Assembly (NCBI RefSeq): GCF_025685415.1
Contig: NZ_JAGSYB010000001.1
Coordinates: 4,030,001-4,094,000 of the forward strand
Length of the DNA: 64,000 bases
Direction of reading: 5' to 3'
DNA from: Terriglobus aquaticus
GTDB taxonomy: Bacteria > Acidobacteriota > Terriglobia > Terriglobales > Acidobacteriaceae
Shown here: piece by piece, positions 1 through 64,000 of the stretch
Layout of the letters: each line of letters opens with the position of its first letter
How positions within the stretch are numbered: position 1 is the first letter of the stretch
Program-made: the position numbers and the translations under genes
The notes under the pieces: generated by a model
What the model was told of the DNA's origin: nothing
Databases searched by the model: none
Seen by the model: the letters and a program-made list of their open reading frames with translations, nothing else

Positions 1-692
1 ACCGGAAGCGCCTGGCCTGGGTCGCGCTGCAGGACGGAGTTGAGCGCGAGCATTTTGAGGTCGGCGTCGGAGCCTGCAGCGTCGGAGGAAGAGCCGCCGA
101 CGTGGACGCTGAGAGGGCCCAGAGGGTGCATGCGGTTGGTGATGGCGATTGGGGTGCCGTCTTCGTCGTGGAGGACACCATTCTGCTCGGTGGGGGACTG
201 CGGGTGAATGCAGTTGATGCACTTGCCTTTGGTGCCGCCGGCGTAGATGCCGGGGTCGGCTGCGGCGGCGAAGAGGCTGGTGCAGTCGTGGTTCCAGGTG
301 CTGCGCGGGTAGGTGCCGCGAAGCTGGTTGCAGGTGGCGGTGACGAGGTTCGGGCGGTTGAGCTTGTTGAGGGCGTAGGCCTTCCAGTAGAGGGCGGCGT
401 CGGCGCGCTTGTCGTGCGCCTTGGCGACTTTGTCGAAGGCGGTGATGGCGTCCTGCCAGCGCTGCTGGTCGAGTGCCTGGGTGCCCTGCGTGTAGTCGTC
501 TGCGGTGCTGGCGGCCGGGCCGCCAAAGGCGAACGCCTGATCCGCGACGAACGCATTTGCCAGGACGATGATCTGGCTGCGGTCCGGCGTTCCGGCAGAA
601 CCGAAATCCTGGCAGGCGGCGTACGCGGCGGTGGGTGCGGAGACGAGAACGCTGAAGGCGAGGGTGAGGGTGGCGAAGCGGTGGCGGGTCAT
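1..692 (-). CDS. secreted TPR/HEAT-like repeat protein of a sigma/anti-sigma operon, C-terminus outside window
   Basis: The frame is open from an ATG at 692 to the window edge (about 230 residues) and continues beyond it. The N-terminus is a typical signal peptide (MTRHRFATL... to a cleavage-like AYA-A near residue 25). A tetratricopeptide-like stretch follows at about residues 65-120, with alternating Ala/Leu helices (DDYTQGTQALD, WQDAITAF, ALYWKAYALNKL). The ATG overlaps the TGA of the anti-sigma gene as ATGA, so the two are probably translationally coupled. Third place in an ECF sigma / anti-sigma operon suggests an envelope sensor or an effector of that module, but this is inference. No enzymatic motif is visible in the part present. 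Confidence 0.75.
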   Translation of the reverse strand, partial: MTRHRFATLTLAFSVLVSAPTAAYAACQDFGSAGTPDRSQIIVLANAFVADQAFAFGGPAASTADDYTQGTQALDQQRWQDAITAFDKVAKAHDKRADAALYWKAYALNKLNRPNLVTATCNQLRGTYPRSTWNHDCTSLFAAAADPGIYAGGTKGKCINCIHPQSPTEQNGVLHDEDGTPIAITNRMHPLGPLSVHVGGSSSDAAGSDADLKMLALNSVLQRDPGQALP

Positions 693-1495
693 TGGATGTC
701 TCCGGTGGGTGCGGTCTGGTTCTGGCGCAGAATGCGGATCTGGAAGAGGAGGCCGTCGGTGTTCATGTCGAGGCGGAGCTGGAGGCCGCCTTCGCTGGGG
801 TGGTTGCTGGTGGTGAGCACGCGGCCCAGGTGATCGAGTACGGCTGCTCCGGGCAGGTCGCCGCGGGCACGGGCGTCCTGCAGGTAGAGCGCGTTTTCGG
901 TGAGGAGCTGTTCCCCTTCGGCGCGGGTGGTGGGGTCGAGCGGCGAGGTGGTGTGGTTGACGACGGTGAGCCAGCGCTCGGCGCGGTCGAGGTGCTGGGC
1001 CTCGGCGGCGGAGGTGCTGGTTTGCGGCGGGCGCAGGTGGACGACGCCGGCGTCGTCGACCGTGGGCACGGTGTGGCGACGGTGCACGAAGAGGCCGATG
1101 GTCAGGACGAGCAGAGCGAGTGCGCCGGCGAGCGCGGGGGCGAACCAGCCACGTCCGAAACGCGGTGCCTGTGGGGCGCTTGGCCTGACTGCGCCGAGCA
1201 GCGTGCGACTGAAGATGCGGATGGGTGACTGGGTCTTCTGGGGCGCGTCCAGAACGGGGAGCGTGGAGCGGAGGCGCTGCCAGGCGGCGTCAGTGTCTGG
1301 CGCGGGGACGGGTTCGGCGGAGAAGACGCGAAGGGTTTGGGCGATCTCTTCCGAGAGGGCGGCGAAGGCGGCGTCGTGCTCGAGGCGAGTGCGGAGCGTG
1401 CGCTCTTCGGAGGGGCTGAGGGACTCGCCGAGGTGGAAGGCGATCAGCTGCTGCTCGTCCTGGGATGGCGCGGAGCTGTGAGGGTCGGGGTTCAT
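689..1495 (-). CDS. membrane-anchored anti-sigma factor
   Basis: 268 residues. The first 110 residues are soluble and helical (a stretch rich in Glu/Arg beginning DEQQLIAFHLGE). One membrane span lies near residues 115-137 (ALAGALALLVLTIGLFV), followed by a periplasmic C-terminus. This is the topology of one-pass anti-sigma factors, but I see no HxxxCxxC zinc-binding motif, so it is not a classical ZAS protein. It starts four bases inside the sigma gene (ATGA at 1492-1495) and overlaps the next gene by ATGA as well. Its likely job is to hold the adjacent ECF sigma factor inactive at the membrane. The role rests mostly on gene order and topology. Confidence 0.75.
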   Translation of the reverse strand: MNPDPHSSAPSQDEQQLIAFHLGESLSPSEERTLRTRLEHDAAFAALSEEIAQTLRVFSAEPVPAPDTDAAWQRLRSTLPVLDAPQKTQSPIRIFSRTLLGAVRPSAPQAPRFGRGWFAPALAGALALLVLTIGLFVHRRHTVPTVDDAGVVHLRPPQTSTSAAEAQHLDRAERWLTVVNHTTSPLDPTTRAEGEQLLTENALYLQDARARGDLPGAAVLDHLGRVLTTSNHPSEGGLQLRLDMNTDGLLFQIRILRQNQTAPTGDIQ

Positions 1496-2094
1496 CGGGT
1501 TGCGCCTCCTGCGAGGGGTGCGAGCGCGGTGCGAAGTTTGCTGACGGCGCGGAAGACGGCCTGCTTGGCGGAGTTGCTGGGGACGCGCAGGGCTTCGGCG
1601 ATCTCGGCGATGGGCAGGTCTTCCATGTGGCGCAGGGTGAAGGCGGTGCGCTCCATGGGCGTGAGGGAGTTCATGGCGGCTTCGCGCAGGTGTGCGGTTT
1701 CGGCGGCGAGCAGGGTCTGTTCGGGGCCGGCCGAGCGGTCTCGGAGCTGGAGGGCCGGTGTGCCGTCGCGGGTGGGCTCGGCGTCCAGGCGGTGCGCGGC
1801 GTGCGAGGCATCGCGGGAGCGGCGTTCGACGAGATTGAGGGCGGTATTCATGGCGATGCGGTTGACCCAGGTGGAAAAGCTGCTGTTGAGCTGAAAGGTG
1901 TCGAGTTTGCGATAGGCGCGAAAGAAGGCTTCCTGCGCGGCTTCTTCTGCGTCCTCGGCGTTGCCGGTGATGCGAAAGGCGAGCCGGTAGGCGACCGGGT
2001 AGTGCTGCTGCATGAGTGGGCGAAAGCTGTCAGGGTCGCCGCGAAGGGTGCGGCGGATCGCTTCGGCTTCGTCCGTGGCCGTGCTTTGGGGCAT
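1492..2094 (-). CDS. ECF-family RNA polymerase sigma factor
   Basis: 200 residues, the usual size for an ECF sigma factor. Region 2 is at about residues 25-95 (PLMQQHYPVAYRLAFRIT; the core-binding stretch AEEAAQEAFFRAYRKL; then FSTWVNRIAMNTALN). Region 4 is at about 135-195 (LTPMERTAFTLRHMEDLPIAEIAEAL, then a helix-turn-helix). Sigma-70 region 3 is absent, as expected. The gene heads an operon with the anti-sigma gene and a secreted repeat protein. It carries its own ECF-type promoter motif (2103-2130), so autoregulation is likely. The predicted -10 element lies only eight bases before the ATG, which implies a leaderless message. Confidence 0.93.
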   Translation of the reverse strand: MPQSTATDEAEAIRRTLRGDPDSFRPLMQQHYPVAYRLAFRITGNAEDAEEAAQEAFFRAYRKLDTFQLNSSFSTWVNRIAMNTALNLVERRSRDASHAAHRLDAEPTRDGTPALQLRDRSAGPEQTLLAAETAHLREAAMNSLTPMERTAFTLRHMEDLPIAEIAEALRVPSNSAKQAVFRAVSKLRTALAPLAGGATR

Positions 2095-2102
2095 GCGAGC
2101 GA

Positions 2103-2130
2103 TTAGACAAGGGGATTGCGGCGCGGTTAG
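2103..2130 (-). promoter_or_regulatory. ECF-type promoter motif of the first sigma operon
   Basis: Read on the minus strand: CTAACC (2125-2130), sixteen bases, then GTCTAA (2103-2108). AAC/GTC boxes 16-17 bases apart are the usual ECF pattern. The same AACC-N16-GTCTA arrangement sits upstream of the second ECF sigma gene at 27624-27651. The -10 element ends eight bases before the sigma ATG. Confidence 0.6.
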
Positions 2131-2201
2131 GAAAGTTTTTTCAGGGAGTCAGCGGGTCAGCGTGGCAGGGAGCAGCGAGGCCGTTAGGCTCGGGGTTCGT
2201 G

Positions 2202-2207
2202 TAGAAT
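2202..2207 (+). promoter_or_regulatory. possible -10 box for rpsU
   Basis: TAGAAT, a one-mismatch match to TATAAT, lies 40 bases before the rpsU start codon. No convincing -35 hexamer is visible at 16-18 bases, so this is tentative. Confidence 0.3.
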
Positions 2208-2247
2208 CGACGCTGGCCCGGGTGGCCCGAAGGCGAGGTGTATTCGG

Positions 2248-2445
2248 TTGGCAGAGGTACGTTTGCAGGAAGGCGAGCCCCTTGAGAATGCGTTGCGCCG
2301 CTTTAAGCGCAAGGTGCAGCAGGAAGACATCATCAAGGAAGTGAAGCGCCACTCCTTTTACCTGAAGCCGGGCGAGAAGAAGCGCGTGAAGGAAGCATTA
2401 GCGCGCAAGCGGAATCGCAAGAAGGTTCGTAAGGAACAGGACTAA
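2248..2445 (+). CDS. rpsU: 30S ribosomal protein S21
   Basis: 65 residues, full length for bS21. It shows the family pattern: acidic start (AEVRLQEGEPLENALRRF), a basic middle (KRKVQQEDIIKEVKRH) and a very basic C-terminus (EALARKRNRKKVRKEQD). S21 is a small subunit protein near the anti-Shine-Dalgarno helix and influences initiation. The start is TTG at 2248, preceded by a purine-rich GAAGGCGAGG; no in-frame ATG lies nearby and the next residues already match the family start. It is monocistronic, closed by a strong terminator immediately downstream, and transcribed divergently from the ECF sigma operon. Confidence 0.95.
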   Translation: MAEVRLQEGEPLENALRRFKRKVQQEDIIKEVKRHSFYLKPGEKKRVKEALARKRNRKKVRKEQD

Positions 2446-2462
2446 GTGCCCTGAAGAGAAAG

Positions 2463-2490
2463 AAGGCCACGGCGATGCCGTGGCCTTTTT
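2463..2490 (+). terminator. intrinsic terminator of rpsU
   Basis: GGCCACGGC (2465-2473) and GCCGTGGCC (2477-2485) form a perfect nine-pair stem around GAT, extended by two A-T pairs and followed by five T. It lies 18 bases after the rpsU stop. Confidence 0.9.
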
Positions 2491-2510
2491 GTATTGCTGA
2501 GGAGTTTGCG

Positions 2511-3407
2511 GTGGAGTGGAGTGTGGCGGAGAGTCGTGACGCGCTGATTCGCGGGCGGGCGCGGGTGGGCGAGTCGGAGATCACGGTGTGTACGGACGGG
2601 ACCTGCCGGTTCGACGGCGGGGCGATGTTTGGCGTGGTGCCCAAGACGATGTGGTCGAAGCGCGTGACTGCCGATGAACGCAACTGCGTGGAGCTGGGGC
2701 TGAACTGCGTGGTGGTTCGTGTGGGCGGCCGCACGGTGCTGATTGAGACCGGTTTTGGCAACAAGCTGCCGCCGAAGTTTGCGGAGATCTATGCGACGAC
2801 GCAGAGGCTACCGGCTTCCCTGGAGGCTGCGGGCGTTACGCAGGAGAGCGTGGATTTTGTGATCAACACGCACCTGCACTGGGACCACTGTGGATGGAAC
2901 ACGGTGGAAGATGCAAGCGGGGCGGTGCGGGCTTTCTTTCCGAATGCGACGTACGTGATGCACGCGGGCGAGATTGCGCATGGGCGCAGGCAGACGCTGC
3001 GCGACCGCGTGAGTTATGTGTCGGCGAACTATGAGCCGCTACTGGCGGAGGGTCGCGTGCGCGAGGTGCGCGTGACCGGCGCGGGGGAGCGTGAAGAGGT
3101 GTGCCCGGGTGTGAGTGTGGAATGCTTCCCGGGACACACGCGCCAGATGCTGGTGGTGCATGTGGAGAGCGGCGGCGAGAGGGCCTGCTTCACGAGCGAC
3201 CTGTTGCCGACTGCGGCGCATGTGCCGCCGGCGTGGGTGATGGGGTTCGATCTGGATCCGCTGCGCACGATTGAGGAGAAGGAGCGCTTCTACGGCTTTG
3301 CGCTGCGGGAGGATGTGTTGCTGCTGTTGCCGCACGATCATGCGCAGTGCATGGGGCGGTTGAGGCGCGATGAGAAGGGCGGGTTTGCGTTGTCTGCGAC
3401 CGCTTAG
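2511..3407 (+). CDS. MBL-fold metallo-hydrolase
   Basis: About 298 residues. The metallo-beta-lactamase signature HLHWDHCGW (HxHxDH) binds the two metal ions; further ligand candidates are the His in FPGHT and the C-terminal LLPHDH. The fold is shared by lactonases, glyoxalase II-like and arylsulfatase-like hydrolases, so the substrate cannot be named. A longer reading from ATG 2475 would start inside the rpsU terminator stem. GTG at 2511 has TGAGGAG six bases upstream and is preferred. No signal peptide is seen, so the protein is probably cytoplasmic. It converges with tyrS. Confidence 0.85.
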   Translation: MEWSVAESRDALIRGRARVGESEITVCTDGTCRFDGGAMFGVVPKTMWSKRVTADERNCVELGLNCVVVRVGGRTVLIETGFGNKLPPKFAEIYATTQRLPASLEAAGVTQESVDFVINTHLHWDHCGWNTVEDASGAVRAFFPNATYVMHAGEIAHGRRQTLRDRVSYVSANYEPLLAEGRVREVRVTGAGEREEVCPGVSVECFPGHTRQMLVVHVESGGERACFTSDLLPTAAHVPPAWVMGFDLDPLRTIEEKERFYGFALREDVLLLLPHDHAQCMGRLRRDEKGGFALSATA

Positions 3408-3446
3408 TTTGCAAGGCCTCCCGCGTGTTCCTGCTGGTGCGGAAGA

Positions 3447-3477
3447 AAGCAGATCCTTCACTGCGCTCAGGATGACA
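3447..3477 (+). repeat. dispersed intergenic repeat, copy 1
   Basis: 31 bases matching 21674-21704 at 28 of 31 positions. The core CGCTCAGGATGACA is identical in both. It lies between the convergent MBL-hydrolase and tyrS genes, outside any reading frame. Confidence 0.6.
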
Positions 3478-3536
3478 CTAATGGAGAGGATGCACCCCCG
3501 AGATGGAGCGGTACGCGGCTGGCGCGGTTGAGTTCG

Positions 3537-4778
3537 CTATTCGATCGTGACGAGTTTCATGCGTTTGCCGAGCTTGACCGTGTAGGTGATGGGTAGCGTT
3601 GCCGGGATGAGTTGCTCGGTTGCGGGCTGGTCATCGAGTTTGACGGCGCCTTCCGCTCGCTTGCGGCGTGCCTCCGCGTTGGAGGGAGCGAGCTTTGCGG
3701 CGACGACGAGCTTGTCGATGTTGAAGGTCTGGTTGTCGTCGTTCCAAGCGACGTCGGCGCGGCTGAGTGTTACGCGTTCGGTGTCTTCGCTGACGCCGCC
3801 CTTCTGGAACTGGGTGGACCAGTTCTCTTCGGCGCGCTGTGCGGCGTCGGCGGAGTGGAAGCCGGTGGTGATGGTGCGGGCGAGATCTTTCTTGGCCTGC
3901 ATGGGGTGCAGGGTGCCGTTCGCGACGGATTCGCGCATGCGGTCGATTTCGGATTGCGGGACGTCGGTGAGCAGCGTCCAGTAGCGCCACATCAGATCGT
4001 CCGACACCTGCATGAGTTTGCCGAACATGTCGAAGGGAGGCTCGGAGACGCCGATGGCGTTGCCGAGGGACTTGGACATTTTCTGAACGCCGTCCAGGCC
4101 CTCAATGATCGGCATGGTGAGGACGATCTGTGGCTGCTGGCCGAAGTGGCGCTGCAGGTCGCGGCCGCGCATCAGGTTGAACTTCTGGTCGGTGCCGCCG
4201 AGCTCGACGTCGCACTCGAGGGCGACGGAGTCGTAGCCCTGCATGATGGGATAGAGCAGTTCGTGCAGGTGGATAGGCTCTTCGTCGTTGAAGCGCTTGT
4301 GGAAGTCTTCGCGCTCGAGCATTTGCGAGACGGTGAACTGCGAGGTGAGCTTGATGAAATCGGCGAAGCCCAGCTTGTCGAGCCACTCGGAGTTCCAACG
4401 GACTTCGGTCTTGTCGCGGTCAAGGATGCGGAAGACCTGGTCCTGGTAGGTCTTAGCGTTCTCCTGGATCTGTTCGCGGGTGAGCGGCTTACGCGTTTGC
4501 GATTTGCCGGTGGGGTCACCGATGAGCGCGGTGGAATCGCCGATGAGGAAGATGACCGTGTGACCGAGCTGCTGGAAGTGGCGCAGCTTGCGCATGAGCA
4601 CGGTGTGGCCCAGGTGGAGGTCGGGCGCTGTTGGGTCGAAGCCGGCCTTGATGCGCATGGGTTTGCCGCTGGCGAGGGATTGCTCGATGCGCCTGGTGAG
4701 GTCGTCGGCGGGAATGATTTCGGCGACGCCTTTGGTGATGAGGTCGAACTGTTCAGCGAGCGGCGGGAAGGTCGGCAT
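3537..4778 (-). CDS. tyrS: tyrosyl-tRNA synthetase
   Basis: 413 residues. This class I synthetase charges tRNA-Tyr. The HIGH signature appears as HLGH in [18 protein letters not shown] (about residue 55) and KMSKS appears intact in [13 protein letters not shown] (about residue 235). A C-terminal S4-type RNA-binding segment of about 65 residues ends KRMKLVTIE. The length and the sequence around HLGH resemble the TyrZ-like subgroup rather than E. coli TyrS; that subgroup call is from memory. A TATACT box lies exactly ten bases before the ATG (4789-4794) and no Shine-Dalgarno sequence fits, so the message is probably leaderless. Confidence 0.96.
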
Positions 4779-4788
4779 GTCGCTTCTA

Positions 4789-4794
4789 AGTATA
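4789..4794 (-). promoter_or_regulatory. -10 box of tyrS (leaderless arrangement)
   Basis: TATACT on the minus strand, ten bases before the tyrS ATG. The same box and spacing precede serA and the ATP-grasp gene. Confidence 0.5.
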
Positions 4795-4833
4795 GGGAAG
4801 AGGGCTCAGGGTGTAGGGGTCAGGGTGGCAGTG

Positions 4834-5235
<402 letters not shown>

Positions 5236-5325
5236 GCCTGAAAGGTGAGGGCTGTGTGTTGCGTGCGATTAAGCGGGAGGCCGTTGCGGGATAACGCGCG
5301 GCGCGGGTTGCGGCTCTAAGCGGAG

Positions 5326-5808
5326 ATGGCAACTGCGAAGAAGTCCGCAACGAAGAAGTCGGGCGCGAAGAAGAGCGCTTCGAAGAGCTCGGCGTCGAAG
5401 GCAACGACGAAGAGCACCTCGGCAAAGAAGAGCACGGGCGCGAAGAAGACGAGCGCGAAGAAGGCGCCGGCCAAGAAGAGTGCCGCCAAGAAAACTTCGG
5501 CGAAGAAGAGCGCACCGCCATCAGTACGGCGCGCGACGAAGTCTGCGAACACTAAGGTAGCGGCCAGCCGCAGACACATTACCGGGGCGGACACGCGGAA
5601 GACACCGGGCAAGAAGAGTGCGAAGAAGGATTCGAGCGGGAAGAAGTCGAGCGCAGCGAATGCGTGTTGGCCTGGGTACCAGCCGACGCCGGGTAAGAAG
5701 CAAGGCGAAAAGGGAAGCTGCGAGCCCAAGCCACACCAGACTGCCGCCGAGAAGAAGGGCGATCAGAAGGCTGCGGCGGCGTCGAAGTTGAGCGGGCAGC
5801 GCAAGTAA
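5326..5808 (+). CDS. lysine/alanine-rich histone H1-like protein with C-terminal two-cysteine segment
   Basis: 160 residues. Residues 1-110 are almost wholly Lys, Ala, Ser and Thr in KKSAxKK-type repeats, as in bacterial H1/Hc1-like DNA-binding proteins. The last 50 residues differ: a short segment around CWPGYQPTPGKK carries Cys114 and Cys132 and looks like a folded or metal-binding patch. The gene is rich in AAG codons. A basic DNA- or RNA-compacting role is inferred from composition only. A second protein of the same style, with a different C-terminal domain, lies at 43855-44304. Confidence 0.85.
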   Translation: MATAKKSATKKSGAKKSASKSSASKATTKSTSAKKSTGAKKTSAKKAPAKKSAAKKTSAKKSAPPSVRRATKSANTKVAASRRHITGADTRKTPGKKSAKKDSSGKKSSAANACWPGYQPTPGKKQGEKGSCEPKPHQTAAEKKGDQKAAAASKLSGQRK

Positions 5809-5845
5809 GTTCGCGGCAGGGACGAGGCGCGCATAAGCTGGTCGC

Positions 5846-8338
5846 ATGTGTTTGCGATCGGCTTTGCGCGCCCTGTTCTGTTCTGCCCTCTTGATCCCTG
5901 CCAGCGGCGTGTTGATGGCTCAATCCACGCCGGCCGCGACGGCGAGCGGGCAAGCGGTCGCGAGCACGCCTAAGAGTGCGGAGCCACCGGCGTCGAACCT
6001 GATGCGCGGAGCATATGGGCCGGAGCGGGCGAACAACGACCTGCTGCACTACACGCTGGACGTGCGTGTCGATCCGGTAGCGAAGACGATCAAGGGCACG
6101 GTCGCGGTGCGGTTCAAGATGCTGCAGGATGGGTCGCGCATCCAGTTGGACCTGACGCCGACGCTCCAGATCGATAGCGTGCGCATGGGCGGCAAAGACC
6201 TGAAGTATGAGCGTGCGGGCACGCCGTTCTTCGTGGACTTTGCGAAGGCGCTGAAGCGCGGCAAGACGTATGAGGTGACGGTTGCGTGGTCCGGCGCTCC
6301 GAAAGCGGTGGGGCGCTTTGGCGGCATGGTGTACGGCAGCGATCCGCAGGGTCGGCCGTGGATTTATACGAGCTGCGAGGATGACGGCGCGAGCATCTGG
6401 TGGCCGAACAAGGACCAGTGGCGCGACGAACCGCAGGAAGGCGTGGACATGCACGTGGCGGTGCCGAACGGGCTGACCGCGGTGAGCAATGGAAGGCTGC
6501 TGGGGTCGAAGGACCTGGGAAATGGCTACACGCGGTGGGACTGGCGCGTGACCTACCCGATCAACAACTATGACGTGAGTCTGAACATAGCCACGTATGC
6601 GCACTGGAGCGACAAGCTGGTGTCGCAGTACGGCAACGTGGACATGGACTTCTATGTGCAGCCGGAGAACCTGGAGAAGGCGCACACGCAATTTGCGCAG
6701 GCCGGCCCGATGCTGAACGTATTTGAGAAGTACTTTGGGCCGTACCCGTTTGTGCGTGATGGATACAAGCTGGTGGAGATTCCGTATGCCGGCATGGAAC
6801 ACCAGAGTGCCGTCGCGTATGGGAATTCCTTTCAGAACGGATACGCGAAGCGCGATTGGCTGGGAACGGGGATCAACAACCGCTTCGACTTCATCATCAT
6901 TCACGAGAGCGGGCACGAGTGGTTTGGCAACAGCGTGAGCGCGGCCGATCCGGCGGACATGTGGATTCAGGAGGGATTCTGCACGTACATGGAAGACGTG
7001 TACGTGGAGGCGATGTATGGGCACGACGATGCGGTGAAATACATCAACGGCATGAAGAGCAAGGTGTATTTCGACAAGCCGGTGCTGCAGCCGCGCGGCG
7101 AGAACCATGACCCTTCGCGTGATCAGTACTTTAAGGGCGGGCTGCTGCTGAACACCTTGCGCAGTGCGGTGAACGACGACGCGAAGTGGTGGGCCACGAT
7201 GCACAACGTGGCGACGCACTTTGCGTACAAGAACATCCTGACCGAGGAACTGGTGGCATACATGAACCAGCAGCTTGGCAAGGACTACACGCCGGTGTTC
7301 AACGCCTACCTGAAGTATGTGTCGCTGCCGGTGCTGCAGTTGCGTTACCACGATGGCGTGGATGGTGCGACGGGCACCGTGGACTACCGATGGGACACGC
7401 CGGAGGCGGGTTTCAACCTGCCGGTGCGGGTCGGGGACCCGGCGCACTGGACGACGGTGCAGCCCAAGGTGGGCGAGTGGCAGATGATGCCGGGCAATCG
7501 TGCGACGTTTGCGGTGGACACGAAGGATTTCTACCTGCGCGTCATGCAGGACCCGGGCGATGCGGCGGGTAAGGAGCCTTCGACTGCCAGGTGGAAGATG
7601 GTGTGGAGCGACGAGTTCAATGCGCCGGATGGAACCCCGATCGACACGAAGGAGTGGAACGTGGAGGAGGGTGGCAATGGCTGGGGCAACAAGGAGCTGG
7701 AGACCTATACCGGCCGCGTGAACAACGTGGTGCAGCGCGGCGGCAACCTGGAGATTACGGCTCGGCGCGAGGACTTCACGGGCAAGGATGGGATTGCGAA
7801 GCCGTACACGTCGGCGCGCGTGAACACGCAGGGCAAGTTCAGCCAGAAGTATGGCCGCGTGGAGGCGCGCATGAAGCTACCGGACGGCGGGCAGGGTGTG
7901 TGGCCGGCGTTCTGGATGCTGGGCGAGCCGACGGCGGAGTTCAAGGACTGGCCGGGCATCGGCGAGATCGACATCATGGAGCAAATTGGCCGGGAAGCCG
8001 GCACGGTTCACGGCACGTTGCACGGGCCAGGGTACGGCGCGGACAGCCAGTTGGGGGTGCCGTTCAATCTGCCGAAAGGGAAGGCGTTCTGGGATGACTG
8101 GCACGTGTTTGCAGTGGAGTGGGAGCCGACGGCGATGCGGTTCTACGTGGACGGAACGCTGTACGGGACGGAGACGCCGGCCGATGTGCCGAGCGGTCAG
8201 AAGTGGGTCTTCGATCACCCGTTCTTTGTGATTTTGAATCTGGCAGTGGGTGGGCAGTGGCCGGGCAATCCGGATGAGACAACGAAGCTGCCGACAACCA
8301 TGCAGGTGGACTGGGTTCGTGTGTGGGAGAAGCAGTGA
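5846..8338 (+). CDS. secreted M1 metallopeptidase fused to GH16 glucanase
   Basis: 830 residues with a signal peptide (LIPASGVLMAQ, cleavage near residue 25). Residues about 55-560 are an M1-family (gluzincin) peptidase: H353-E354-x-x-H357 and the third ligand E376 in WIQEGF, with GMEHQ (316-320) where many M1 aminopeptidases have GAMEN. Residues 583-828 form a complete GH16 domain starting WKMVWSDEF. Its catalytic motif ExDxxE is GEIDIMEQIG (E707 nucleophile, D709, E712 acid/base), typical of bacterial laminarinases. The junction is a short linker near residues 568-582. I see no internal start with its own signal peptide for the GH16 part. Its stop overlaps the next gene's ATG (TGATG). Confidence 0.92.
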   Translation: MCLRSALRALFCSALLIPASGVLMAQSTPAATASGQAVASTPKSAEPPASNLMRGAYGPERANNDLLHYTLDVRVDPVAKTIKGTVAVRFKMLQDGSRIQLDLTPTLQIDSVRMGGKDLKYERAGTPFFVDFAKALKRGKTYEVTVAWSGAPKAVGRFGGMVYGSDPQGRPWIYTSCEDDGASIWWPNKDQWRDEPQEGVDMHVAVPNGLTAVSNGRLLGSKDLGNGYTRWDWRVTYPINNYDVSLNIATYAHWSDKLVSQYGNVDMDFYVQPENLEKAHTQFAQAGPMLNVFEKYFGPYPFVRDGYKLVEIPYAGMEHQSAVAYGNSFQNGYAKRDWLGTGINNRFDFIIIHESGHEWFGNSVSAADPADMWIQEGFCTYMEDVYVEAMYGHDDAVKYINGMKSKVYFDKPVLQPRGENHDPSRDQYFKGGLLLNTLRSAVNDDAKWWATMHNVATHFAYKNILTEELVAYMNQQLGKDYTPVFNAYLKYVSLPVLQLRYHDGVDGATGTVDYRWDTPEAGFNLPVRVGDPAHWTTVQPKVGEWQMMPGNRATFAVDTKDFYLRVMQDPGDAAGKEPSTARWKMVWSDEFNAPDGTPIDTKEWNVEEGGNGWGNKELETYTGRVNNVVQRGGNLEITARREDFTGKDGIAKPYTSARVNTQGKFSQKYGRVEARMKLPDGGQGVWPAFWMLGEPTAEFKDWPGIGEIDIMEQIGREAGTVHGTLHGPGYGADSQLGVPFNLPKGKAFWDDWHVFAVEWEPTAMRFYVDGTLYGTETPADVPSGQKWVFDHPFFVILNLAVGGQWPGNPDETTKLPTTMQVDWVRVWEKQ

Positions 8339-9576
8339 TGCGCGCGGCGTTGCGCTGTGGTCTGGGCGCGCTGGCTGCAGGAGCGATGCTGAGTGCGGCT
8401 GCTGCAGACGCGCAGGTGCTGCATCGTCTGGATGGAACGACGCTTTCTGCAGCGGAGGCGCAGCGGGTTGCGGATCGTGAGCTGGACGCGAACCATGTAA
8501 CCGGCGCGGAGATTGCCGTGCTGAACGGTGGCAAGGTGGTGTGGACGTACGCGCATGGACTGCGTCACAGAGCCGATGCAACGGTGGCCGGGGATGTGAA
8601 CCAGCCGATGACTCCGGAGACGAACACGTGGGCCGGATCGATCACGAAGAGTGTGTTCGCGACGTACGTGATGCAGCTGGCTGAGCAGAAGAAGCTTGAG
8701 CTGGATGTGCCTGTGGCCAAGCAGTTGCCGAAGCCGCTGAACGAGTACGAGGCGTATCGCGAGAGTGCTTCGGAGTTGGTGAAGGATCCGCAATGGCAGC
8801 GGGTGACTTCGCGGATGCTGCTGGCGCACGCGGGAGGCTTCAGCAACCTGATGCTGTTTACCGAGCAGGACAAGAAGCTGCATTTGCACTCGAAGCCGGG
8901 AACCGAATTTCGCTACTCGGGAGACGGCATGAATGTGGTGCAGTTCCTGGTGGAACAGCAGCAGGGCAAGCCCTTGGACGTGCTGATGCAGGAGGCAATC
9001 TTTGGCCCGCTGGGCATGTCCCAGACGAGTGAGATCTGGCAAAAGCGCTTCTCGGAGAACCAGGCAGACCGGTTCGACAAGGACGAGAAGTTCCATGCGC
9101 GAACGCAGCGTTTCCCGGCCAGAGCGTCGGGGAATATGAGTACCAGCGCGGTGGACATGGGCAAGTTCCTGGAAGCGCTGCTGGCGGGGCGCATCGTGTC
9201 GCGCAAGACGGCCGATCGGATGTTCACACCGTACCTGCGAATTACAAGCGTGCATGAGTTTCCGGTCGCGGGTGATGCGGCTGAAGGAGATGAGGCGAAG
9301 CGCGTGGGGCTGGCATACGGCATGGGCTGGGGCCTGCTGACGCGGACCAGGTACGGTCCGGCGTTCTTCAAGGAAGGCCATGGAGACGGAGCGCAGAACT
9401 ACCTGATCTGCTTCCGCCGCAGCGGCGACTGCATGGTCATCCTGACCAACAGCGACAACGGCGAGCTTGCGTTTCGACCGCTGCTGGAGCAGATTCTGGG
9501 CGACACGGAGACGCCGTGGGAGTGGGAGGGTTACACCCCAGAGGCGATTGCCCGGGCAAGGGCGTCGGGGTCGTAG
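8338..9576 (+). CDS. secreted serine hydrolase, class C beta-lactamase/penicillin-binding family
   Basis: 412 residues. Signal peptide MRAALRCGLGALAAGAMLSAAAADAQ. The active-site SxxK is S101-I-T-K104 and the second motif is Y193-S-G in FRYSGDGMN, as in class C beta-lactamases, EstB-type esterases and D-aminopeptidases. The C-terminal His/Lys motif is not clear; HGDGAQNY near residue 350 occupies the right place. The substrate is therefore unknown: peptide, ester or lactam are all possible. Its ATG shares one base with the stop of the M1-GH16 gene, so the two are cotranscribed and probably coupled. Confidence 0.85.
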   Translation: MRAALRCGLGALAAGAMLSAAAADAQVLHRLDGTTLSAAEAQRVADRELDANHVTGAEIAVLNGGKVVWTYAHGLRHRADATVAGDVNQPMTPETNTWAGSITKSVFATYVMQLAEQKKLELDVPVAKQLPKPLNEYEAYRESASELVKDPQWQRVTSRMLLAHAGGFSNLMLFTEQDKKLHLHSKPGTEFRYSGDGMNVVQFLVEQQQGKPLDVLMQEAIFGPLGMSQTSEIWQKRFSENQADRFDKDEKFHARTQRFPARASGNMSTSAVDMGKFLEALLAGRIVSRKTADRMFTPYLRITSVHEFPVAGDAAEGDEAKRVGLAYGMGWGLLTRTRYGPAFFKEGHGDGAQNYLICFRRSGDCMVILTNSDNGELAFRPLLEQILGDTETPWEWEGYTPEAIARARASGS

Positions 9577-9646
9577 CGGGTGTGGAAGAACGGTGGTGAT
9601 GGCATCGGAACTGGCCGGTGCCGATCCTGCAAAAGAACCTGAATCC

Positions 9647-9664
9647 CAGCCTACTAGTTGGTAG
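9647..9664. promoter_or_regulatory. candidate TetR operator, regulator side
   Basis: An imperfect palindrome centred on CTAG (9654-9657) whose right half TTGGTAG (9658-9664) is perfect. The left half is CAGCCTA. The matching site at 10309-10326 has the other half perfect. It ends eleven bases before the TetR ATG, where binding would block initiation. Confidence 0.55.
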
Positions 9665-9675
9665 TCTTACTGGTT

Positions 9676-10257
9676 ATGCAAAGCGAAACCGCAGAACGGA
9701 TCCTGCAAACCGCGAATGCTCTGCTGATTGACCGGGGTTATTCCGCGTTCAGCTATGCGGACATCGCGGACGCCGTCCAGATTAGGAAGGCGAGTATTCA
9801 CTACCACTTTCCGACGAAGGCCGGGCTTGTGGTGGCGGTGCTGCAGGCGCACCGGGGACGCATCCTGGAGGGAATGGAGGCGCTGGACCGGCGGTTCAGC
9901 AACCCACTGACGCGGCTTCGGGAGTACTTCAAGTTCTGGGAAGGGTGCATTGCGGACCAGACCCTGTCGTTCTGCGTTGGTGCTTTGCTGAGCGCGGAGA
10001 TGCCGTCCCTTCCGGAAGAAGTGCAGGCGGAGGTGCGTCAGCACTTTGCGACCTTGACGCGGTGGTTTGAAGCGACGTTGAAGGCCGGAGTGCGGGCAGG
10101 TGAGATCAAGCTTCCAGGCAAGGTGGACACCGAAGCGCAGGTGCTGATTGCGTCGATGCACGGGGCAATGTTGTCGGCACGGGCAACCCGCAGTTGTGAC
10201 GTGTTCCGCGCCGTCTCCCACGCGGTGCTTGCCCGGATTACACCAGCAAAGAAGTGA
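9676..10257 (+). CDS. TetR/AcrR-family transcriptional regulator
   Basis: 193 residues. The N-terminal helix-turn-helix of the family is at about residues 5-50: ETAERILQTANALLIDRGYSAF, then YADIADAVQIRKASIHYHF and PTKAGLV. The C-terminal part is helical ligand-binding or dimerisation sequence (ADQTLSFCVGALLSAEMP). ATG 9676 is used because the family begins a few residues before the first helix. A palindrome upstream of this gene is repeated upstream of the next gene, so autorepression and control of the downstream membrane protein and cupin are likely. Confidence 0.92.
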   Translation: MQSETAERILQTANALLIDRGYSAFSYADIADAVQIRKASIHYHFPTKAGLVVAVLQAHRGRILEGMEALDRRFSNPLTRLREYFKFWEGCIADQTLSFCVGALLSAEMPSLPEEVQAEVRQHFATLTRWFEATLKAGVRAGEIKLPGKVDTEAQVLIASMHGAMLSARATRSCDVFRAVSHAVLARITPAKK

Positions 10258-10308
10258 AGAAGTGAAGAAGTGGAGGGCGGAGGTGGAGCCCTTCTTTGGT
10301 TCACGTAT

Positions 10309-10326
10309 CTACCAACTAGAAGATAG
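10309..10326. promoter_or_regulatory. candidate TetR operator, target side
   Basis: CTACCAACTAGAAGATAG: left half CTACCAA perfect, centre CTAG (10316-10319), right half degenerate. It is the mirror image of the site at 9647-9664 and ends twelve bases before the ATG of the membrane protein gene, next to its GAGGAG ribosome binding site. Confidence 0.55.
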
Positions 10327-10338
10327 AGGAGCGAGAGC

Positions 10339-10920
10339 ATGCAAGCTGTATCGATAGAAACGTCACGTTCATTGCGCATTCTGTACATAGTACGAACCGC
10401 GTTTCAGGTGGTGTGGGCGGCTGCTGTGATTGCGACTGCGATGAAGCAGCCGGTGATCGCGGCGGTGTTGTTCGTGCTGTACCCGCTGTGGGATGTGGCC
10501 TGCACGGTGTATGACCTGAACACGGCAAGCAGATCGGGCAGCGCTCGAACCTCGCAAACAATCAATGCGCTCCTTGGGGTGGCTGCCGCGATTGGCATCG
10601 GCCTCACGGTGTTTCGCCAGCCGATCTACTCGGTTGCGATCTTTGGCGGGTGGGCCTTTGGTGCCGGCCTGCTGCAACTTGTGGTTGGTCTGATCCGGCG
10701 CAAGCAGGCGGAAGGCGGCCAATGGGCAATGATCCTCAGCGGTGCGCAGTCGATGCTTGCGGGCATTGCCTTCTTCCTGGGCGGCCTGTATGACAAGCGC
10801 CACATCCAGGATGTGGGTGGATACGCGATCTTTGGTGCGATTTACTTTCTGATTGGCGGCATTCTGCTGACACGGCAGCTTTCGAAAGCGGCTGGAGCTG
10901 TCGTGGAAACGTCGCGTTGA
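10339..10920 (+). CDS. DUF308/HdeD-like integral membrane protein
   Basis: 193 residues with about six hydrophobic spans (for example VVWAAAVIATAM, VIAAVLFVLYPLW, ALLGVAAAIGIGLTV, AIFGGWAFGAGLLQLVVGLI, GAQSMLAGIAFFLGGLY, YAIFGAIYFLIGGILL). The paired-helix layout and Gly/Ala-rich spans resemble DUF308 (HdeD) proteins, which are linked to stress in enterobacteria. The resemblance is judged by eye. A GAGGAG ribosome binding site precedes the ATG. The gene lies 81 bases after the TetR gene behind a matching operator-like palindrome and is probably its target. Confidence 0.75.
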   Translation: MQAVSIETSRSLRILYIVRTAFQVVWAAAVIATAMKQPVIAAVLFVLYPLWDVACTVYDLNTASRSGSARTSQTINALLGVAAAIGIGLTVFRQPIYSVAIFGGWAFGAGLLQLVVGLIRRKQAEGGQWAMILSGAQSMLAGIAFFLGGLYDKRHIQDVGGYAIFGAIYFLIGGILLTRQLSKAAGAVVETSR

Positions 10921-10952
10921 CGCTATGTGTTGATGATGGGGAGGATGAATTT

Positions 10953-11288
10953 ATGGCTCTTGAGATTACGCGCGAGTTGTTGCAGACAGCAGCGGTGGAA
11001 GGGATGCCGGGATGGGAGACGCGCCTGTTCCTGATTACATACCCGGCGGGTGCGGACAGCAGCGGACATTCGCACCCGGTTCCGGGTGTGGGGTATGTGC
11101 TGGAAGGCACGATGGTGACGGCCTTTGATGGCGATGCTGAAGAGATCTTCCGCGGGGGGCAAAGCTTTCAAGACAAAGCGAGCCTTCATCGGGTGAGCCG
11201 CAATGGGAGCGCAACCGAGCCGATGCGATTTCTCATTGCGTATACCGTGAGGGTGGGCGAGCCGAACACGACCTGGCCGGACAAGTAG
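10953..11288 (+). CDS. small cupin-domain protein
   Basis: 111 residues, a single cupin barrel. Motif 1 is seen as GHSHPVPGVGYVLEGTM (His residues for a metal, then Gly and Glu). Motif 2 is less clear, around FQDKASLHRVSRNG. The ATG at 10953 has GGGGAGGA seven bases upstream. It lies 32 bases after the DUF308-like gene and is probably in the same TetR-controlled unit. Small cupins of this kind can be dioxygenases, isomerases or sensors, and nothing here decides which. Confidence 0.85.
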   Translation: MALEITRELLQTAAVEGMPGWETRLFLITYPAGADSSGHSHPVPGVGYVLEGTMVTAFDGDAEEIFRGGQSFQDKASLHRVSRNGSATEPMRFLIAYTVRVGEPNTTWPDK

Positions 11289-11376
11289 CTTGCCTGAGGC
11301 CCCAGAGCCTTGCCGTTGCGAGGTCCACGGTAGCGAGCCGCTGCCCGTTGAAGAGGACGAGCAGCGGCAGCGCTAG

Positions 11377-12354
11377 CTACAGCTTGAGCAGCTTTGCGGC
11401 GTTGCCGGAGGCGATGCGCTCGATGTCGGCTTCGGGGAGGATGGAGCGTAGGTCGTCGAGCCATTGCGTGCCCTGCTCGGGTTTGCTGAAGGGGTAGTCG
11501 ACCGAGAGCATGAGGTGATCGGGCTTGACGACCTCCAGCGCGCAACGGACGGGTGGGATAGTGAAGTAGCCGCTGTTGGTGATCCAGAAGTTTTCGACGA
11601 AGCACTGCTGAATACTGCGCTGAAGCTTGTTGCCAATGCCGCGGGATAGGACGGCGTCGGCGCGGGCAATGGAGTAGGGCAGGTTTTCGCCCATATGGCC
11701 GACGATGATCTTGAGGTTGGGCAGGCGGTCGAAGAGGCCGGAGGCCATGAGGCGCAGCGAGTGCAGGCCGGTTTCCACGTGCCATCCCCATGCAGAGGTG
11801 GAGAGCATGAAGTCCACGGGCGGTTCGAGGTCGCTGAAGTACGCGTTGAACACCGGCGGCGGTGGCGGCGCGGGGTGGAGGTAGACGGGAACGTCGAGTG
11901 CCTGGGCGGCTTCGAAGATGGGGAAGAACTCCGGACGGTCGAGGAACTTGCCACCGACGGTGCCGCTGATGAAGGCGCCCTTGAAACCGCGGCCGACCCA
12001 GGTCTGCAGCATGTCGGCGGAGCGCTGAGGATCCTGCGCGGGCAGGGCGACGAACGCGGCGAAGCGGTTGGGGTGCGCGGCCACGGCTGCGGCCATCTGC
12101 TGGTTGGCGTCTTCGCAGATTTCTGCGGCGAGAGCGGCGTCGAGCGAGTTCGTCCCGCCACCGCCGAGCGAGAGCACCTGCATGTCGATACCGCCGGCGT
12201 CCATGGCGGCGAGGCGGCCCGCGCCCATGTCGAGCAGGAGCGAATTGATGCGCTGCATGTACTCGGCGATGGGGCCGCGGGCGGCGCTGGTGCCAGCCAT
12301 GGCCTGGATGAAGCGTTCGGTAGTGATGTGCTCTTCGAGGGTGATGGTGCGCAT
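11377..12354 (-). CDS. amidohydrolase of the ACMSD / gamma-resorcylate decarboxylase family
   Basis: 325 residues, TIM-barrel amidohydrolase-2 type. Landmarks: LEEH at the N-terminus in place of the usual HxH-like first metal site, VYLHPAPPPP (His), IIVGHMGE (His) and LSVDYPF (Asp), in family order. Relatives decarboxylate 2,3- or 2,6-dihydroxybenzoate or aminocarboxymuconate semialdehyde with a divalent metal. The start at 12354 follows AGGAG. A longer reading would add a low-complexity N-terminus that the family lacks. The aromatic acid substrate is not predictable, and neighbouring genes do not point to a degradation pathway. Confidence 0.88.
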   Translation of the reverse strand: MRTITLEEHITTERFIQAMAGTSAARGPIAEYMQRINSLLLDMGAGRLAAMDAGGIDMQVLSLGGGGTNSLDAALAAEICEDANQQMAAAVAAHPNRFAAFVALPAQDPQRSADMLQTWVGRGFKGAFISGTVGGKFLDRPEFFPIFEAAQALDVPVYLHPAPPPPPVFNAYFSDLEPPVDFMLSTSAWGWHVETGLHSLRLMASGLFDRLPNLKIIVGHMGENLPYSIARADAVLSRGIGNKLQRSIQQCFVENFWITNSGYFTIPPVRCALEVVKPDHLMLSVDYPFSKPEQGTQWLDDLRSILPEADIERIASGNAAKLLKL

Positions 12355-12439
12355 GGTGCTCCTGTGTGGTTCACGCATTGGGATGCGAACCGGGCGGTCA
12401 GCGACGCGACCTGTTGGGGGAGGCTGCTTCTGTGCGCAG

Positions 12440-13063
12440 CTACCGCGATTCGGAACGATCGAGTTCCGCTTCTGTGAAGCGCCTGCCGCAGGTATCGCAT
12501 TGCCAGTAGCGACGACCGCGTGGCAATGGCAGGGTAAAGATCCAGAGCATCGCGGTGCGCAGGCCGAAGCTTTCTTCTTTGCGTTGAATTGCAGTGCTTC
12601 CACAGAAAGGACAGCGGTCTCCTGCGAGCGGGTCGTCTTCTTCCTCTTCAGGATTGCTCTCGTTCTGGAGGCCATTCAGGACGACGAGCGCTGCTTCCCG
12701 GTCTGCCTGGAGGACCTGTAGCCGCATGCCACCGATGAAGTTGGAGATCTGCCAATCGAGACGCACCGTGTTCTCATCTCGGAGGAAGCACGGGATGCCG
12801 GCTGCTTCCAGGGCGCCTCGCGCGACGATCGCGGTGGAGAGATCGCGGAATCGATCGACGGTGACCCATTGTTCGGGATCCGGAAGCGGTTCCTCTGCCT
12901 GCTTCAAGCGTGGGGAGAGATGGAGGCCGCGGCGCTGCACCTCGCTGTCGAGTGCTGCCTGCGCTTCCGGGATTAGATCGTCGGCGTGCGCGGCTTCCGC
13001 GAGGACCTCGTGGTCGGTCATCGCGGCATAGCGGGCTTGAAGCGTGTCAGAAGAAGGTGTCAC
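12440..13063 (-). CDS. DUF2007 domain protein with C-terminal zinc ribbon
   Basis: 207 residues. A helical N-terminus (about 1-60) is followed by a DUF2007-type ferredoxin-like module at about 65-130 (WVTVDRFRDLSTAIVARGALEAAG, then CFLRDENTVR and MRLQVLQADREAA). A zinc ribbon at about 150-200 has CPFCGS and CDTCGRR, two CxxC pairs. DUF2007 proteins are loosely described as putative signal transducers; the role is unknown. The frame opens at GTG 13063; ATG 13021 is an alternative start that keeps all domains. A hydrophobic segment (AMLWIFTLPLP) inside the ribbon is not long enough to be a clear membrane span. Confidence 0.75.
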   Translation of the reverse strand: MTPSSDTLQARYAAMTDHEVLAEAAHADDLIPEAQAALDSEVQRRGLHLSPRLKQAEEPLPDPEQWVTVDRFRDLSTAIVARGALEAAGIPCFLRDENTVRLDWQISNFIGGMRLQVLQADREAALVVLNGLQNESNPEEEEDDPLAGDRCPFCGSTAIQRKEESFGLRTAMLWIFTLPLPRGRRYWQCDTCGRRFTEAELDRSESR

Positions 13064-13124
13064 GGTTGTGCGCTTCTCCTTCAGTACTGGCGTGGAGCGC
13101 TGCCTTGATGAGATGCCAGATTGT

Positions 13125-14171
13125 TTACTTACCGGTGAAGATTGCCTTCGGCATCATGACGTGGACGCCGACGTTGCCGTCGACGAGTTGGGTGATGTCG
13201 ACGTCGCCGGCGACGCTAGTGAGCATGTAGGCTTCGTCGCGCGAGAGGTGCCTGGTGCTGACGAGGAAGTCGATCATCTCGCGGACCGCGTGTTCGGTGG
13301 CCTCGTGCAGGTCTTTGCTGAAGCCCATGCTGATGTAGTGCGTGGGCGTTTCGGCGCGCGGCCAGAGTAGGTGCTGGTCCTTGTGGACGACCAGGCGGAA
13401 GGTGCCGGTGAGGTAGGTTTCGAGGGCGGTGATGTCGACCTCGCCATTGCCTTGGCCGGCGTGACCGTCGCCTGCTTCGAAGAGAGCGCCCTTGGCCGCG
13501 ACCGGGATGAAGAGGGTGGTGCCGGCAACGAGTTCCTTGTTGTCGAGATTGCCGGCGTGAGCGAAGGGTGGCGCGGAGTCGATTTTGCCGCCTGCGGGTG
13601 CGACGCCCATGCTGCCGAAGAAGGGGTGCAGCGGGATGTCAATGCCGGGCGCGAAGTGGGCGATCATCGCTTTGCGGTCGAGCGGGATGATGCGCGAGCG
13701 GCTGTAGGGGAACTCCATGGGCAGAAAGCCGCGGCCCAGGCCGAAGCCGTTGCAGGCGAAGTCAGCGTCGAGTTGGACCTTGAGGATCTGGATTTCGAGG
13801 ACGTCGCCGGGTTCGGCTTCGGCGACGGCGACGGGGCCGGTAAGGATGTGGCCGCCGGGGCCACGGTCTTTCACCTGTTCGTAGATGGGCGCGGTGTAGG
13901 GCGGGATCTGGCTCGCGGGAACGCCTTCAGCGATCATGCGCTCGGGTGAACCGCAGGTGGAGAGCGTTTGCAGGGTTACGGTCTCGCCGGAGTGAATGGT
14001 GAGAACGGGTTTGGCCTGGCCGCTGTAGTAGCCCCAGGCGACGGTAGAGGGGCTGGCGGGGACGAAATTTGCGCTCTGTGCAGGAAGGGGGATGGCCGCG
14101 GCAGGCGCAAGCACAAGCAGGGCTATGCGGCACAGCAAACGGTGCAGGGCAGGGCGGGTGACAGGCGGCAT
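13125..14171 (-). CDS. secreted acetamidase/formamidase family protein
   Basis: 348 residues. Signal peptide: basic start MPPVTRPALHRLLCRI, then LALLVL-like core and cleavage near PLPAQS. The mature part has the FmdA/AmdA fold landmarks: DVLEIQILKV, FFGSMGVAPA, NLDNKELVAGTTLFIPV and GDGHAGQGNGEVDITALE. The family hydrolyses formamide, acetamide or related short amides. An exported copy is less usual than the cytoplasmic enzyme and suggests periplasmic nitrogen scavenging or a different amide. ATG 14171 is preferred over a longer reading because it places the signal peptide at the start. TGTACT lies eight bases before this ATG. Confidence 0.87.
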   Translation of the reverse strand: MPPVTRPALHRLLCRIALLVLAPAAAIPLPAQSANFVPASPSTVAWGYYSGQAKPVLTIHSGETVTLQTLSTCGSPERMIAEGVPASQIPPYTAPIYEQVKDRGPGGHILTGPVAVAEAEPGDVLEIQILKVQLDADFACNGFGLGRGFLPMEFPYSRSRIIPLDRKAMIAHFAPGIDIPLHPFFGSMGVAPAGGKIDSAPPFAHAGNLDNKELVAGTTLFIPVAAKGALFEAGDGHAGQGNGEVDITALETYLTGTFRLVVHKDQHLLWPRAETPTHYISMGFSKDLHEATEHAVREMIDFLVSTRHLSRDEAYMLTSVAGDVDITQLVDGNVGVHVMMPKAIFTGK

Positions 14172-14229
14172 AGCGAGAGAGTACACGGGAAAGAACGAAC
14201 CATTCGCCATGCGGCGGCGGCGTAGGAGG

Positions 14230-14235
14230 TATCCT
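14230..14235 (+). promoter_or_regulatory. possible -10 box of the FAD oxidase gene
   Basis: TATCCT seven bases before the ATG at 14243. It fits the short-spacing, leaderless-like pattern of other genes in the window, but an AAAGGA just before the ATG is a competing, too-close ribosome binding site. Confidence 0.3.
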
Positions 14236-14242
14236 GAAAGGA

Positions 14243-15658
14243 ATGGGAACCATGCAGGAATCGCCGGTGTTGCAGCACCGTGGAGCGCCCGCGGACGAGC
14301 CGCCTACACGTCCGCATGGCGATGTAGACGATCAGTTGATCGGCGAAGTGCCCTTTCGGAGCTGGGGACGGTATCCGCTGTACCCGGCGAAGCTGGTGTC
14401 GCTGAACTGGCAGGATGATTTTCCGCGAGTAATTCAGCAGAACGCGGGCATGCCGGGTGGCGCGCTGGCGGTGGGCATGGGGCGCAGCTACGGCGATAGC
14501 TGCCTGCTGAAGGACGGCAACCTGATGGTTGCCACGGGCATGAACCGGCTGCTGAGCTTTGATGCTGCGAGCGGCTTGCTGACGGCCGAGGCTGGGCTGA
14601 CGCTGGCGCAATTGCTGGACTTTGCGGTGCCGCATGGATGGTTTCTGCCGGTGTCGCCGGGCACGAAGTATGTGACCTTGGGCGGCGCGGTGGCGAATGA
14701 TATCCACGGCAAGAACCATCACCTTGCGGGCACGTTCGGCAGCCATGTGCGACGGTTCACGCTGGTGCGCAGTGACGGAACGCAGATGGAGTGTTCGCCG
14801 ACCGAGAACTCGGATTGGTATGCAGCAACGATCGGCGGGCTGGGGCTGACCGGTGTGATCACGAACATCAGCCTGCAGTTGAAGCCGATCGTATCGCGGT
14901 TTATCGATTACGAGGGAATCCAGTTCCACGGCGTGGACGAGTTCCTGGCGCTGACCGAGCAGTACCAGCACGTGGAGTACACGGTGAGCTGGGTGGATGT
15001 GACCAGCACCGGCAAGAACTTTGCACGCGGCATCTTTATGCTGGGCGACCACTCCAAGATTCCGGACAAGCTGACTCGGTCCAAGGACCCGAAGCTGGTG
15101 TTTCCGCTGGACGCGCCGGGAGCGATGCTGAACAGCATGACGGTTGCGGCGTTCAACACGGCGTTCTTTCACAAGCAGATCAAGCCGCGGGTGCGGGCGC
15201 TGCAGGATTACGAGCCGTTCTTTTATCCCTTGGACAAGGTGCTGCATTGGAACCGCATGTATGGCAAGAGCGGGTTGCTGCAGTTCCAGTACGCCATTCC
15301 GTGGGAGAGCGCGCGTGAGGGCACGATCGCGATCCTGAACGAAGTTGCAAAGAGCGGTCTGGCCAGCTTCCTTGCCGTGCTGAAGGCATTTGGCGATGTG
15401 CCGTCGCCAGGAATGATGAGTTTTCCCCAGCCGGGCATCACGCTGGCGCTGGATTTTCCCATTAAGCCGGAGAAGAGCTTTGCGCTGTTCGACCGGCTGG
15501 CGGCGATGACGCTGGATTACGGCGGCAAGCTGTATCCGGCGAAGGATGCGCGCATGACGCCGGCACAGTTCCAGAAGAGCTATCCGGAGTGGCAGAGGTT
15601 TGCGCGGTACAAGGATCCGCTGCTGAGTTCGAGCTTCTGGGAACGCGTGACGCAGTAG
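14243..15658 (+). CDS. DprE1-like FAD-linked oxidase
   Basis: 471 residues. The PCMH-type FAD-binding half has GGALAVGMGRSYGDSC (about 75-90) and the segment GGAVANDIHGKNHH (about 150-165). That segment closely matches decaprenylphosphoryl-ribose 2'-oxidase DprE1 of actinobacteria, and a typical oxidase C-terminal domain follows. DprE1 oxidises the C2' hydroxyl of polyprenyl-phosphoryl-ribose, and DprE2 then reduces the ketone to give the arabinose donor. The next gene is a DprE2-like reductase, so the pair probably epimerises a polyprenyl-linked sugar here too. No UbiA-like ribosyl-lipid synthase is in the window. No signal peptide. Confidence 0.82.
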   Translation: MGTMQESPVLQHRGAPADEPPTRPHGDVDDQLIGEVPFRSWGRYPLYPAKLVSLNWQDDFPRVIQQNAGMPGGALAVGMGRSYGDSCLLKDGNLMVATGMNRLLSFDAASGLLTAEAGLTLAQLLDFAVPHGWFLPVSPGTKYVTLGGAVANDIHGKNHHLAGTFGSHVRRFTLVRSDGTQMECSPTENSDWYAATIGGLGLTGVITNISLQLKPIVSRFIDYEGIQFHGVDEFLALTEQYQHVEYTVSWVDVTSTGKNFARGIFMLGDHSKIPDKLTRSKDPKLVFPLDAPGAMLNSMTVAAFNTAFFHKQIKPRVRALQDYEPFFYPLDKVLHWNRMYGKSGLLQFQYAIPWESAREGTIAILNEVAKSGLASFLAVLKAFGDVPSPGMMSFPQPGITLALDFPIKPEKSFALFDRLAAMTLDYGGKLYPAKDARMTPAQFQKSYPEWQRFARYKDPLLSSSFWERVTQ

Positions 15659-15749
15659 AAGGTCCAGGGAACAGGCAGTAGGGACAGCGAACAGGGAAAG
15701 ATCCGGCTGTTCCGTTGATGTGTGGCGAGCGAAAGGGCAGATCGAGTAC

Positions 15750-16556
15750 ATGGCAGAGCAGATGAGTTTGGAACCGGTGAACGAGGTGGCTTTGCCGAAG
15801 CGGGACGCGTCGCACACACCTCGCCGGGTGCTGGTGCTGGGAGCGACCAGCGGCATTGCGGAGGCGACCACGCGCATCTGGGCTCGTGAAGGCGCGAACC
15901 TGTTCCTGGTGGGCCGTAACGCGCAGCGTGTCGCCTCGGTAGCGGCGGACTTGAAGACGCGCGGTGCGGCGTATGTGGATACGGCGGTTGCGGACCTGGA
16001 CGATGTGGACGGGCATCCGGAACTGCTGGCGCGCGCGATCACGTCGCTGGGCGGGCTGGATGTTGCCTACGTTGCGGTCGGCATTCTTGGTGAGCAGCCC
16101 ACGGCCGAGCAGGATGTGAACCATGCGCTGCACATTCTTCACACGAACCTGACTGTGCCGGTGAGCCTGCTGACGTGGCTGGCGAACTTCTGCGTGAAGC
16201 AGGGGCGCGGGACGCTGGCCGTGCTGAGCAGCGTGGCAGGCGACCGAGGACGCAAGTCGAATTACGTGTATGGCTCGTCAAAAGCCGGACTGAGCGCTTT
16301 TCTTGCAGGTTTACGGAACCGCATCGACCGTGAAGGCGTAACAGTGTTGACGATCAAGCCCGGGCCGGTGAAGACGGGCATGACCGTGAACATGAAGGGA
16401 AGTGAAAAGTTCGCCGATCCGAACAAGGTTGCGGAGCAAATTGTCTCGGCCGTGGAGAAGCGGAAGGATGTGCTGTACACGCCGAGCATCTGGGCCCTGA
16501 TCATGCTGGTGATCCGCGCAATCCCGGAGCGGGTGTTCAAAGGATTGAACCTGTAG
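15750..16556 (+). CDS. DprE2-like short-chain dehydrogenase/reductase
   Basis: 268 residues. Rossmann fold with GATSGIAEATTR (glycine-rich NAD(P) loop, about 30-42), the conserved region VLSSVAGDRG, and the catalytic YxxxK as YGSSK in NYVYGSSKAGLSAFL. A C-terminal hydrophobic stretch (IWALIMLVIRAIPERVF) could sit on the membrane, as expected for an enzyme acting on a lipid-linked sugar. It follows the DprE1-like oxidase by 91 bases in the same direction. ATG 15750 is chosen; GTG 15720 would add ten residues. The substrate is inferred from the pairing only. Confidence 0.82.
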   Translation: MAEQMSLEPVNEVALPKRDASHTPRRVLVLGATSGIAEATTRIWAREGANLFLVGRNAQRVASVAADLKTRGAAYVDTAVADLDDVDGHPELLARAITSLGGLDVAYVAVGILGEQPTAEQDVNHALHILHTNLTVPVSLLTWLANFCVKQGRGTLAVLSSVAGDRGRKSNYVYGSSKAGLSAFLAGLRNRIDREGVTVLTIKPGPVKTGMTVNMKGSEKFADPNKVAEQIVSAVEKRKDVLYTPSIWALIMLVIRAIPERVFKGLNL

Positions 16557-16629
16557 TTGGGATCGAGCGCAGCGAAGGGCGGGGAAGACGAGTCCCCGCT
16601 CTTACCATTTGCATCCGCAATAGAAAGCA

Positions 16630-16663
16630 AGAAAGCCTGGCCGGTTGGCCAGGCTTTCTGTTT
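16630..16663. terminator. bidirectional terminator between the SDR and TonB receptor genes
   Basis: GAAAGCCTGGCC (16631-16642) and GGCCAGGCTTTC (16647-16658) pair perfectly around GGTT, with one more A-T pair outside. The T-rich run to the right serves the plus-strand SDR gene. It sits between convergent genes and can also end the minus-strand receptor message. Confidence 0.8.
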
Positions 16664-16679
16664 GTAGTTCGTTGCGTGC

Positions 16680-19600
16680 TTAGAACTCGAGCCGTAGCGC
16701 GAGCTGGAGCACGCGGTAGGGCTGGGTTCCCGTGGTCGCGGTGATCTGACCAAACTGGCTGCCGTTGTTGATGTCGGCAGTGGCCTGACCGTTGTAGGGA
16801 CCGGCGAAGACCGGGTGGTTGAGCACGTTGAAGGCATCCGCACGGAACTTCAGGTTGACCGAGTCGCGATACAGGGCGAATGACTTGGCGAGACCAGCGT
16901 CGAATTCGAAGGCGCCCGGTCCGCGAAGCAGGTTACGGCTGCCGATATTGAAGCCAATGGGTCCCTGGAAGGCGCCGCTTGCCGCCGTGGGATTCGCGAA
17001 CAGGGTGAGCTGTTTGCGAACCGGGTCCGTGTGCACGCTGCGCCGGATGGCGGCAGTGTCTCCGTTGAAGAGCAGTGGGGCGTTGTTGGAGTAGCTGGCC
17101 ACAAAGGCGTCGCCCACCGGAGTGAAGGCGTAGCCGCTGCGATAGGACGGAATGCCGCTGACATCCCAGCCGCCGATCACCTCATTCAACCAAACCGGTG
17201 CACCACCCGCGAAGCTGCGGCCGCGGCCGAAGGGAAGCTGGTAGGTGAAGTTTGCGTTGAAAAGGTGAGTTACGTCGAAGTCAGAGCTCGCACGGCACAG
17301 ACGTGGGCGCAGAGCATCGCAGATGAGACCCGTTCCACCCAGACCGTTCGAATTGGCGATGAGTGAGACGTTGTCGATGGAGTGCGACCAGGTGTAGTTC
17401 GCGTCGAACTGGATGCCGTGCGACAGGTTCTTCTGCAGCGAGAAGAGAGCGCCGTGGTAGGTGGAGAAGCCACGGTTGGTGTAGTAGTTGTTGGCCGAGT
17501 ACTGCGCACCCATGCCTACGTTCGCCGGCAGGTTTGGTGACAGCGCCTGGATGATGTCGGCGAAGTCGCCAGCAGCGAAGAGGCTGCCGTTGTTGTCGAC
17601 GATCGCGGCTGTCTTGCTGGTGTAGCCTGCCGACGAAACGTTGGTCAGGTTCTCAAACCAGGGCTGCGGCGTGATGGGCTGATTGTTGCGTGCCTGTACT
17701 TCGGCGGCGCCAACTGCCTGCGACATGGCCTGACCGGAGCGCGGGTCGACAAACTCGATCAGCTGATTGGAGTCAGACTGACCGAGAAGGCGGCGACCGA
17801 AGCGCCCAACGTAGGTTCCGCGGAAGATGAAGCCGTGCTCGAAGTTGTGCTCCATCGTGAAGCTGGTGCTGATGCTGTACGGAGTCTTCAGACTGTGGTC
17901 GATGGTGGTGTTGAACGCCTGACCGTTCTGCAGACCGAAGGGACCGGACGCATTGACGAAGGGCTGGAAGCCTGACGCGGGAGTTGCGGGCGGAGTAATG
18001 GTAACGGCCGTACCGTAGCGGGGATCGTTCAGCAGCGCGGCTCGTGGATTGCCCGAAACACCATTCGAGATGGCGAGTGGCTGCTGGAAGAGGTAGGAGT
18101 TCTGATCCTGCTGGTAGAGGACAGCGCTGGCTACCGTGCGATCGAAGACAAGACCAACGCTGCCGCGGAAGACAGTATCGCGGTCGAACGAGGGGTTGTA
18201 GGCAAAGGCAAAGCGCGGGGCGAAGTTCTTCCAGTCGGGCTCGTACAGGTTCGGTCCGTTGTTGGCCTTGCCGCCCAGAACGTAGCTTTGAAGCGGAATG
18301 GCATTGTTTCCCGTCTTGCCGGCGGCCGATGCTGCAACGCGAGCGAAGAAGTAGTCATTGAAGGTCGAGTTGTTGACCGACTCCAGGCCGTTCACTTCAT
18401 ACGGCACGCTGAAGAATTGATAGTTCAGGCCGTAGGTGAGCGTCAGGTCGGACGTAACCTTCCAGGTATCGCCAATGTAGGCCTCGGTCTGGTAGTAGCG
18501 GTAGTTGCGCTGCGAACCGGTTGCGAGCGGAAGCGCTTTACCCGTCTTGTCGTAGTTGATCTGACCGCCGATAGCACCAATGCGGCCCAGCATGGCGGCG
18601 AAGGCGCTGTCGTAGGTAATGGTGCTGGTAGTGCTGCCCGGCAACAGATTTGCCGGGCGCAGGGAAGCGTTCAGGCCGGTATTCTTACCGCCAAGACCGA
18701 GCGTTTCCGTGGCGTAATCCAGCTTGGTGTTGCCGCTGGTCGGGATGTACTTGAACAGGCCGCCGATGTCGATGGTGTGCCGGCCGATGCTCCAGTTGAA
18801 ATCGTCGGTGAACTGAAGGATCGGGACACGACGAGCCTGCGCATTGCTGGGCGTGTTGTACGGGATGTCGAAGAGATTTGTCGTTCCGGTGTTGAACGTG
18901 AGGGGATTGGTGGGCGGGTTGTAGCCGTTGAAGGTGATGGGGAAGGCAACATCCTGCACGACGCGGCCGATGGTGAACTGGTTGAACTTGTTCGCGCCGA
19001 TCTGCCAGTCGAAGCCCGTGGACCAGCGATAGCTGCGATCGCTGTAGGGCTGAACGAGGACGGGGAGGGTTGGAAACTCCTGCTGGGTGTTGACCGAATC
19101 TGCGCGCGTAAGATTGGCGACGCCGCGCAGCTTGATTCTGGAGGTGAGGGTGTAATCCAGGCGGCCCACGTATTGCGAGAAATTATTTATGTTACGGGCA
19201 TTGAAGCGGAAGTAGCCGCTGTTGACGCCGTCGCCACCGGTGAGATCGTTGGCTCGGGGGTAGGCGCTGTTTAGCAAAGTCAGCAGCGCCTGGTTCACGC
19301 CAGCGTTAGCAGGATCTGCAGCCTTGACTTGTGCCGGAGTGAGCTGGCTGATGCAGGCAGGTGTTGTATTTTGCCGGCTGGAGCGGCTGCAACCCGGACC
19401 GTTGTTGATGTACGAGACGTTGCCGGCGCGGAAGGAATCCAGGGGAACGGTGCGTGCGACCGGATTGCTGGAGGACTGACGGAAGTAGTTGGCGTTGAAG
19501 AAGAAGAAGAGACGGTCGTGCAGGATAGGGCCGCCAACGCTGCCGCCAAACTGGTTGCGGATGAGCTGGGGCCGCGCGACGCCCGCGAACTTGTTGAACC

Positions 19601-20405
19601 AGTCGTTTGCTACCGTGGTGCGGTCGCGGTGGTACTCGTACAGACTTCCGTGGAAGGAATTGGTGCCGCTACGAGTGATGAGATTGAACTGTCCGCCGCT
19701 GCCGGGACCGCTATTCACCTGAAAGCCGCCCACGGTGCCGCGGAACTCCTGCACAGAATCCACTGGGGCGCCGCCCACGATGGAGAAGCCAGCATTGCGG
19801 TTCTGGGTGGTGCCGCCACCGGTCGCGAAGTCGTTCACGTCGAGGCCGTCGACGCTGACGTAGTTCTGGTCCGTGCGGGCGCCGGTGGTGGATCCGGTCG
19901 TCGTCACGCCGGGCTGCAGGGTGAACAGGCGAGCGGGTGTGGAGCGGTCCTGAATCGGAAGGTCGTTCAGCTTCTGAACCTGGTAGTTAATGCCGACCGA
20001 ACCGTCTTCGGTGTTGATTGTCGAGCTGGTGCCCGATGCCTGCACGTCTACCTGGACATCGCTGCCTACATTGAGCGTGGCGTTCTGGGTCCGGACGTTC
20101 GCGATGTTGAGGTACAGTCCCTTGACAGACAATGGCGCAAAGCCAGGGTGCGAGACGTTGAGGACGTAGTTCGGTCCGGGTGGCACCTCGCTGAAGCGAT
20201 AGGAGCCGGCGGAGTTCGTCGTCGCTTTGAAGGAAACGTTGGTTGTGGGATTCGTGAGTTCAACGAGTGCGTCGGGTACGACTGCACCTGTCGCATCTGT
20301 CACAACGCCGGTCATGGTTGCAGTCGTGGTCTGGGCAAAGCCAGTGTTAACCAGAGCAACCACGGCAGCCAAAGGCAGCAGCGTTCGCAGCGAACGAGAG
20401 TACAT
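16680..20405 (-). CDS. TonB-dependent receptor, Oar-like, with carboxypeptidase-regulatory domain
   Basis: 1241 residues. Signal peptide MYSRSLRTLLPLAAVVALVNTGFAQ. A CarboxypepD_reg (transthyretin-like) domain covers about residues 28-115 (GVVTDATGAVVPDALVEL, FSEVPPGPNYVLNV). A plug-like part follows at about 135-250 (LNDLPIQDRS, VDGLDVNDF) and then a very long beta-barrel ending in Phe (VLQLALRLEF), the outer-membrane insertion signal. This architecture is greatly expanded in Acidobacteria and is linked to uptake of large or polymeric substrates; the ligand is unknown. A CAGGAG ribosome binding site precedes the ATG. It stands alone, with no SusD-like partner. Confidence 0.93.
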   Translation of the reverse strand: MYSRSLRTLLPLAAVVALVNTGFAQTTTATMTGVVTDATGAVVPDALVELTNPTTNVSFKATTNSAGSYRFSEVPPGPNYVLNVSHPGFAPLSVKGLYLNIANVRTQNATLNVGSDVQVDVQASGTSSTINTEDGSVGINYQVQKLNDLPIQDRSTPARLFTLQPGVTTTGSTTGARTDQNYVSVDGLDVNDFATGGGTTQNRNAGFSIVGGAPVDSVQEFRGTVGGFQVNSGPGSGGQFNLITRSGTNSFHGSLYEYHRDRTTVANDWFNKFAGVARPQLIRNQFGGSVGGPILHDRLFFFFNANYFRQSSSNPVARTVPLDSFRAGNVSYINNGPGCSRSSRQNTTPACISQLTPAQVKAADPANAGVNQALLTLLNSAYPRANDLTGGDGVNSGYFRFNARNINNFSQYVGRLDYTLTSRIKLRGVANLTRADSVNTQQEFPTLPVLVQPYSDRSYRWSTGFDWQIGANKFNQFTIGRVVQDVAFPITFNGYNPPTNPLTFNTGTTNLFDIPYNTPSNAQARRVPILQFTDDFNWSIGRHTIDIGGLFKYIPTSGNTKLDYATETLGLGGKNTGLNASLRPANLLPGSTTSTITYDSAFAAMLGRIGAIGGQINYDKTGKALPLATGSQRNYRYYQTEAYIGDTWKVTSDLTLTYGLNYQFFSVPYEVNGLESVNNSTFNDYFFARVAASAAGKTGNNAIPLQSYVLGGKANNGPNLYEPDWKNFAPRFAFAYNPSFDRDTVFRGSVGLVFDRTVASAVLYQQDQNSYLFQQPLAISNGVSGNPRAALLNDPRYGTAVTITPPATPASGFQPFVNASGPFGLQNGQAFNTTIDHSLKTPYSISTSFTMEHNFEHGFIFRGTYVGRFGRRLLGQSDSNQLIEFVDPRSGQAMSQAVGAAEVQARNNQPITPQPWFENLTNVSSAGYTSKTAAIVDNNGSLFAAGDFADIIQALSPNLPANVGMGAQYSANNYYTNRGFSTYHGALFSLQKNLSHGIQFDANYTWSHSIDNVSLIANSNGLGGTGLICDALRPRLCRASSDFDVTHLFNANFTYQLPFGRGRSFAGGAPVWLNEVIGGWDVSGIPSYRSGYAFTPVGDAFVASYSNNAPLLFNGDTAAIRRSVHTDPVRKQLTLFANPTAASGAFQGPIGFNIGSRNLLRGPGAFEFDAGLAKSFALYRDSVNLKFRADAFNVLNHPVFAGPYNGQATADINNGSQFGQITATTGTQPYRVLQLALRLEF

Positions 20406-20482
20406 GCTTCATCTCCTGATTTTGCAGAGAAGTGAGGAAAGGGTGGGAGGAGGGTACATATCACCTCTTCCGGCGCCAAAGA

Positions 20483-20510
20483 CAAATATCGTGAGTACTG
20501 CAATTCGCAA
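20483..20510 (-). promoter_or_regulatory. possible sigma-70 promoter of the TonB receptor
   Basis: On the minus strand TTGCGA (20505-20510) and TATTTG (20483-20488) are 16 bases apart, in the AT-richer part of the 226-base gap before the receptor gene. A small hairpin at 20568-20585 lies further upstream. Both boxes are imperfect. Confidence 0.3.
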
Positions 20511-20631
20511 GCCATTTGATTTGGCTGACGATGGCGCGGTGCGATGCGTTTAGACGTGTAGTCTTTACGATTTCTTCTGAAATCGGAATACCGATACGAG
20601 ATTTGGAAGACCTGACAGGGTGAAACGCGGG

Positions 20632-21630
20632 TTACTGCTGGGCTTGTTGCATTTGCTGCATGTAGCGGGCGTGGGTGACGGCGGGTGGGGGCGGGGCGGG
20701 AGGTTGCTGGGCCTTCTCGACGAGCTTGGACCAGTCCTCGGGCACGGGGAGTTCCTGGTCCGGGAGGGCTGAGCCTTCGCTGGGCTGGACGCGGACGGCG
20801 ACGGTGAGGTCGGTGCTGGCGCGGCCACGGAAGATGCCGTGGGTCGGCGGGACATCGGAGTAGTCGCGGCCCACGGCGGTGCGGATGTGGCGATTACCCG
20901 CGATGAGCAGGTTGGTGGGATCGAAGCCGATCCAGCCGAGCTGCGGTATCAGAGCTTCGATCCACGCGTGGGTTGCGGTGGAGACGCTGCGGTCGTTGTT
21001 GGATGTGTTGTGGTGCAAATAGCCGGACACATAACGGCACGGAATCTTCAGCCGCGCGCGCACGAGGGCGAGCATCACATGTGCGAAGTCCTGGCAGACG
21101 CCGGTGCGCTGCTCGAGCGCGACGTCAATGAGTGAGTCGGCGGAAGTGGAGCGCGGAACGTAATCGAACCAGCGATACAGGCGCTCGTTCAATTCGTGCA
21201 AAACCATAAGCGGGTCGTCACGGCGGCGGACGTCTAGCTCATCCGCGAGCGCGAGCAGGCGTGGCGTGGGCTCGGTGAACTCGCTGGGAAAAAGGAATTC
21301 CCAGAAGTCGCCCTCGTGCACCATGCTGTCGAGCTCGGTCCATGCGTCGGGTGCGAGAAAGGCTGGAACAGGAATGGGATCTTCCATCTCGACCAGGCTT
21401 TCCGCCACGATGACGAGTTGTTCGTGCTGGCCGGGGATGTCGAAGTGGTGCACGTGATTGCTGAGGTGATCACGGTAGCTGAACACGCGGCAGCGCGGCG
21501 AGACGGAGAGCTGGAAGTTGAGGCAGCGCTGGAACTCGTCGGAGCGCGGGTGCATGCGCGTTTCCATGATGGATTCGCTGATCTCGTTCGAGTAGACGAA
21601 TTTGGTGAGGTGGCGAACGGTGTAGTACAT
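20632..21630 (-). CDS. transglutaminase-family protein (cysteine peptidase-like)
   Basis: 332 residues. An N-terminal beta domain (MYYTVRHLTKFVYS...) is followed by the transglutaminase core with the catalytic triad in order: C179 (RTGVCQDFAHV), H221 (THAWIE) and D237 (IGFDPTN). The C-terminal 50 residues are Pro/Gln-rich. These proteins regularly occur with a circularly permuted ATP-grasp protein and an alpha-E protein, as here, in a conserved but poorly understood peptide-ligation or amide-cleavage system. No signal peptide, so cytoplasmic. It is the last gene of the operon that starts at 24695. Confidence 0.92.
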   Translation of the reverse strand: MYYTVRHLTKFVYSNEISESIMETRMHPRSDEFQRCLNFQLSVSPRCRVFSYRDHLSNHVHHFDIPGQHEQLVIVAESLVEMEDPIPVPAFLAPDAWTELDSMVHEGDFWEFLFPSEFTEPTPRLLALADELDVRRRDDPLMVLHELNERLYRWFDYVPRSTSADSLIDVALEQRTGVCQDFAHVMLALVRARLKIPCRYVSGYLHHNTSNNDRSVSTATHAWIEALIPQLGWIGFDPTNLLIAGNRHIRTAVGRDYSDVPPTHGIFRGRASTDLTVAVRVQPSEGSALPDQELPVPEDWSKLVEKAQQPPAPPPPAVTHARYMQQMQQAQQ

Positions 21631-21673
21631 CGGCCTCCGGCGTCGGGAGTGCGAAGAGCTTTGGCGGGAGCAG

Positions 21674-21704
21674 AAGCAGGTCCTTCGCTTCGCTCAGGAT
21701 GACA
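21674..21704 (+). repeat. dispersed intergenic repeat, copy 2
   Basis: 31 bases, 28 identical to 3447-3477. It lies in the 108-base gap between the alpha-E gene and the transglutaminase gene, within an operon. Confidence 0.6.
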
Positions 21705-21738
21705 GAGGCGCACTGGACAGTGCTCAGATGCGGGCTTG

Positions 21739-22728
21739 CTAGCCGGCGAGCGCCGCTTGGATCGAGTAGTCGATGTAGAGCTCGTAAATAGCGCGGTGGA
21801 TCTCAGAGCACTGGCGCTGGATCCCGTGGAGGTACTCGACGACGCCGGTCTCCATGATTTCCTCGACCGACGAATAGCTGAGGGTGGCCCGCAAGCGGCC
21901 AGAGAGGCGGCTGAGCTTTTCAGAACGCGAACCGCCGCCGCTGATGTCCTCAATGGCGCGCAAGGCGTGAGCCATGGCGTCGATGGAGAAGCGCAGCGAA
22001 TGAGGGAAGTCGGCGTCGAGCAGGAGGAACTCGAGGATCCAGGCGGGGGTGAGGTCGGCGGTGTAGACCTTGCAGTAGGCCTCAAAGGCCGTGGCAGAGC
22101 GGAGCAGGCCCATCCACTCGAGGAACTCGTTACCGTCGCGGTGTTGCTCGTGCTGGCGCCAGAGTTCGTCCTGGTAGGCCTCCAGCAGCATGGCGCTGGC
22201 GGAGGCGCGTTCCATGTAGCGGCCCACCTGGATGAACTGCCAGCCTTCGCCGTGACTCATGGTGGAGTCGGTGACGCCCTGGAACTGGTGGACGGCTTCC
22301 ATGACCTGGGCGAGGAACTCGGTGGGAGCCTCGTGGGTGCGCAGCAACGCTTCGGCATGCATGTCGGACTGCATCTCTGGCCGTGTAACCTGGAGATACA
22401 GCGAGTTCAGGCGGTGCCACATCTCGGTGGAGATCTGTTCGCGGACGTGCCGGGCGTTTTCGCGGGCGGCGACGATGCACCCGAGGACGCTGGCGTGGGT
22501 CGCGGAGTCGAAGGTGAGCCGGTGGGTGAGCGCGAAGGCGTCGCCCTGCCAGGGCGTCTCGCGTGCGGCACCAAGGGCCTGCAGGACGCGTACCCAGCGG
22601 CGGTCGGCGCTGTTGGCCGACTCATCGGTCATTAGGTTCAGGTTCACGTCGAGCAGGCGGGTGGTGTGCTCGGCGCGCTCCAGGTAGCGGCTCATCCAGT
22701 AGAGGCTGTCGGCAACGCGGGATAGCAT
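21739..22728 (-). CDS. alpha-E domain protein (DUF403)
   Basis: 329 residues, all-helical. The start MLSRVADSLYWMSRYLERAEHTTRLLDVN is the hallmark of the alpha-E family. No catalytic residues are known for it. It is consistently encoded between the permuted ATP-grasp protein and the transglutaminase and may be a structural or substrate-handling partner. It lies 18 bases downstream of the small DUF2283 gene and about 110 bases upstream of the transglutaminase gene. Confidence 0.93.
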   Translation of the reverse strand: MLSRVADSLYWMSRYLERAEHTTRLLDVNLNLMTDESANSADRRWVRVLQALGAARETPWQGDAFALTHRLTFDSATHASVLGCIVAARENARHVREQISTEMWHRLNSLYLQVTRPEMQSDMHAEALLRTHEAPTEFLAQVMEAVHQFQGVTDSTMSHGEGWQFIQVGRYMERASASAMLLEAYQDELWRQHEQHRDGNEFLEWMGLLRSATAFEAYCKVYTADLTPAWILEFLLLDADFPHSLRFSIDAMAHALRAIEDISGGGSRSEKLSRLSGRLRATLSYSSVEEIMETGVVEYLHGIQRQCSEIHRAIYELYIDYSIQAALAG

Positions 22729-22746
22729 GCGGGAACTCCGGGCAGT

Positions 22747-22956
22747 TTAGGAGGCGATGGGGAGTGGCAAATGCGAAGTCTCGATGCGGCTCAGGTCAAG
22801 GTGCTGCGATGCGTGCTGAATATCGAGACCGACTATACGACCGCGCTCGTCATAGTCGACCACGACCCCGTCAGAGACTTCGCGAGAGTCTGCACTGACA
22901 GCTTCGGCCAAATCGATATACAGCGAATCGGTATCTTCGTAGTAGTGGAGTTTCAT
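22747..22956 (-). CDS. DUF2283 family small protein
   Basis: 69 residues. It has the DUF2283 pattern: MKLHYYEDTDSLYIDL, then a short acidic loop, GVVVDYDERGRIVGLDIQHAS and a hydrophobic end. The family is widespread and uncharacterised, and often lies beside another small gene like a toxin-antitoxin partner. Its ATG overlaps the stop of the upstream 90-residue gene (ATGA at 22953-22956). The pair sits inside the ATP-grasp / alpha-E / transglutaminase operon, which is unexpected. Confidence 0.88.
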   Translation of the reverse strand: MKLHYYEDTDSLYIDLAEAVSADSREVSDGVVVDYDERGRIVGLDIQHASQHLDLSRIETSHLPLPIAS

Positions 22957-23225
22957 GCTGTTCTCCTCGGCTCCGCACCATCTGGGAAGGCGTTGTGCAA
23001 TGTGCGCTCGTCTTCCAGAGTAACAACGCGGAGTGCTTTGCCTGCCAGCTCAGGGACGTATCCGAAGAATCGGATCCTGCCGTCTTCCTGCACCTCTCGA
23101 CGGTATGGGTTATGAATCACCTGCAAGCACCAGCCGATCTGAAGGTATGGCCGCTTGCGCAGAACCTGCTCGCGGAAGTAGGCCGTCATCGGAACTTCTG
23201 CAAACGAGAGGGGCGTTTCGGACAT
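22953..23225 (-). CDS. small protein paired with DUF2283, possible toxin-antitoxin-like partner
   Basis: 90 residues; the second Met at residue 13 (start 23189) may be the real one, since MTAYFREQVLRKRPYLQIGWC looks like a natural beginning. The compact alpha/beta pattern (RREVQEDGRIRFFGYVPEL, LRVVTLEDERTLHNAFPD) resembles small single-domain proteins that I recall next to DUF2283 genes in other bacteria. I cannot name the family with certainty. The stop overlaps the DUF2283 start, and the gene begins nine bases after the ATP-grasp stop. A toxin role is speculation from size and pairing. Confidence 0.75.
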   Translation of the reverse strand: MSETPLSFAEVPMTAYFREQVLRKRPYLQIGWCLQVIHNPYRREVQEDGRIRFFGYVPELAGKALRVVTLEDERTLHNAFPDGAEPRRTA

Positions 23226-23234
23226 GTCCTATCT

Positions 23235-24695
23235 CTAGTCGTTGAGAACCCAGGTGTCTTTGCTGCCGCCGCCTTGGGAGCTGTTGACCACGAGGGAGCC
23301 CTCGTTGAGGGCGACACGGGTGAGGCCGCCGGGGACGATGCTGACCTTGTCTGAGCCGTAGAGCACGTAGGGGCGCAGGTCGACGTGGCGCGCCTGGAAG
23401 CCGTCGTTGATGAGGCAGGGCGCGCGGCTGAAGGTGATGGTGGGCTGCGCGATGTAGTTGCGCGGGTCAGCCTGGATCTTTTCGGCGAAGTCCGCGCGCT
23501 GGGCGGCGCTGCTTTGCGGTCCGATGAGCATGCCGTAGCCGCCGGATTCACCCACGGCTTTGACGACCATCTTTTCGAGATTTTCGAGGACGTACTTTCG
23601 CTCTTTCTCCTCGCTCATCAGGTAGGTCTTCACGTTGTTCAGGATCGGATCTTCGTCCAGGTAGTACTTGATGATAGAGGGCACGAACGCGTAGATGGCC
23701 TTGTCGTCGGCCACACCGGTGCCAAAGGCGTTGGCGAGCGTGACGTTGCCGGCGCGGTAGGCGTTGAACAGGCCGGCGACGCCAAGCATGCTGTCGGGGC
23801 GGAAGGTGAGCGGGTCGATGAAGTCGTCATCGACGCGGCGATAGATCACGTCCACCTGGCGCAGACCGCTGGTCGTGCGCATGTAGACGATGTTGTCGTG
23901 CGTGGAGAGATCGCGGCCTTCCACCAACTCAATGCCCATCTGGCGCGCGAGGTAGGCGTGCTCGTAATAGGCGGAGTTGAAAACGCCGGGTGAGAGAAGG
24001 ACGATGTTGGGTTCGGGCCGGCCTTCGGGAGCGAGCGAGCGCAGTGTGCCCAGCAGCAATTGCGTGTACTGCTCGATGGGGCGCGGGTTGTAGCGGCTGA
24101 ACAGATGCGGGAAGGTGCGCTTCATCACGCGGCGGTTGGTCAGCATATAGCTGACGCCGGAGGGGACGCGGAGATTGTCTTCGAGCACAACAAACTCGCC
24201 GTTTTCGAGCCGGATCAGATCGGTGCCCACGACCGCGATGTACACGTTGCGCGGCACGTTGAGGCCGATCATGTGGCGGCGGAACTGCTTGCAGGAGTAG
24301 ACGATCTCGCGCGGAACGATGCCGTCCTTGAGGATGCGGCCTTCGTTGTAGATGTCTTTCAGGAAGAGATTGAGCGCGGTGATGCGCTGCCGCAAACCCT
24401 GTTCCACGCGGTCCCACTCGCGCGCGGTGATCAGGCGGGGCAGCAGGTCATAGGGGAAGATGCGCTCCGTGCCCTCGTTGCGGCCGTAGACCGTGAAGGT
24501 GATGCCCTGGTTCAGGAACGAGAGGTCGGCGGCGTGCTTCTTGCGCTGGAGCTCTTCGGTCGGAAGATTGCGAAAGTGCTCCATGAGCGGCTGGTAGTGA
24601 GCATGGAGGTCGCCGGGACCGGCGAACATCTCGTCGTAGGCATGGTCGAGTTGATAGTGGTCCAGACCGGGGCGAACGGCGTTTTCCGTGGGCAT
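23235..24695 (-). CDS. circularly permuted type 2 ATP-grasp protein (DUF404/DUF407)
   Basis: 486 residues. Family landmarks: [18 protein letters not shown] at the start, [40 protein letters not shown] (ATP-grasp acid residues), [16 protein letters not shown] and [11 protein letters not shown]. It is predicted to form an amide bond using ATP, with an unknown product. It heads the operon with the DUF2283 pair, alpha-E and transglutaminase genes. ATG 24695 is preferred to an upstream extension: the family starts near here, the added sequence would be Arg/Pro-rich, and a TATACT box lies exactly ten bases upstream. Confidence 0.92.
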
Positions 24696-24705
24696 GGTTC
24701 GGGAC

Positions 24706-24711
24706 AGTATA
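24706..24711 (-). promoter_or_regulatory. -10 box of the ATP-grasp operon (leaderless arrangement)
   Basis: TATACT on the minus strand followed by GTCC, ten bases before the ATG. serA has the same TATACTGTCC and the same spacing. Confidence 0.5.
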
Positions 24712-24778
24712 CGGTTCGCGGCCCGAACAGCCGCTCCTGGGCAGGTTGAAGACCCGGCGAGGCGACGCGGAGGTGCCG

Positions 24779-25777
24779 TTAGCGGAAGAGCATCACGGCG
24801 AGCCAGTGCGGCTCGGACGAAGCCTGCGGCAGGCCGGGCACCGCTTGCGCGGCGCCGCGGCGCTTGCTGTCGGGCACCACGGTCAGGGTCTGCTCGTGGT
24901 GCTCGCGCATGACGACAACGCTGACGGGGTGTCCCTTGCTGTCGTGGAGGGCGCGGTTCCAATCGCTGCGGGTCGCCATGACGGCACCATTGACGCGCAG
25001 AACGACGTCTCCGGCGTGCATGCCTGCGGCGGCGGCGGGACTGTTGCCATCGATGCTGTGGATCAGCAGGCCGGTGCGGCCGTTGAGGCCGAAGTATTCG
25101 GCAAGCTGAGGACCGATCTCATCCACCGTGGCGCCGGTATAGCTGGGAAACACAGGCAGGAGGTGCCCCGGCATAAAACTGCCGAAGTAGCGCGACGTCT
25201 TGCCGGCGGCAGGGGCGGGCGGCGGTGGCGCGAGGAGCGGCTCGTCCACGGCAGCGTCGACCGGATCGGCGGGGGCGGGGACCACGTAGTGTTGCTGCCA
25301 GGCGCGCCGGCCGATGTCGTCGCGATTGGCCATAGTGGCGCTCAGGGTTTGCACGCTGCCGTCACGGCTAACGCCTATCTGGACGGTGCGGCCGGGCTGC
25401 ATCTCGCGCAACACGTGGCGGAGCTGCTCCTCGGTATCGACCGGCGCGCCGTTTACGGTTTGCACCACGTCGTGCTCACGGATGCCCGCCTTCCATGCTG
25501 GCCCATCGTGATCGACCATGATCACGACGACGCCGCGGGTCTCGCGCAGGTGCAGGTCGCGTACGGCGACATCGCCGACCGTTCGGATGTCGACGCCAAG
25601 ATAACCCTGTCCCTGGGCCGTGTGCGCGCCGCCGCCCGAGTGCGCGGCGACGGCGGGCAGCAGAGGGCCGAGACCCTCAAACGGCAGCGCGTGAGCACGA
25701 GTTACGCCGAGGGTGAGCAGAGAGGCAGACAGAAACGAGAGACGCAGCCAGAACGGAGCAGCGCTACTGGATGCCAT
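24779..25777 (-). CDS. secreted or membrane-anchored protein with two PDZ domains
   Basis: 332 residues. A signal sequence or anchor ([23 protein letters not shown], about 8-30) is followed by PDZ 1 at about 55-140 ([35 protein letters not shown]) and PDZ 2 at about 205-290 ([34 protein letters not shown]). No protease triad is present, unlike DegP/HtrA. The start at 25777 overlaps the end of the HEAT/anti-sigma gene by 14 bases, so the two are cotranscribed with the ECF sigma gene. Such a PDZ protein could sense misfolded envelope proteins for the sigma module; this is inference. Confidence 0.85.
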
Positions 25778-26732
25778 CTGCCCCCTCCAGCGCCTGCATG
25801 GACGCGGTACGGATGTAGGGATTTTCGTCCTGGGTGCTGACGGTGTGCAGCACCTGGCGCACGCTGGAGTCCGCGTGAACCGGTTCCAGCAAGCCAATCG
25901 CGCGGGTGCGCACATTGGCGTTGGGATCACGCATCAGGCTTTCCAGCACCACGTCGCGAACGCGCTGATCGGAGCTGACGAACGGCTGCAGGCCCTCCAG
26001 AGCTCTCAGGCGTACCTGTGGGCTCTTGTCATACCGCAGACTCATGAGCAGGGCATCGCGGAAGCCAAGACCGTTGCTGACGGGATCGCCGTCACCACAC
26101 TTGTGGCCGGCGCGGCACTCTGTGGCCAAGAGGCTTACGCTCTCTTCGCGCACGGAATTGTCTCTGCCGTGCTGGGCCGCAGCGAGAAGAAGCTGGCGGA
26201 TCCGCGGGTCGTCCAGCGACCCCTGCATCGTTTCCGGCGTGACGCGGTTGTAGTGAACCTCGACGATCTCTGGATTGGCAGTCGGCACAACACCGCTGAC
26301 GTTGCCGACGGTGCTCTGCGCCGGCTGCTGAACCGTGACGACACCATTCGGCTTTGAGTGCGCCGCCTGGTAGTTAGACAGGCCCGAGCCGCCGAGGAAG
26401 CCAACGCCCACCAGAAGCGCAGCGAGAGCTGGCGCATGGCTAAGGGAATGCCAGGTGCCGGCAAGCAGGTTCTGAATGCGAGCCGCGAGCGGCAGGCGAG
26501 GTGTTTCGTCCAGCGCCTCGTCGAGCCGCATGCGGCTTTGCGCTAGAAGATTGGGCGAGATTTCCGGCAGTGCGTTGACGTCCATGACGCCGGTTAGCTC
26601 GGCTACGGAGTGCTGCTCCGCAACGCAGGCCGGGCAACCATGCAGGTGAAGCGCGAGAAAGGCCTGCTGTTCGGCGTCAAGCTCACCGTAGGCTTCCAGC
26701 ACGATTTGTTCTTTAGCGTATTCGCAGGTCAT
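25764..26732 (-). CDS. zinc-finger anti-sigma-like protein with HEAT repeats
   Basis: 322 residues. The N-terminal ZAS-type motif H29-x3-C33-x2-C36 (HLHGCPAC) is the anti-sigma zinc site. A membrane span follows at about 105-125 (ALAALLVGVGFLGG). The periplasmic part, about 165-320, carries HEAT-like repeats (SVREESVSLLATE, PQVRLRALEGLQPF, ANVRTRAIGLLEPV, PYIRTASMQALEG). It follows the second ECF sigma gene by 95 bases and overlaps the PDZ gene. It probably binds the sigma factor in the cytoplasm and a partner outside. Confidence 0.87.
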   Translation of the reverse strand: MTCEYAKEQIVLEAYGELDAEQQAFLALHLHGCPACVAEQHSVAELTGVMDVNALPEISPNLLAQSRMRLDEALDETPRLPLAARIQNLLAGTWHSLSHAPALAALLVGVGFLGGSGLSNYQAAHSKPNGVVTVQQPAQSTVGNVSGVVPTANPEIVEVHYNRVTPETMQGSLDDPRIRQLLLAAAQHGRDNSVREESVSLLATECRAGHKCGDGDPVSNGLGFRDALLMSLRYDKSPQVRLRALEGLQPFVSSDQRVRDVVLESLMRDPNANVRTRAIGLLEPVHADSSVRQVLHTVSTQDENPYIRTASMQALEGADGIQ

Positions 26733-26827
26733 ATGCGATTCCTTGATCTGGTCTCTCTTTGAAGGTTGGTGCGGTGGTGCCGCGCCGCCCCGGTCATGGG
26801 TGCCGGGGCGTGCGCGTGGTGGTGCGG

Positions 26828-27583
26828 TTAAACGTCGCCGAGGTTCGCGCGGAGCTTACGGGTCGCGCGGAAAAGGGTGTTCTTGGCGGTTTCTTCTGTG
26901 GTCTGCAGAATCTCGCCGATGGCGCGCAGCTTGAGACCCTGGTAATGCTTCAGTTCAAAGACGGTGCGTTCGCGCGGCGTGAGTTTGTCGAGCGCTTCCT
27001 GAATGCGCATGTGCAGAACGCGGCGGTCCAGATCGGCTGACGGGTTCGCGCCGGCGCGGTCGTCGGAGACGTTGGACATCAGGTCCATCGTCTCGCCGTT
27101 CGAATCGGTGAGGATGCTGGGATCTTCGCGGCGGCTCTTGCGGCGGCGAAGAGCGTCGAGGCAGAGATTGGTGACGATGCGGTACAGCCAGGTGTAGAAG
27201 GAGCACTCGAACCGGAAGTTCGAGAGGTGGCGATAGGCCTTCAGGAAAGCTTCCTGGTGAATGTCCTGCGCATCCTGTTCGCTGCCGAGCATGTGGAGCG
27301 CCAGGCGCAGCACGGCGGAATCATAGCGGCGCACCAGATCGTCGAAGGCTTCGCGTTTGCCGCCCTGGGCCTGACGGATCAGTTCGTCGTCTTCCAGCCG
27401 TTGCTGGGCCCGCGCCTCGATCTGCGCCGGTGTGAGCGCCGCGCGTCCCGTCCGGCTTGCCGCCGCTTTCGCCATCCCCGGCGATTCTACCGCGACCACG
27501 CCCGGTCCGAGCGCGCCAGCGGTCTGTGATTTGAAGAGGGGGGCGAGACCCGCCCCGCCCATTTCCAATGCCTGTGTACCCAT
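26828..27583 (-). CDS. ECF-family RNA polymerase sigma factor, second copy
   Basis: 251 residues. Region 2 is clear (ELIRQAQGGKREAFDDLVRRYDSAVLRLALHML, QDAQDIHQEAFLKAYRHL, FYTWLYRIVTNLCLD) and so is region 4 (LTPRERTVFELKHYQGLKLRAIGEIL, then ATRKLRANL). About 60 extra residues precede region 2, low in structure. The real start may be the internal Met before AKAAASRTG, but the promoter motif lies 40 bases before ATG 27583, which fits the longer form. It heads an operon with a ZAS/HEAT protein and a PDZ protein and shares its promoter motif with the first sigma gene. Confidence 0.92.
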   Translation of the reverse strand: MGTQALEMGGAGLAPLFKSQTAGALGPGVVAVESPGMAKAAASRTGRAALTPAQIEARAQQRLEDDELIRQAQGGKREAFDDLVRRYDSAVLRLALHMLGSEQDAQDIHQEAFLKAYRHLSNFRFECSFYTWLYRIVTNLCLDALRRRKSRREDPSILTDSNGETMDLMSNVSDDRAGANPSADLDRRVLHMRIQEALDKLTPRERTVFELKHYQGLKLRAIGEILQTTEETAKNTLFRATRKLRANLGDV

Positions 27584-27623
27584 CGTGCGCTGACCCCGGA
27601 GTCAGAAGATCGATCTCACAGTG

Positions 27624-27651
27624 ATAGACCGGGGCAGGCGGAAAAGGTTAG
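27624..27651 (-). promoter_or_regulatory. ECF-type promoter motif of the second sigma operon
   Basis: On the minus strand CTAACC (27646-27651), sixteen bases, then GTCTAT (27624-27629). Box sequences and spacing match the motif at 2103-2130. The start codon is 40 bases downstream. Confidence 0.6.
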
Positions 27652-27671
27652 TAGGCTCTGCTTGCGTTGCA

Positions 27672-28547
27672 CTACAGCGGGAACTGCTGGAGCCACTCAC
27701 GGAACTGCGGCCCGAGTTCGGGACGCTTCAGTGCGAACTCCACGGTTGCCTTGAGGAAGCCGAGCTTGTCGCCGGCGTCGTGGCGCTTGCCCTGATAGGT
27801 GAAGCCGTAGACCTTTTCCGTGGTGAGCAGGGCCTTGATGCCGTCGGTCAACTGCAGTTCGCCGCCAGCACCGGGGGTGAGCTGCTCCAGCTTCTCGAAG
27901 ATGGCCGGGGTGAGGATGTAGCGCCCGATGATGGCGTTCTGGCTGGGAGCTTCGCTGGGCTTCGGCTTCTCGACCATGTCGTGCACTTCGCACAGGCGGG
28001 CGTCGTCCGCAACGGGCGAGCAGGCGAGGCAGCCGTAGTTCTGGATGGCATCGCCCTCGACCACTTCGCTGCCCAGAATAGAGCTGCCGGTCTTCTGGAA
28101 GGCTTCGACCATTTGCTTCATGCAGGGCACTTCCGCGTCGACGATGTCGTCGGGCAGGATGACGGCGAAAGGTTCATCGCCGACCAACTCCTTTGCCTGC
28201 AGAACAGCGTGGCCCAGGCCGAGCGCTTCCGGCTGGCGGACGTAGGTGATCTTGGCGAGCTTGGTCACTTCCACGACGCAATCCAGCAGCTTCTGCTTGC
28301 CACGCTTGGCGAGCGTGGTTTCCAGCTCGGGAGCGCGGTCGAAGTGATCCTCCATCGTGCCCTTGCCGCGACCGGTGACGATAATGATCTCCGTGCAACC
28401 GGCGGCGACGGCTTCTTCCACGCCGTACTGGATGAGGGGCTTGTCGACCAGGGGCAGCATCTCCTTGGGAGTGGCCTTGGTGGCGGGAAGAAAACGGGTG
28501 CCCATACCGGCTGCGGGGAATACAGCTTTACGAATCGTGCGCGTCAC
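27672..28547 (-). CDS. galU: UTP--glucose-1-phosphate uridylyltransferase
   Basis: 291 residues. It makes UDP-glucose from UTP and glucose-1-phosphate for envelope polysaccharides and trehalose or glycogen metabolism. Nucleotidyltransferase signature FPAAGMGTRFLPATKATPKE with the uridine-binding Lys, then DKPLIQYGVEEAVAAG, AVILPDDIVD and GELQLTDGIKALL, all in GalU order. The start is GTG at 28547 (MTRTIRKAVFPAAG); the family begins at this point. It is separated from the DUF885 gene upstream by 142 bases containing a hairpin. Confidence 0.96.
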   Translation of the reverse strand: MTRTIRKAVFPAAGMGTRFLPATKATPKEMLPLVDKPLIQYGVEEAVAAGCTEIIIVTGRGKGTMEDHFDRAPELETTLAKRGKQKLLDCVVEVTKLAKITYVRQPEALGLGHAVLQAKELVGDEPFAVILPDDIVDAEVPCMKQMVEAFQKTGSSILGSEVVEGDAIQNYGCLACSPVADDARLCEVHDMVEKPKPSEAPSQNAIIGRYILTPAIFEKLEQLTPGAGGELQLTDGIKALLTTEKVYGFTYQGKRHDAGDKLGFLKATVEFALKRPELGPQFREWLQQFPL

Positions 28548-28636
28548 TGAGTTTGTTCATCCTTCGGAGGCGGAAAGTCAGTCCAGCGTTTTGCGCTGAT
28601 CCTGGTCAGGGGAGAAGCCCATCCTAGCAAAGCGCA

Positions 28637-28660
28637 CCGCCCGTGCCATGCCACGGGCGG
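28637..28660 (-). terminator. weak intrinsic terminator after the DUF885 gene
   Basis: CCGCCCGTG and CACGGGCGG form a nine-pair GC-rich stem around six bases, 30 bases past the DUF885 stop. The following minus-strand sequence (TGCGCTTTGC) is only weakly T-rich, so efficiency is doubtful. Confidence 0.35.
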
Positions 28661-28689
28661 GTCATTGCGAGGACTTCCGGCGACTTCCG

Positions 28690-30441
28690 CTATAACACGG
28701 GCGAGTCATTGCCCAGCAGATCGCGGCGAACGATTCGGATAGGCACTGGTCCCTCGACCATGAAGCGGTCGTGAAACTTGCCCAGGGTGAAGGCCGCGCC
28801 CTGCTTCGCCTTCACGTCTTCACGGAGCTTGAGAATCTCCAGCTTACCCAGCGTGTAGTAGAGGTAGGTGGCGTCCGCGGTGCCACGGCGGGTTTCCACC
28901 TTGGCGATCTCGGGCGATTGGAAGCCCTCTGTGACGAAGAACTTTTCCGCTTCGTCAGTGGTCATGCCCATGGTGTGCATGCGGATGGCGACGTTGAAAC
29001 GGGCGTTGCGAAGCAGAGCGTCCTGCAGTTGACCCAGGCGGATGAGTTTGGCCGTGCGAGCGTCCGTCTCTGGCGGCAGGTAACCCTCGTCCAACATCAT
29101 CTGCTCGCAGTAGTGCGCCCAACCTTCGATGTTGGTTGCGGCGCCGACCAGCTTGCGCACCTTCGAGGGAAAGCGGTCCTGCCACAGGAACTGCACGTAA
29201 TGGCCGGGGTAGGCTTCGTGCACGCTGGTGGAGACGATGGTGCCCTCGTTGAACGCGGCCATGTAGCTGTTTGTGCGCTCGGGGGACCAGCTCTTGTCGG
29301 GCAGGGTCACATTGAAATAGGCGCGCGTGCTGTTCCGCTCAAACGGTCCCGGCGGGTCCATGCTGGCCTGGGTCGTCGCGCGTTCAAAGGGCGGCGTTTC
29401 TTCAAGCACCGGGCGCACGTCGCTGGGCAGCGTGATGATGTGGTGCTGCTGGATAAAGGCAATCTCTGCGTTGAAGCTGTCCCGGAAGCTTTGCAGGAGG
29501 TGGTCGGGCGCTGGATGCATTGCGGCGAGTTCCGCCAGCATCTGCTGCGGCGTCTTGCTGGGGTCAATCTCCTTTGCAACGCGGGCGAACTCATCCTGGT
29601 TGGCCTTCATGTTGGCCGCGTTGATGGCGAGCAGGCGGTCGAGTGGCGTGTCGACCATCTCGTCGTACAGGAGCTTCTTGCGGTAGGTGTCGGCGCCGAA
29701 GGCGAAGGTGCCGTTGGAGCGCGGCAGGAGGTCCGACTTCATCCAGGCGGCGTAGTCCTTCAGGGCGGCGATGACGGTCGCGTTGGTCTGCTGGAACTCT
29801 GCTTTGAGTTTCGGGTCCGTGGCTTTGGCGAAGGCTCCCGGCACGTCGTTCTGGAAGAAGCTGATGGTGCCGTCGATCTGGTCGAGCGCGATCTCCGTGT
29901 AGATCTTTGGCGGGTTCTTCAGGTTCTTCTTGCCGTCCGCGAGCACGGCGGGGATGAGACGTTCGCGCGCGATGGCCGAGCGCAGACGTGTGTCCACCGG
30001 GGCGAAGTCGCGCTCCATGAGAGTGAAGATGGAGCTGGTTACGCCGCTGGGATAGTTGTCCGGGTTCTTCTCCCACATGCGGATCGTTTCGAGCGACAGC
30101 AGTTGCGAGCGGATGCTGTTCATGAGCAGCTCGCGGTCGTCGGCAACGCTGCGGTCCAGGCCGTCTCCCGGGATCGCTTCCATCTGCTTCAGAGCGGCGT
30201 GGAGTTCACCCGTTTCGCGCTGCACCGCGGCGGCGCTGTAGTCCTCAAGCTGGGCGTCGTACTGGTGAAAGCCGGCCTGAGTCCCCGCCGTGGGATTGTT
30301 GCGGAAGTAGACGTCGGTGAAGTAGCGCTCGCTGGCAACGGAGAATGTTTGCTGCGCACCGTCGGCGCTGAGGTGCTGTGCGCAGACGGTCACGGACGAA
30401 AGAGCAAGCAGGACGCCGGGAAGAAACGGACGGAGATTCAC
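28690..30441 (-). CDS. secreted DUF885 family protein, putative zinc peptidase
   Basis: 583 residues. Signal peptide (NLRPFLPGVLLALSSVTVCAQ). DUF885 proteins carry an HExxxGH-like metal motif, here HEAYPGHYVQ at about residue 405, with a downstream Glu in EGWAHYCEQMM as a third ligand candidate. The related M32-like fold suggests a carboxypeptidase-type activity, not shown experimentally for most members. GTG 30441 is chosen: it places the signal peptide at the N-terminus and lies six bases after a TACACT box, matching other genes here. A longer reading from 30540 would add 33 basic residues and hide the signal peptide. Confidence 0.87.
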   Translation of the reverse strand: MNLRPFLPGVLLALSSVTVCAQHLSADGAQQTFSVASERYFTDVYFRNNPTAGTQAGFHQYDAQLEDYSAAAVQRETGELHAALKQMEAIPGDGLDRSVADDRELLMNSIRSQLLSLETIRMWEKNPDNYPSGVTSSIFTLMERDFAPVDTRLRSAIARERLIPAVLADGKKNLKNPPKIYTEIALDQIDGTISFFQNDVPGAFAKATDPKLKAEFQQTNATVIAALKDYAAWMKSDLLPRSNGTFAFGADTYRKKLLYDEMVDTPLDRLLAINAANMKANQDEFARVAKEIDPSKTPQQMLAELAAMHPAPDHLLQSFRDSFNAEIAFIQQHHIITLPSDVRPVLEETPPFERATTQASMDPPGPFERNSTRAYFNVTLPDKSWSPERTNSYMAAFNEGTIVSTSVHEAYPGHYVQFLWQDRFPSKVRKLVGAATNIEGWAHYCEQMMLDEGYLPPETDARTAKLIRLGQLQDALLRNARFNVAIRMHTMGMTTDEAEKFFVTEGFQSPEIAKVETRRGTADATYLYYTLGKLEILKLREDVKAKQGAAFTLGKFHDRFMVEGPVPIRIVRRDLLGNDSPVL

Positions 30442-30447
30442 CTGAGA

Positions 30448-30453
30448 AGTGTA
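30448..30453 (-). promoter_or_regulatory. -10 box of the DUF885 gene (leaderless arrangement)
   Basis: TACACT on the minus strand, six bases before the GTG start at 30441. Confidence 0.45.
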
Positions 30454-30512
30454 CCGTTTGAGAGAGTTTCGGGGGTCCTGCCTACGGGAAATGGCAGTCG
30501 CCGGCGCTTCGG

Positions 30513-31184
30513 TCAGGCTTTGCTTTCGGCGAGGGCGCACAGCTTGTCGAGGCGCTTCTGCTTTGCTTCGGGAGACTGGTAGTAGAACACCGCGAAGAGT
30601 TCGCCGCGGCGCTGTGCAGGGGTGAGCTTGTGCCAGCCTGCTTGTGCTTTCGGACGGCTGCTCAGGGCGCGCGCGATGAGCGGCGGGAGTTCAGTTTCCG
30701 CTTCCATGGTGCTTAGGAGGCGTTCCGCCATTTGCTGTGCGCGGCGAAGGCGGGCGTCGTCGGATTTCACGCCGGAGATCCACTTGCCGATCTCGCGGCG
30801 CATGTATTCGGTTAGGCCGTTGTAGAAGTCGCGCAGGCCTTCGGCTTCGTCCAGCAGAGCATCAAGTTCTTCGGGCAGTTCCGCGGGGCGAGGGTCCAGG
30901 TCGGCGTCGAGTTCGAAGATGGCGCGCTGACCTTCCCGAACGTGCGCGTGCTGCTGCATGTTCCTGTTCACCAGCAGGAAGAATGCCCCGGGTTCGTTGG
31001 CGGAGGGCAACAGCGAGGAGCGAAACGCGAACCCGTTGACTGTGCCACGAACGCGCAGGCGGATCTGCTGGGGCCATACATCTGACGGCGTGAACGGCAC
31101 GCGAGCGATGGTCCATCCCAGGCCGCCGCGCTCCTTCTCCAGCAGAGCTTCGAAGCGCCGAGTGGTGCGGCTGACGCGAGGCAT
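30513..31184 (-). CDS. DUF1905/YdeI-like (bacteriocin-protection family) protein
   Basis: 223 residues. The N-terminal DUF1905 barrel is at about 8-95 (FEALLEKERGGLGWTIARVPF, VRGTVNGFAFRSSLLP, HVREGQRAIFELDAD). The C-terminal YdeI/OmpD-associated segment is at about 160-220 (LIARALSSRPKAQAGWHKLTPAQRR, SPEAKQKRLDKL). The function is unknown; a YdeI paralogue in enterobacteria is linked to resistance to antimicrobial peptides. It starts 11 bases after the mfd stop and is probably cotranscribed with it. Confidence 0.85.
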   Translation of the reverse strand: MPRVSRTTRRFEALLEKERGGLGWTIARVPFTPSDVWPQQIRLRVRGTVNGFAFRSSLLPSANEPGAFFLLVNRNMQQHAHVREGQRAIFELDADLDPRPAELPEELDALLDEAEGLRDFYNGLTEYMRREIGKWISGVKSDDARLRRAQQMAERLLSTMEAETELPPLIARALSSRPKAQAGWHKLTPAQRRGELFAVFYYQSPEAKQKRLDKLCALAESKA

Positions 31185-31195
31185 GATGCGGAAGG

Positions 31196-34100
31196 CTACG
31201 CTGCGGCGGGAGCGAGATCAAGCTGTTCGAGCAGGCCTTTTGTTTCGGCGAGGACGTCCGCAGCGGTCGCGCTCGTGAGCGGCCAGCGCAGGACGCCTTG
31301 TGGCGTGAACTGTGCGCCGCGCTTGGTGTTTCGGCTGACGACCTTCATCAGCATGCCGGGATCGATCTTGGACTTGGTGTCGAACTTGAGCAGGAGGAAT
31401 TCGCGGAAGACCTTCTGCCGATTCTCCTCGACCTGGATGCGCTTGCGGTCGATCTGCGAGACGTGGATGCGTTCGGATTGCAGACGTAGTTCTGCGGCGC
31501 CCAGCAGGTTGACCACGGCTTCGGGAAGTTCACCGTAGCGGTCGAGCATCTCGGCGCGTACATCTGCAAGGGCGCCTGTGTCCGTTGCGCCGGCGATGCG
31601 CTTGTACATGCGCAGGCGCTGGTTTTCTTCGGGGATGTACGTGGCGTCGATGCGCAGCGACATGCCGAGGTTGAGCGTGACCTGCGGCCGCTCTTCCTGT
31701 GCCTCACCTTTGATCTTGCTGACAGCTTCCTGCAGCATGCTCGTGTACATCTCAAAGCCGATGGCTTCGATGTGGCCGCTCTGTTCGCCGCCGAGCATGT
31801 TGCCGGCACCGCGCAGTTCCAAATCGAGCGCGGCAATTTTGAAGCCGGCACCCAGGTCGCTGAACTCCTTGAGCGCGGCGAGGCGGCGGCGTGCGATTTC
31901 GGTCAGTTCATTCTCTGGCGGGATGAGCAGGTAGGCGTAGGCGCGGCGATCGCTGCGGCCGACGCGGCCGCGAAGCTGGTAGAGCTCCGAAAGGCCGTGG
32001 CGGTCCGCGCGATTTATGACAATGGTGTTCGCCTTCGCGATGTCCAGGCCGTTCTCGATGATGCTGGTCGCGCACAGCACGTCGTACTCGTGATTCATGA
32101 AGGCAAGCATGGATCGTTCGAGTTCGCCTTCGCCCATCTGGCCGTGTGCGGTGATGACGCGTGCTGAGGGTACGAGCTCGCGGATCTTCGACGCGAGTTC
32201 GTAGATCGTCTCTACACGGTTGTGCACGAAGTAAGCCTGGCCGCCGCGTTCGAGTTCCAGCTCGATCGCGGTGCGCAACAGCTTCTCATCGAACTTGGCC
32301 ACGATGGTCTGGATGGCCATGCGATCCTTGGGCGGCGTCTCGATGACGGACATGTCGCGCAGGCCGAGCAGACTCATGTGCAGCGTGCGTGGAATGGGTG
32401 TGGCCGACATCGAGAGCACGTCGATGTGCGCGCGCAGCTTCTTGAGCTGTTCCTTGTGGCGCACGCCGAAGCGCTGCTCCTCGTCGATGATGAGCAAGCC
32501 TAGGTCCTGGAAAGCGATGTCTTTCGAGATGAGGCGGTGCGTGCCGATGAGGATGTCGACCTTCCCAGCGGCGGCATCCTCAAGAATCCTCTTCTGCTCT
32601 TTCGGCGTGCGGAAGCGCGAGATGAGTTCGACGTTGACGGGGAAACGAGCGAAGCGCTTTTTAAAGCTTTGAAAATGCTGGAAGGCAAGGACGGTAGTGG
32701 GTGTGAGGACGGCAACCTGCTTGGAATCCTGCACGGCCTTGAATGCGGCGCGCATGGCGACTTCGGTTTTTCCGTAGCCTACGTCGCCGCACAAGAGGCG
32801 ATCCATGGGCTGCGTGGATTCCATGTCGCGCTTGATGTCGGCGATGGCGGCGATCTGGTCGTCGGTTTCCTGGTAGTCGAAGGCGTCTTCAAACTCGCGC
32901 ATCATCTGCGAATCGGGCGAGTAGCTGTAGCCCTGCGCGGCCTGGCGCTGCGCGTACAGCTTCAGCAGCTCGGCCGTCATGTCCTGCATGGCCTTCTTGA
33001 CGCGTGCCTTGGCCTTGGCCCAGGCCTGGCCGCCCATCTTGTTCAGTTCGGGCGCCGGGCCGCCTTCGCTCGAGCGGTATTTCTGGATCAGGTCGAGCCG
33101 TGTGAGCGGGACGTACAGCTTGGCCTGCTCAGCGAACTCGAGGATCATGAGCTCGATGGGTGCGCCTTCCTGCTCAATGGTGCGCAGGCCCATGTACTTC
33201 GCGATGCCGTGTTCCACGTGCACGACGTAGTCGCCCACCTGCAGGTCGCGGAAGTCGGAGATGAAGGCCGAAGTTTTCGATTTGCGCTGCACGGGGCGCG
33301 CGTGCACGTCGGCCTCATCGTTAAGATCCTGTGCGCCGAAGAGCACGAACATCTTGCCGACGGAGTGCGCCGCGCCCTTGTCCATGTCCAGCACCTGCAC
33401 GCCGCTGGCGATGGCGATTCGAAGGATGACGGGCGTGCGCACGTTGCTTTGCAGGTGCGCCGACTCGTCGTAGACGGTGGCGGAGCCGCTGGAGGTCTGC
33501 ACGCGCGAGCCGATGCGGTAGGGCAAGCCGTACTCCTGAAGGAGGCCAGCGAGGCGCTCAACTTCGCCCTGGTTCGCGGCGGCGATCAGGATGCGCGCGT
33601 CGGTGTTCATGAGCGACTTGATCTGCTCGACCATGGCCGGAATGGAGCCATGGAACTTCATGGTGGGACGCGTGGCGAACTCGATGCCGGTGTAAGAGGA
33701 GTTGTCCACTTCGAGAACATCGACGGCGCCGAGTTGGTCGAGCTCGATGCCGGGCGCGCCCTTGACGAGGTCGTCCAGGTGCCAGGGCGAGATGTAGATG
33801 TCCTCGGGCGTGACGAGCGAGCCGATGGCCGCGCGGTCGTGCCGCTGCTCGATCTTGTTCCACCAGCGCTCGCCCTGGTTCTTGATCATGGCGGGCTCTT
33901 CGGTGAAGACGCGCGTGGAGCGGCCCATGAGGTCGAGGATGGTGGAGTGCGCGCCGGCGACGGGCGCGAAGAACTCCCAGCCGGGAAAGACCGAGACTTC
34001 GTTCACTTCGACGTCGAGTTCCCGCGGCTGTTCGCCACCTTCGATCTGAGCACCTGCTGCGCCTCCGCGTGAAAGGCGCTGGTGCACGGCTCCAAGCAGC

Positions 34101-34834
34101 TTCTTAGTGACCGGCGTTTCGGTGAGCGGCAGAAGAACGATCTCGTCCACGGGTGAGGAGGAACGCTGCGTTTCCGGATCGAACTTGCGCATGGACTCGA
34201 TCTCGTCGCCGAAGAAGTCGAGGCGCACAGGGCGGTCCATTTCGGGCGAGTAGACGTCCATGATGCCGCCGCGCAACGTGACCTGGCCGGGCATCTCGAC
34301 GACGTCGACGCGCGTGTAACCAACCTCGAGCAGGTGGGCCAGTAGCATGTCGGTGTCGTACTCTTCGCCGCGGCGGATTTCGAGCGCAAGCCCGGCGTAG
34401 TACTCGCGGCTGAACAGGCGCATGCAGGCCGATTCAAGCGGCGCGATCACCACGCGAGCCTTGCCGCTGCAAATCTTCCAGAGCGTGGAGGCGCGCTGTT
34501 CCTGAATCTCGGCATGTGGCGAGAGGTTCTCGAAAGGCAGAACGTCGTGTGCGGGCAGGCGCAGGACTTCTTCGCACTTGAGCGCGCCGGTCAGGTCGCA
34601 GGTTGCGACCAAGGCCTGATGCAGCGCCTCCGCGGCCTTGTTGTCGCTGACCAGGAGCAGCACGGGCGCATCAGTCCCGCGGATGAGCAGCGGCAGGTAG
34701 AGCGCGCGGGCGGTGGCCGTGAGGCCGCTAATGCGGCGGCGGCCCATGCCGCCGGCCAGGTGGCGGCGGGTGCGCTCAAAGGCGTCCGTGTGCTCCAGTT
34801 CCGCGACCATTTCGCGGACGAAAGGAAGAATCAT
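31196..34834 (-). CDS. mfd: transcription-repair coupling factor
   Basis: 1212 residues, near the usual 1150. Mfd removes stalled RNA polymerase at DNA lesions and recruits UvrA. The UvrB-like N-terminus is at about 20-300, the RNA polymerase interacting domain (VGDYVVHVEHGIAKYMGL) near 530, and translocase motifs follow: GDVGYGKTEVAMRAAF (motif I, about 680), LIIDEEQRFGVRHKE (motif II), MSATPIPRTLHMSL (motif III), HNRVETIY and QLRGRVGRSDRRAYAYLL (motif VI). The C-terminal TRCF domain ends Ala/Pro-rich. TACACT lies exactly ten bases before the ATG, and no ribosome binding site is seen. Confidence 0.97.
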   Translation of the reverse strand: MILPFVREMVAELEHTDAFERTRRHLAGGMGRRRISGLTATARALYLPLLIRGTDAPVLLLVSDNKAAEALHQALVATCDLTGALKCEEVLRLPAHDVLPFENLSPHAEIQEQRASTLWKICSGKARVVIAPLESACMRLFSREYYAGLALEIRRGEEYDTDMLLAHLLEVGYTRVDVVEMPGQVTLRGGIMDVYSPEMDRPVRLDFFGDEIESMRKFDPETQRSSSPVDEIVLLPLTETPVTKKLLGAVHQRLSRGGAAGAQIEGGEQPRELDVEVNEVSVFPGWEFFAPVAGAHSTILDLMGRSTRVFTEEPAMIKNQGERWWNKIEQRHDRAAIGSLVTPEDIYISPWHLDDLVKGAPGIELDQLGAVDVLEVDNSSYTGIEFATRPTMKFHGSIPAMVEQIKSLMNTDARILIAAANQGEVERLAGLLQEYGLPYRIGSRVQTSSGSATVYDESAHLQSNVRTPVILRIAIASGVQVLDMDKGAAHSVGKMFVLFGAQDLNDEADVHARPVQRKSKTSAFISDFRDLQVGDYVVHVEHGIAKYMGLRTIEQEGAPIELMILEFAEQAKLYVPLTRLDLIQKYRSSEGGPAPELNKMGGQAWAKAKARVKKAMQDMTAELLKLYAQRQAAQGYSYSPDSQMMREFEDAFDYQETDDQIAAIADIKRDMESTQPMDRLLCGDVGYGKTEVAMRAAFKAVQDSKQVAVLTPTTVLAFQHFQSFKKRFARFPVNVELISRFRTPKEQKRILEDAAAGKVDILIGTHRLISKDIAFQDLGLLIIDEEQRFGVRHKEQLKKLRAHIDVLSMSATPIPRTLHMSLLGLRDMSVIETPPKDRMAIQTIVAKFDEKLLRTAIELELERGGQAYFVHNRVETIYELASKIRELVPSARVITAHGQMGEGELERSMLAFMNHEYDVLCATSIIENGLDIAKANTIVINRADRHGLSELYQLRGRVGRSDRRAYAYLLIPPENELTEIARRRLAALKEFSDLGAGFKIAALDLELRGAGNMLGGEQSGHIEAIGFEMYTSMLQEAVSKIKGEAQEERPQVTLNLGMSLRIDATYIPEENQRLRMYKRIAGATDTGALADVRAEMLDRYGELPEAVVNLLGAAELRLQSERIHVSQIDRKRIQVEENRQKVFREFLLLKFDTKSKIDPGMLMKVVSRNTKRGAQFTPQGVLRWPLTSATAADVLAETKGLLEQLDLAPAAA

Positions 34835-34844
34835 CGCACTTGTC

Positions 34845-34850
34845 AGTGTA
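34845..34850 (-). promoter_or_regulatory. -10 box of mfd (leaderless arrangement)
   Basis: TACACT on the minus strand, ten bases before the mfd ATG, in the 84-base gap shared with the divergent acyltransferase gene. Confidence 0.45.
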
Positions 34851-34906
34851 AGGGAGCGCTTCGGGAGCAGGGCGTTGCTGCTGGTTCTTTGCGCTTCTGG
34901 CGATAG

Positions 34907-34912
34907 TAGACT
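34907..34912 (+). promoter_or_regulatory. -10 box of the acyltransferase gene (leaderless arrangement)
   Basis: TAGACT six bases before the ATG at 34919. No ribosome binding site is seen between them. Confidence 0.4.
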
Positions 34913-34918
34913 CTGCCC

Positions 34919-36073
34919 ATGCCCAACGAGTCATCGAAGGCCCAGATCCGAGCTCTGACGGGCCTGCGCGGTATCGCCGCGGCGTTTGTGGTTGTGTATC
35001 ACTTCCTGTCTACGCATCATTTCTCGCACAATCCCGCGAACAACATCCTGCAGCACGGGTACCTGACCGTGGATCTGTTCTTTGTGTTGAGCGGGTTTGT
35101 CATGGCGCTGAACTACGGGAAGCTGTTTGCACAGGGCTTCTCACGGCATGCCTATGCAGGCTTTCTGTGGCGCAGAATCGCGCGAGTGTACCCGCTGTAC
35201 CTGGTCATGACGGTAACGGCCTTCATCATCTTCTCGACCGGCTTGGTGGTGTTCCGACCGGAGCATCCGTTGTGGCGCCTCCTGATCAGCAATCTTTTGA
35301 TGGTGCAGGCGTGGGGCGTGGATTGGAGCCTGGACTTTCCGGGCTGGTCGATCAGTACCGAGTGGGCAGCGTACTTGCTGTTTCCAGTGCTGTTCGCTGT
35401 CACCATGAAGCGGCGTTGGGGAGCGGCTATTGCTGCCGGATGCGCTTCGCTGGCCGCTTTGGGAGCGCTCTGCCTCTACGTTGGTCCGCTTGCGCCCCGC
35501 GAACCCGCGAATGCCTTACTGAATCTGTGGTTCTATTTCGATGGATTGCCGGTTGTTCGGTGCCTTGCGGGCTTCACGCTGGGCATTCTCACGTTTCGCG
35601 TTTTCGGAACCGGGTGGGGACAGCGATTCGCTCGCCACCAGGTCACGGCTGTCACCCTCATTCTGGTTCTTCTGGCCATGCTGGTCGTGCCGAAAACTGA
35701 CTTCGCTATCGTCGCTTTGTTTCCGCTTCTGATCCTGAGCCTTGCCGCGGATGCTACGGCGCCAGCGCGTGCACTCACGTCGCGGCCGCTGTATTTCCTT
35801 GGCGAGATCTCTTACAGCGTGTACCTGGTGCACGGTCTGATTGCCCCTTGGGTGATCGACCTCGCTGCGTACCTTCCGAGTCACCACGTCGGGCATCCTC
35901 GGCTTGTCGCCGCGGCATTTGGAATCGCTGCAACAAGCCTGGTGTCCGTGGCCGCCTACCGCTGGATCGAGGTTCCTGGACGGAGATGGGGACGAAAGTT
36001 CTTCGAACCAGCTCGTGCGAACCGGGCGAGTGACCAGAGGAGAGAACTTCGCGCGGAGCCAAGCGGTCTTTAG
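34919..36073 (+). CDS. OafA/YrhL-type membrane acyltransferase (acyltransferase 3 family)
   Basis: 384 residues with about ten hydrophobic spans. The N-terminal signature ALTGLRGIAAAFVVVYHF contains the conserved His. RRIARVYPLYLVMT supplies the conserved Arg pair, and SWSISTEWAAYLLFP-like and GEISYSVYLVHGLI stretches are typical of the family. These enzymes O-acetylate or succinylate surface polysaccharides and antibiotics on the inner membrane. No polysaccharide cluster is adjacent, so the acceptor is unknown. It is divergent from mfd and convergent with the DUF3857 pair. Confidence 0.92.
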   Translation: MPNESSKAQIRALTGLRGIAAAFVVVYHFLSTHHFSHNPANNILQHGYLTVDLFFVLSGFVMALNYGKLFAQGFSRHAYAGFLWRRIARVYPLYLVMTVTAFIIFSTGLVVFRPEHPLWRLLISNLLMVQAWGVDWSLDFPGWSISTEWAAYLLFPVLFAVTMKRRWGAAIAAGCASLAALGALCLYVGPLAPREPANALLNLWFYFDGLPVVRCLAGFTLGILTFRVFGTGWGQRFARHQVTAVTLILVLLAMLVVPKTDFAIVALFPLLILSLAADATAPARALTSRPLYFLGEISYSVYLVHGLIAPWVIDLAAYLPSHHVGHPRLVAAAFGIAATSLVSVAAYRWIEVPGRRWGRKFFEPARANRASDQRRELRAEPSGL

Positions 36074-36139
36074 ATTGGCCGCCGGAGTTGACGCGGCGGG
36101 CTCGCTTCTTTTCGCGGCCGCCCGCCTCCGATTTGCAAG

Positions 36140-38155
36140 CTACTGAAGCGAAGCCTTCTCAGTCGATGCGCGTTTCAGGATCACTGCATTTTGGTCCTTC
36201 TGCTCCATGCTGCTGTAGAAGGCGCGCAGATCGTTGTACTCGTTCAGAGGGTAGTAGAACTCGCCGATGCTGAGGTTGCGCCAGATGGTTACGCTGGTCG
36301 CGTCCTGCTTACTGCTTTGTGAGTAAATGGCGTATGTCTTGAACTCGACACGGTCGTTCTTCGGAACGGATTCCAAGGTATAGCCGGCGGGTAAGGTGAT
36401 GCGCATGGCGTCCTGGATGCTTTCCGGGTACTGGAAGTAGACGGGCTGGTCGCGGTGTTCGTGCGGAAAGGTGGTGTGCTTATTCGCGACAAAGATGTCG
36501 CTGGGCAGGATGACACGCGAGCCCGCGGGCGTGCCCAGATGTCCCTCTACGCCGAATAGGACTTTCAGCGGCTGATCGGGGTCGGTCAGATTTTCAACCG
36601 CGCGGACTGTGACCTCGGTTCCCCCTGGCATCATGTGCTCCAGGTGGGTCTTGAGTTGTTCGCGCAACTCGTCGTTGTCAGTTCGCAGGGCGCGCTGGCG
36701 CCATACCGTGGCTGGGCTGCCCTGCCAGGTCATCGTCACAGTCCCGCTCATGGCACCTGTCTCTTGCAGTTTCAGGTCCGCCACCCGAGTCGTGCGCGAG
36801 AACTTGTAGGTGTCCATCATTGTCTGGACAAGAGCGGTTTCCTTGTCTTTCTGGCGGACGCCGCCGGAAAAGGTGTGCTCCCACGCAAGGTGACCGAAGG
36901 TGGTATAGGGAGTGCCGGGGTCGAAGAAGTGGTCCGCGCCGTTGTAGTTCACAATGGCGATCTCGTCGCGCAACTGTCCCATCTCAAGCCAGTTCGCGTC
37001 GACCAGGCTGCGGCTACGGTCGCCGGAGATCATGAGTGACGCATTCATGCCGGCGGCACGCGCCAGCGCGACGAACACGCGGGTGATCTCATCACTGGAG
37101 CCGCGCTTGTGCAGGAGCACGTCTTCCGCGGACTTTACCTGCTTCAGACCTTCCTGCTTGTCTTCTGCGGAGTCGTGTCGGCGAGTGTAATCGGTGTTCT
37201 GAAGCTTCTGAGTCAGCGCATACAGTTTGCGCAGCTTGTCCTCGTCCGTGGTCGCGCCGGCAATGGTTTCCTGCGCCGTCTTTCGGACAAAGTCGCTGTT
37301 GCCGATGAACTTATTCGCATCGCTGGACCAGTACTTGCCCTCGGTGTTCCAGAATTCCTGCGGTGTGTGGTACGGAGAGTAGTAGAAGTCCACGTGGTAC
37401 ATGGCACTGCCCGAGGGGGGCATGTATTCCTCGGAGCTGAAGGCCGGGATGTCGTGCAGATCCAGCTCCAGCACGCGCTTGCCGCTTGCCAGCACCGTGT
37501 TCTTGATTTGCTGGCCGGCTGGAAGAACCGGATGCCAAACAAGCGTGTTCACCAGCGATTCACGTCCTCCGCGGCCGACGCTGAACATGTCGTGCTGTGT
37601 GGGGCGCCACAGGAAGTGCGCCTTGCGGATGTAGAGGTCCTCGTCCTGCACATCCCAGAAGGGCTGCTGATAGTAGCGATCGTCCCACCGCAGCTTGTAG
37701 CGGTACTCGATAATGCTGCCCACCTGGACGGCTGGCATGCTGAACACCTTGCCGCGAAAGGAATCCGTCTTTGTCTTTTCCAGCACCTTCTCGTAGGGCT
37801 TGCCGGTGAACGGGACGATCGTGCCGTCCGGTTGGATCGTGCGGCCCGCGACCTCGTCCACGGTCCAGCCGCCACCGTCGCGGCGCCGGTCGAAGATGAT
37901 GCGCACGTCGCCCAGGTCCTTGCCCGCTTCCGTCAGAATCTTGATGCGTTTGTAAAAGGAGCGCATGTGGTTGTCGTCGTCGCAAAGCTCGTCCACATTG
38001 AGCACGACAGCCTTGGCTCCCGGCTGTTCCGGAAGGCTGGTCATCTTCAGCTCTTCGGGCGTTGGGGCGATCCATGCCTGCGCCCGCACCAGGGTTGCGG
38101 AGCAAGCGAGCGCGGTGGCGAGCAGGGCGGCGGGAACAAGGCGGCGGGACAACAT
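36140..38155 (-). CDS. secreted DUF3857 / transglutaminase-like protein, second of a tandem pair
   Basis: 671 residues. Signal peptide MLSRRLVPAALLATALACSATLVRAQA. The DUF3857 domain is at about 60-220 (RIIFDRRRDGGGWTVDEVAGRTIQPDGTI, IIEYRYKLRWDDRYYQQPFW). A transglutaminase-like middle follows at about 290-440 (DKLRKLYALTQKLQ, GSSDEITRVFVALARAAGMNASLM), where the usual catalytic Cys position near GSSDE shows no cysteine, then a DUF2569-like beta C-terminus. An AGGAG ribosome binding site precedes the ATG. It lies 34 bases downstream of a paralogue. Confidence 0.87.
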   Translation of the reverse strand: MLSRRLVPAALLATALACSATLVRAQAWIAPTPEELKMTSLPEQPGAKAVVLNVDELCDDDNHMRSFYKRIKILTEAGKDLGDVRIIFDRRRDGGGWTVDEVAGRTIQPDGTIVPFTGKPYEKVLEKTKTDSFRGKVFSMPAVQVGSIIEYRYKLRWDDRYYQQPFWDVQDEDLYIRKAHFLWRPTQHDMFSVGRGGRESLVNTLVWHPVLPAGQQIKNTVLASGKRVLELDLHDIPAFSSEEYMPPSGSAMYHVDFYYSPYHTPQEFWNTEGKYWSSDANKFIGNSDFVRKTAQETIAGATTDEDKLRKLYALTQKLQNTDYTRRHDSAEDKQEGLKQVKSAEDVLLHKRGSSDEITRVFVALARAAGMNASLMISGDRSRSLVDANWLEMGQLRDEIAIVNYNGADHFFDPGTPYTTFGHLAWEHTFSGGVRQKDKETALVQTMMDTYKFSRTTRVADLKLQETGAMSGTVTMTWQGSPATVWRQRALRTDNDELREQLKTHLEHMMPGGTEVTVRAVENLTDPDQPLKVLFGVEGHLGTPAGSRVILPSDIFVANKHTTFPHEHRDQPVYFQYPESIQDAMRITLPAGYTLESVPKNDRVEFKTYAIYSQSSKQDATSVTIWRNLSIGEFYYPLNEYNDLRAFYSSMEQKDQNAVILKRASTEKASLQ

Positions 38156-38189
38156 GGGGCAGGCTCCTGGAAGGTGTTGCAGTGGTGCG

Positions 38190-40217
38190 CTAGTTCTTCT
38201 TGAGGACGGCGGTGCGTTGCTCGTCGGTGTTGATGATGCGGCTCAGCTCTTCCACATCGCCGTAGCGGTCGGGTGGAAGCGTGATCTGGCGAACGGTGAG
38301 GGTGCGGTCGTACTTGAGCTTGTTGCCTTCGGCCGTGACCTTGCTGGTGTAACTGGCAAAGCCGGAGTTGTAATGGAGCGGTTCGGGGAGCTCGTCGACG
38401 GCGTAGCCGGCAGGCAGTTCGATCTCGATGTTGTCGTGGACCTCGCGCGTGCTGCCCAGGTCGATGGGCACGCTGCGCTTGCGACCGAGCTCGGCACGGT
38501 CAAGCCCAAAGCTCTCGTTGCCCAGCACACGCGGGCGCACCATCAGCAGCGGGCCGGCGGCTTGCGCATAGTTGGGCGCGGTAAGGTCGTAGCTGAGCAG
38601 GAAGGGACGGGAGAGATCGGAGTCGTTCGTCACCTTCAAGTTCGCTAATTGGAACGAGGACAGATCCTCCGCGGCGAGGCGCTCAACGTACTTGGTTGAA
38701 CGCGCCGCGTCGGCGCTGGCGAAGTGCATGCGGTAGTCGGCCGCAATGTCGCCCTGGCGGCTCTCGCGGATGTTGCCGGTCAGCCCACCATCATCGCGCA
38801 GCTTGTACATCTCGGTGCGATTCACGCGGTTGCGCTCCGGCGGCAGCACCGGGATGCGGATGGCCTGGCTGTCGGCACCATCGATCAGCAGAGCGTCGCT
38901 GCCCTGCAGGTTGCTCTCCACATCGCCAAAGGGCGTCTTTTCCCAGGTTGGATCGAAGATCAGGAAGCGCTTGCCAGACTTGGCGGTGACTACGCTGTAC
39001 ATCTCGCGCGGCTTGTAGCCTGCGGGCAGTTCGATGGCGGCGATCATGTGATTGCCGATAATGGAGGGTGCGTCCTGCGCGACCACATCGCGATCGGTAT
39101 GCACCATTACCCAGGTGGACCGGATACCGACTGCCTGCAGCATCGCGCTGAGCAGTGTGGCTTTGTCCTTGCAGTCACCGTAGCGGGCGCGGAAGATGTC
39201 GGCCGCGGGATGCGGCTGGTTGCCGCCGATGCCGATTTCGATCGCTACGTAGCGGATGTTTCCCTGCACGTAGTCGGCAATCGCTTCCACGCGGTCGCGG
39301 AAGTCCGTCTTGCCGGCGACGAGTTCCTGTGCCTTGGCGGTGATGGCGGCATCCGGCTTGTTGCGGTCGTGCGCTAGCGCCTCAAACCAGATGCCGATGT
39401 CCTTCCAGTCGCTGCGCAGTGGCGGGTACTGCGTTGCGTTGGGCCCGAGATAGAAGACGTCAAGCCGCGAAGCCTGGCTGAACTCTGAGGGCGCCATGCG
39501 AATGTGTTCGTGGCGCAAGGCCGGCAGCTCAGAAGCCTGCCAGAGCGTGCGGCCCTTCTCCAGATCGACCGGCTGGCTTGTCGGTTTGCCCTTCCACGCG
39601 GAGGTAAGGGTGTAGCCGGCGGGCAGGTTGACGGTGAGTGTTTCTTTTAGAACTGGTATGTCCTCTTCCGGGATCCAGACGATCTCGTTTTCATAGGGCC
39701 GTTCTTCGCGTTCATATTCCACGGCGGCGATGGAACCGGCATCGATGGCCGGCGGTGTACCGATGCGGGCACGCTGGTCGCTATACAGCTCGAACCCGCT
39801 CCAGTCGCTTACATCGCTCAGCTCGTTATCTTTGGGAGCGTACTCATGACCGCTCGCGTCCATGCTCCAGATGTGCATGGACCGCAGCTTCTGCGCGTTG
39901 CTGAAGCTGGCCGCCATGGTGGCGTACTTGCGGCCTTGCGGGCGCAGCACTTTCACCACGCGCCGAACGTGATCGACGCGGGTGCCGTCGGGCGTAACGG
40001 TGTAGGTGTGATCGTCCAGCAGAACAACAGCGTCGGTGCGGGGCGGGTAGGCGCGCAGCGGTTGCGTGGCGGCCTGGCGCACCCAGTCGGGCACCTGGTC
40101 TTTGGCCATGGCCGGAGCAGTTACGGCCGCGCACAGGGCGAGCGGAGCCAGGGCGCGAACGCCCCGGCTTCCTCGAAGATTGCGGCAGACCTGGAAGGCA
40201 GAAAAGCAGGACAGCAA
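38190..40217 (-). CDS. secreted DUF3857 / transglutaminase protein, first of a tandem pair
   Basis: About 675 residues. A hydrophobic export signal ends at LAPLALCAAVTAPAMA. DUF3857 follows (YTVTPDGTRVDHVRRVVKVL, IDAGSIAAVEYEREERPY). The transglutaminase core is intact, with the likely catalytic Cys in ARYGDCKDKATLLSAML and the His/Asp region around FLIFDPTWEKTPFGD. The start is uncertain: TTG 40217 has GGAG seven bases upstream, while ATG 40271 would add 18 residues but has no ribosome binding site. The paralogue downstream seems to lack the catalytic Cys, so the two may work as an active/inactive pair. The substrate is unknown. Confidence 0.87.
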   Translation of the reverse strand: MLSCFSAFQVCRNLRGSRGVRALAPLALCAAVTAPAMAKDQVPDWVRQAATQPLRAYPPRTDAVVLLDDHTYTVTPDGTRVDHVRRVVKVLRPQGRKYATMAASFSNAQKLRSMHIWSMDASGHEYAPKDNELSDVSDWSGFELYSDQRARIGTPPAIDAGSIAAVEYEREERPYENEIVWIPEEDIPVLKETLTVNLPAGYTLTSAWKGKPTSQPVDLEKGRTLWQASELPALRHEHIRMAPSEFSQASRLDVFYLGPNATQYPPLRSDWKDIGIWFEALAHDRNKPDAAITAKAQELVAGKTDFRDRVEAIADYVQGNIRYVAIEIGIGGNQPHPAADIFRARYGDCKDKATLLSAMLQAVGIRSTWVMVHTDRDVVAQDAPSIIGNHMIAAIELPAGYKPREMYSVVTAKSGKRFLIFDPTWEKTPFGDVESNLQGSDALLIDGADSQAIRIPVLPPERNRVNRTEMYKLRDDGGLTGNIRESRQGDIAADYRMHFASADAARSTKYVERLAAEDLSSFQLANLKVTNDSDLSRPFLLSYDLTAPNYAQAAGPLLMVRPRVLGNESFGLDRAELGRKRSVPIDLGSTREVHDNIEIELPAGYAVDELPEPLHYNSGFASYTSKVTAEGNKLKYDRTLTVRQITLPPDRYGDVEELSRIINTDEQRTAVLKKN

Positions 40218-40388
40218 GGCGTATCTCCATGGCAAAACGGCCGCTGGATATCTGCGGCTTGCCAAAGGCATGGGTATTTGAGTGCGATAAGAAATACACC
40301 AACACGAACGGCGGTGCAAGAAAGAAAGTCGGGGTTGGCGCTTACAGAGAGGTCGCTCCGGCTAGACCGTTCCCGTGCCGGGACTCAG

Positions 40389-40394
40389 TAAAAT
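40389..40394 (+). promoter_or_regulatory. -10 box of gatB (leaderless arrangement)
   Basis: TAAAAT six bases before the gatB ATG. The GGAAAT between them is too close to the ATG to act as a ribosome binding site. Confidence 0.4.
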
Positions 40395-40400
40395 GGAAAT

Positions 40401-41882
40401 ATGGCCGTCGCAACCCTGCTTTCGCCCGACATTTTGGAAAAGTACCAGCCCGTAATCGGGTTGGAGGTCCACGTACAACTGCTGACCCGGACCAAGGCAT
40501 TTTGCGGCTGCATCAACCAGTACGGTGGTGACCCCAACACGCACTGCTGCCCCGTGTGCCTGGGGCTGCCGGGCGCGCTGCCTGTGCTGAACCGGCAAGC
40601 GGTAGAGTTTGCGGTGCTGGCCAGCTCCGCGCTGCACTGCACGGTGAACGAAGACAGCGTATTTGCGCGCAAGAACTACTTTTATCCCGACTCGCCGAAG
40701 GGCTATCAGATTTCGCAGTTCGACAAGCCGCTGGCGGAGAACGGATACATCGATGTGCCGGCGGATGGCGGTGGCATTCGCCGCATCGGCATTACGCGCC
40801 TGCACATGGAAGAGGACGCGGGGAAAAGCATTCACGACGGCTTTGCCGATTCGGCGACGCGCACATACATCGATTTGAACCGCTGCGGAACGCCGCTGGT
40901 CGAAATTGTGAGCGAGCCCGATCTGCGCAGCGCCGACGAAGCGTACGAGTACCTGACGCGGCTGAAGGAAATCCTGCTGTACACCGGCGTGAGCGACTGC
41001 AACATGGAAGAGGGATCGCTGCGCTGCGACGCCAACGTGAGCGTGATGCTGAAGGGTGCGAAGGAGTACGGCACCAAGGCGGAAGTGAAGAACGTGAATT
41101 CGTTCCGCTTCATTCGTGACGCGATCAAGTACGAGATCGAGCGGCAGGTTGAGGTGGTAGAGTCCGGCCAGCGCGTAAAGCAGGAGTCGCGGCTGTACAA
41201 CTCCGGCGAGGGCCGCACCTACTCCATGCGCAGCAAGGAAGAGGCGCACGACTACCGTTACTTTCCGGAACCAGATCTGCCCGCGCTGCACGTGGATGCG
41301 GCCTGGAAGGCGGAGATACTGAAGGCGTTGCCGGAGCTGCCGGAGCCGCGCCGCAAGCGGCTGCAAGAGGAGTACGGCATCTCCGAACAGGACGCAGCAA
41401 CCTTCGCCAGCGAGCGCAGCTTTGCTGACACGTTTGAAGCGGCGGCGAAGCAGGCGAAGTCGCCCAAGCGTGTGGCCAACGTGCTGCTGGGTGAGTTGAT
41501 GGGCCGCCTGAACGCCGCAAAGCTGACGCTGGCGGAGTCGCCGGTGAGCATGGCCGGCGCGGTACAGGCGGCGGACCTGCTGGAAGAGGGCAAGCTGTCA
41601 TCGAAGCAGTTGAAGGGCTTGTTCGATATCGCGTTCGAAAAGAGCGAGGACTTTGCCGCGGTCTATGAGCGTGAGAAGCCGCAGCAAATCAGCGATACGG
41701 GCGCCATCGAAACGATGATCGACGAGGTGATCGCGGCGAACCCGAAACAAGTGGAGCAGTTCAAGGGTGGCAAGACGACCGTGAGCGCGTTCTTTGTGGG
41801 CCAAGTAATGCGCCTGTCAAAGGGTCAGGCGAATCCTGGGCTTCTGAATGAGCTGGTAGTGAAGAAGCTGAATGCGGCGTAG
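40401..41882 (+). CDS. gatB: aspartyl/glutamyl-tRNA amidotransferase subunit B
   Basis: 493 residues. GatB is the kinase/tRNA-binding subunit of GatCAB, which converts Glu-tRNA-Gln and Asp-tRNA-Asn to the amidated forms. Signatures: YQPVIGLEVHVQLLT, a zinc site with cysteines in AFCGCINQYGGDPNTHCCPVCLGLPG, FYPDSPKGYQISQFDKPL, MEEGSLRCDANVS, and the C-terminal YqeY-like helical tail (ETMIDEVIAANPKQVEQFKGGK). gatA and gatC are not in this window. Confidence 0.97.
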   Translation: MAVATLLSPDILEKYQPVIGLEVHVQLLTRTKAFCGCINQYGGDPNTHCCPVCLGLPGALPVLNRQAVEFAVLASSALHCTVNEDSVFARKNYFYPDSPKGYQISQFDKPLAENGYIDVPADGGGIRRIGITRLHMEEDAGKSIHDGFADSATRTYIDLNRCGTPLVEIVSEPDLRSADEAYEYLTRLKEILLYTGVSDCNMEEGSLRCDANVSVMLKGAKEYGTKAEVKNVNSFRFIRDAIKYEIERQVEVVESGQRVKQESRLYNSGEGRTYSMRSKEEAHDYRYFPEPDLPALHVDAAWKAEILKALPELPEPRRKRLQEEYGISEQDAATFASERSFADTFEAAAKQAKSPKRVANVLLGELMGRLNAAKLTLAESPVSMAGAVQAADLLEEGKLSSKQLKGLFDIAFEKSEDFAAVYEREKPQQISDTGAIETMIDEVIAANPKQVEQFKGGKTTVSAFFVGQVMRLSKGQANPGLLNELVVKKLNAA

Positions 41883-41891
41883 CCGGGTGCG

Positions 41892-42230
41892 ATGGCACAG
41901 TCTCAGAGACAGGTCTTTCTGGCGGTGCTGGCGGGTGCGTTGATGGCATCGTGCCTGTTCAACCCGGCAGGGTTTTCTGCACTTCTGTTCGTCGCTGGTG
42001 GAGTGCGCAATGTGTACGTGTTCGCGCTGTCGAGTGCCTATGTATTGAGCTTTGCACTTGGCCTTTGGCAGCTACGAAGGGCGTTCAAACAAGGCGCAGA
42101 GGTTACGCGGAAGAGCGTCGTGGCAGCGACGGTGCTCACGCTCGCCTTGCTGCTGCCGCAGTGGCTCTACACTGCTGCGCCGCTCATCGTTGGCTATCTG
42201 GGAATGCCACGTAGAGTGACGCCGTATTGA
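41892..42230 (+). CDS. small integral membrane protein, unknown
   Basis: 112 residues with about three hydrophobic spans (VFLAVLAGALMASCLF, ALLFVAGGVRNVYVFALSSAYVLSFALGLW, VVAATVLTLALLLPQWLY) and a charged loop (LRRAFKQGAEVTRKS) between the second and third. I recognise no family. It starts nine bases after the gatB stop, so it is probably read from the same message. No function can be inferred. Confidence 0.6.
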   Translation: MAQSQRQVFLAVLAGALMASCLFNPAGFSALLFVAGGVRNVYVFALSSAYVLSFALGLWQLRRAFKQGAEVTRKSVVAATVLTLALLLPQWLYTAAPLIVGYLGMPRRVTPY

Positions 42231-42316
42231 AGCTGCACCCTGAAAGTGCTTGAGCCAGCCGCATAACCTAGCTGGCCAACCAAACAGCCAACAATGATCT
42301 GCATCACACATCCGTG

Positions 42317-43807
42317 ATGCGCCGCGCCCTGCAGTTGCTTCGACTCTCACCGCTCCTGCTGGTTGCAGGGTGCTTTCATCACGCGGGTACCAGCGAGCGC
42401 ATCGCGCGCGACATGGGTGTGGTGCCGCAGAACACCGTGCTGCTGTCGCAGATGATGCGCGAGCTGTCGGCGGAGCCGGGCTTCACCGAACAGTTGTTGC
42501 AGCAGTTCGATTCAGGATCGAAGAATGGCCTGCCGTTTACGCCGGAGCTGTTCGACACCTTCCGCAAGATTATTCTTGGTAAGGACTGGCAGGGGCTGGA
42601 CCGCTTTCCGGGGTGGACGATTCATCGCGTAACGCAGACGGTGAATGCGGGACAAGGTGTCTTGAGCAAGATCTCACCGCCAGGTGGGGACGTGCTGAAG
42701 GTGGACCTGGGGGAGTACAAGCTCGATGTGCCGGGGACGGTGTCGCTCGACAAACCGTCGACGCTGCCGGGATTCAGCGACAAAGGCCTGGTGACTCCGC
42801 TGGGGCACGACGTGGTGCATGGCGATGGTGCCGATCCGGATCTGGCGCCGATGCACTCGGAAAGTGCGCGCCTCGCTGAGGTGCTGAACCGACTCTCGCT
42901 GAACAGCTTCAATCCGCCGCAGGGCAAGGCAACCGCGCCGTTCACGGTGGAGTTGGGTGGCACGAAGGCGACTGCGCCAGAGCAGTTGATTGTTGCGCTG
43001 CAACAGACCGGGCACACCGTCACGGTGGGCGATGCGCGATACTTCGCGAACTTCGGACATTTCCACTACAAGGGCCAGGACGTCGAGATGCCGTTCTGGC
43101 TTGATACGGGCTTGCGTGTGCCACCGGGACATCCTTGGCAGCGCTCGCGCAAGTACCTCATCCCGGTGTCGCACGCGGAATACGAGTGGGTTGTGCGCGG
43201 GCCGAAGATCAACGCCGATGTGACGTTCTACTTCGGTATCGACGGGCACGCCGAATTCCGCACCAACGACCAGTTGAACCAGGCGTGGGTGCTGAAGCGG
43301 GTAGCGCATGAGTACACCAATGCGCAAGCCGTGGAAGTGACGCGGCTGACCGGGTCGGTGCTGCGCGCGTATGCGTACCTGCACACGGCGCATCCCGCGC
43401 TGCCCTTTGGCGGCTACTACACGCTGGGCGTGTGCCAGGATGTGGTCGCGGCGATCGAGCAGAAGATGACGGGCAAGACAACGATCTTCCCGAACACCGC
43501 CGACACGAAGTACTTTCACGATCAGCCGGACGCGGAAGTATTTCAGTTGATGAATGCGATTCCAAAGGACACGGAAGGCAAGCCGCCAGCGCCGGAACGC
43601 ATCTTCGGATCGCTGCCGACGAGCGACTTCGGCAAGCTGACTGTTCCTGGGTTGCGGGAGGATACGGAGCGCACCTACGATGCGTGGCAGCGTGGGCACT
43701 TGTACCGCCGTCGCAACCTGGGGCGCTGGATCAGCTACGGAGGTATCGTGCTGGCCACGATCGTGGTTGCGGCACTTGCAATTTCGCGCCGACGCCGCGC
43801 GGCGTAG
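42317..43807 (+). CDS. unrecognised lipoprotein with C-terminal membrane span
   Basis: 496 residues. A type II signal peptide with lipobox LVAGC (Cys19) suggests lipid anchoring. A second anchor is the C-terminal span ISYGGIVLATIVVAALAI followed by RRRRAA. The long middle is soluble, with no motif I recognise. It contains alternating beta-like stretches (PFTVELGGTKATAPEQLIVALQQTGHTVTVGD, RKYLIPVSHAEYEWVVRG, INADVTFYFGIDGHAEFR) and a helical part (RVAHEYTNAQAVEVTRLTGSVLRAYAYLH). The basic C-terminal end would be cytoplasmic, so the protein may be tethered twice. Confidence 0.75.
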   Translation: MRRALQLLRLSPLLLVAGCFHHAGTSERIARDMGVVPQNTVLLSQMMRELSAEPGFTEQLLQQFDSGSKNGLPFTPELFDTFRKIILGKDWQGLDRFPGWTIHRVTQTVNAGQGVLSKISPPGGDVLKVDLGEYKLDVPGTVSLDKPSTLPGFSDKGLVTPLGHDVVHGDGADPDLAPMHSESARLAEVLNRLSLNSFNPPQGKATAPFTVELGGTKATAPEQLIVALQQTGHTVTVGDARYFANFGHFHYKGQDVEMPFWLDTGLRVPPGHPWQRSRKYLIPVSHAEYEWVVRGPKINADVTFYFGIDGHAEFRTNDQLNQAWVLKRVAHEYTNAQAVEVTRLTGSVLRAYAYLHTAHPALPFGGYYTLGVCQDVVAAIEQKMTGKTTIFPNTADTKYFHDQPDAEVFQLMNAIPKDTEGKPPAPERIFGSLPTSDFGKLTVPGLREDTERTYDAWQRGHLYRRRNLGRWISYGGIVLATIVVAALAISRRRRAA

Positions 43808-43854
43808 GCAGACCAGGGCAGCGGCCGCAAGGCCGCATTACAGGGAGAACGGCA

Positions 43855-44304
43855 ATGGCAACCAAAAAGGCAAGCAAGACCGCGGCAAAGAAATCATCGG
43901 CGAAGAAGACGACACGTGCGTCGACTGCGGCGAAGAAGTCTGCAGCGAAGAAGAGTTCGGCGAAGAAATCCACTGCAAGCAAGAAGACGCCTGCGAAGAA
44001 GACTGCACGGAAGACCACAAGCAAGAGCACTGCGAAGAAGACGATTTCGGCGAAGTCGAGTTCCGCGAAGAAGTCGACCTCGACCAAGGGAGCAGGGAAG
44101 AAGTCAGCCGGACGGAAATACTCCCCGGCGGCTTCGAAGCAGGTGGGCCAGGAGATGCACGAGATGCATCGTGGTCAGCTGAAGATTGGTCGGAGCAACA
44201 AGAAGGTGACGAATCCAAAGCAGGCGATCGCCATTGGATTGTCGGAGGCACGTCGCGCGGGCAAGAAGGTTCCGCCGAACCCGAACAATCCGAAGAAGAA
44301 GTAA
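43855..44304 (+). CDS. histone-like Lys/Ala-rich protein with DUF6496 C-terminus
   Basis: 149 residues. Residues 1-88 are Lys/Ala/Ser/Thr repeats as in bacterial H1-like proteins. Residues about 90-145 (VGQEMHEMHRGQLKIG, NKKVTNPKQAIAIGLSEARRAGKKVP) match DUF6496, a small conserved domain often attached to such tails. A role in DNA or RNA binding is inferred from charge. The ATG at 43855 has AGGGAGAA upstream. It is the second histone-like gene in the window; the tails are similar but the C-terminal domains differ. A strong terminator follows. Confidence 0.87.
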   Translation: MATKKASKTAAKKSSAKKTTRASTAAKKSAAKKSSAKKSTASKKTPAKKTARKTTSKSTAKKTISAKSSSAKKSTSTKGAGKKSAGRKYSPAASKQVGQEMHEMHRGQLKIGRSNKKVTNPKQAIAIGLSEARRAGKKVPPNPNNPKKK

Positions 44305-44318
44305 GAGTTGCGGAAAGT

Positions 44319-44358
44319 GAAACGGCGTCCCGGGACCGGGACGCCGTTTCTGTTTTTT
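44319..44358 (+). terminator. intrinsic terminator of the DUF6496 gene
   Basis: GAAACGGCGTCCCG (44319-44332) pairs perfectly with 44337-44350 around GGAC, followed by TG and six T. It lies between convergent genes. Confidence 0.9.
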
Positions 44359-44398
44359 ACCTCTCGCCTCACGAAATACCGGAGCGAGGTCGACTGGC

Positions 44399-44740
44399 TT
44401 ACTTGGTGGAGGGTGTCGTTGCAGCCGGGGTGCTGGAGGTGGATGCAGGCGTGCTCGCCGGTTTCGAGCTTTCGTCCGGCTTGGCACCGCCGTCGCTTTT
44501 TGTGGCTTCACTCGAACCGGTGCCTGCCTCGCCTGAGGCACCCGCGGGCGCAGGCTTCTTGCCGCTGGAGTAGAGGTCGGCGTACCATCCGCCGCCCTTG
44601 AACTGCACGGCAGGCGCGGTGATGGTCCGTTCGAGCCGCCCTCCGCAGAACGGACATTCGGTCAGTTCGGGATCGCTGAACTTCTGGCGCTTTTCGGTGA
44701 GCCTGTGACAGGCAGTGCATTGGTATTCGTACAGGGGCAT
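44399..44740 (-). CDS. FmdB-family zinc ribbon protein
   Basis: 113 residues. The N-terminal 45 residues are the FmdB/CxxC ribbon: MPLYEYQCTACHRLTEKRQ and ELTECPFCGGRLER, four cysteines for zinc, then the usual QFKGGGWYADLY. The rest is a Ser/Thr/Pro/Ala-rich disordered tail. FmdB was first noted as a putative regulator of formamidase; the general role is unknown. It follows serA by 29 bases and is probably in its operon. An AGGA ribosome binding site precedes the ATG. Confidence 0.9.
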   Translation of the reverse strand: MPLYEYQCTACHRLTEKRQKFSDPELTECPFCGGRLERTITAPAVQFKGGGWYADLYSSGKKPAPAGASGEAGTGSSEATKSDGGAKPDESSKPASTPASTSSTPAATTPSTK

Positions 44741-44769
44741 AGCTTTGTCCTACGTGCTCGTTGCTGCGG

Positions 44770-46395
44770 TTACGCTTCCGGTGACGCTTCAGCCTTGCTC
44801 AGTTCCACCAGGCGCACCGTGGCGATGGCTTCCACCTTGCGGAGCGCATTCACAGCGTCTTGCGCTTTGGATGCGCTGGGAGCGTCGATCTGCACCACGG
44901 CCATCGCCTGGCCCTGCGGAACGCTCTGCGATCGCACACTGCGGCCCAGCGCGAAGTTGGCCACGTTGATGCCGCACTCGCCAAGCACGGTGCCGATGCG
45001 GCCGATCACGCCCGGAACGTCATGGTTGCGAATGACGAGCAGCGTGCCGGTGAGCGGGGCTTCGATGTCGATGCCGTCCAGCGAGAGCAGGCGCGGCGAG
45101 TTGCCGTGCAGCACGGTCGCGCTGGCGCGGGCGTCACCCTCTGCGGAGTGCAGCACCAGCTTCAGCACGGAACCAGCGCCGCCCGAAGCGAACTCCTTGC
45201 GGTCTTCCTGAATGCGGATGCCGCGCTCCTGCGCGACGGCGGCGGAGTTGATGTGATTCACCTGTTCGGAATCACGGAGGACGCCGGCAAGAAGAGCGTT
45301 GCGGATGAGGTCGGTCTTGGAGGCGGCGAGGCGACCGGCGTAGGCGATCTCGATGTTCTCGAGGTGGCCCGGCGTGGCATGCGCCAGGAAAGTGCCAAGG
45401 CGCTCCGCGAGATCGATGAAGGGCGCGACCTCGACGTACTCTTCGCGGGTGAGCGACGGCACGTTGACGGCGTTCTGAACCACGCCGCTCTTCAGGTAGG
45501 CGCTCACCTGTTGGGCAAGCTGGATGCCGATGGCTTCCTGCGCCTCGTCGGTCGATCCCCCCAGGTGCGGCGTGAGAATGACCTTGTCTTCGTTGTAGAA
45601 GGGCGAGTCCTTCAGCGGCTCCACAGTGAAGACGTCGAGCGCGGCCCCGCCGACCTTTCCGCTTTGCAGACCTTCCAGGAGGTCGGCATCGTTGATCAGT
45701 TCGCCGCGGGCGCAGTTCACGATACGGATGCCGGGCTTCATGATGCCGATGGAGTGGCGGTTGATCATGCCCTCGGTCTGCGGCGTCAGGCCCACGTGCA
45801 GCGTGAGGTAGTCGGAGTTGGAGAAGATCTGGTCGATGCTGACCAGGGAGACGCCGTTCTCGCGCGCAATCACCGGCGCTACGAACGGGTCGAACGCGAT
45901 CAGGTCCATCCCGAAGGAGCGGGCCCGGCGCGCGACTTCGATGCCGATGCGCCCCAGGCCGACGATGCCGAGCGTTTTGCCGCGGAGTTCCGTGCCCTGC
46001 AGGTTCTTCTTGTCCCACTTGCCTGCGTGCATGCCGGTGTTGGCGCGCGGAATCTGGCGGGCCATGGTGATCATGAGGCCCAGCGTGAGTTCCGCGACGG
46101 CCACGGCGTTGGCGCCGGGCGTGTTCATGACCACAACGCCGCGGTGGGTGGCTGCGTCTGCGTCGATGTTGTCGACGCCTACGCCAGCCCGGCCGATTAC
46201 GCGGAGTTTCGGGGCGGACTCCAGCAGCTTGGCGGTGACCTGCACGGCGGAACGGACGACGAGCGCGTCGGCGTCGGCCAGTTCGGCTTCCAGTCCATTC
46301 TGAATCTGGTCGGCGGTGACAACCTGCCATGAGGGTTCCTGGCGGAAGACGGCGAGCGTGGCAGGCGATACTTTCTCAGCAAGAACGATTTTCAT
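44770..46395 (-). CDS. serA: D-3-phosphoglycerate dehydrogenase
   Basis: 541 residues, the long SerA type. The NAD-binding domain has LGIVGLGRIGIEVARRA. Substrate and catalytic residues lie in VNCARGELIND, ALDVFTVEP and LTPHLGGSTDEAQ (His), followed by the intervening domain and a C-terminal ACT domain (TLLVIRNHDVPGVIGRIGTVLGECGINVANFALGR) for serine feedback. It is the first step of serine synthesis. ATG 46395 is chosen over a longer reading because the family begins MKIVLAEKVS and a TATACT box lies ten bases upstream. Confidence 0.96.
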   Translation of the reverse strand: MKIVLAEKVSPATLAVFRQEPSWQVVTADQIQNGLEAELADADALVVRSAVQVTAKLLESAPKLRVIGRAGVGVDNIDADAATHRGVVVMNTPGANAVAVAELTLGLMITMARQIPRANTGMHAGKWDKKNLQGTELRGKTLGIVGLGRIGIEVARRARSFGMDLIAFDPFVAPVIARENGVSLVSIDQIFSNSDYLTLHVGLTPQTEGMINRHSIGIMKPGIRIVNCARGELINDADLLEGLQSGKVGGAALDVFTVEPLKDSPFYNEDKVILTPHLGGSTDEAQEAIGIQLAQQVSAYLKSGVVQNAVNVPSLTREEYVEVAPFIDLAERLGTFLAHATPGHLENIEIAYAGRLAASKTDLIRNALLAGVLRDSEQVNHINSAAVAQERGIRIQEDRKEFASGGAGSVLKLVLHSAEGDARASATVLHGNSPRLLSLDGIDIEAPLTGTLLVIRNHDVPGVIGRIGTVLGECGINVANFALGRSVRSQSVPQGQAMAVVQIDAPSASKAQDAVNALRKVEAIATVRLVELSKAEASPEA

Positions 46396-46405
46396 CGGTG
46401 AGGAC

Positions 46406-46411
46406 AGTATA
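46406..46411 (-). promoter_or_regulatory. -10 box of serA (leaderless arrangement)
   Basis: TATACT on the minus strand, ten bases before the ATG; CTGCTT seventeen bases further upstream is a weak -35 candidate. The same box and GTCC follow-on occur before the ATP-grasp operon. Confidence 0.5.
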
Positions 46412-46589
46412 TCGGCGGCTTCCACTTCAAGCAGGGCGACCACGCTGGACCGCCATCCGCACCGTTCAAACGTTTCCAGGACTTCGCGCGTCCTAGGCTG
46501 TACCTCTCGAGACTTCGTCCCCGTACGTGAGGGTCCTGTGTCACCTGCGCGCCTGTTGAAAGCCGCAGCCGGGGAGAAAGAAGGGTCCG

Positions 46590-47423
46590 ATGCGGCACTC
46601 CAATCTGCTGTTCTGTTGGCTCGCTCTGGCGTTCCCCTGCATGCAGGCGCAGGACAAACCGATACCGAACCAGGACGCCCTGCGCCAACGCGCCATTGTC
46701 ACGGCCGAGCACACGATGGAGCAGCGCGACCGCTACGAATGCCGCGAGCGGCAGGTGCAGAACGACCTGGACGGGAAGGGCAAGGTCAAGAAGTCGACCG
46801 TCACGGAGCAGGACTTCTTCTTTCTGCATGGCCGGCCGATCATGCGCGAAATCAGCCGCGACGGAAAGCCGCTGAGTGATGTGGACAAGAAGAAGCAGGA
46901 CGACCGCGTTCGCAAGCAGATAGAAGATGCCGAGAAAGCCTTCAAGAAAGATAAGCGCGGCGACGGCGGACCGATGTCCTCCCGCAACTTCCTGCGGCTC
47001 GCCAAGCTGGCCAACGAACGTCGCGTGATGGTGAGTGGCCGGCCGACCATCGTCTTCGACGTGATCGACAACCCGGACAACAAGGGTGGCGACATCCCGC
47101 AGCGTATCGTGGCAGCGATGCGCGGAACCATTAGCGTGGACGAGGAGACCGGTCACGTGCAGGACCTGAACGTGACCGGCGTGCGCGACGTGAAGATCGC
47201 GGGCGGCCTGGTGGCGAACATACACAAAGGTTTTCAACTGCACACAATTTCTGGTCCGCAGAAGGACGGCGTGTGGCTGCTGAAGGCGATCTACGGCTCG
47301 GGCGACGCGCGGATGGGGTTGTTCTTTCATCCGGCGGCCAGCTTCAAGGCCGAGGTGGAAAGCTGCAGGCTGTACAACGTGGAGGCGGATGCCACAGTGA
47401 AGGAAGTGGAAGGCAAGCAGTAG
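46590..47423 (+). CDS. secreted protein of unknown function
   Basis: 277 residues. Signal peptide MRHSNLLFCWLALAFPCMQAQ. The mature protein is charged and helical at first (RQRAIVTAEHTMEQRDRYECRERQVQNDL, KKKQDDRVRKQIEDAEKAFKK), then beta-rich (RVMVSGRPTIVFDVI, MRGTISVDEETGHVQDLNVTGVRDVKI, MGLFFHPAASFKAEVESCRLYN). The second half resembles the barrel-like lipoprotein-carrier fold of LolA/MucB-type proteins, but I see no diagnostic motif. GAAAGAAGG precedes the ATG. It stands alone, with a terminator downstream shared with the convergent PAP2 gene. Confidence 0.75.
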   Translation: MRHSNLLFCWLALAFPCMQAQDKPIPNQDALRQRAIVTAEHTMEQRDRYECRERQVQNDLDGKGKVKKSTVTEQDFFFLHGRPIMREISRDGKPLSDVDKKKQDDRVRKQIEDAEKAFKKDKRGDGGPMSSRNFLRLAKLANERRVMVSGRPTIVFDVIDNPDNKGGDIPQRIVAAMRGTISVDEETGHVQDLNVTGVRDVKIAGGLVANIHKGFQLHTISGPQKDGVWLLKAIYGSGDARMGLFFHPAASFKAEVESCRLYNVEADATVKEVEGKQ

Positions 47424-47452
47424 GCGAGAGCAGTCCAAGAACGCAGGAAGGA

Positions 47453-47480
47453 AAGGGCCTCCCTTGCAGGAGGCCTTTCA
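47453..47480. terminator. terminator between convergent genes
   Basis: GGCCTCC (47457-47463) and GGAGGCC (47470-47476) pair around six bases and extend by a G-T and A-T pairs to AAAGG / CTTT. It serves the plus-strand unknown gene and possibly the minus-strand PAP2 gene. Confidence 0.7.
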
Positions 47481-47506
47481 CTGTGTGGTGCTGCGGCGCC
47501 GACGCT

Positions 47507-49084
47507 CTAGTTCGCCCCGTCCGTTGCCGCAAAGCGCACGGCATAGTTGCCAACCTGCTGGCCTTCCTGAATGCCTGCTGTGATGTCAGACCGATAGTGG
47601 ATGCCGGCGTACAGGCGCGACATACCAGCCTCTTGCGCTTGTTGCGTGAAGTAGCTCGCGCCATCCGGGAACAGACTTCCAAGCACCGTTGCGGCCGCAG
47701 ACGAGAAGACCGAGTGCCCTGAGACGTAAGAAGGGAAGTTCGGCAGCGCGATCTGCGTCTTGATGCTCGGGTCCAGTTGCGACGGCCGGGGATTGTCGTA
47801 GAAGTACTTGGTATCCCAGCAGGCGATGGCACCGTCGTGCAGAGCCATGTTGAGCAGGGCAAAGGTGCGTGCAGCGCGGACCTCGCTCTGGCCGGCCTTC
47901 ACGATGTAGGGCACGGCAATCGTGTCCCAGTGGCCCGGCGGCGTCGGCGTGCTGGCACCGTCGCCCCACTTCAGCACGGTTGCAAGCTGGTCGCCCGTGA
48001 TGTTGTTTACCGAGGCTTTCACTTCGGCGGTTTCGGTCTTCATCTGTGCAGACGAGGTGGACGGCGGAGGTCCGGGACGCACCGCGACGATGTCCGTGGG
48101 CGCCATTAGCCAGCCTTTGACCTGGCCAAACAGCGGAAGCATAGGCGGGCGGGCGGGACTGTCCTGGCTGATCCAGGCGATCTGCCCCGTGGCGATGGTG
48201 CGGTCCGTGATGGCCTGCCAGACGGCCGCGGTGCCGCCGGCGGCTTTCATGCCGTCGGTGCCGGCGCGTGCCGTGAAGATCGCGGCAACGCTCTTGCCCA
48301 AGGCAAAGCCAGCATCGACATCACTCTGGGTCGCGCGGCCGGAAATGCGCGCGACCATCAGCTGTTCCTGCGTCTTTGCGTTGATCTCGTCGACCGAGGT
48401 GGGAAACATCAGCGTCAGCAAGACTGAGTTCACGCCAGCTTCCACCGCGTCCTCCGACGGGTAAGACGGAATACCGCTTGACGGCAGCAGGCTCTGCACT
48501 GACTTGTCCACTGCGGAGGGCGAAGGGCGCTTGTACAGGTATTTGAAGTACCAGGCGGCTTTCAGCGCCTCAAACTGTGCGACTGAAACGTAGCTGTAGG
48601 CGCGCGCGGCGTACGGCGGGTTGCTGAAGGGGTACTGCGGATCGGCGAACGGATTGGCCGCGCTAGGCACGGGGTAGGTGCCGTCGGAGTTGGGAGCGGG
48701 CGGCAGGTCGGACTTGGCCGCGAGCTCGCGCATCACCTCGTTCCAGCGCAATACGCCGCCGCTGCTCCAGTAGGTGATGGAGGATTTCTGAGCGTCGGTC
48801 AGAGCGGCCTGATCGGACTTGATCTGCGCGATCTCCGAGGCGTACGTAGCGGAGTTGACCGCTGCAGGCGCGGCTACCGGAATCTGCGAGGGCCCGGACA
48901 GAACGATCATCTTCCACGAGCCTGCGTTTGCGTCGACGTTAGAGAAGGTTTGCGTGGGCAGAGGTTCGGTGGTGCTGATGTCTTTACCACATCCGGTCGG
49001 GATGCTGGAGACGCCAAGCGCCGCAAACGCCATGAGGAGCGTTCCGATGCTGAGACGAACAGGGAGTGTTTTGAGGATCTTCAC
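47507..49084 (-). CDS. vanadium haloperoxidase/PAP2-like phosphatase lipoprotein with internal duplication
   Basis: 525 residues. The export signal ends near PTGCG (Cys32), possibly a lipobox. The C-terminal half has all three PAP2 motifs: K426-x6-R433-P434 (KYFYDNPRP), S455-G456-H457 (PSYVSGH) and S489-R490...H496...D500 (SRLYAGIHYRSD). These bind phosphate or vanadate in acid phosphatases and haloperoxidases. Residues about 161-270 align with about 405-520 but have lost the key residues: KYLYKRPSP, PSYPSED (His to Asp) and SGRATQSD (His lost). It is coupled to the downstream end of an outer-membrane protein gene by an ATGA overlap. Confidence 0.85.
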   Translation of the reverse strand: MKILKTLPVRLSIGTLLMAFAALGVSSIPTGCGKDISTTEPLPTQTFSNVDANAGSWKMIVLSGPSQIPVAAPAAVNSATYASEIAQIKSDQAALTDAQKSSITYWSSGGVLRWNEVMRELAAKSDLPPAPNSDGTYPVPSAANPFADPQYPFSNPPYAARAYSYVSVAQFEALKAAWYFKYLYKRPSPSAVDKSVQSLLPSSGIPSYPSEDAVEAGVNSVLLTLMFPTSVDEINAKTQEQLMVARISGRATQSDVDAGFALGKSVAAIFTARAGTDGMKAAGGTAAVWQAITDRTIATGQIAWISQDSPARPPMLPLFGQVKGWLMAPTDIVAVRPGPPPSTSSAQMKTETAEVKASVNNITGDQLATVLKWGDGASTPTPPGHWDTIAVPYIVKAGQSEVRAARTFALLNMALHDGAIACWDTKYFYDNPRPSQLDPSIKTQIALPNFPSYVSGHSVFSSAAATVLGSLFPDGASYFTQQAQEAGMSRLYAGIHYRSDITAGIQEGQQVGNYAVRFAATDGAN

Positions 49085-50049
49085 GGAGCGACGCGCCTTT
49101 CGCGGTGGTAGGTGAACATGATGCCGGAGGTGAACATCGTCGCCTGCCCGGTGTTGCGGCCCTGGAACGTGTTGCTGTAGCTGGCCCAGTACTGGACGTC
49201 ATGGAAGTGCGGCAGAGGGTATTGCACTTCAATGCCGGCGCGCGATTCGTTCACGCGGTTCGAGACGAAAGGCATGTCCTGCCGGCGAATGTCGCCGCCG
49301 CCACGCGTGTTCATCTGGCTGAAGGTGCCGGCGATCTTTAGGTCGCGGCGGTAGTAGCCCACGTTGAAGCCGTACTGCGACTGGTTGGGCATGGCGACCT
49401 GGTTGCTCAGGTAGAGCTGGCCGTTGGTGTAGTAGTAGGGCCGGTCGAGCGTGACCTTGTCGCGCAGCGTGTAGGCAAGCGAGCCGTCCAGGTACAGGCC
49501 GCGACGGCCGAGAAAATTCAGCGACGCGCGGCCGAAGGCAGACTTGCTGTGTGTGCCGATGGAGAGCGGCATCTGGTCGGGGCTGTAGTCCGTGGTGGGC
49601 ACGCTGCCGCCGAGCAGTGCAATGGCGTGGAACGAGCCGTGATTGTCCATGGGGCGCTGGAAGAGGTTCAGCTTCACGGCACCGGTAAAGTCCTGGAAGC
49701 CCGATTGCGGATGCAGCACGCCGGCACTTGCCTGGGTCCAGATGTACGGCGTCTGTGCGAGCACATTGATGCGGTTCGTGATGCCGTAATTGGCCATACC
49801 GGAAACGGAGTTGGTCGTGACTGTGCCGATGTTGCCGTTGGTGCGCTCGAGCGTGCCTTCCCAGTACTGCGACCACTGGCTGCGCGTGTAAATGGAGCCG
49901 GCACAAAGGGTGCCGCGGGCTAGCATAATGCCGTCCTCCAGCGTTTGCGCGTGCGCGGCCACGCCCATGGCCGTTATGACCACGCCAGCTAAGGATGAGA
50001 GCGCCCGTGAAGCCTTGCGGCAAGATGCAGGCGGCGTATGTGAGTGCAT
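49081..50049 (-). CDS. outer-membrane beta-barrel protein, meta-pathway transporter-like
   Basis: 322 residues. Signal peptide MHSHTPPASCRKASRALSSLAGVVITAMGVAAHAQ. The mature part consists of alternating aromatic/hydrophobic strands with turns (GITNRINVLAQTPYIW, GAVKLNLFQRP, SQYGFNVGYYRRDLKIAGTF, HDVQYWASYSNTFQG, TSGIMFTYHRERRV). This is typical of the SphA/meta-pathway phenol porin-like superfamily. No substrate can be named. Its stop overlaps the PAP2 gene start (ATGA), so it is translated first. GAGGA lies seven bases before the ATG, and a leader hairpin (50068-50100) sits just upstream. Confidence 0.78.
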   Translation of the reverse strand: MHSHTPPASCRKASRALSSLAGVVITAMGVAAHAQTLEDGIMLARGTLCAGSIYTRSQWSQYWEGTLERTNGNIGTVTTNSVSGMANYGITNRINVLAQTPYIWTQASAGVLHPQSGFQDFTGAVKLNLFQRPMDNHGSFHAIALLGGSVPTTDYSPDQMPLSIGTHSKSAFGRASLNFLGRRGLYLDGSLAYTLRDKVTLDRPYYYTNGQLYLSNQVAMPNQSQYGFNVGYYRRDLKIAGTFSQMNTRGGGDIRRQDMPFVSNRVNESRAGIEVQYPLPHFHDVQYWASYSNTFQGRNTGQATMFTSGIMFTYHRERRVAP

Positions 50050-50052
50050 TCC

Positions 50053-50100
50053 AAGTTCCTCGGGTATGCCGACGCGCTGCTCACAGGAACGCGCGTCGGC
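50053..50100 (-). promoter_or_regulatory. leader hairpin whose loop can pair with the ribosome binding site
   Basis: GCCGACGCGC (50068-50077) and GCGCGTCGGC (50091-50100) form a perfect ten-pair stem with a 13-base loop in the 5' leader of the outer-membrane protein gene. In the mRNA the loop carries GTTCCT (50085-50090), complementary to AGGAAC of the ribosome binding site (50055-50060). The stem is seen directly; regulation is inference. Confidence 0.4.
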
Positions 50101-50238
50101 GCTCCATGAGTGCTTGCACCAAAGGTTGTCGGATACAGGGAGGATGCTAGGGCAGGGAGAGTACCTTCGTCCCGATGCTTGCGACCGATTTTGGCGTCGT
50201 CCTTTTGGAGGGCAGCGGCGAACGGGGAGGCACGCAGT

Positions 50239-51438
50239 TCAGCGGAACAAGTGGGGTACGAAGCTGCTGAGATTGCCGGTGACCGGTGTTCGTGATTCGC
50301 GCACGCCCATGCCACCGCACTCCTGATCGATCATCCACAGCCCGAGGACGGGATAACGGAGATCCGCAGTGCCGGGCTGGCCGTACAAGCGAATGCCCTC
50401 GCCACCTGCCTGGAAGCAGGCCGGCGGAGCCAACGCCTGGCAGACGAAGCGGCCGCCGCCGTAATCGCCCGGCGTTTGTGTCGTTCCCTGCGCGGTGACC
50501 GTCGTGATGTTGGCGCCCTCGCGGCTAAGCAGCGGTTTCCTGACGTACTCGCGCATGCCGCGCGGCTCGTCGAAGTACGCCTCCAGCAACAGCGGGTGGT
50601 CGGGGTAGAGCTCCCACAGGATTGGCAGGATGCCCTTGTTGGAGAGCAGCATTTTCCAGATGGGTTCGATCCAGATGATGCTGCGATAGAAGGCGAGCGC
50701 GGCCGGGCCGTACGTCTCGGTGAGCAGTGACTCCCAGGGGTAGAGCTTGAAGAGCGAGTAGATGGTGTTGTTCTGGAGGTCGACGAAGCGGTTCGCGTCG
50801 TCGTCCCAGCCAATCTCGTGCATCAACAACTGCTCGGTGCGCAGGCCGGCCTGCTGCGCGGTATCGCGCAGGTAGGTGGTGGTGAGCATGTCCTCGTCGG
50901 TATCGACGCTGGCGAAGTGCACGGGCTGGCGCAGGTACGGGGCGACGTCCTGCCACTTGGCAATCAGACGTTCATGCAGGCTATTGAACTGGTCGGCATC
51001 GGCGTGGGTGTCCTTCAGCCAGTCCCACTGGATGACCGCAGCTTCCAGTAGGGAAGTGGGCGTGTCGGCGTTGTACTCCAGCAGCTTGGGCGAGCCCTGG
51101 CCGTTGTACATCAGGTCGAAGCGGCCGTAGAGTGCGGGCGGCTCGTTCTCCCACGCCCACTCGATCAGCGGAACCGCCTGGGGCGGAATCGACAGGTCGG
51201 TGTAGCGTCTCTGATCGATCACGTGCTGCGCGGCAGCGAGGCACATGGTTTGCAGCTCGTTGGCGGCCGCTTCCAGCATGTCGATCTCGGTGCTGGTGAA
51301 CTCGTAATGCGCGGACTCGTCCCAGTAGACGGCACCCGGCACAGCGCTGGTCAGGTCATCGGGCGAATGAAAAGTGAGTCCGGCAGTCTCGACTTTGTTG
51401 CGCCAGTCTGCACGCGGTGCGTGTTCGAAGCGATGCAT
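50239..51438 (-). CDS. glutathionylspermidine synthase family protein (YgiC-like ATP-grasp)
   Basis: 399 residues. Family landmarks: GRFDLMYNGQGSPKLLEYNADTPTSLLEA, FYRSIIWIEPIWKMLLSNKGILPILWELYPDHPLLLEAYF, KPLLSREGANI and LGLWMIDQECGGMGVRES. The fold is ATP-grasp and forms a C-N bond. The stand-alone synthase domain without the amidase is the YgiC/YjfC type, whose product is not known. The gene lies three bases after a small YgiB-like lipoprotein gene, as in the enterobacterial ygiB-ygiC pair. Confidence 0.92.
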   Translation of the reverse strand: MHRFEHAPRADWRNKVETAGLTFHSPDDLTSAVPGAVYWDESAHYEFTSTEIDMLEAAANELQTMCLAAAQHVIDQRRYTDLSIPPQAVPLIEWAWENEPPALYGRFDLMYNGQGSPKLLEYNADTPTSLLEAAVIQWDWLKDTHADADQFNSLHERLIAKWQDVAPYLRQPVHFASVDTDEDMLTTTYLRDTAQQAGLRTEQLLMHEIGWDDDANRFVDLQNNTIYSLFKLYPWESLLTETYGPAALAFYRSIIWIEPIWKMLLSNKGILPILWELYPDHPLLLEAYFDEPRGMREYVRKPLLSREGANITTVTAQGTTQTPGDYGGGRFVCQALAPPACFQAGGEGIRLYGQPGTADLRYPVLGLWMIDQECGGMGVRESRTPVTGNLSSFVPHLFR

Positions 51439-51441
51439 GGG

Positions 51442-51822
51442 TTAGCTCCCCGAATGAAAGCTGCTGCCGAAGCCGCCGCGTGAGATGCCGTGGCCGCCGA
51501 GGAAGCCGTGACCACCCGAGAGCGGCGAAGCATAATTCGTGCCGCGAACGGCGTTGAAGCTGCCGCCCGATACGCGATCGCCGATGTTGTAGCCGCCGAA
51601 GCCGCCGTAGTAGGGCCGGTATACGTGCGGTATGAAGAGGAAGCCGCCGTGGCCGTCGGGCCGGCGCTCCTGCACGGTGCCGGGCTTGTCGCACAGGTTG
51701 TCGGCGACGACGGTGCCGTTTTCGTCGACACATCGTTGCATCTCTTTGGGGCGGCAGCCTGTGAGCAGGGAGACGGCAGCCGCGGCAACGAGCGGAGCGG
51801 CAACAGAAACAGAACGGCGCAT
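51442..51822 (-). CDS. small Gly-rich lipoprotein, YgiB-like
   Basis: 126 residues. Type II signal peptide with lipobox LLTGC (Cys23). The mature part is short, with two more cysteines (CVDENGTVVADNLC), then Tyr/Gly/Phe-rich sequence (PYYGGFGGYN, GGHGFLGGHGISRGGFGSSF). The RGGFG ending recalls enterobacterial YgiB (DUF1190), and the gene lies just before a YgiC-like ATP-grasp gene. The resemblance is short and judged from memory. An in-frame TAA lies just upstream, so ATG 51822 is the first usable start; it lies inside a 17-bp perfect inverted repeat. Confidence 0.78.
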   Translation of the reverse strand: MRRSVSVAAPLVAAAAVSLLTGCRPKEMQRCVDENGTVVADNLCDKPGTVQERRPDGHGGFLFIPHVYRPYYGGFGGYNIGDRVSGGSFNAVRGTNYASPLSGGHGFLGGHGISRGGFGSSFHSGS

Positions 51823-51857
51823 GGTGCAGAGAGTTTATCGCTCTGCACCATGCGCCG
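51815..51857 (-). promoter_or_regulatory. perfect 17-bp inverted repeat burying the lipoprotein start codon
   Basis: 51815-51831 and 51841-51857 are exact reverse complements separated by nine bases. In the minus-strand mRNA the ATG at 51822-51820 is inside the 3' arm. No ribosome binding site is visible before it. It may control translation; a terminator is unlikely because no T run follows. Confidence 0.6.
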
Positions 51858-51891
51858 CTCGTTTGTTTGCTGAGTTCGTTTGAACACTTTA

Positions 51892-51925
51892 AGCGGTTCC
51901 GCGCCTGCCAGCCTGCGGAACCGCT
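51892..51925 (-). terminator. probable terminator of the aminotransferase gene
   Basis: AGCGGTTCCGC (51892-51902) and GCGGAACCGCT (51915-51925) form an eleven-pair stem with a 12-base loop, six bases after the aminotransferase stop. The following minus-strand sequence TTAAAGTG is only modestly T-rich. Confidence 0.5.
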
Positions 51926-51931
51926 ACGTTC

Positions 51932-53224
51932 CTAGTGGACGGGCTTTACCGTGCCCGCGCCGTAGTCGGGGTGCTGCAGGCTGCAGCATGCGTCGGTGCG
52001 TCCGCATATGCAGGTCTGCTCGGCGGCTTGGTTCGGCTTGCGTCCGGCCAGCACCTTTTGCGCGGCGATCAGGCCCTTGCCCCATTCGAAGCCGGGCATG
52101 TTCAGCTTGGTCGCGACCACGTGCTCCAGCGCGCCGACGAGCGCGATGGTGTCCAGCGAATCGAAGAAGCCCAGGTGCGCAAAACGGAAGATCTTGCCCT
52201 GCATCTCGCCCTGGCCGTTGGTGATGGTCGCGCCGAAGCGGCCTTTCAGCTCCTTGCAGATGATGCCGGAGTCGACCCCTTCCGGAGCGTAGACGGCGGT
52301 GGCTGCGGCCGATGGGCACTCCGGTGCGAAGAGGCGGAAGCCGAGCGCGGTGACGGCGGCGCGGGTCATCGCGGCGATCGTCTCGGCGTTCTCGACGAGC
52401 TTCTTGCGGCCTTCCACAAGGCTGCCGGCCGGGTTCTCTGGCGTGGCGGCCTGCGCGGCGATGTAATCCAGCGCGGCACCCAGTGCGGCAATTAGCGCGA
52501 CCGGCGGCGTGTAGGCGCTTTCGCCCTTCACGGCATTCTTGCGTTCCTTACGCAGATCGAAGTAGTAGCGCGGGTTGTAGGTAGCTTCCATGCGGTCCCA
52601 CGCGCGGTCGCTCACGGCCAGGTAGCTCAGTCCCGGCGGGATCATCACAGCCTTCTGCGATCCACCGATCATTACGTCCACGCCCCAGCCGTCCATGTCG
52701 AAGTGGCTGGTGCCCAAACCGGTGATAGCGTCGACGACAAGCAAGGCTTCGGAGTTCGAGTCTTTCAGCAGCTTGGCAACGGCGGGAACGCAGTGGCGTG
52801 CGCCGGTGCTGGTTTCAGTCGCCTGCATGAACACGGCGCGGGTCTCCAGCTTCAGCGCTTCCTTAACCTTGTCGATCGAGAAGGTCTCACCGTACGGAGC
52901 TTCGACCACGTCGACCGCGCAGCCGAAGGCCTTGGCGAGGGCGGTCCAGCGCTCACCGAACTTACCGGCGCTGAGGACCAGGACGCGGTCGCCGGGCGAA
53001 GTCAGGTTGGAGACCGAGGCTTCCATCGCTCCGGTGCCGGACGACGACAGCACGATCACGTCGCTCTTGGTGCCGACGAAGTCCTTGAGTTGCGCGAGCA
53101 CCTTGGTGAACAGCGCGCGGAACTCTGGCGTGCGGTGATGAATGTCGGCAGCAGCCATGGCAAACTGCGCGGCGGGCAGCAGGGGCGTGGGCCCTGGCGT
53201 GAACAGGCGAATCTTCCGGATCAT
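51932..53224 (-). CDS. class V PLP aminotransferase (serine-pyruvate/alanine-glyoxylate type) with cysteine-rich tail
   Basis: 430 residues. Fold-type I class V enzyme: LFTPGPTPLLP at the start, LSSSGTGAMEASVSNL, VVDAITGLGTSHFDMDGWGVDVMIGGSQKAVMIPPGLSYLAVS with the PLP Lys in GSQKA (about residue 195), and RFAHLGFFD near the end. It probably transaminates serine, alanine, glyoxylate or 3-phosphohydroxypyruvate; serA is encoded 7 kb away. Unusual is a tail beyond the normal end, containing CICGRTDACC, which could bind a metal. TACAAT lies six bases before the ATG. Confidence 0.92.
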   Translation of the reverse strand: MIRKIRLFTPGPTPLLPAAQFAMAAADIHHRTPEFRALFTKVLAQLKDFVGTKSDVIVLSSSGTGAMEASVSNLTSPGDRVLVLSAGKFGERWTALAKAFGCAVDVVEAPYGETFSIDKVKEALKLETRAVFMQATETSTGARHCVPAVAKLLKDSNSEALLVVDAITGLGTSHFDMDGWGVDVMIGGSQKAVMIPPGLSYLAVSDRAWDRMEATYNPRYYFDLRKERKNAVKGESAYTPPVALIAALGAALDYIAAQAATPENPAGSLVEGRKKLVENAETIAAMTRAAVTALGFRLFAPECPSAAATAVYAPEGVDSGIICKELKGRFGATITNGQGEMQGKIFRFAHLGFFDSLDTIALVGALEHVVATKLNMPGFEWGKGLIAAQKVLAGRKPNQAAEQTCICGRTDACCSLQHPDYGAGTVKPVH

Positions 53225-53230
53225 GCCCCG

Positions 53231-53236
53231 ATTGTA
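53231..53236 (-). promoter_or_regulatory. -10 box of the aminotransferase gene (leaderless arrangement)
   Basis: TACAAT on the minus strand, six bases before the ATG. A possible plus-strand TACACT for the divergent YqeY-like gene lies about 30 bases before that gene's start. Confidence 0.45.
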
Positions 53237-53300
53237 CTGAGCGACGGGTGTGGTTTCGCTTGGCTACACTGAAAGACGGCACACGGAGCGAGGAACAGTC

Positions 53301-53780
53301 ATGGCGACCATTAGCGAGCAGATCGGCAAAGACATCGTGGAAGCGATGAAGGCGAAGGAGACGCTGCGGCTGGAGACGCTGCGCATGGTCAAGTCGGCGA
53401 TCAAGAACAAGGAGATCGACAAGCGCGAGCCGCTGACCGACGCGGAAACCGTCGCCGTGCTGAACACGCTGGTCAAGCAGCGGCAGGACTCCGCCGAGCA
53501 GTTCGCCAAGGGGAACCGTCCGGAGCTGGCGCAAAAGGAGCAGGACGAGATCAAGCTGCTGCAGGTGTACCTGCCGCAGTCGGCCGGGGAAGACGAGATC
53601 CGCGCCGTGGTGCAGGGAGCCGTTGCGCACCTGGCCGCGGGTGGCACCACGCCCGGGCCGAAGGACATGGGGCCTGCCATGCGCATAGTGCAGCAGCGAA
53701 TCCTGGCCAGCGGCCTGCATGCCGACAACAAAACGGTGAGCGCCATTCTGAAGGAAGAGCTAGCAAAGAGCGCCGCTTAA
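53301..53780 (+). CDS. GatB/YqeY domain protein
   Basis: 159 residues, full length for YqeY. All-helical with family landmarks: DIVEAMKAKETLRLETLRMVKSAIKNKEID, VLNTLVKQRQDSAEQF, EIKLLQVYLPQ and DMGPAMRIV. The domain is the same as the tail of GatB and is thought to bind tRNA or act as an amidotransferase accessory. ATG 53301 is used because upstream residues do not fit the family, and GAGCGAGG lies before it. Independent of gatB at 40401. Confidence 0.92.
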   Translation: MATISEQIGKDIVEAMKAKETLRLETLRMVKSAIKNKEIDKREPLTDAETVAVLNTLVKQRQDSAEQFAKGNRPELAQKEQDEIKLLQVYLPQSAGEDEIRAVVQGAVAHLAAGGTTPGPKDMGPAMRIVQQRILASGLHADNKTVSAILKEELAKSAA

Positions 53781-53805
53781 GAGGCTGGCCTCGCGGTCAT
53801 CCGAC

Positions 53806-54264
53806 TTACTTCAGCTTCAGCATCATCTCGTTCGTGCCTTCGAAGCCGAACTTCTCGTAGATGGGCTTGCCGAACTTGGATGCGTGCAGCGTTATGGCTT
53901 TGGCGCCACGGCTGCGGCACTCGTCGATGAGCATCTGCAGCATCTGTTTGGCAATGCCGCGACCGCGAGCCGCCGGAGCTGTGTAGAAGTTCAGCAGGTA
54001 GGGGCGCATGGGCTCAGCGTCCATCCAGTGCGGTGGGAAGTCGGCGAAGAAGACGCCGGCGCTGGCAATGGCCTCACCGTTCTCCTCTGCGATCACGCCC
54101 GCGTAGCGGCCATCGCGCAGGCGCTTGCGCACCCAGGGCTCGTGCGCCAGGGACATGGCGTCCATCTGCTCTGGCGTGGCGAACTTGTTGTCGCCGAACA
54201 TCTTGGCGCGGTGCTGCGTGATCAGAACGGCGTCGTCCGGAGTGGCGTGGCGAATGGCTTCCAA
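53806..54264 (-). CDS. GNAT-family N-acetyltransferase
   Basis: 152 residues. GNAT fold: IRHATPDDAVLITQHRAKMFGD at the N-terminus, YAGVIAEENGEAIASAGVFF, then the acetyl-CoA loop ARGRGIAKQMLQMLIDECRSRGAKAITLHAS (Q/RxxGxA, about 100-115) and the end KPIYEKFGFEGTNEMML. It acetylates an unknown amine or peptide N-terminus. The start is TTG 54264 with AGAGGA five bases upstream. Confidence 0.92.
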   Translation of the reverse strand: MEAIRHATPDDAVLITQHRAKMFGDNKFATPEQMDAMSLAHEPWVRKRLRDGRYAGVIAEENGEAIASAGVFFADFPPHWMDAEPMRPYLLNFYTAPAARGRGIAKQMLQMLIDECRSRGAKAITLHASKFGKPIYEKFGFEGTNEMMLKLK

Positions 54265-54318
54265 GCGGGTCCTCTGTCTTTATGGTAGCGCCGGGCGCTT
54301 ACGATAAGGTCTGCTGCC

Positions 54319-55404
54319 ATGCCCAAGCCGATCAGCCTCCAACTGAATCCTGCACTGCTGCCCATGGGGTCACGCGTCTGTGTGGCAGCGTCAGGTGGGG
54401 CGGATTCGACGGCGCTGCTGCTGGCCTTGCACGAGGCGGCGACTGCCCTCGGCATTGGGTTGAGTGCGGCGCACCTGCACCACGGCATACGCGGGTCGGA
54501 GGCCGATGCGGACCGGGATTTCGTGCGGGCGTTGTGCCTGCGTCTAAACCTGCCCCTGCATGAGGCGGAGGCGGACGTGCCCGCGACCGCGGCGGTCGCC
54601 GGGGAAGGGCTGGAGGAAGCGGCCCGCAATGCACGGCTCGGGTTCTTCGCGAGGCTCTTGGGGAACGGCGCTGCGGATCGTGTCGCAACGGCCCACACCG
54701 CGGACGACCAGGCCGAAACCGTGTTGATGAAGCTGCTGCGTGGCGCCTGGATCGAGGGCCTGGGCGGCATTGCACCGGCGCTGCCAGTCGATACTGACGG
54801 GCGGCCCTGCCGCGAGGGCGGCGTCGGCCAGATCGTCCGGCCGCTGCTGGGCGCCACGCGGGAGCAGGTGATCGCGTTTCTGAAGAGCCGCGGGCAGGTC
54901 TGGAGAGAGGACGCCACCAACGCCGATCCGGCGTTTACGCGCAACCGCATCCGCGCGGAGCTGATGCCGCTGCTGCGGACGTTCAACCCGGGCGTGGTGG
55001 CCACGCTGGGCGCAACAGCCGAGCTGGCCCGTGAGGAAGATCGGCGCTGGCAACCGGAGATCGTCCGGGTGTACCAGGAACTGGCAGTGGCGGGCCGGCC
55101 GGTGCGGGGCGGCGGCCGGGCGGTGAGCACGGCACCGGACGAGCAGACGGTTGCGTTTGACCTGGCGCGGCTGAAGGTGCTGGACCTGCCGGCCCGGCGC
55201 AGACTGCTGCGGTTTGCGGCAGAACGGATGGGGGTACCGCTGAACTCCGCGGAAACGGCCCGCGTGCTGCAACTGGCCGGCCTGGCACCGCCCGACAGCT
55301 TGCCCGACCCTACGGTCCCCTCGCGGCCCAATAGCCGCCTCCAGCTCCGGGACGGTCTGCGGGCAGAGCGCAGCGTGCGGGAACTTAGGCTGTCGCGCGG
55401 CTGA
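54319..55404 (+). CDS. tilS: tRNA(Ile)-lysidine synthase
   Basis: 361 residues. The PP-loop ATP-pyrophosphatase motif [13 protein letters not shown] (about residue 29-41) binds ATP. Further family motifs are [46 protein letters not shown] and [26 protein letters not shown]. The enzyme adds lysine to C34 of tRNA-Ile so that it reads AUA. The C-terminal domain is short compared with E. coli TilS, as in many phyla. It lies upstream of ftsH, a pairing common in many bacteria. Confidence 0.95.
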
Positions 55405-55616
55405 CATCCCCGACTTGTGTCCTACTACCGAACGAAAAGGTTACAGATCGCGACATCGTCGCGGGCCATTCCGGGAGTAGAATCTTCGGAAACAGCGCAC
55501 GAAACCCCGGCCGCGTCCGAGCGGAGATTTGCGCGTCTAATGATCAAGGTTGGTTGTGCACGGCCGGTGCGCAGCCTGGGGCGCCTCTAAAGCGCGCCGA
55601 AAGAGGGGTAGCAATT

Positions 55617-57536
55617 TTGAATAGCACGGTGAAGACGATCCTGATCTGGGTGCTGATGATCGGCTGCCTGGTGTCCGTGTGGCAGATTGTCGCGCGCACC
55701 AGCGGTGGAGCGCATGACACCGGTATCAGCCTGACACAGTTGCAGGACTATGCCGACAAGGGCCGCATCAGCGAAATTACGGTCAACGGCACTGAGGTAA
55801 CGGGCAAATACAAGGACAACAAGGACTCGTTCCACACGACGATTCCTGCGAATTATCCGAATCTGTACGACAATCTGCGCACCAAGGGCGTGAACGTCAC
55901 GATCAAGGACCCCAGCAGCAACTTCTGGGTGGCGGCTCTGATCCAGTTGACGCCGGTCCTGTTGATGGTGGCGCTGTTCCTGTTCCTGATGCGGCAGATG
56001 CAGTCGGGCGGCAACAAGGCGCTGAGCTTCGGCAAGAGCCGCGCTCGCCTGTTGAGCCTGCAGCAGAAGAAGGTCACCTTTAAGGACGTCGCCGGCGTGA
56101 ACGAGGCGAAGGAAGAACTGAAGGAGATCATCGAGTTCCTGCGCGAGTCGCAGAAGTTCCAGAAGCTGGGCGGCCGCATCCCCAAGGGTGTGCTGCTGGT
56201 CGGACCTCCGGGAACTGGTAAGACCCTGCTGGCCCGCGCTGTGGCCGGCGAGGCGAACGTTCCGTTCTTCTCGATCTCCGGTTCCGACTTCGTCGAGATG
56301 TTCGTCGGCGTGGGTGCGAGCCGCGTTCGCGACCTGTTTGAGCAGGGCAAGAAGAACGCGCCTTGCATCATTTTTATCGATGAAATCGATGCGGTCGGTC
56401 GTCACCGTGGCGCCGGCCTGGGCGGCGGACACGACGAGCGTGAGCAGACGCTGAACCAGTTACTCGTCGAGATGGACGGCTTCGAGTCGAACGAGGGCGT
56501 GATCCTGATCGCCGCGACAAACCGGCCTGACGTTCTCGATCCGGCTCTGCTGCGTCCGGGCCGCTTCGACCGCCGCGTGATCGTCGACCGTCCGGACATA
56601 CGTGGCCGCGAGGAAGTTCTGCGCGTTCATGCCAAGAAGGTTCCGATGGCGGACGACGTGAACCTGAACGTTCTGGCCCGTGGCACACCGGGTTTCAGCG
56701 GCGCCGACCTGGCCAACATGGTCAATGAAGCTGCCCTGACCGCGGCGCGCTACAACCGCAAGGCCGTACACATGTACGACTTTGAGGTCGCGAAGGACAA
56801 GGTGCTGATGGGTGCCGAGCGCAAGAGCATGCTGCTTTCGGACGAGGAAAAGAAGGTGACGGCGTACCACGAGGCCGGCCACGTTCTGGTCGCGGCAATG
56901 CGCGACCACTCCGACCCGCTGCACAAGGTGACGATCATCCCGCGCGGCATGGCGCTAGGTGTGACCATGCACCTGCCGCAGGAAGACAAGCACACCGTGA
57001 CGCGGGACTACCTGGAGTCGCAGCTTGCCATCTTCATGGGCGGTCGCTGCGCGGAGGAGATCTTCCTGAAGCAGATGACGACTGGTGCTGGCAACGACAT
57101 TGAGCGCGCGACCGACCTGGCCCGCCGCATGGTGTGCGAGTACGGCATGTCCAAGATGGGTCCGATGACCTACGGCAAGAAGGAAGGTGGCGAAATCTTC
57201 CTTGGCCGTGAAATCCAGCAGCACCGGGACTTCTCGGACGACACCGCGGAGCAGATTGACGCCGAAGTGAAGAAGTTCGTTCACGACGGCTACAGCTCGG
57301 CGTACCAGATTCTTGATTCCAACCACGACATCATGCACCGCATGAGCCAGTTGTTGCTGGAACGCGAGACGCTGGATGCTGATGAAATTCGCCTGATCAT
57401 CGAGGGCAAGGACTTGCCGCCGATGAAGTCGCCGCTGGCTCATGCCGAGCCGGGCGATGGCGATACGCAGAAGGTCCTGAAGCCGGAGAGCGGACGCGCT
57501 CCGGGTTTCGGGGAAGGTCGTCCTTCGCACGCATAA
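55617..57536 (+). CDS. ftsH: ATP-dependent zinc metalloprotease FtsH
   Basis: 639 residues. Membrane spans at about 7-25 ([15 protein letters not shown]) and 105-125 ([18 protein letters not shown]). AAA domain: Walker A GPPGTGKT (196-203), Walker B IIFIDE (251-256) and RPGRFDRR (SRH, about 313). The M41 protease has HEAGH (418-422). It degrades misfolded membrane and regulatory proteins. TTG 55617 is chosen because AGAGGGG lies eight bases upstream and the next residues match the family start; an upstream in-frame extension has no support. TAGAAT at 55478-55483 is a tentative -10 box, giving a leader of about 130 bases. Confidence 0.96.
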
Positions 57537-57555
57537 GGGCAACCAATCAGAAACG

Positions 57556-57592
57556 CGACGAGGCAGCTCTTGGAGCTGCCTCGTTGCTTTTG
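57556..57592 (+). terminator. intrinsic terminator of ftsH
   Basis: ACGAGGCAGCTC (57559-57570) and GAGCTGCCTCGT (57574-57585) form a twelve-pair stem around TTG, extended to fifteen with one wobble, then four T. Confidence 0.88.
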
Positions 57593-57689
57593 GACAATGA
57601 ATGCGCTGCGGACCCGTCGCCGAGAGCCTTCGGAGTGGCTGACCCCTCCTCCTTGGCACGTCTGCCGCCCGCGTTTCGTGCCCGGCCGC

Positions 57690-58106
57690 TTACGCCAGTA
57701 CCGGACGCACCCATTCGCCGCCGACGGCCAGATCGGCCGGCAGGGAGACCTCCAGCGAAAGTGACACGATGCTCCTGCGGGCGGCGCGGTGGAGGTGGGC
57801 GCACGAGCAACGCTCGGCCAGCAGAAGGTGGCTTTCACGGCTCAGTTCCAGGCCCTGTCCCAGGAAGGAGGCGTACAGGTCCACCAGCGCCCTGCCTTGT
57901 GTTTCCACCTGCAACTGCACCGATGTGGCGCTGATCATCTGTCGAGAGAGCACCCACCCGCAGGCGCGATCAATCGCGTCCAGCAGTCCGGGCAGCAGAT
58001 CATCACCGCTGCGGGGACTGACGGCACGTAGACGAAGCTGCGGAGCATGCGCAGCATCGCCTGAGGCGCCCGGCAGCGCATTGAGCAAAGTTAGAAAGTT
58101 CTTCAC
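57690..58106 (-). CDS. conserved-looking hypothetical protein
   Basis: About 138 residues from GTG 58106; a TTG at 58136 would add ten residues. I recognise no domain. It has amphipathic helices (NFLTLLNALPGA, DDLLPGLLDAIDRACGWVL, ALVDLYASFLGQGLEL) and strand-like segments (SVQLQVETQG, SIVSLSLEVSLPADL), with one cysteine pair (CSC). Its residue pattern is protein-like, unlike the Arg/Ser-rich readings in other frames. It lies between the ftsH terminator and acpS on the opposite strand. No ribosome binding site is clear, so the start is a guess. Confidence 0.6.
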   Translation of the reverse strand: MKNFLTLLNALPGASGDAAHAPQLRLRAVSPRSGDDLLPGLLDAIDRACGWVLSRQMISATSVQLQVETQGRALVDLYASFLGQGLELSRESHLLLAERCSCAHLHRAARRSIVSLSLEVSLPADLAVGGEWVRPVLA

Positions 58107-58222
58107 GTAAAGAGTTATCGGCGGGAAGATCGGCAATCTCTGGCTTTGGCTGCATCCGGGCCGTCCGAAGATGGTACGGTCAACAGGATGCAGAGCTTTC
58201 GCTTTCGGCGGCCAAGCGGCCG

Positions 58223-58603
58223 ATGATCTTAGGGACAGGATCGGACCTGATGGAAATCCGTCGCATCGAGGAGTCCATCGAGCGTTATGGCGAACGGTTT
58301 CTGCAGCGGGTCTTCACGCCGGCCGAGGTGGAGTACTGCCGGCGCAAGGTCCACAACGCGGCGGAAAGCTTTGCGGCGAGGTTCGCGGCAAAGGAGGCCG
58401 CGGCCAAGGCGCTGGGCACCGGCATCGCCCAGGGTGTGGCGTGGACGGAGATCGAGGTGCGACGGTTGCCCGGGCAGCGGCCCACGCTGCATTTCACTGG
58501 ACGGGCCGCGGAACGTGCGGCTCGCATGGGTGTCGCACACGCTCACCTGACGCTGTCGCACAGCCGCGAAGTCGCGCTGGCGGTGGTCATGCTGGAAAAC
58601 TGA
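58223..58603 (+). CDS. acpS: holo-[acyl-carrier-protein] synthase
   Basis: 126 residues, the normal size. It transfers 4'-phosphopantetheine from CoA to acyl carrier protein. The Mg-binding residues are D8 (GTGSDLMEI) and E58 (FAAKEAAAKALG). The family end HLTLSHSREVALAVVMLE is intact. ATG 58223 matches the family start. It is followed, after 119 bases, by the MCE protein gene. Confidence 0.95.
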   Translation: MILGTGSDLMEIRRIEESIERYGERFLQRVFTPAEVEYCRRKVHNAAESFAARFAAKEAAAKALGTGIAQGVAWTEIEVRRLPGQRPTLHFTGRAAERAARMGVAHAHLTLSHSREVALAVVMLEN

Positions 58604-58722
58604 CTCGGGAAAGAGCGCGGGCGATGGCGTGTTTCGAAACCGGAGCGCACCTCGCAGCATCACACAAAGAGCACTAACCAGCTCACATTTTCCGTCGGCG
58701 CTCTGCGCCGTCCAGGGATAGC

Positions 58723-59808
58723 ATGCCCAGTCAAACCGAAGTCCGTTGGTCCCAGCTCAAGGTCGGCGTAATTGTTCTGATCGCTGTCATTCTTCTTGTT
58801 CTGCTGCTGTTCTTGATGACGAGCTCGCAGGGAACCAGCGTGTTTACGCACAAGATCACGGTACGCAGCTACTTCGAGAATGCCTCCGGCCTCAAAGAGG
58901 GCGCGGCCGTCAACCTGCAGGGCGTGACCATCGGCAACGTGAAGCAGGTAAAGGTCGTCAACGATCCCACCCGCAAGCTGACGCCGGTGGAAGTGACAAT
59001 GAAGCTGGACAAGAAGTACATTGACGCTTTGCACAAGGACACCAAGTCGGCGTTGTCCACGGTGGGTGTTCTCGGTGACACCGTTGTTGACCTGAATTCG
59101 CAGACCTCGACCGGGCCCCAACTGCAGGACGGCGACGAACTGAAGACCCTGGAGACGCCTAACCTGCAGGACGTGGTGAAGGCCAGCCAAGGCACGATCG
59201 AGAGCCTGAACGTAACGCTTGCCAAGCTTGACCGGATTGTGGACAACATTTCTCAGGGCAAGGGCGCCATCGGCGAACTGGTGTACGACGACACCCTGTA
59301 CAAGCGCGCGAACGAAACCGTCGGGCAGTTGCAGATTCTGTCGCACAAGTTGAACGATGGTCATGGCACGATTGGCAAGCTGCTGAACGACGAGACCATG
59401 TACAACAAGCTGAACCAGTCCGTGGGCCAGTTGAACGGAATGATCGCGGACATCAACGCAGGCAAGGGTTCCGCGGGCAAGCTGCTGAAGGATGATGCGC
59501 TCTATAACAACCTGAATCAGACCTTGCAGCACGCCAACAACATCATGGCCGATGCGGACGCTGGCAAGGGAGGATTGGGACTGCTGACCAAAAATCAGGA
59601 GTTCGCGAACAAGCTGAACGACACCGTCACGCGGCTGAACAGCATCCTGACCGGAATCGACAACGGGCAGGGAACAGCCGGTCTGCTGGTGAAGGATCCG
59701 GCGCTGTACCACAACCTCGATAAGCTGGCGACGGACTCCCAGCAGCTGGTGAACACGATCCGCTCCGACCCAAAGAAGTATCTGACGATTCACTTCAAGG
59801 TGTTCTAG
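58723..59808 (+). CDS. MlaD/MCE-domain protein with five 34-residue C-terminal repeats
   Basis: 361 residues. A single N-terminal membrane span (VGVIVLIAVILLVLLLFLM, about 14-32) is followed by one MCE domain at about 40-125 (VRSYFENASGLKEGAAVNLQGVTIGNV, VTMKLDKKY, STVGVLGDTVVDL). Five tandem repeats of exactly 34 residues (180-350) then share GxxGxLxxDxxLYxxLN. MCE proteins form rings that shuttle phospholipids between membranes. The permease and ATPase partners (MlaE, MlaF) are not next to it. The repeats are probably a helical stalk crossing the periplasm; this is inference. Confidence 0.92.
   Translation: MPSQTEVRWSQLKVGVIVLIAVILLVLLLFLMTSSQGTSVFTHKITVRSYFENASGLKEGAAVNLQGVTIGNVKQVKVVNDPTRKLTPVEVTMKLDKKYIDALHKDTKSALSTVGVLGDTVVDLNSQTSTGPQLQDGDELKTLETPNLQDVVKASQGTIESLNVTLAKLDRIVDNISQGKGAIGELVYDDTLYKRANETVGQLQILSHKLNDGHGTIGKLLNDETMYNKLNQSVGQLNGMIADINAGKGSAGKLLKDDALYNNLNQTLQHANNIMADADAGKGGLGLLTKNQEFANKLNDTVTRLNSILTGIDNGQGTAGLLVKDPALYHNLDKLATDSQQLVNTIRSDPKKYLTIHFKVF
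59260..59772 (+). repeat. five in-frame 102-bp repeats in the MCE gene
   Basis: Repeat units begin at residues 180, 214, 248, 282 and 316, with no insertion or deletion between them. Conserved columns: G at 2 and 5, L at 7, D/N at 10, Y at 14, L/N near 17-18 and G at 34; the last is degenerate. Confidence 0.85.
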
Positions 59809-59827
59809 CCATCGTGTGTGGATGACG

Positions 59828-59859
59828 AAGGGGGCGGCTCTTCGGAGCCGCCCCCTTTT
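59828..59859 (+). terminator. intrinsic terminator of the MCE gene
   Basis: GGGGGCGGCTC (59830-59840) and GAGCCGCCCCC (59845-59855) close a TTCG tetraloop, extended by two A-T pairs and followed by four T. Confidence 0.9.
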
Positions 59860-59911
59860 CTGTTCCAGACCGATTTTCCTTTCTTCGATGGGTCGCGTGA
59901 AGCACCCATCA

Positions 59912-62464
59912 TCAGTGCTGGCCGTCGAGCGGCCCCGATGCCAGCAACGTGACATTGCGGCTGACATAGCCCGTGCCGGACGGCATGACGATGCGAAGTG
60001 CTGCCGGTTCCAGAACGCCACGTCTGCGAACGCGGAGGCTCACAGTGCTGCCGCCCTGTGCCGCGAGCGTGAAGGTCGTGCGATCGGCGGCGTAGACCTC
60101 ATCGGTGATGTGCGGCAACTGAGTAGCATCCCCGGGCATAGGAGCCAGGTTGTCCGCCAGCTCAAACTCCACTGCCGGCGCGGGACTCACAGCAGGTGGA
60201 AGCGATGGCCTTCCATCCGCGGACGTAATAGCGACCGCGTAGCTGGCGCCACGTCGGGTAATCGCGACGTTGTACAGGGCTGCGCCCATGCGGATGTTGT
60301 GCAGTTCCGCACCGTTCCAGGTTGCGGGCAAATGTGGGTGCACCTGCAGCGTGTGCGTTGTGGCGTCCACATGAATGCCAAACAGACCCCGTACGGTGGG
60401 CGCTAGTGTCATGGCGCTGGACCACAGTTGGTGTGCGCTGGATCGGCCGAGCGGCTGGTAGAAGGCGCCAGACAGCACTTCAGTTACGGTGCCGGGGTCC
60501 TGCGCCCAGGTGAGCCGCAGGTTCTGCTGCAGTGTCAGCCATGCTGCTGCGGGCCGGTCGGCGTTGTACTGCGCCATGGCGTTCCAGCCGGTGAACAGCG
60601 GCCAGACGGAACCCATGTGGTAGCTGATTGGATCGTAGAAGCTGGTCGCGGTGCTGATGGCGCGGGTGCCCCAGTCGGTTGCGAGATCGGGCGAGGTCCA
60701 ACCGCTCAGCATGGCCGCAGGTTGCGTGAGTGCCGCGGCGGCTGGCGCGTGCGGCTCCCACAGCGCAACGGATGGATAGATCGTCAGGGTGCGGTCAAAG
60801 CTGCCGTTGCTGTTCTTGCTGAAGGCGTAGAGACCCGTTGCAGGATCGCGGTATGTTTCAATGACGCTCTGAATGTGAGCTGCGCTCTGCCGGCCCGCCT
60901 GCTCCAGCGCGGTGTCATGCTGCAGGGCGGCCAGGTCGGCCACGGCTCGCGCAGCCTCAGCATCGAGCGCGGCCAGGTACAGCTCCTGGTGCGGCATGGG
61001 GCTTTGCCAGTTCTCCACCCAGCCGGTGCCCTGCGAGTTGTCGTAGACGCCGTCACCGTCGCTGTCATGCGTGCGTTCGAAGTTCCAGGCGCGCTTCACG
61101 GCGTCCCAGTGCTCGGCGAGAAAGGCGGTGTCGCCACTGGTGCGGACATAGTCCCGCATCGCCATCAGGAACAGCGGGGTGGCATCTGCGGCGGCGTATT
61201 CGTACGGGAAGCTCGCCCACGGGATGTTCGAGGGCAGGTCGTCGGCCATCTGGCTGAACTCGTGCATCATCTTGCCGTCGGCGCGCTGGCGATGCAGCAG
61301 GAACTCAAGCGCGCGCTTGGACAGTGCCGTGTCGCCATAGCTGTCGATCGCGTAGAGCGACCAAAGCGTGTCGCGGCCGAAGTACCAGCCAAAGCCGGGC
61401 CGCGCGGAGTCGTACGATCCAAACCAGCCGGCGACCAGGCCGGTTTCTGACAGTGCGGGCTTGCCGGTACCGGGGCCGCCGGTGCGGTGTTCCACCTGTG
61501 AGTCTTCGACGGAGAGCTCGGCCCACTTCAGGGCTTCGTCAAAGCGTGGGTCCGGAGTGTGGGCGGTCAGGCGCGTGTCGAAGAAGTGCGCGTAATAGCG
61601 GTCGATTGCGTTCGCGATGGCGGGCAGGTCCTTCGCCTGCTGCACCAGGCGCTGCTGCATCGCGGTGAAGGCTTCGGCTGAGTTGCGTTCGCCGGGTTTG
61701 GCAACGGCTGACAACAGCGGAAACAGACGCCCGCGATCGACGGCGGGGTCGTAGCGGACGACGAACTGCAGCGGCAGCGTCTGCGGATGCTCCTGGTAGA
61801 CCGGGATGTCGCCCGGGCGGCTCTTCGGCATGCCGATCATGCCGAAGAGCGCCGGGTTGTCGGTCGCGACGGTGTAGGCTCCGCCGGGAAAGTCCTTGGG
61901 CGCCGCGGAGTCTGGCATCGGTATCCAGCCCGCGCCGGGCACACCGTACTGTGGCGCGGGCCACATTTGTTGCAGGTTGGGCGTGAGCGTAACGGTGAGC
62001 GTAGCCGGGCGCACGCTGTCGATCTCGAAGTAGACGATGGCACCGGGATCATCGAACGGCAGTGGCGGCGCGCCGGCCGGCACCGCGGGCGAGACCAGCA
62101 TGTGCTGTCGCACGGTAATGCCGGCAAAGCTGTAGGTAAGCACCGTGTGACCGGGGCGCACGGTCACGGTGGCCGCGCCCGGGTTCAGGTCGATGGGAAC
62201 GGTGTATCCGTCCAGTTGCGCCTTCAGGTGGAGGTCTGAGAAAACCTTGACCGGAAGCTGCCAGAGCTCGATCACGCCGGATTGTTCGCCCAGGATGGCG
62301 CCGCGCGCGCCCGTGATGGTCAACGGCTTTGCCGCGATGGCAGCCTGCGTGATGCTGACGACTCTCGCTTCGTCGGGCCTCTGAAAGGGAGCTACGGGAG
62401 TGAGCTGGGCGTGGCCCAGCGCTGCGCTTGAGAGTCCTACGATTGCGGCGTACCTGAGGAGCAT
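59912..62464 (-). CDS. secreted glycoside hydrolase, amylo-alpha-1,6-glucosidase/GH63-like (alpha/alpha)6 barrel
   Basis: 850 residues. Signal peptide MLLRYAAIVGLSSAALGHAQ. A beta-sandwich N-terminal part (about 25-330) is followed by a six-hairpin toroid: FGWYFGRDTLWSLYAIDSYGD (about 455), RADGKMMHEFSQMADDL, FPYEYAAADATPLFLMAMRDYVRTSGD, NSQGTGWVENWQSPMPHQELYLAALDAEAA, YHMGSVWPLFTGWNAMAQY. The FGRDTLW and WVENW patterns resemble debranching and trehalase/GH63-type enzymes that invert alpha-glucosides. The GH family cannot be fixed by eye. A longer reading from 62731 hides the signal peptide. It is divergent from a beta-lactamase gene. Confidence 0.85.
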   Translation of the reverse strand: MLLRYAAIVGLSSAALGHAQLTPVAPFQRPDEARVVSITQAAIAAKPLTITGARGAILGEQSGVIELWQLPVKVFSDLHLKAQLDGYTVPIDLNPGAATVTVRPGHTVLTYSFAGITVRQHMLVSPAVPAGAPPLPFDDPGAIVYFEIDSVRPATLTVTLTPNLQQMWPAPQYGVPGAGWIPMPDSAAPKDFPGGAYTVATDNPALFGMIGMPKSRPGDIPVYQEHPQTLPLQFVVRYDPAVDRGRLFPLLSAVAKPGERNSAEAFTAMQQRLVQQAKDLPAIANAIDRYYAHFFDTRLTAHTPDPRFDEALKWAELSVEDSQVEHRTGGPGTGKPALSETGLVAGWFGSYDSARPGFGWYFGRDTLWSLYAIDSYGDTALSKRALEFLLHRQRADGKMMHEFSQMADDLPSNIPWASFPYEYAAADATPLFLMAMRDYVRTSGDTAFLAEHWDAVKRAWNFERTHDSDGDGVYDNSQGTGWVENWQSPMPHQELYLAALDAEAARAVADLAALQHDTALEQAGRQSAAHIQSVIETYRDPATGLYAFSKNSNGSFDRTLTIYPSVALWEPHAPAAAALTQPAAMLSGWTSPDLATDWGTRAISTATSFYDPISYHMGSVWPLFTGWNAMAQYNADRPAAAWLTLQQNLRLTWAQDPGTVTEVLSGAFYQPLGRSSAHQLWSSAMTLAPTVRGLFGIHVDATTHTLQVHPHLPATWNGAELHNIRMGAALYNVAITRRGASYAVAITSADGRPSLPPAVSPAPAVEFELADNLAPMPGDATQLPHITDEVYAADRTTFTLAAQGGSTVSLRVRRRGVLEPAALRIVMPSGTGYVSRNVTLLASGPLDGQH

Positions 62465-62599
62465 GGCGGATTCCACGCTACGGTGTGCGGGGGCGGCTGT
62501 CCAGCGGGGCAGACTCTTCTTACCGTGCCGGTCCGGTGCGGCGTTGCATAGCTGGATGCTCCACAGCGCATCCGCACGAGCCGCGCAGCACTTGGGCCG

Positions 62600-62605
62600 T
62601 AGCAT
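62600..62605 (+). promoter_or_regulatory. possible -10 box of the beta-lactamase gene
   Basis: TAGCAT seven bases before the ATG at 62613, in line with the short-spacing pattern; a weak match. Confidence 0.25.
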
Positions 62606-62612
62606 ACCCGTG

Positions 62613-63524
62613 ATGCGAAAGTATCTTTCTTCCACCACCGCGCTGGCGCTAGGCCTGACGCTCAGCGGACCATGCGTCGCGCAGTCGCTGCAGGCGGAGC
62701 TTGACCTCATCGCAAAGGAGTCCGGCGGCAAGCTTTACACGGCCTGCGCGCTGGCTTCCGGGTCACGGCATACTCCGCTCGCGTGTGACCGCGAGGCCGA
62801 TGCCCACCCGCCCATGCAGTCTGTCTTCAAACTGCCGTTGGGCATCTATGCTCTGCATCTGGTCGAAGAAGGCAAGCTCCAGTTGGACCAGCCGGTCCAC
62901 TTTGGGCCGCAGGACCGATTCGTCCCGAAAAGCTGGAGCCCGCTGCAGGACAAGTACCCGGATGCGAACGTGGACGTTCCACTGCGCGAGGTGCTGCAAT
63001 TGGCTGTTTCGCAGAGCGACAATGTCGCTGCAGACCTTGCTCTTCGCGTGGTCGGCGGAACCGAGCCGGTGCAGCAATACATCCATTCGCTGGGCGTACA
63101 GGGTTTCGTCCTGCGGCACACCGAGCACGAGCTGCACCGCGACGAGCGGTTGCAATACCAGGACTGGTTTTCGCCGCATGCCGCGGTGCAGTTGCTTAGG
63201 CGCCTGGCTGACCAGCCTCCGCTCAACGCGGAGCACATGGGGCTGCTGCTGCAGTGGATGCAAGCTACTCGGCTGCCGCGGCTGGCAACGATGCTGCCGG
63301 CCGGCACCGTGGTGGCGCACAAAACCGGCACCTCAGGTATGGAAAACGGGATTGCGGCCGCCACGAACGACATCGGCCTGGTGACCCTGCCCGACGGTGA
63401 ACGACTCGCGATCGCGATCTTTCTGTCGGATAGCACCGCCGATGACGCTACCCGGGATCGGGCGATCGGTCGCGCGGCTCTGGCGATCTTTCAGGCGGCC
63501 ACGTCCGCAAAGGCAGGCCGCTAG
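62613..63524 (+). CDS. class A beta-lactamase
   Basis: 303 residues. Signal peptide MRKYLSSTTALALGLTLSGPCVAQ. All class A motifs are present: S70-V-F-K73, S136-D137-N138 and K238-T239-G240. The general-base Glu is most likely E172 or E174 in HTEHELHRDERLQYQDW. That segment and HKTGTSG resemble subclass A2 (CepA/PER-like) enzymes more than TEM; this is a judgement by eye. It hydrolyses penicillins or cephalosporins in the periplasm. No AmpR-like regulator is adjacent. The stop is immediately followed by the GTG start of the PIG-L gene. Confidence 0.92.
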   Translation: MRKYLSSTTALALGLTLSGPCVAQSLQAELDLIAKESGGKLYTACALASGSRHTPLACDREADAHPPMQSVFKLPLGIYALHLVEEGKLQLDQPVHFGPQDRFVPKSWSPLQDKYPDANVDVPLREVLQLAVSQSDNVAADLALRVVGGTEPVQQYIHSLGVQGFVLRHTEHELHRDERLQYQDWFSPHAAVQLLRRLADQPPLNAEHMGLLLQWMQATRLPRLATMLPAGTVVAHKTGTSGMENGIAAATNDIGLVTLPDGERLAIAIFLSDSTADDATRDRAIGRAALAIFQAATSAKAGR

Positions 63525-64000
63525 GTGCACGTCACCATCCTCTCTCCGCATCGGGATGATGCGGCGTTCTCCTGCGGCTTGACGATGCTTGCGCTGTTGC
63601 GAGCGGGCGCGCGCCTAACGGTGCTGAACGTGTTCACGCGCAGCGACTATGCCGTTGACCTGCGCACGGTAGATACGGCACTGCCGCTGGTGGATGCCGT
63701 GAGCCGTGCGCGGCGGCTGGAAGACGAGCGGTTCCTCGCGGACGTAGCAGCGATGGCGGGCCGGGAACCCGGCTCTGTGATCTTGCAGGATTTGGGTGAC
63801 CTGGATGCTCCGCTGCGCCTTTCCGTGCGGACGGAAGCGGTGCTGGAGGCGCCTCTGACTGCGGACGAGGTTCAGGAGCAGGCGACCCACTTGGCGGGCC
63901 GGCTGACCTCCGGCCCTGAGCCCGATCTCCTCTTCGCCCCACTGGCGCTGGGGGATCACATTGACCATCGCATCAGCCGCGAAGCTTCAAGGCTCGCTTG
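63525..64000 (+). CDS. PIG-L/LmbE-family deacetylase, C-terminus outside window
   Basis: About 158 residues are visible. The zinc/deacetylase motif PHRDD (PHxDD) is near residue 8 (ILSPHRDDAAFSCG). The second motif GDHIDHR (HxxH type) is near residue 145, in family order. GTG 63525 starts right after the beta-lactamase TAG, so the two genes are cotranscribed. The family removes acetyl groups from N-acetylglucosamine-linked small molecules or lipids. The window ends before the last part of the domain. Confidence 0.88.
   Translation, partial: MHVTILSPHRDDAAFSCGLTMLALLRAGARLTVLNVFTRSDYAVDLRTVDTALPLVDAVSRARRLEDERFLADVAAMAGREPGSVILQDLGDLDAPLRLSVRTEAVLEAPLTADEVQEQATHLAGRLTSGPEPDLLFAPLALGDHIDHRISREASRLA

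Follow-up and report, generated by a model that had tools for sequence, protein, structure and literature searches.

Whether an open reading frame that joins a family M1 metallopeptidase to a family GH16 glucanase encodes a single two-enzyme protein or two genes run together by error, and what such a protein would do, are the questions raised by a locus in Terriglobus aquaticus. Here, we describe the analysis of this locus within a window of 64,000 nucleotides, the whole stretch of DNA analysed (contig NZ_JAGSYB010000001.1, positions 4,030,001 to 4,094,000 of the forward strand). The fusion gene lies on the plus strand at 5846-8338 as one uninterrupted frame of 830 amino acids from its ATG, and the stop-to-stop frame is only 833 amino acids. 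The features are as follows.

5846..8338, plus strand: M1 peptidase-GH16 glucanase fusion gene, 830 aa (open frame; Pfam matches above cut-off in both halves)
5846..5920, plus strand: predicted signal peptide, residues 1-25, cut after LMA with the cut site placed by eye (only hydrophobic segment)
6047..6568, plus strand: Peptidase_M1_N domain, residues 68-241 (Pfam PF17900)
6701..7309, plus strand: Peptidase_M1 catalytic domain, residues 286-488 (Pfam PF01433)
6902..6973, plus strand: zinc site H353-E354-x-x-H357-X18-E376 (sequence)
7331..7549, plus strand: C-terminal beta domain of the M1 protein, residues 496-568 (strands in the model; stand-alone rows L034, L138 and L142)
7553..7588, plus strand: linker, residues 570-581 (M1 stop positions; pLDDT)
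7589..8335, plus strand: GH16 catalytic domain, residues 582-830, without its own signal peptide (Pfam PF00722; VIA-align)
7964..7981, plus strand: GH16 catalytic motif E707-I-D709-I-M-E712 (sequence)
8338..9576, plus strand: serine hydrolase of the beta-lactamase family (PF00144) with SITK and YSG motifs; the fusion's neighbour and not part of it
14243..15658, plus strand: FAD-binding oxidoreductase (PF01565), a member of the old M1-serine hydrolase neighbourhood

The first-pass annotation of this DNA had placed a complete gluzincin site and a complete GH16 site in one frame, and all seven residues (H353, E354, H357, E376, E707, D709 and E712) are where it put them. The fusion is found in 3 of 19 genomes of the genus: this one (G000), an uncultured Terriglobus MAG (G207, locus L032) and an Acidobacteriaceae lichen MAG (G206, locus L033). 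An AlphaFold2 model (66 aligned rows of the fusion, M1 loci and GH16 loci; mean pLDDT 81.8, pTM 0.64) consists of two mostly well-folded parts and a stretch of pLDDT below 50 at residues 571-581, within the linker. Values below 50 also occur at the N-terminus (residues 1-17 and 19-47) and in two loops of the M1 half (329-336 and 363-367).

The M1 half carries Pfam matches to Peptidase_M1_N at residues 68-241 (37.2 bits, cut-off 25.8) and Peptidase_M1 at 286-488 (62.1 bits, cut-off 27.7). Eighteen residues separate H357 from E376, matching HEXXHX18E, the zinc site that defines peptidase family M1 of clan MA (PMC10343166, in part). Three more residues suit an M1 active site: Glu318, Tyr428 within DQYFKGG, and Glu178, located by eye in the N-terminal domain. 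What the corresponding Glu and Tyr residues do is described for human PSA (PMC10343166, in part). The exopeptidase motif GAMEN is altered to AGMEH at 315-319, with Met and Glu318 kept and the other three residues changed, and the majority consensus of the aligned rows at this position is xGMEH. Stand-alone acidobacterial M1 proteins (e.g. L034 and L138) show 51-62% identity to the M1 part with its C-terminal beta domain, and L034, L138 and L142 have the same zinc site and, in all three, the same AGMEH motif. Among solved structures, the M1 part with both M1 domains aligns with 6koy, the two-domain M1 peptidase of Deinococcus radiodurans, at a VIA-align Z of 29.5 (rmsd 3.0, 408 residues aligned, 21% identity), and IRAP and LTA4 hydrolase match with Z within 1 of this value. 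This distant relative is also represented by 6a8z/6iff (fold Z 29.2 to 6a8z). Because of these structural matches, and because the beta domain is present in stand-alone rows too, the M1 half is, on the model, a short M1 protein made of an N-terminal domain, a catalytic domain and the beta domain at 496-568. No unfused paralogue of it was found in the genome; the only other M1 found is 24% identical.

These residues bear on what the peptidase would cut. In M1 aminopeptidases the Glu that matches E318 is thought to hold the free N-terminus of the substrate (PMC10343166, in part), and since it is kept, the M1 half is expected to act more at the ends of peptides than inside wall proteins. Peptide trimming is thus likelier than direct attack on wall proteins, which leaves the first-pass suggestion of attack on cell walls less supported. 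As M1 enzymes are aminopeptidases and act on free N-termini, this half would be expected to work on peptides that other enzymes have released, provided that the altered GAMEN motif makes no difference here.

The GH16 half matches Glyco_hydro_16 at residues 626-824 (PF00722, 94.1 bits, cut-off 22), and its best structural matches start at residues 581-583. The closest is 2hyk, an endo-beta-1,3-glucanase from Nocardiopsis (VIA-align Z 37.1, rmsd 1.6, 236 residues aligned, 53% identity), and many other laminarinases match as well; 2hyk, 3atg (Cellulosimicrobium) and 3azx (Thermotoga) together span 47-53% identity and Z 35.6-37.1 over 236-243 residues. Unlike the fusion, the solved laminarinase chains carry no peptidase, and the matching GH16 genes in unfused acidobacterial genomes are separate. 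The nearest solved chains are laminarinases, and the four glycanase NCBIfam equivalogs that matched score far below their cut-offs. E707, D709 and E712 form the pattern E-x-D-x-x-E, which we take to be the GH16 catalytic motif, on a beta-sandwich, and the domain is presumably of the GH16_3 type. No second signal peptide precedes this half: 19-residue windows with a mean Kyte-Doolittle value above 1.4 start only at residues 1-10 of the chain, in agreement with the earlier observation that this half lacks a separate leader. The fused domain is the only PF00722 match found in this genome, and likewise in G207.

We consider it probable that the gene encodes a secreted two-enzyme protein of single origin, by which a beta-1,3-glucanase and an aminopeptidase are delivered together. 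The fusion would have arisen, probably once, in the ancestor of a few species of soil and lichen bacteria from one genus, Terriglobus, when a GH16 endo-beta-1,3-glucanase domain of a common kind became attached to the end of an M1 aminopeptidase gene that is common in acidobacteria. The GH16 domain would have lost its own leader, and the whole chain would be exported by the Sec signal of the M1 half. The GH16 half may then cut the beta-1,3-glucan of fungal or algal walls, with which its likeness to laminarinases fits, while the M1 half may remove residues from the free ends of peptides of the same dead matter, and a flexible linker would let each domain work alone. The gain would probably be the equal and simultaneous delivery of both activities to one place rather than new chemistry, and the protein most likely serves in scavenging, its two activities being secreted together to digest the remains of fungi or algae. 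The first-pass annotation had proposed attack on fungal walls or on proteoglycan-like matter; the 53% identity to the 2hyk laminarinase fits beta-1,3-glucan from fungi or algae, and nothing supports proteoglycan. For comparison, the excerpted description of T. saanensis (PMC3570800, in part) reports hydrolysis of starch, pectin and laminarin, not of lichenan or gelatin, along with leucine arylamidase activity.

The joint between the halves was located from the ends of M1 proteins. When the frame was followed beyond the M1 match in 131 M1 rows, 81 of them ended at the position of residue 569, so the joint coincides with the point where the M1 protein usually ends (the count includes several locus ids of one gene, and leaves out rows below 45% identity or whose match ends before residue 545). 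The remaining 50 rows include 10 copies of the fusion itself and one that runs off its contig. Stand-alone acidobacterial M1 proteins thus stop mostly at this position and otherwise slightly later, with no GH16 domain following in the loci examined; in the nearest unfused M1 (L034, from a lichen MAG) the chain continues for 13 residues past its matched part. The two halves are joined as first described, by a linker of about 12 residues (570-581) instead of the 15 or so first estimated. It is disordered in the model, which makes it a natural place for a cut, its sequence differs among the three fused species, and the two enzymes are separate proteins in relatives. From these points one could argue that the fusion is a cheap means of co-export: once the chain is secreted, a protease would sever the linker and release two independently acting enzymes, leaving the joint without an extracellular role. 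With a linker of only about 12 residues and no sign of a cut in the present data, we regard this as unlikely, though it is the strongest competitor to co-delivery by an intact chain.

An intact chain could also hold one working enzyme and one passive carrier, for example an M1 half that serves as leader and folding partner of the glucanase, or as a peptide- or wall-binding module. The change of GAMEN to AGMEH might be read in this way, but the same motif stands in unfused rows, and the chain retains HEXXHX18E, Tyr428 and the exopeptidase-motif Glu. Rough NG86 estimates of dN/dS for G000 against G207 and G206 are 0.18 and 0.22 in the M1 half and 0.23 and 0.34 in the GH16 half, where dS is near saturation (NG86 was usable in 6 of 10 M1 pairs and 11 of 15 GH16 pairs, and YN00 in 0 of 25). 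Being well below 1 in both halves, these values make both seem to be under selection, and a passive half is accordingly improbable. Two active enzymes on one chain remain the preferred reading.

The copies in relatives bear on whether the joint itself is genuine. In G207 the same open frame runs end to end (809 aa, 66% identical, and 67% over residues 28-829). In G206, M1 likewise precedes GH16, but the frame shifts where the GH16 half begins; Pfam finds both halves, in the same order, in both copies. The contig of the G206 copy has a coverage of 3.84, so an assembly error is possible as the source of the frameshift, and a true break is possible too. An M1 of this type is present at an identity of at least 57% in 9 of the 19 genus genomes, 3 of them with the fusion. 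That an assembly or sequencing error deleted a stop between two genes is hardly credible: one of three copies (G206) is indeed frame-shifted just past the joint, but the GH16 half has no signal peptide ahead of it, a second species (G207) has the same open frame, and the genome of T. aquaticus is assembled to 4.16 Mb in 2 contigs at 99.99% completeness. Sequencing error was rejected on the second species, where the first-pass annotation had allowed for two separate genes in relatives; its claim of an in-frame fusion is upheld, and the joint looks real and inherited.

Trees were built for both halves (all 39 rows for GH16; 45 of 101 distinct rows for M1, 5 of them for the three fused genes). 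The three fused GH16 halves form one group with support of 99/98, and the three fused M1 halves form one group with support of 93/80, just under the star mark, and in 90% of 200 bootstrap trees. The unfused M1 of L034 adjoins the fused group, and these six rows are held together at 100/99. Within the group the branching conflicts, as the M1 tree pairs G000 with G207 (96/89) and the GH16 tree pairs G000 with G206 (99/89). Rapid evolution of G000, whose branches are the longest of the fused group in both trees, may account for this. Given the firm grouping of the GH16 halves and the less firm grouping of the M1 halves, one fusion event for all three copies appears likeliest. The fusion site is common to the three genomes, in the order tyrS, lysine-rich gene, fusion. 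In the window, this lysine/alanine-rich, histone-H1-like gene lies just upstream of the fusion at 5326-5808 and encodes 160 aa; it is found beside all three fusions, and its product has no Pfam match at E 0.001.

Downstream, the TGA of the fusion (8336-8338) overlaps the ATG of the serine hydrolase gene (8338-8340) by one base; an alternative GTG start at 8323 in the ORF list would extend the overlap to 16 bases. The overlap had been read as coupling the two genes, and that part did not hold: the serine hydrolase has no match at E<=1e-30 in G206 or G207, and the one-base coupling therefore belongs to this genome rather than to the fusion. A fixed tie was rejected on these absences, and the hydrolase is nevertheless beside or near the unfused M1 in G031, G095 and G180.

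The unfused M1 gene sits in an older neighbourhood. In six genus genomes (G031, G095, G180, G205, G208 and G209) it is preceded by a gene for an L20-like product, the start of which we take to resemble ribosomal protein L20. After this gene, G095 and G180 have M1, GH13 alpha-amylase, serine hydrolase, GH29-like and FAD oxidase genes in that order, and in G031 the serine hydrolase directly follows M1 (Pfam was run on the neighbourhood genes of G095 and G031). The serine hydrolase was not found at E<=1e-30 in G205, G208 or G209, and G200 and G201 lack this type of M1 but keep GH13, serine hydrolase and FAD oxidase. The FAD oxidoreductase is 78-89% identical in L137-L140, L144, L147 and L148, near an M1 or serine hydrolase gene. 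Across L137, L138, L139, L147 and L148 the cluster (L20-like, M1, GH13, serine hydrolase, GH29-like, FAD oxidase) is kept in the genus with gains and losses. As the serine hydrolase and the FAD oxidase are both retained in the window (at 8338-9576 and 14243-15658, respectively), this older cluster of a peptidase and glycosidases seems to have been carried along and remodelled at the fusion locus. The fused GH16 stands at the place where G095 and G180 have a glycosidase gene, and the gene order hints at a shared role of peptidase and glycosidases before the fusion. GH16 is never the neighbour of M1 in the unfused loci examined, so the old cluster itself does not foreshadow the M1-GH16 pairing.

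The combination had been called unusual, and it is rare in what was searched (genus, family and phylum genomes, and plasmids). With the whole protein as query, and among the matches listed, both halves are matched together in 1 of 200 family genomes and 1 of 396 phylum genomes, in each case the genome of T. aquaticus itself; up to 4 candidates per genome were scored in the family survey and up to 2 in the phylum survey, the draws did not contain G206 or G207, and the family, genus and phylum sets overlap. Many family genomes encode one half, or each of the two, in a gene of its own, again among the matches listed, and the halves are likewise encoded separately in the phylum set. In a scan of genome contigs, which with a single protein as query reaches close relatives only, 2 of 80 kept loci (the best 80 of 147 relatives) span both halves, namely L032 and L033. 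The idea that M1 and GH16 genes commonly lie side by side was rejected, since GH16 lies on the M1 locus in only 2 of these 80 loci, both being the fusion itself (flanks of up to 5 kb, less on short contigs). In none of the 326 PLSDB plasmid records that matched does a single place cover 80% of the query.

Among 11 regions retrieved for other long frames with an M1 or GH16 match, none pairs M1 with GH16 in one frame: two are S9-M1 chains, one is a GH16 domain behind a GH10-like domain (by eye), and the rest are other M1 or GH16 chains. The GH10-type case (L164:309-3068, G433) has GH16 at residues 669-917 of a 919-aa chain. At L165:51-2438 (reverse-strand coordinates, G036), a GH16 gene is in frame with the end of another gene on a contig with undetermined bases, and this frame is probably two genes. 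Beyond Acidobacteriota the search consisted of the contig scan, PLSDB plasmids and PDB sequences, so an independent M1-GH16 fusion elsewhere is possible. The combination was not met in searches of open-access literature, a scope that takes in few subscription journals; in one paper retrieved (PMC4666044, in part) the matched words were 'Peptidase M16'.

Among the closest known systems, besides the stand-alone M1 proteins and the laminarinases, are other fusions of the same M1 family. In L156:2480-6487 (G340) and L157:1886-5968 (G436), an S9 peptidase is followed by M1 in chains of 1335 and 1360 aa, with two peptidases per chain. As in T. aquaticus, the same M1 family is in frame with another hydrolase, but here the partner is a DPP-IV-like peptidase and lies on the N-terminal side. 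From these two other acidobacterial genomes it follows that this M1 has been fused more than once. A possible precedent for the enzyme pairing is provided by the multicatalytic dockerin enzymes of Ruminococcus flavefaciens, where putative proteases occur among dockerin proteins; the excerpted text of these reports (PMC4081043 and PMC2721979, in part) does not state a protease and a glycosidase on one chain. Both families are old and well known, and what appears new is their combination on one chain. A stronger proposal is that this is the first M1 aminopeptidase-GH16 glucanase found on one chain and that its halves act in concert on fungal (lichen) walls, where the targets would be glycoproteins or peptides bound to glucan, with GH16 anchoring the protein and opening the glucan, the tethered aminopeptidase trimming the freed peptides, and more activity from the two joined than apart; we hold this to be doubtful.

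The fusion alters no known mechanism. It is a clean case in which a secreted hydrolase of protein and an unrelated secreted hydrolase of polysaccharide have merged into a single gene, and the unfused state is still visible in sister species. The protein is a ready candidate for a bifunctional enzyme, and the genus provides a natural setting in which to ask whether bacteria feed better on fungal or lichen matter when a peptidase is tethered to a glucanase.
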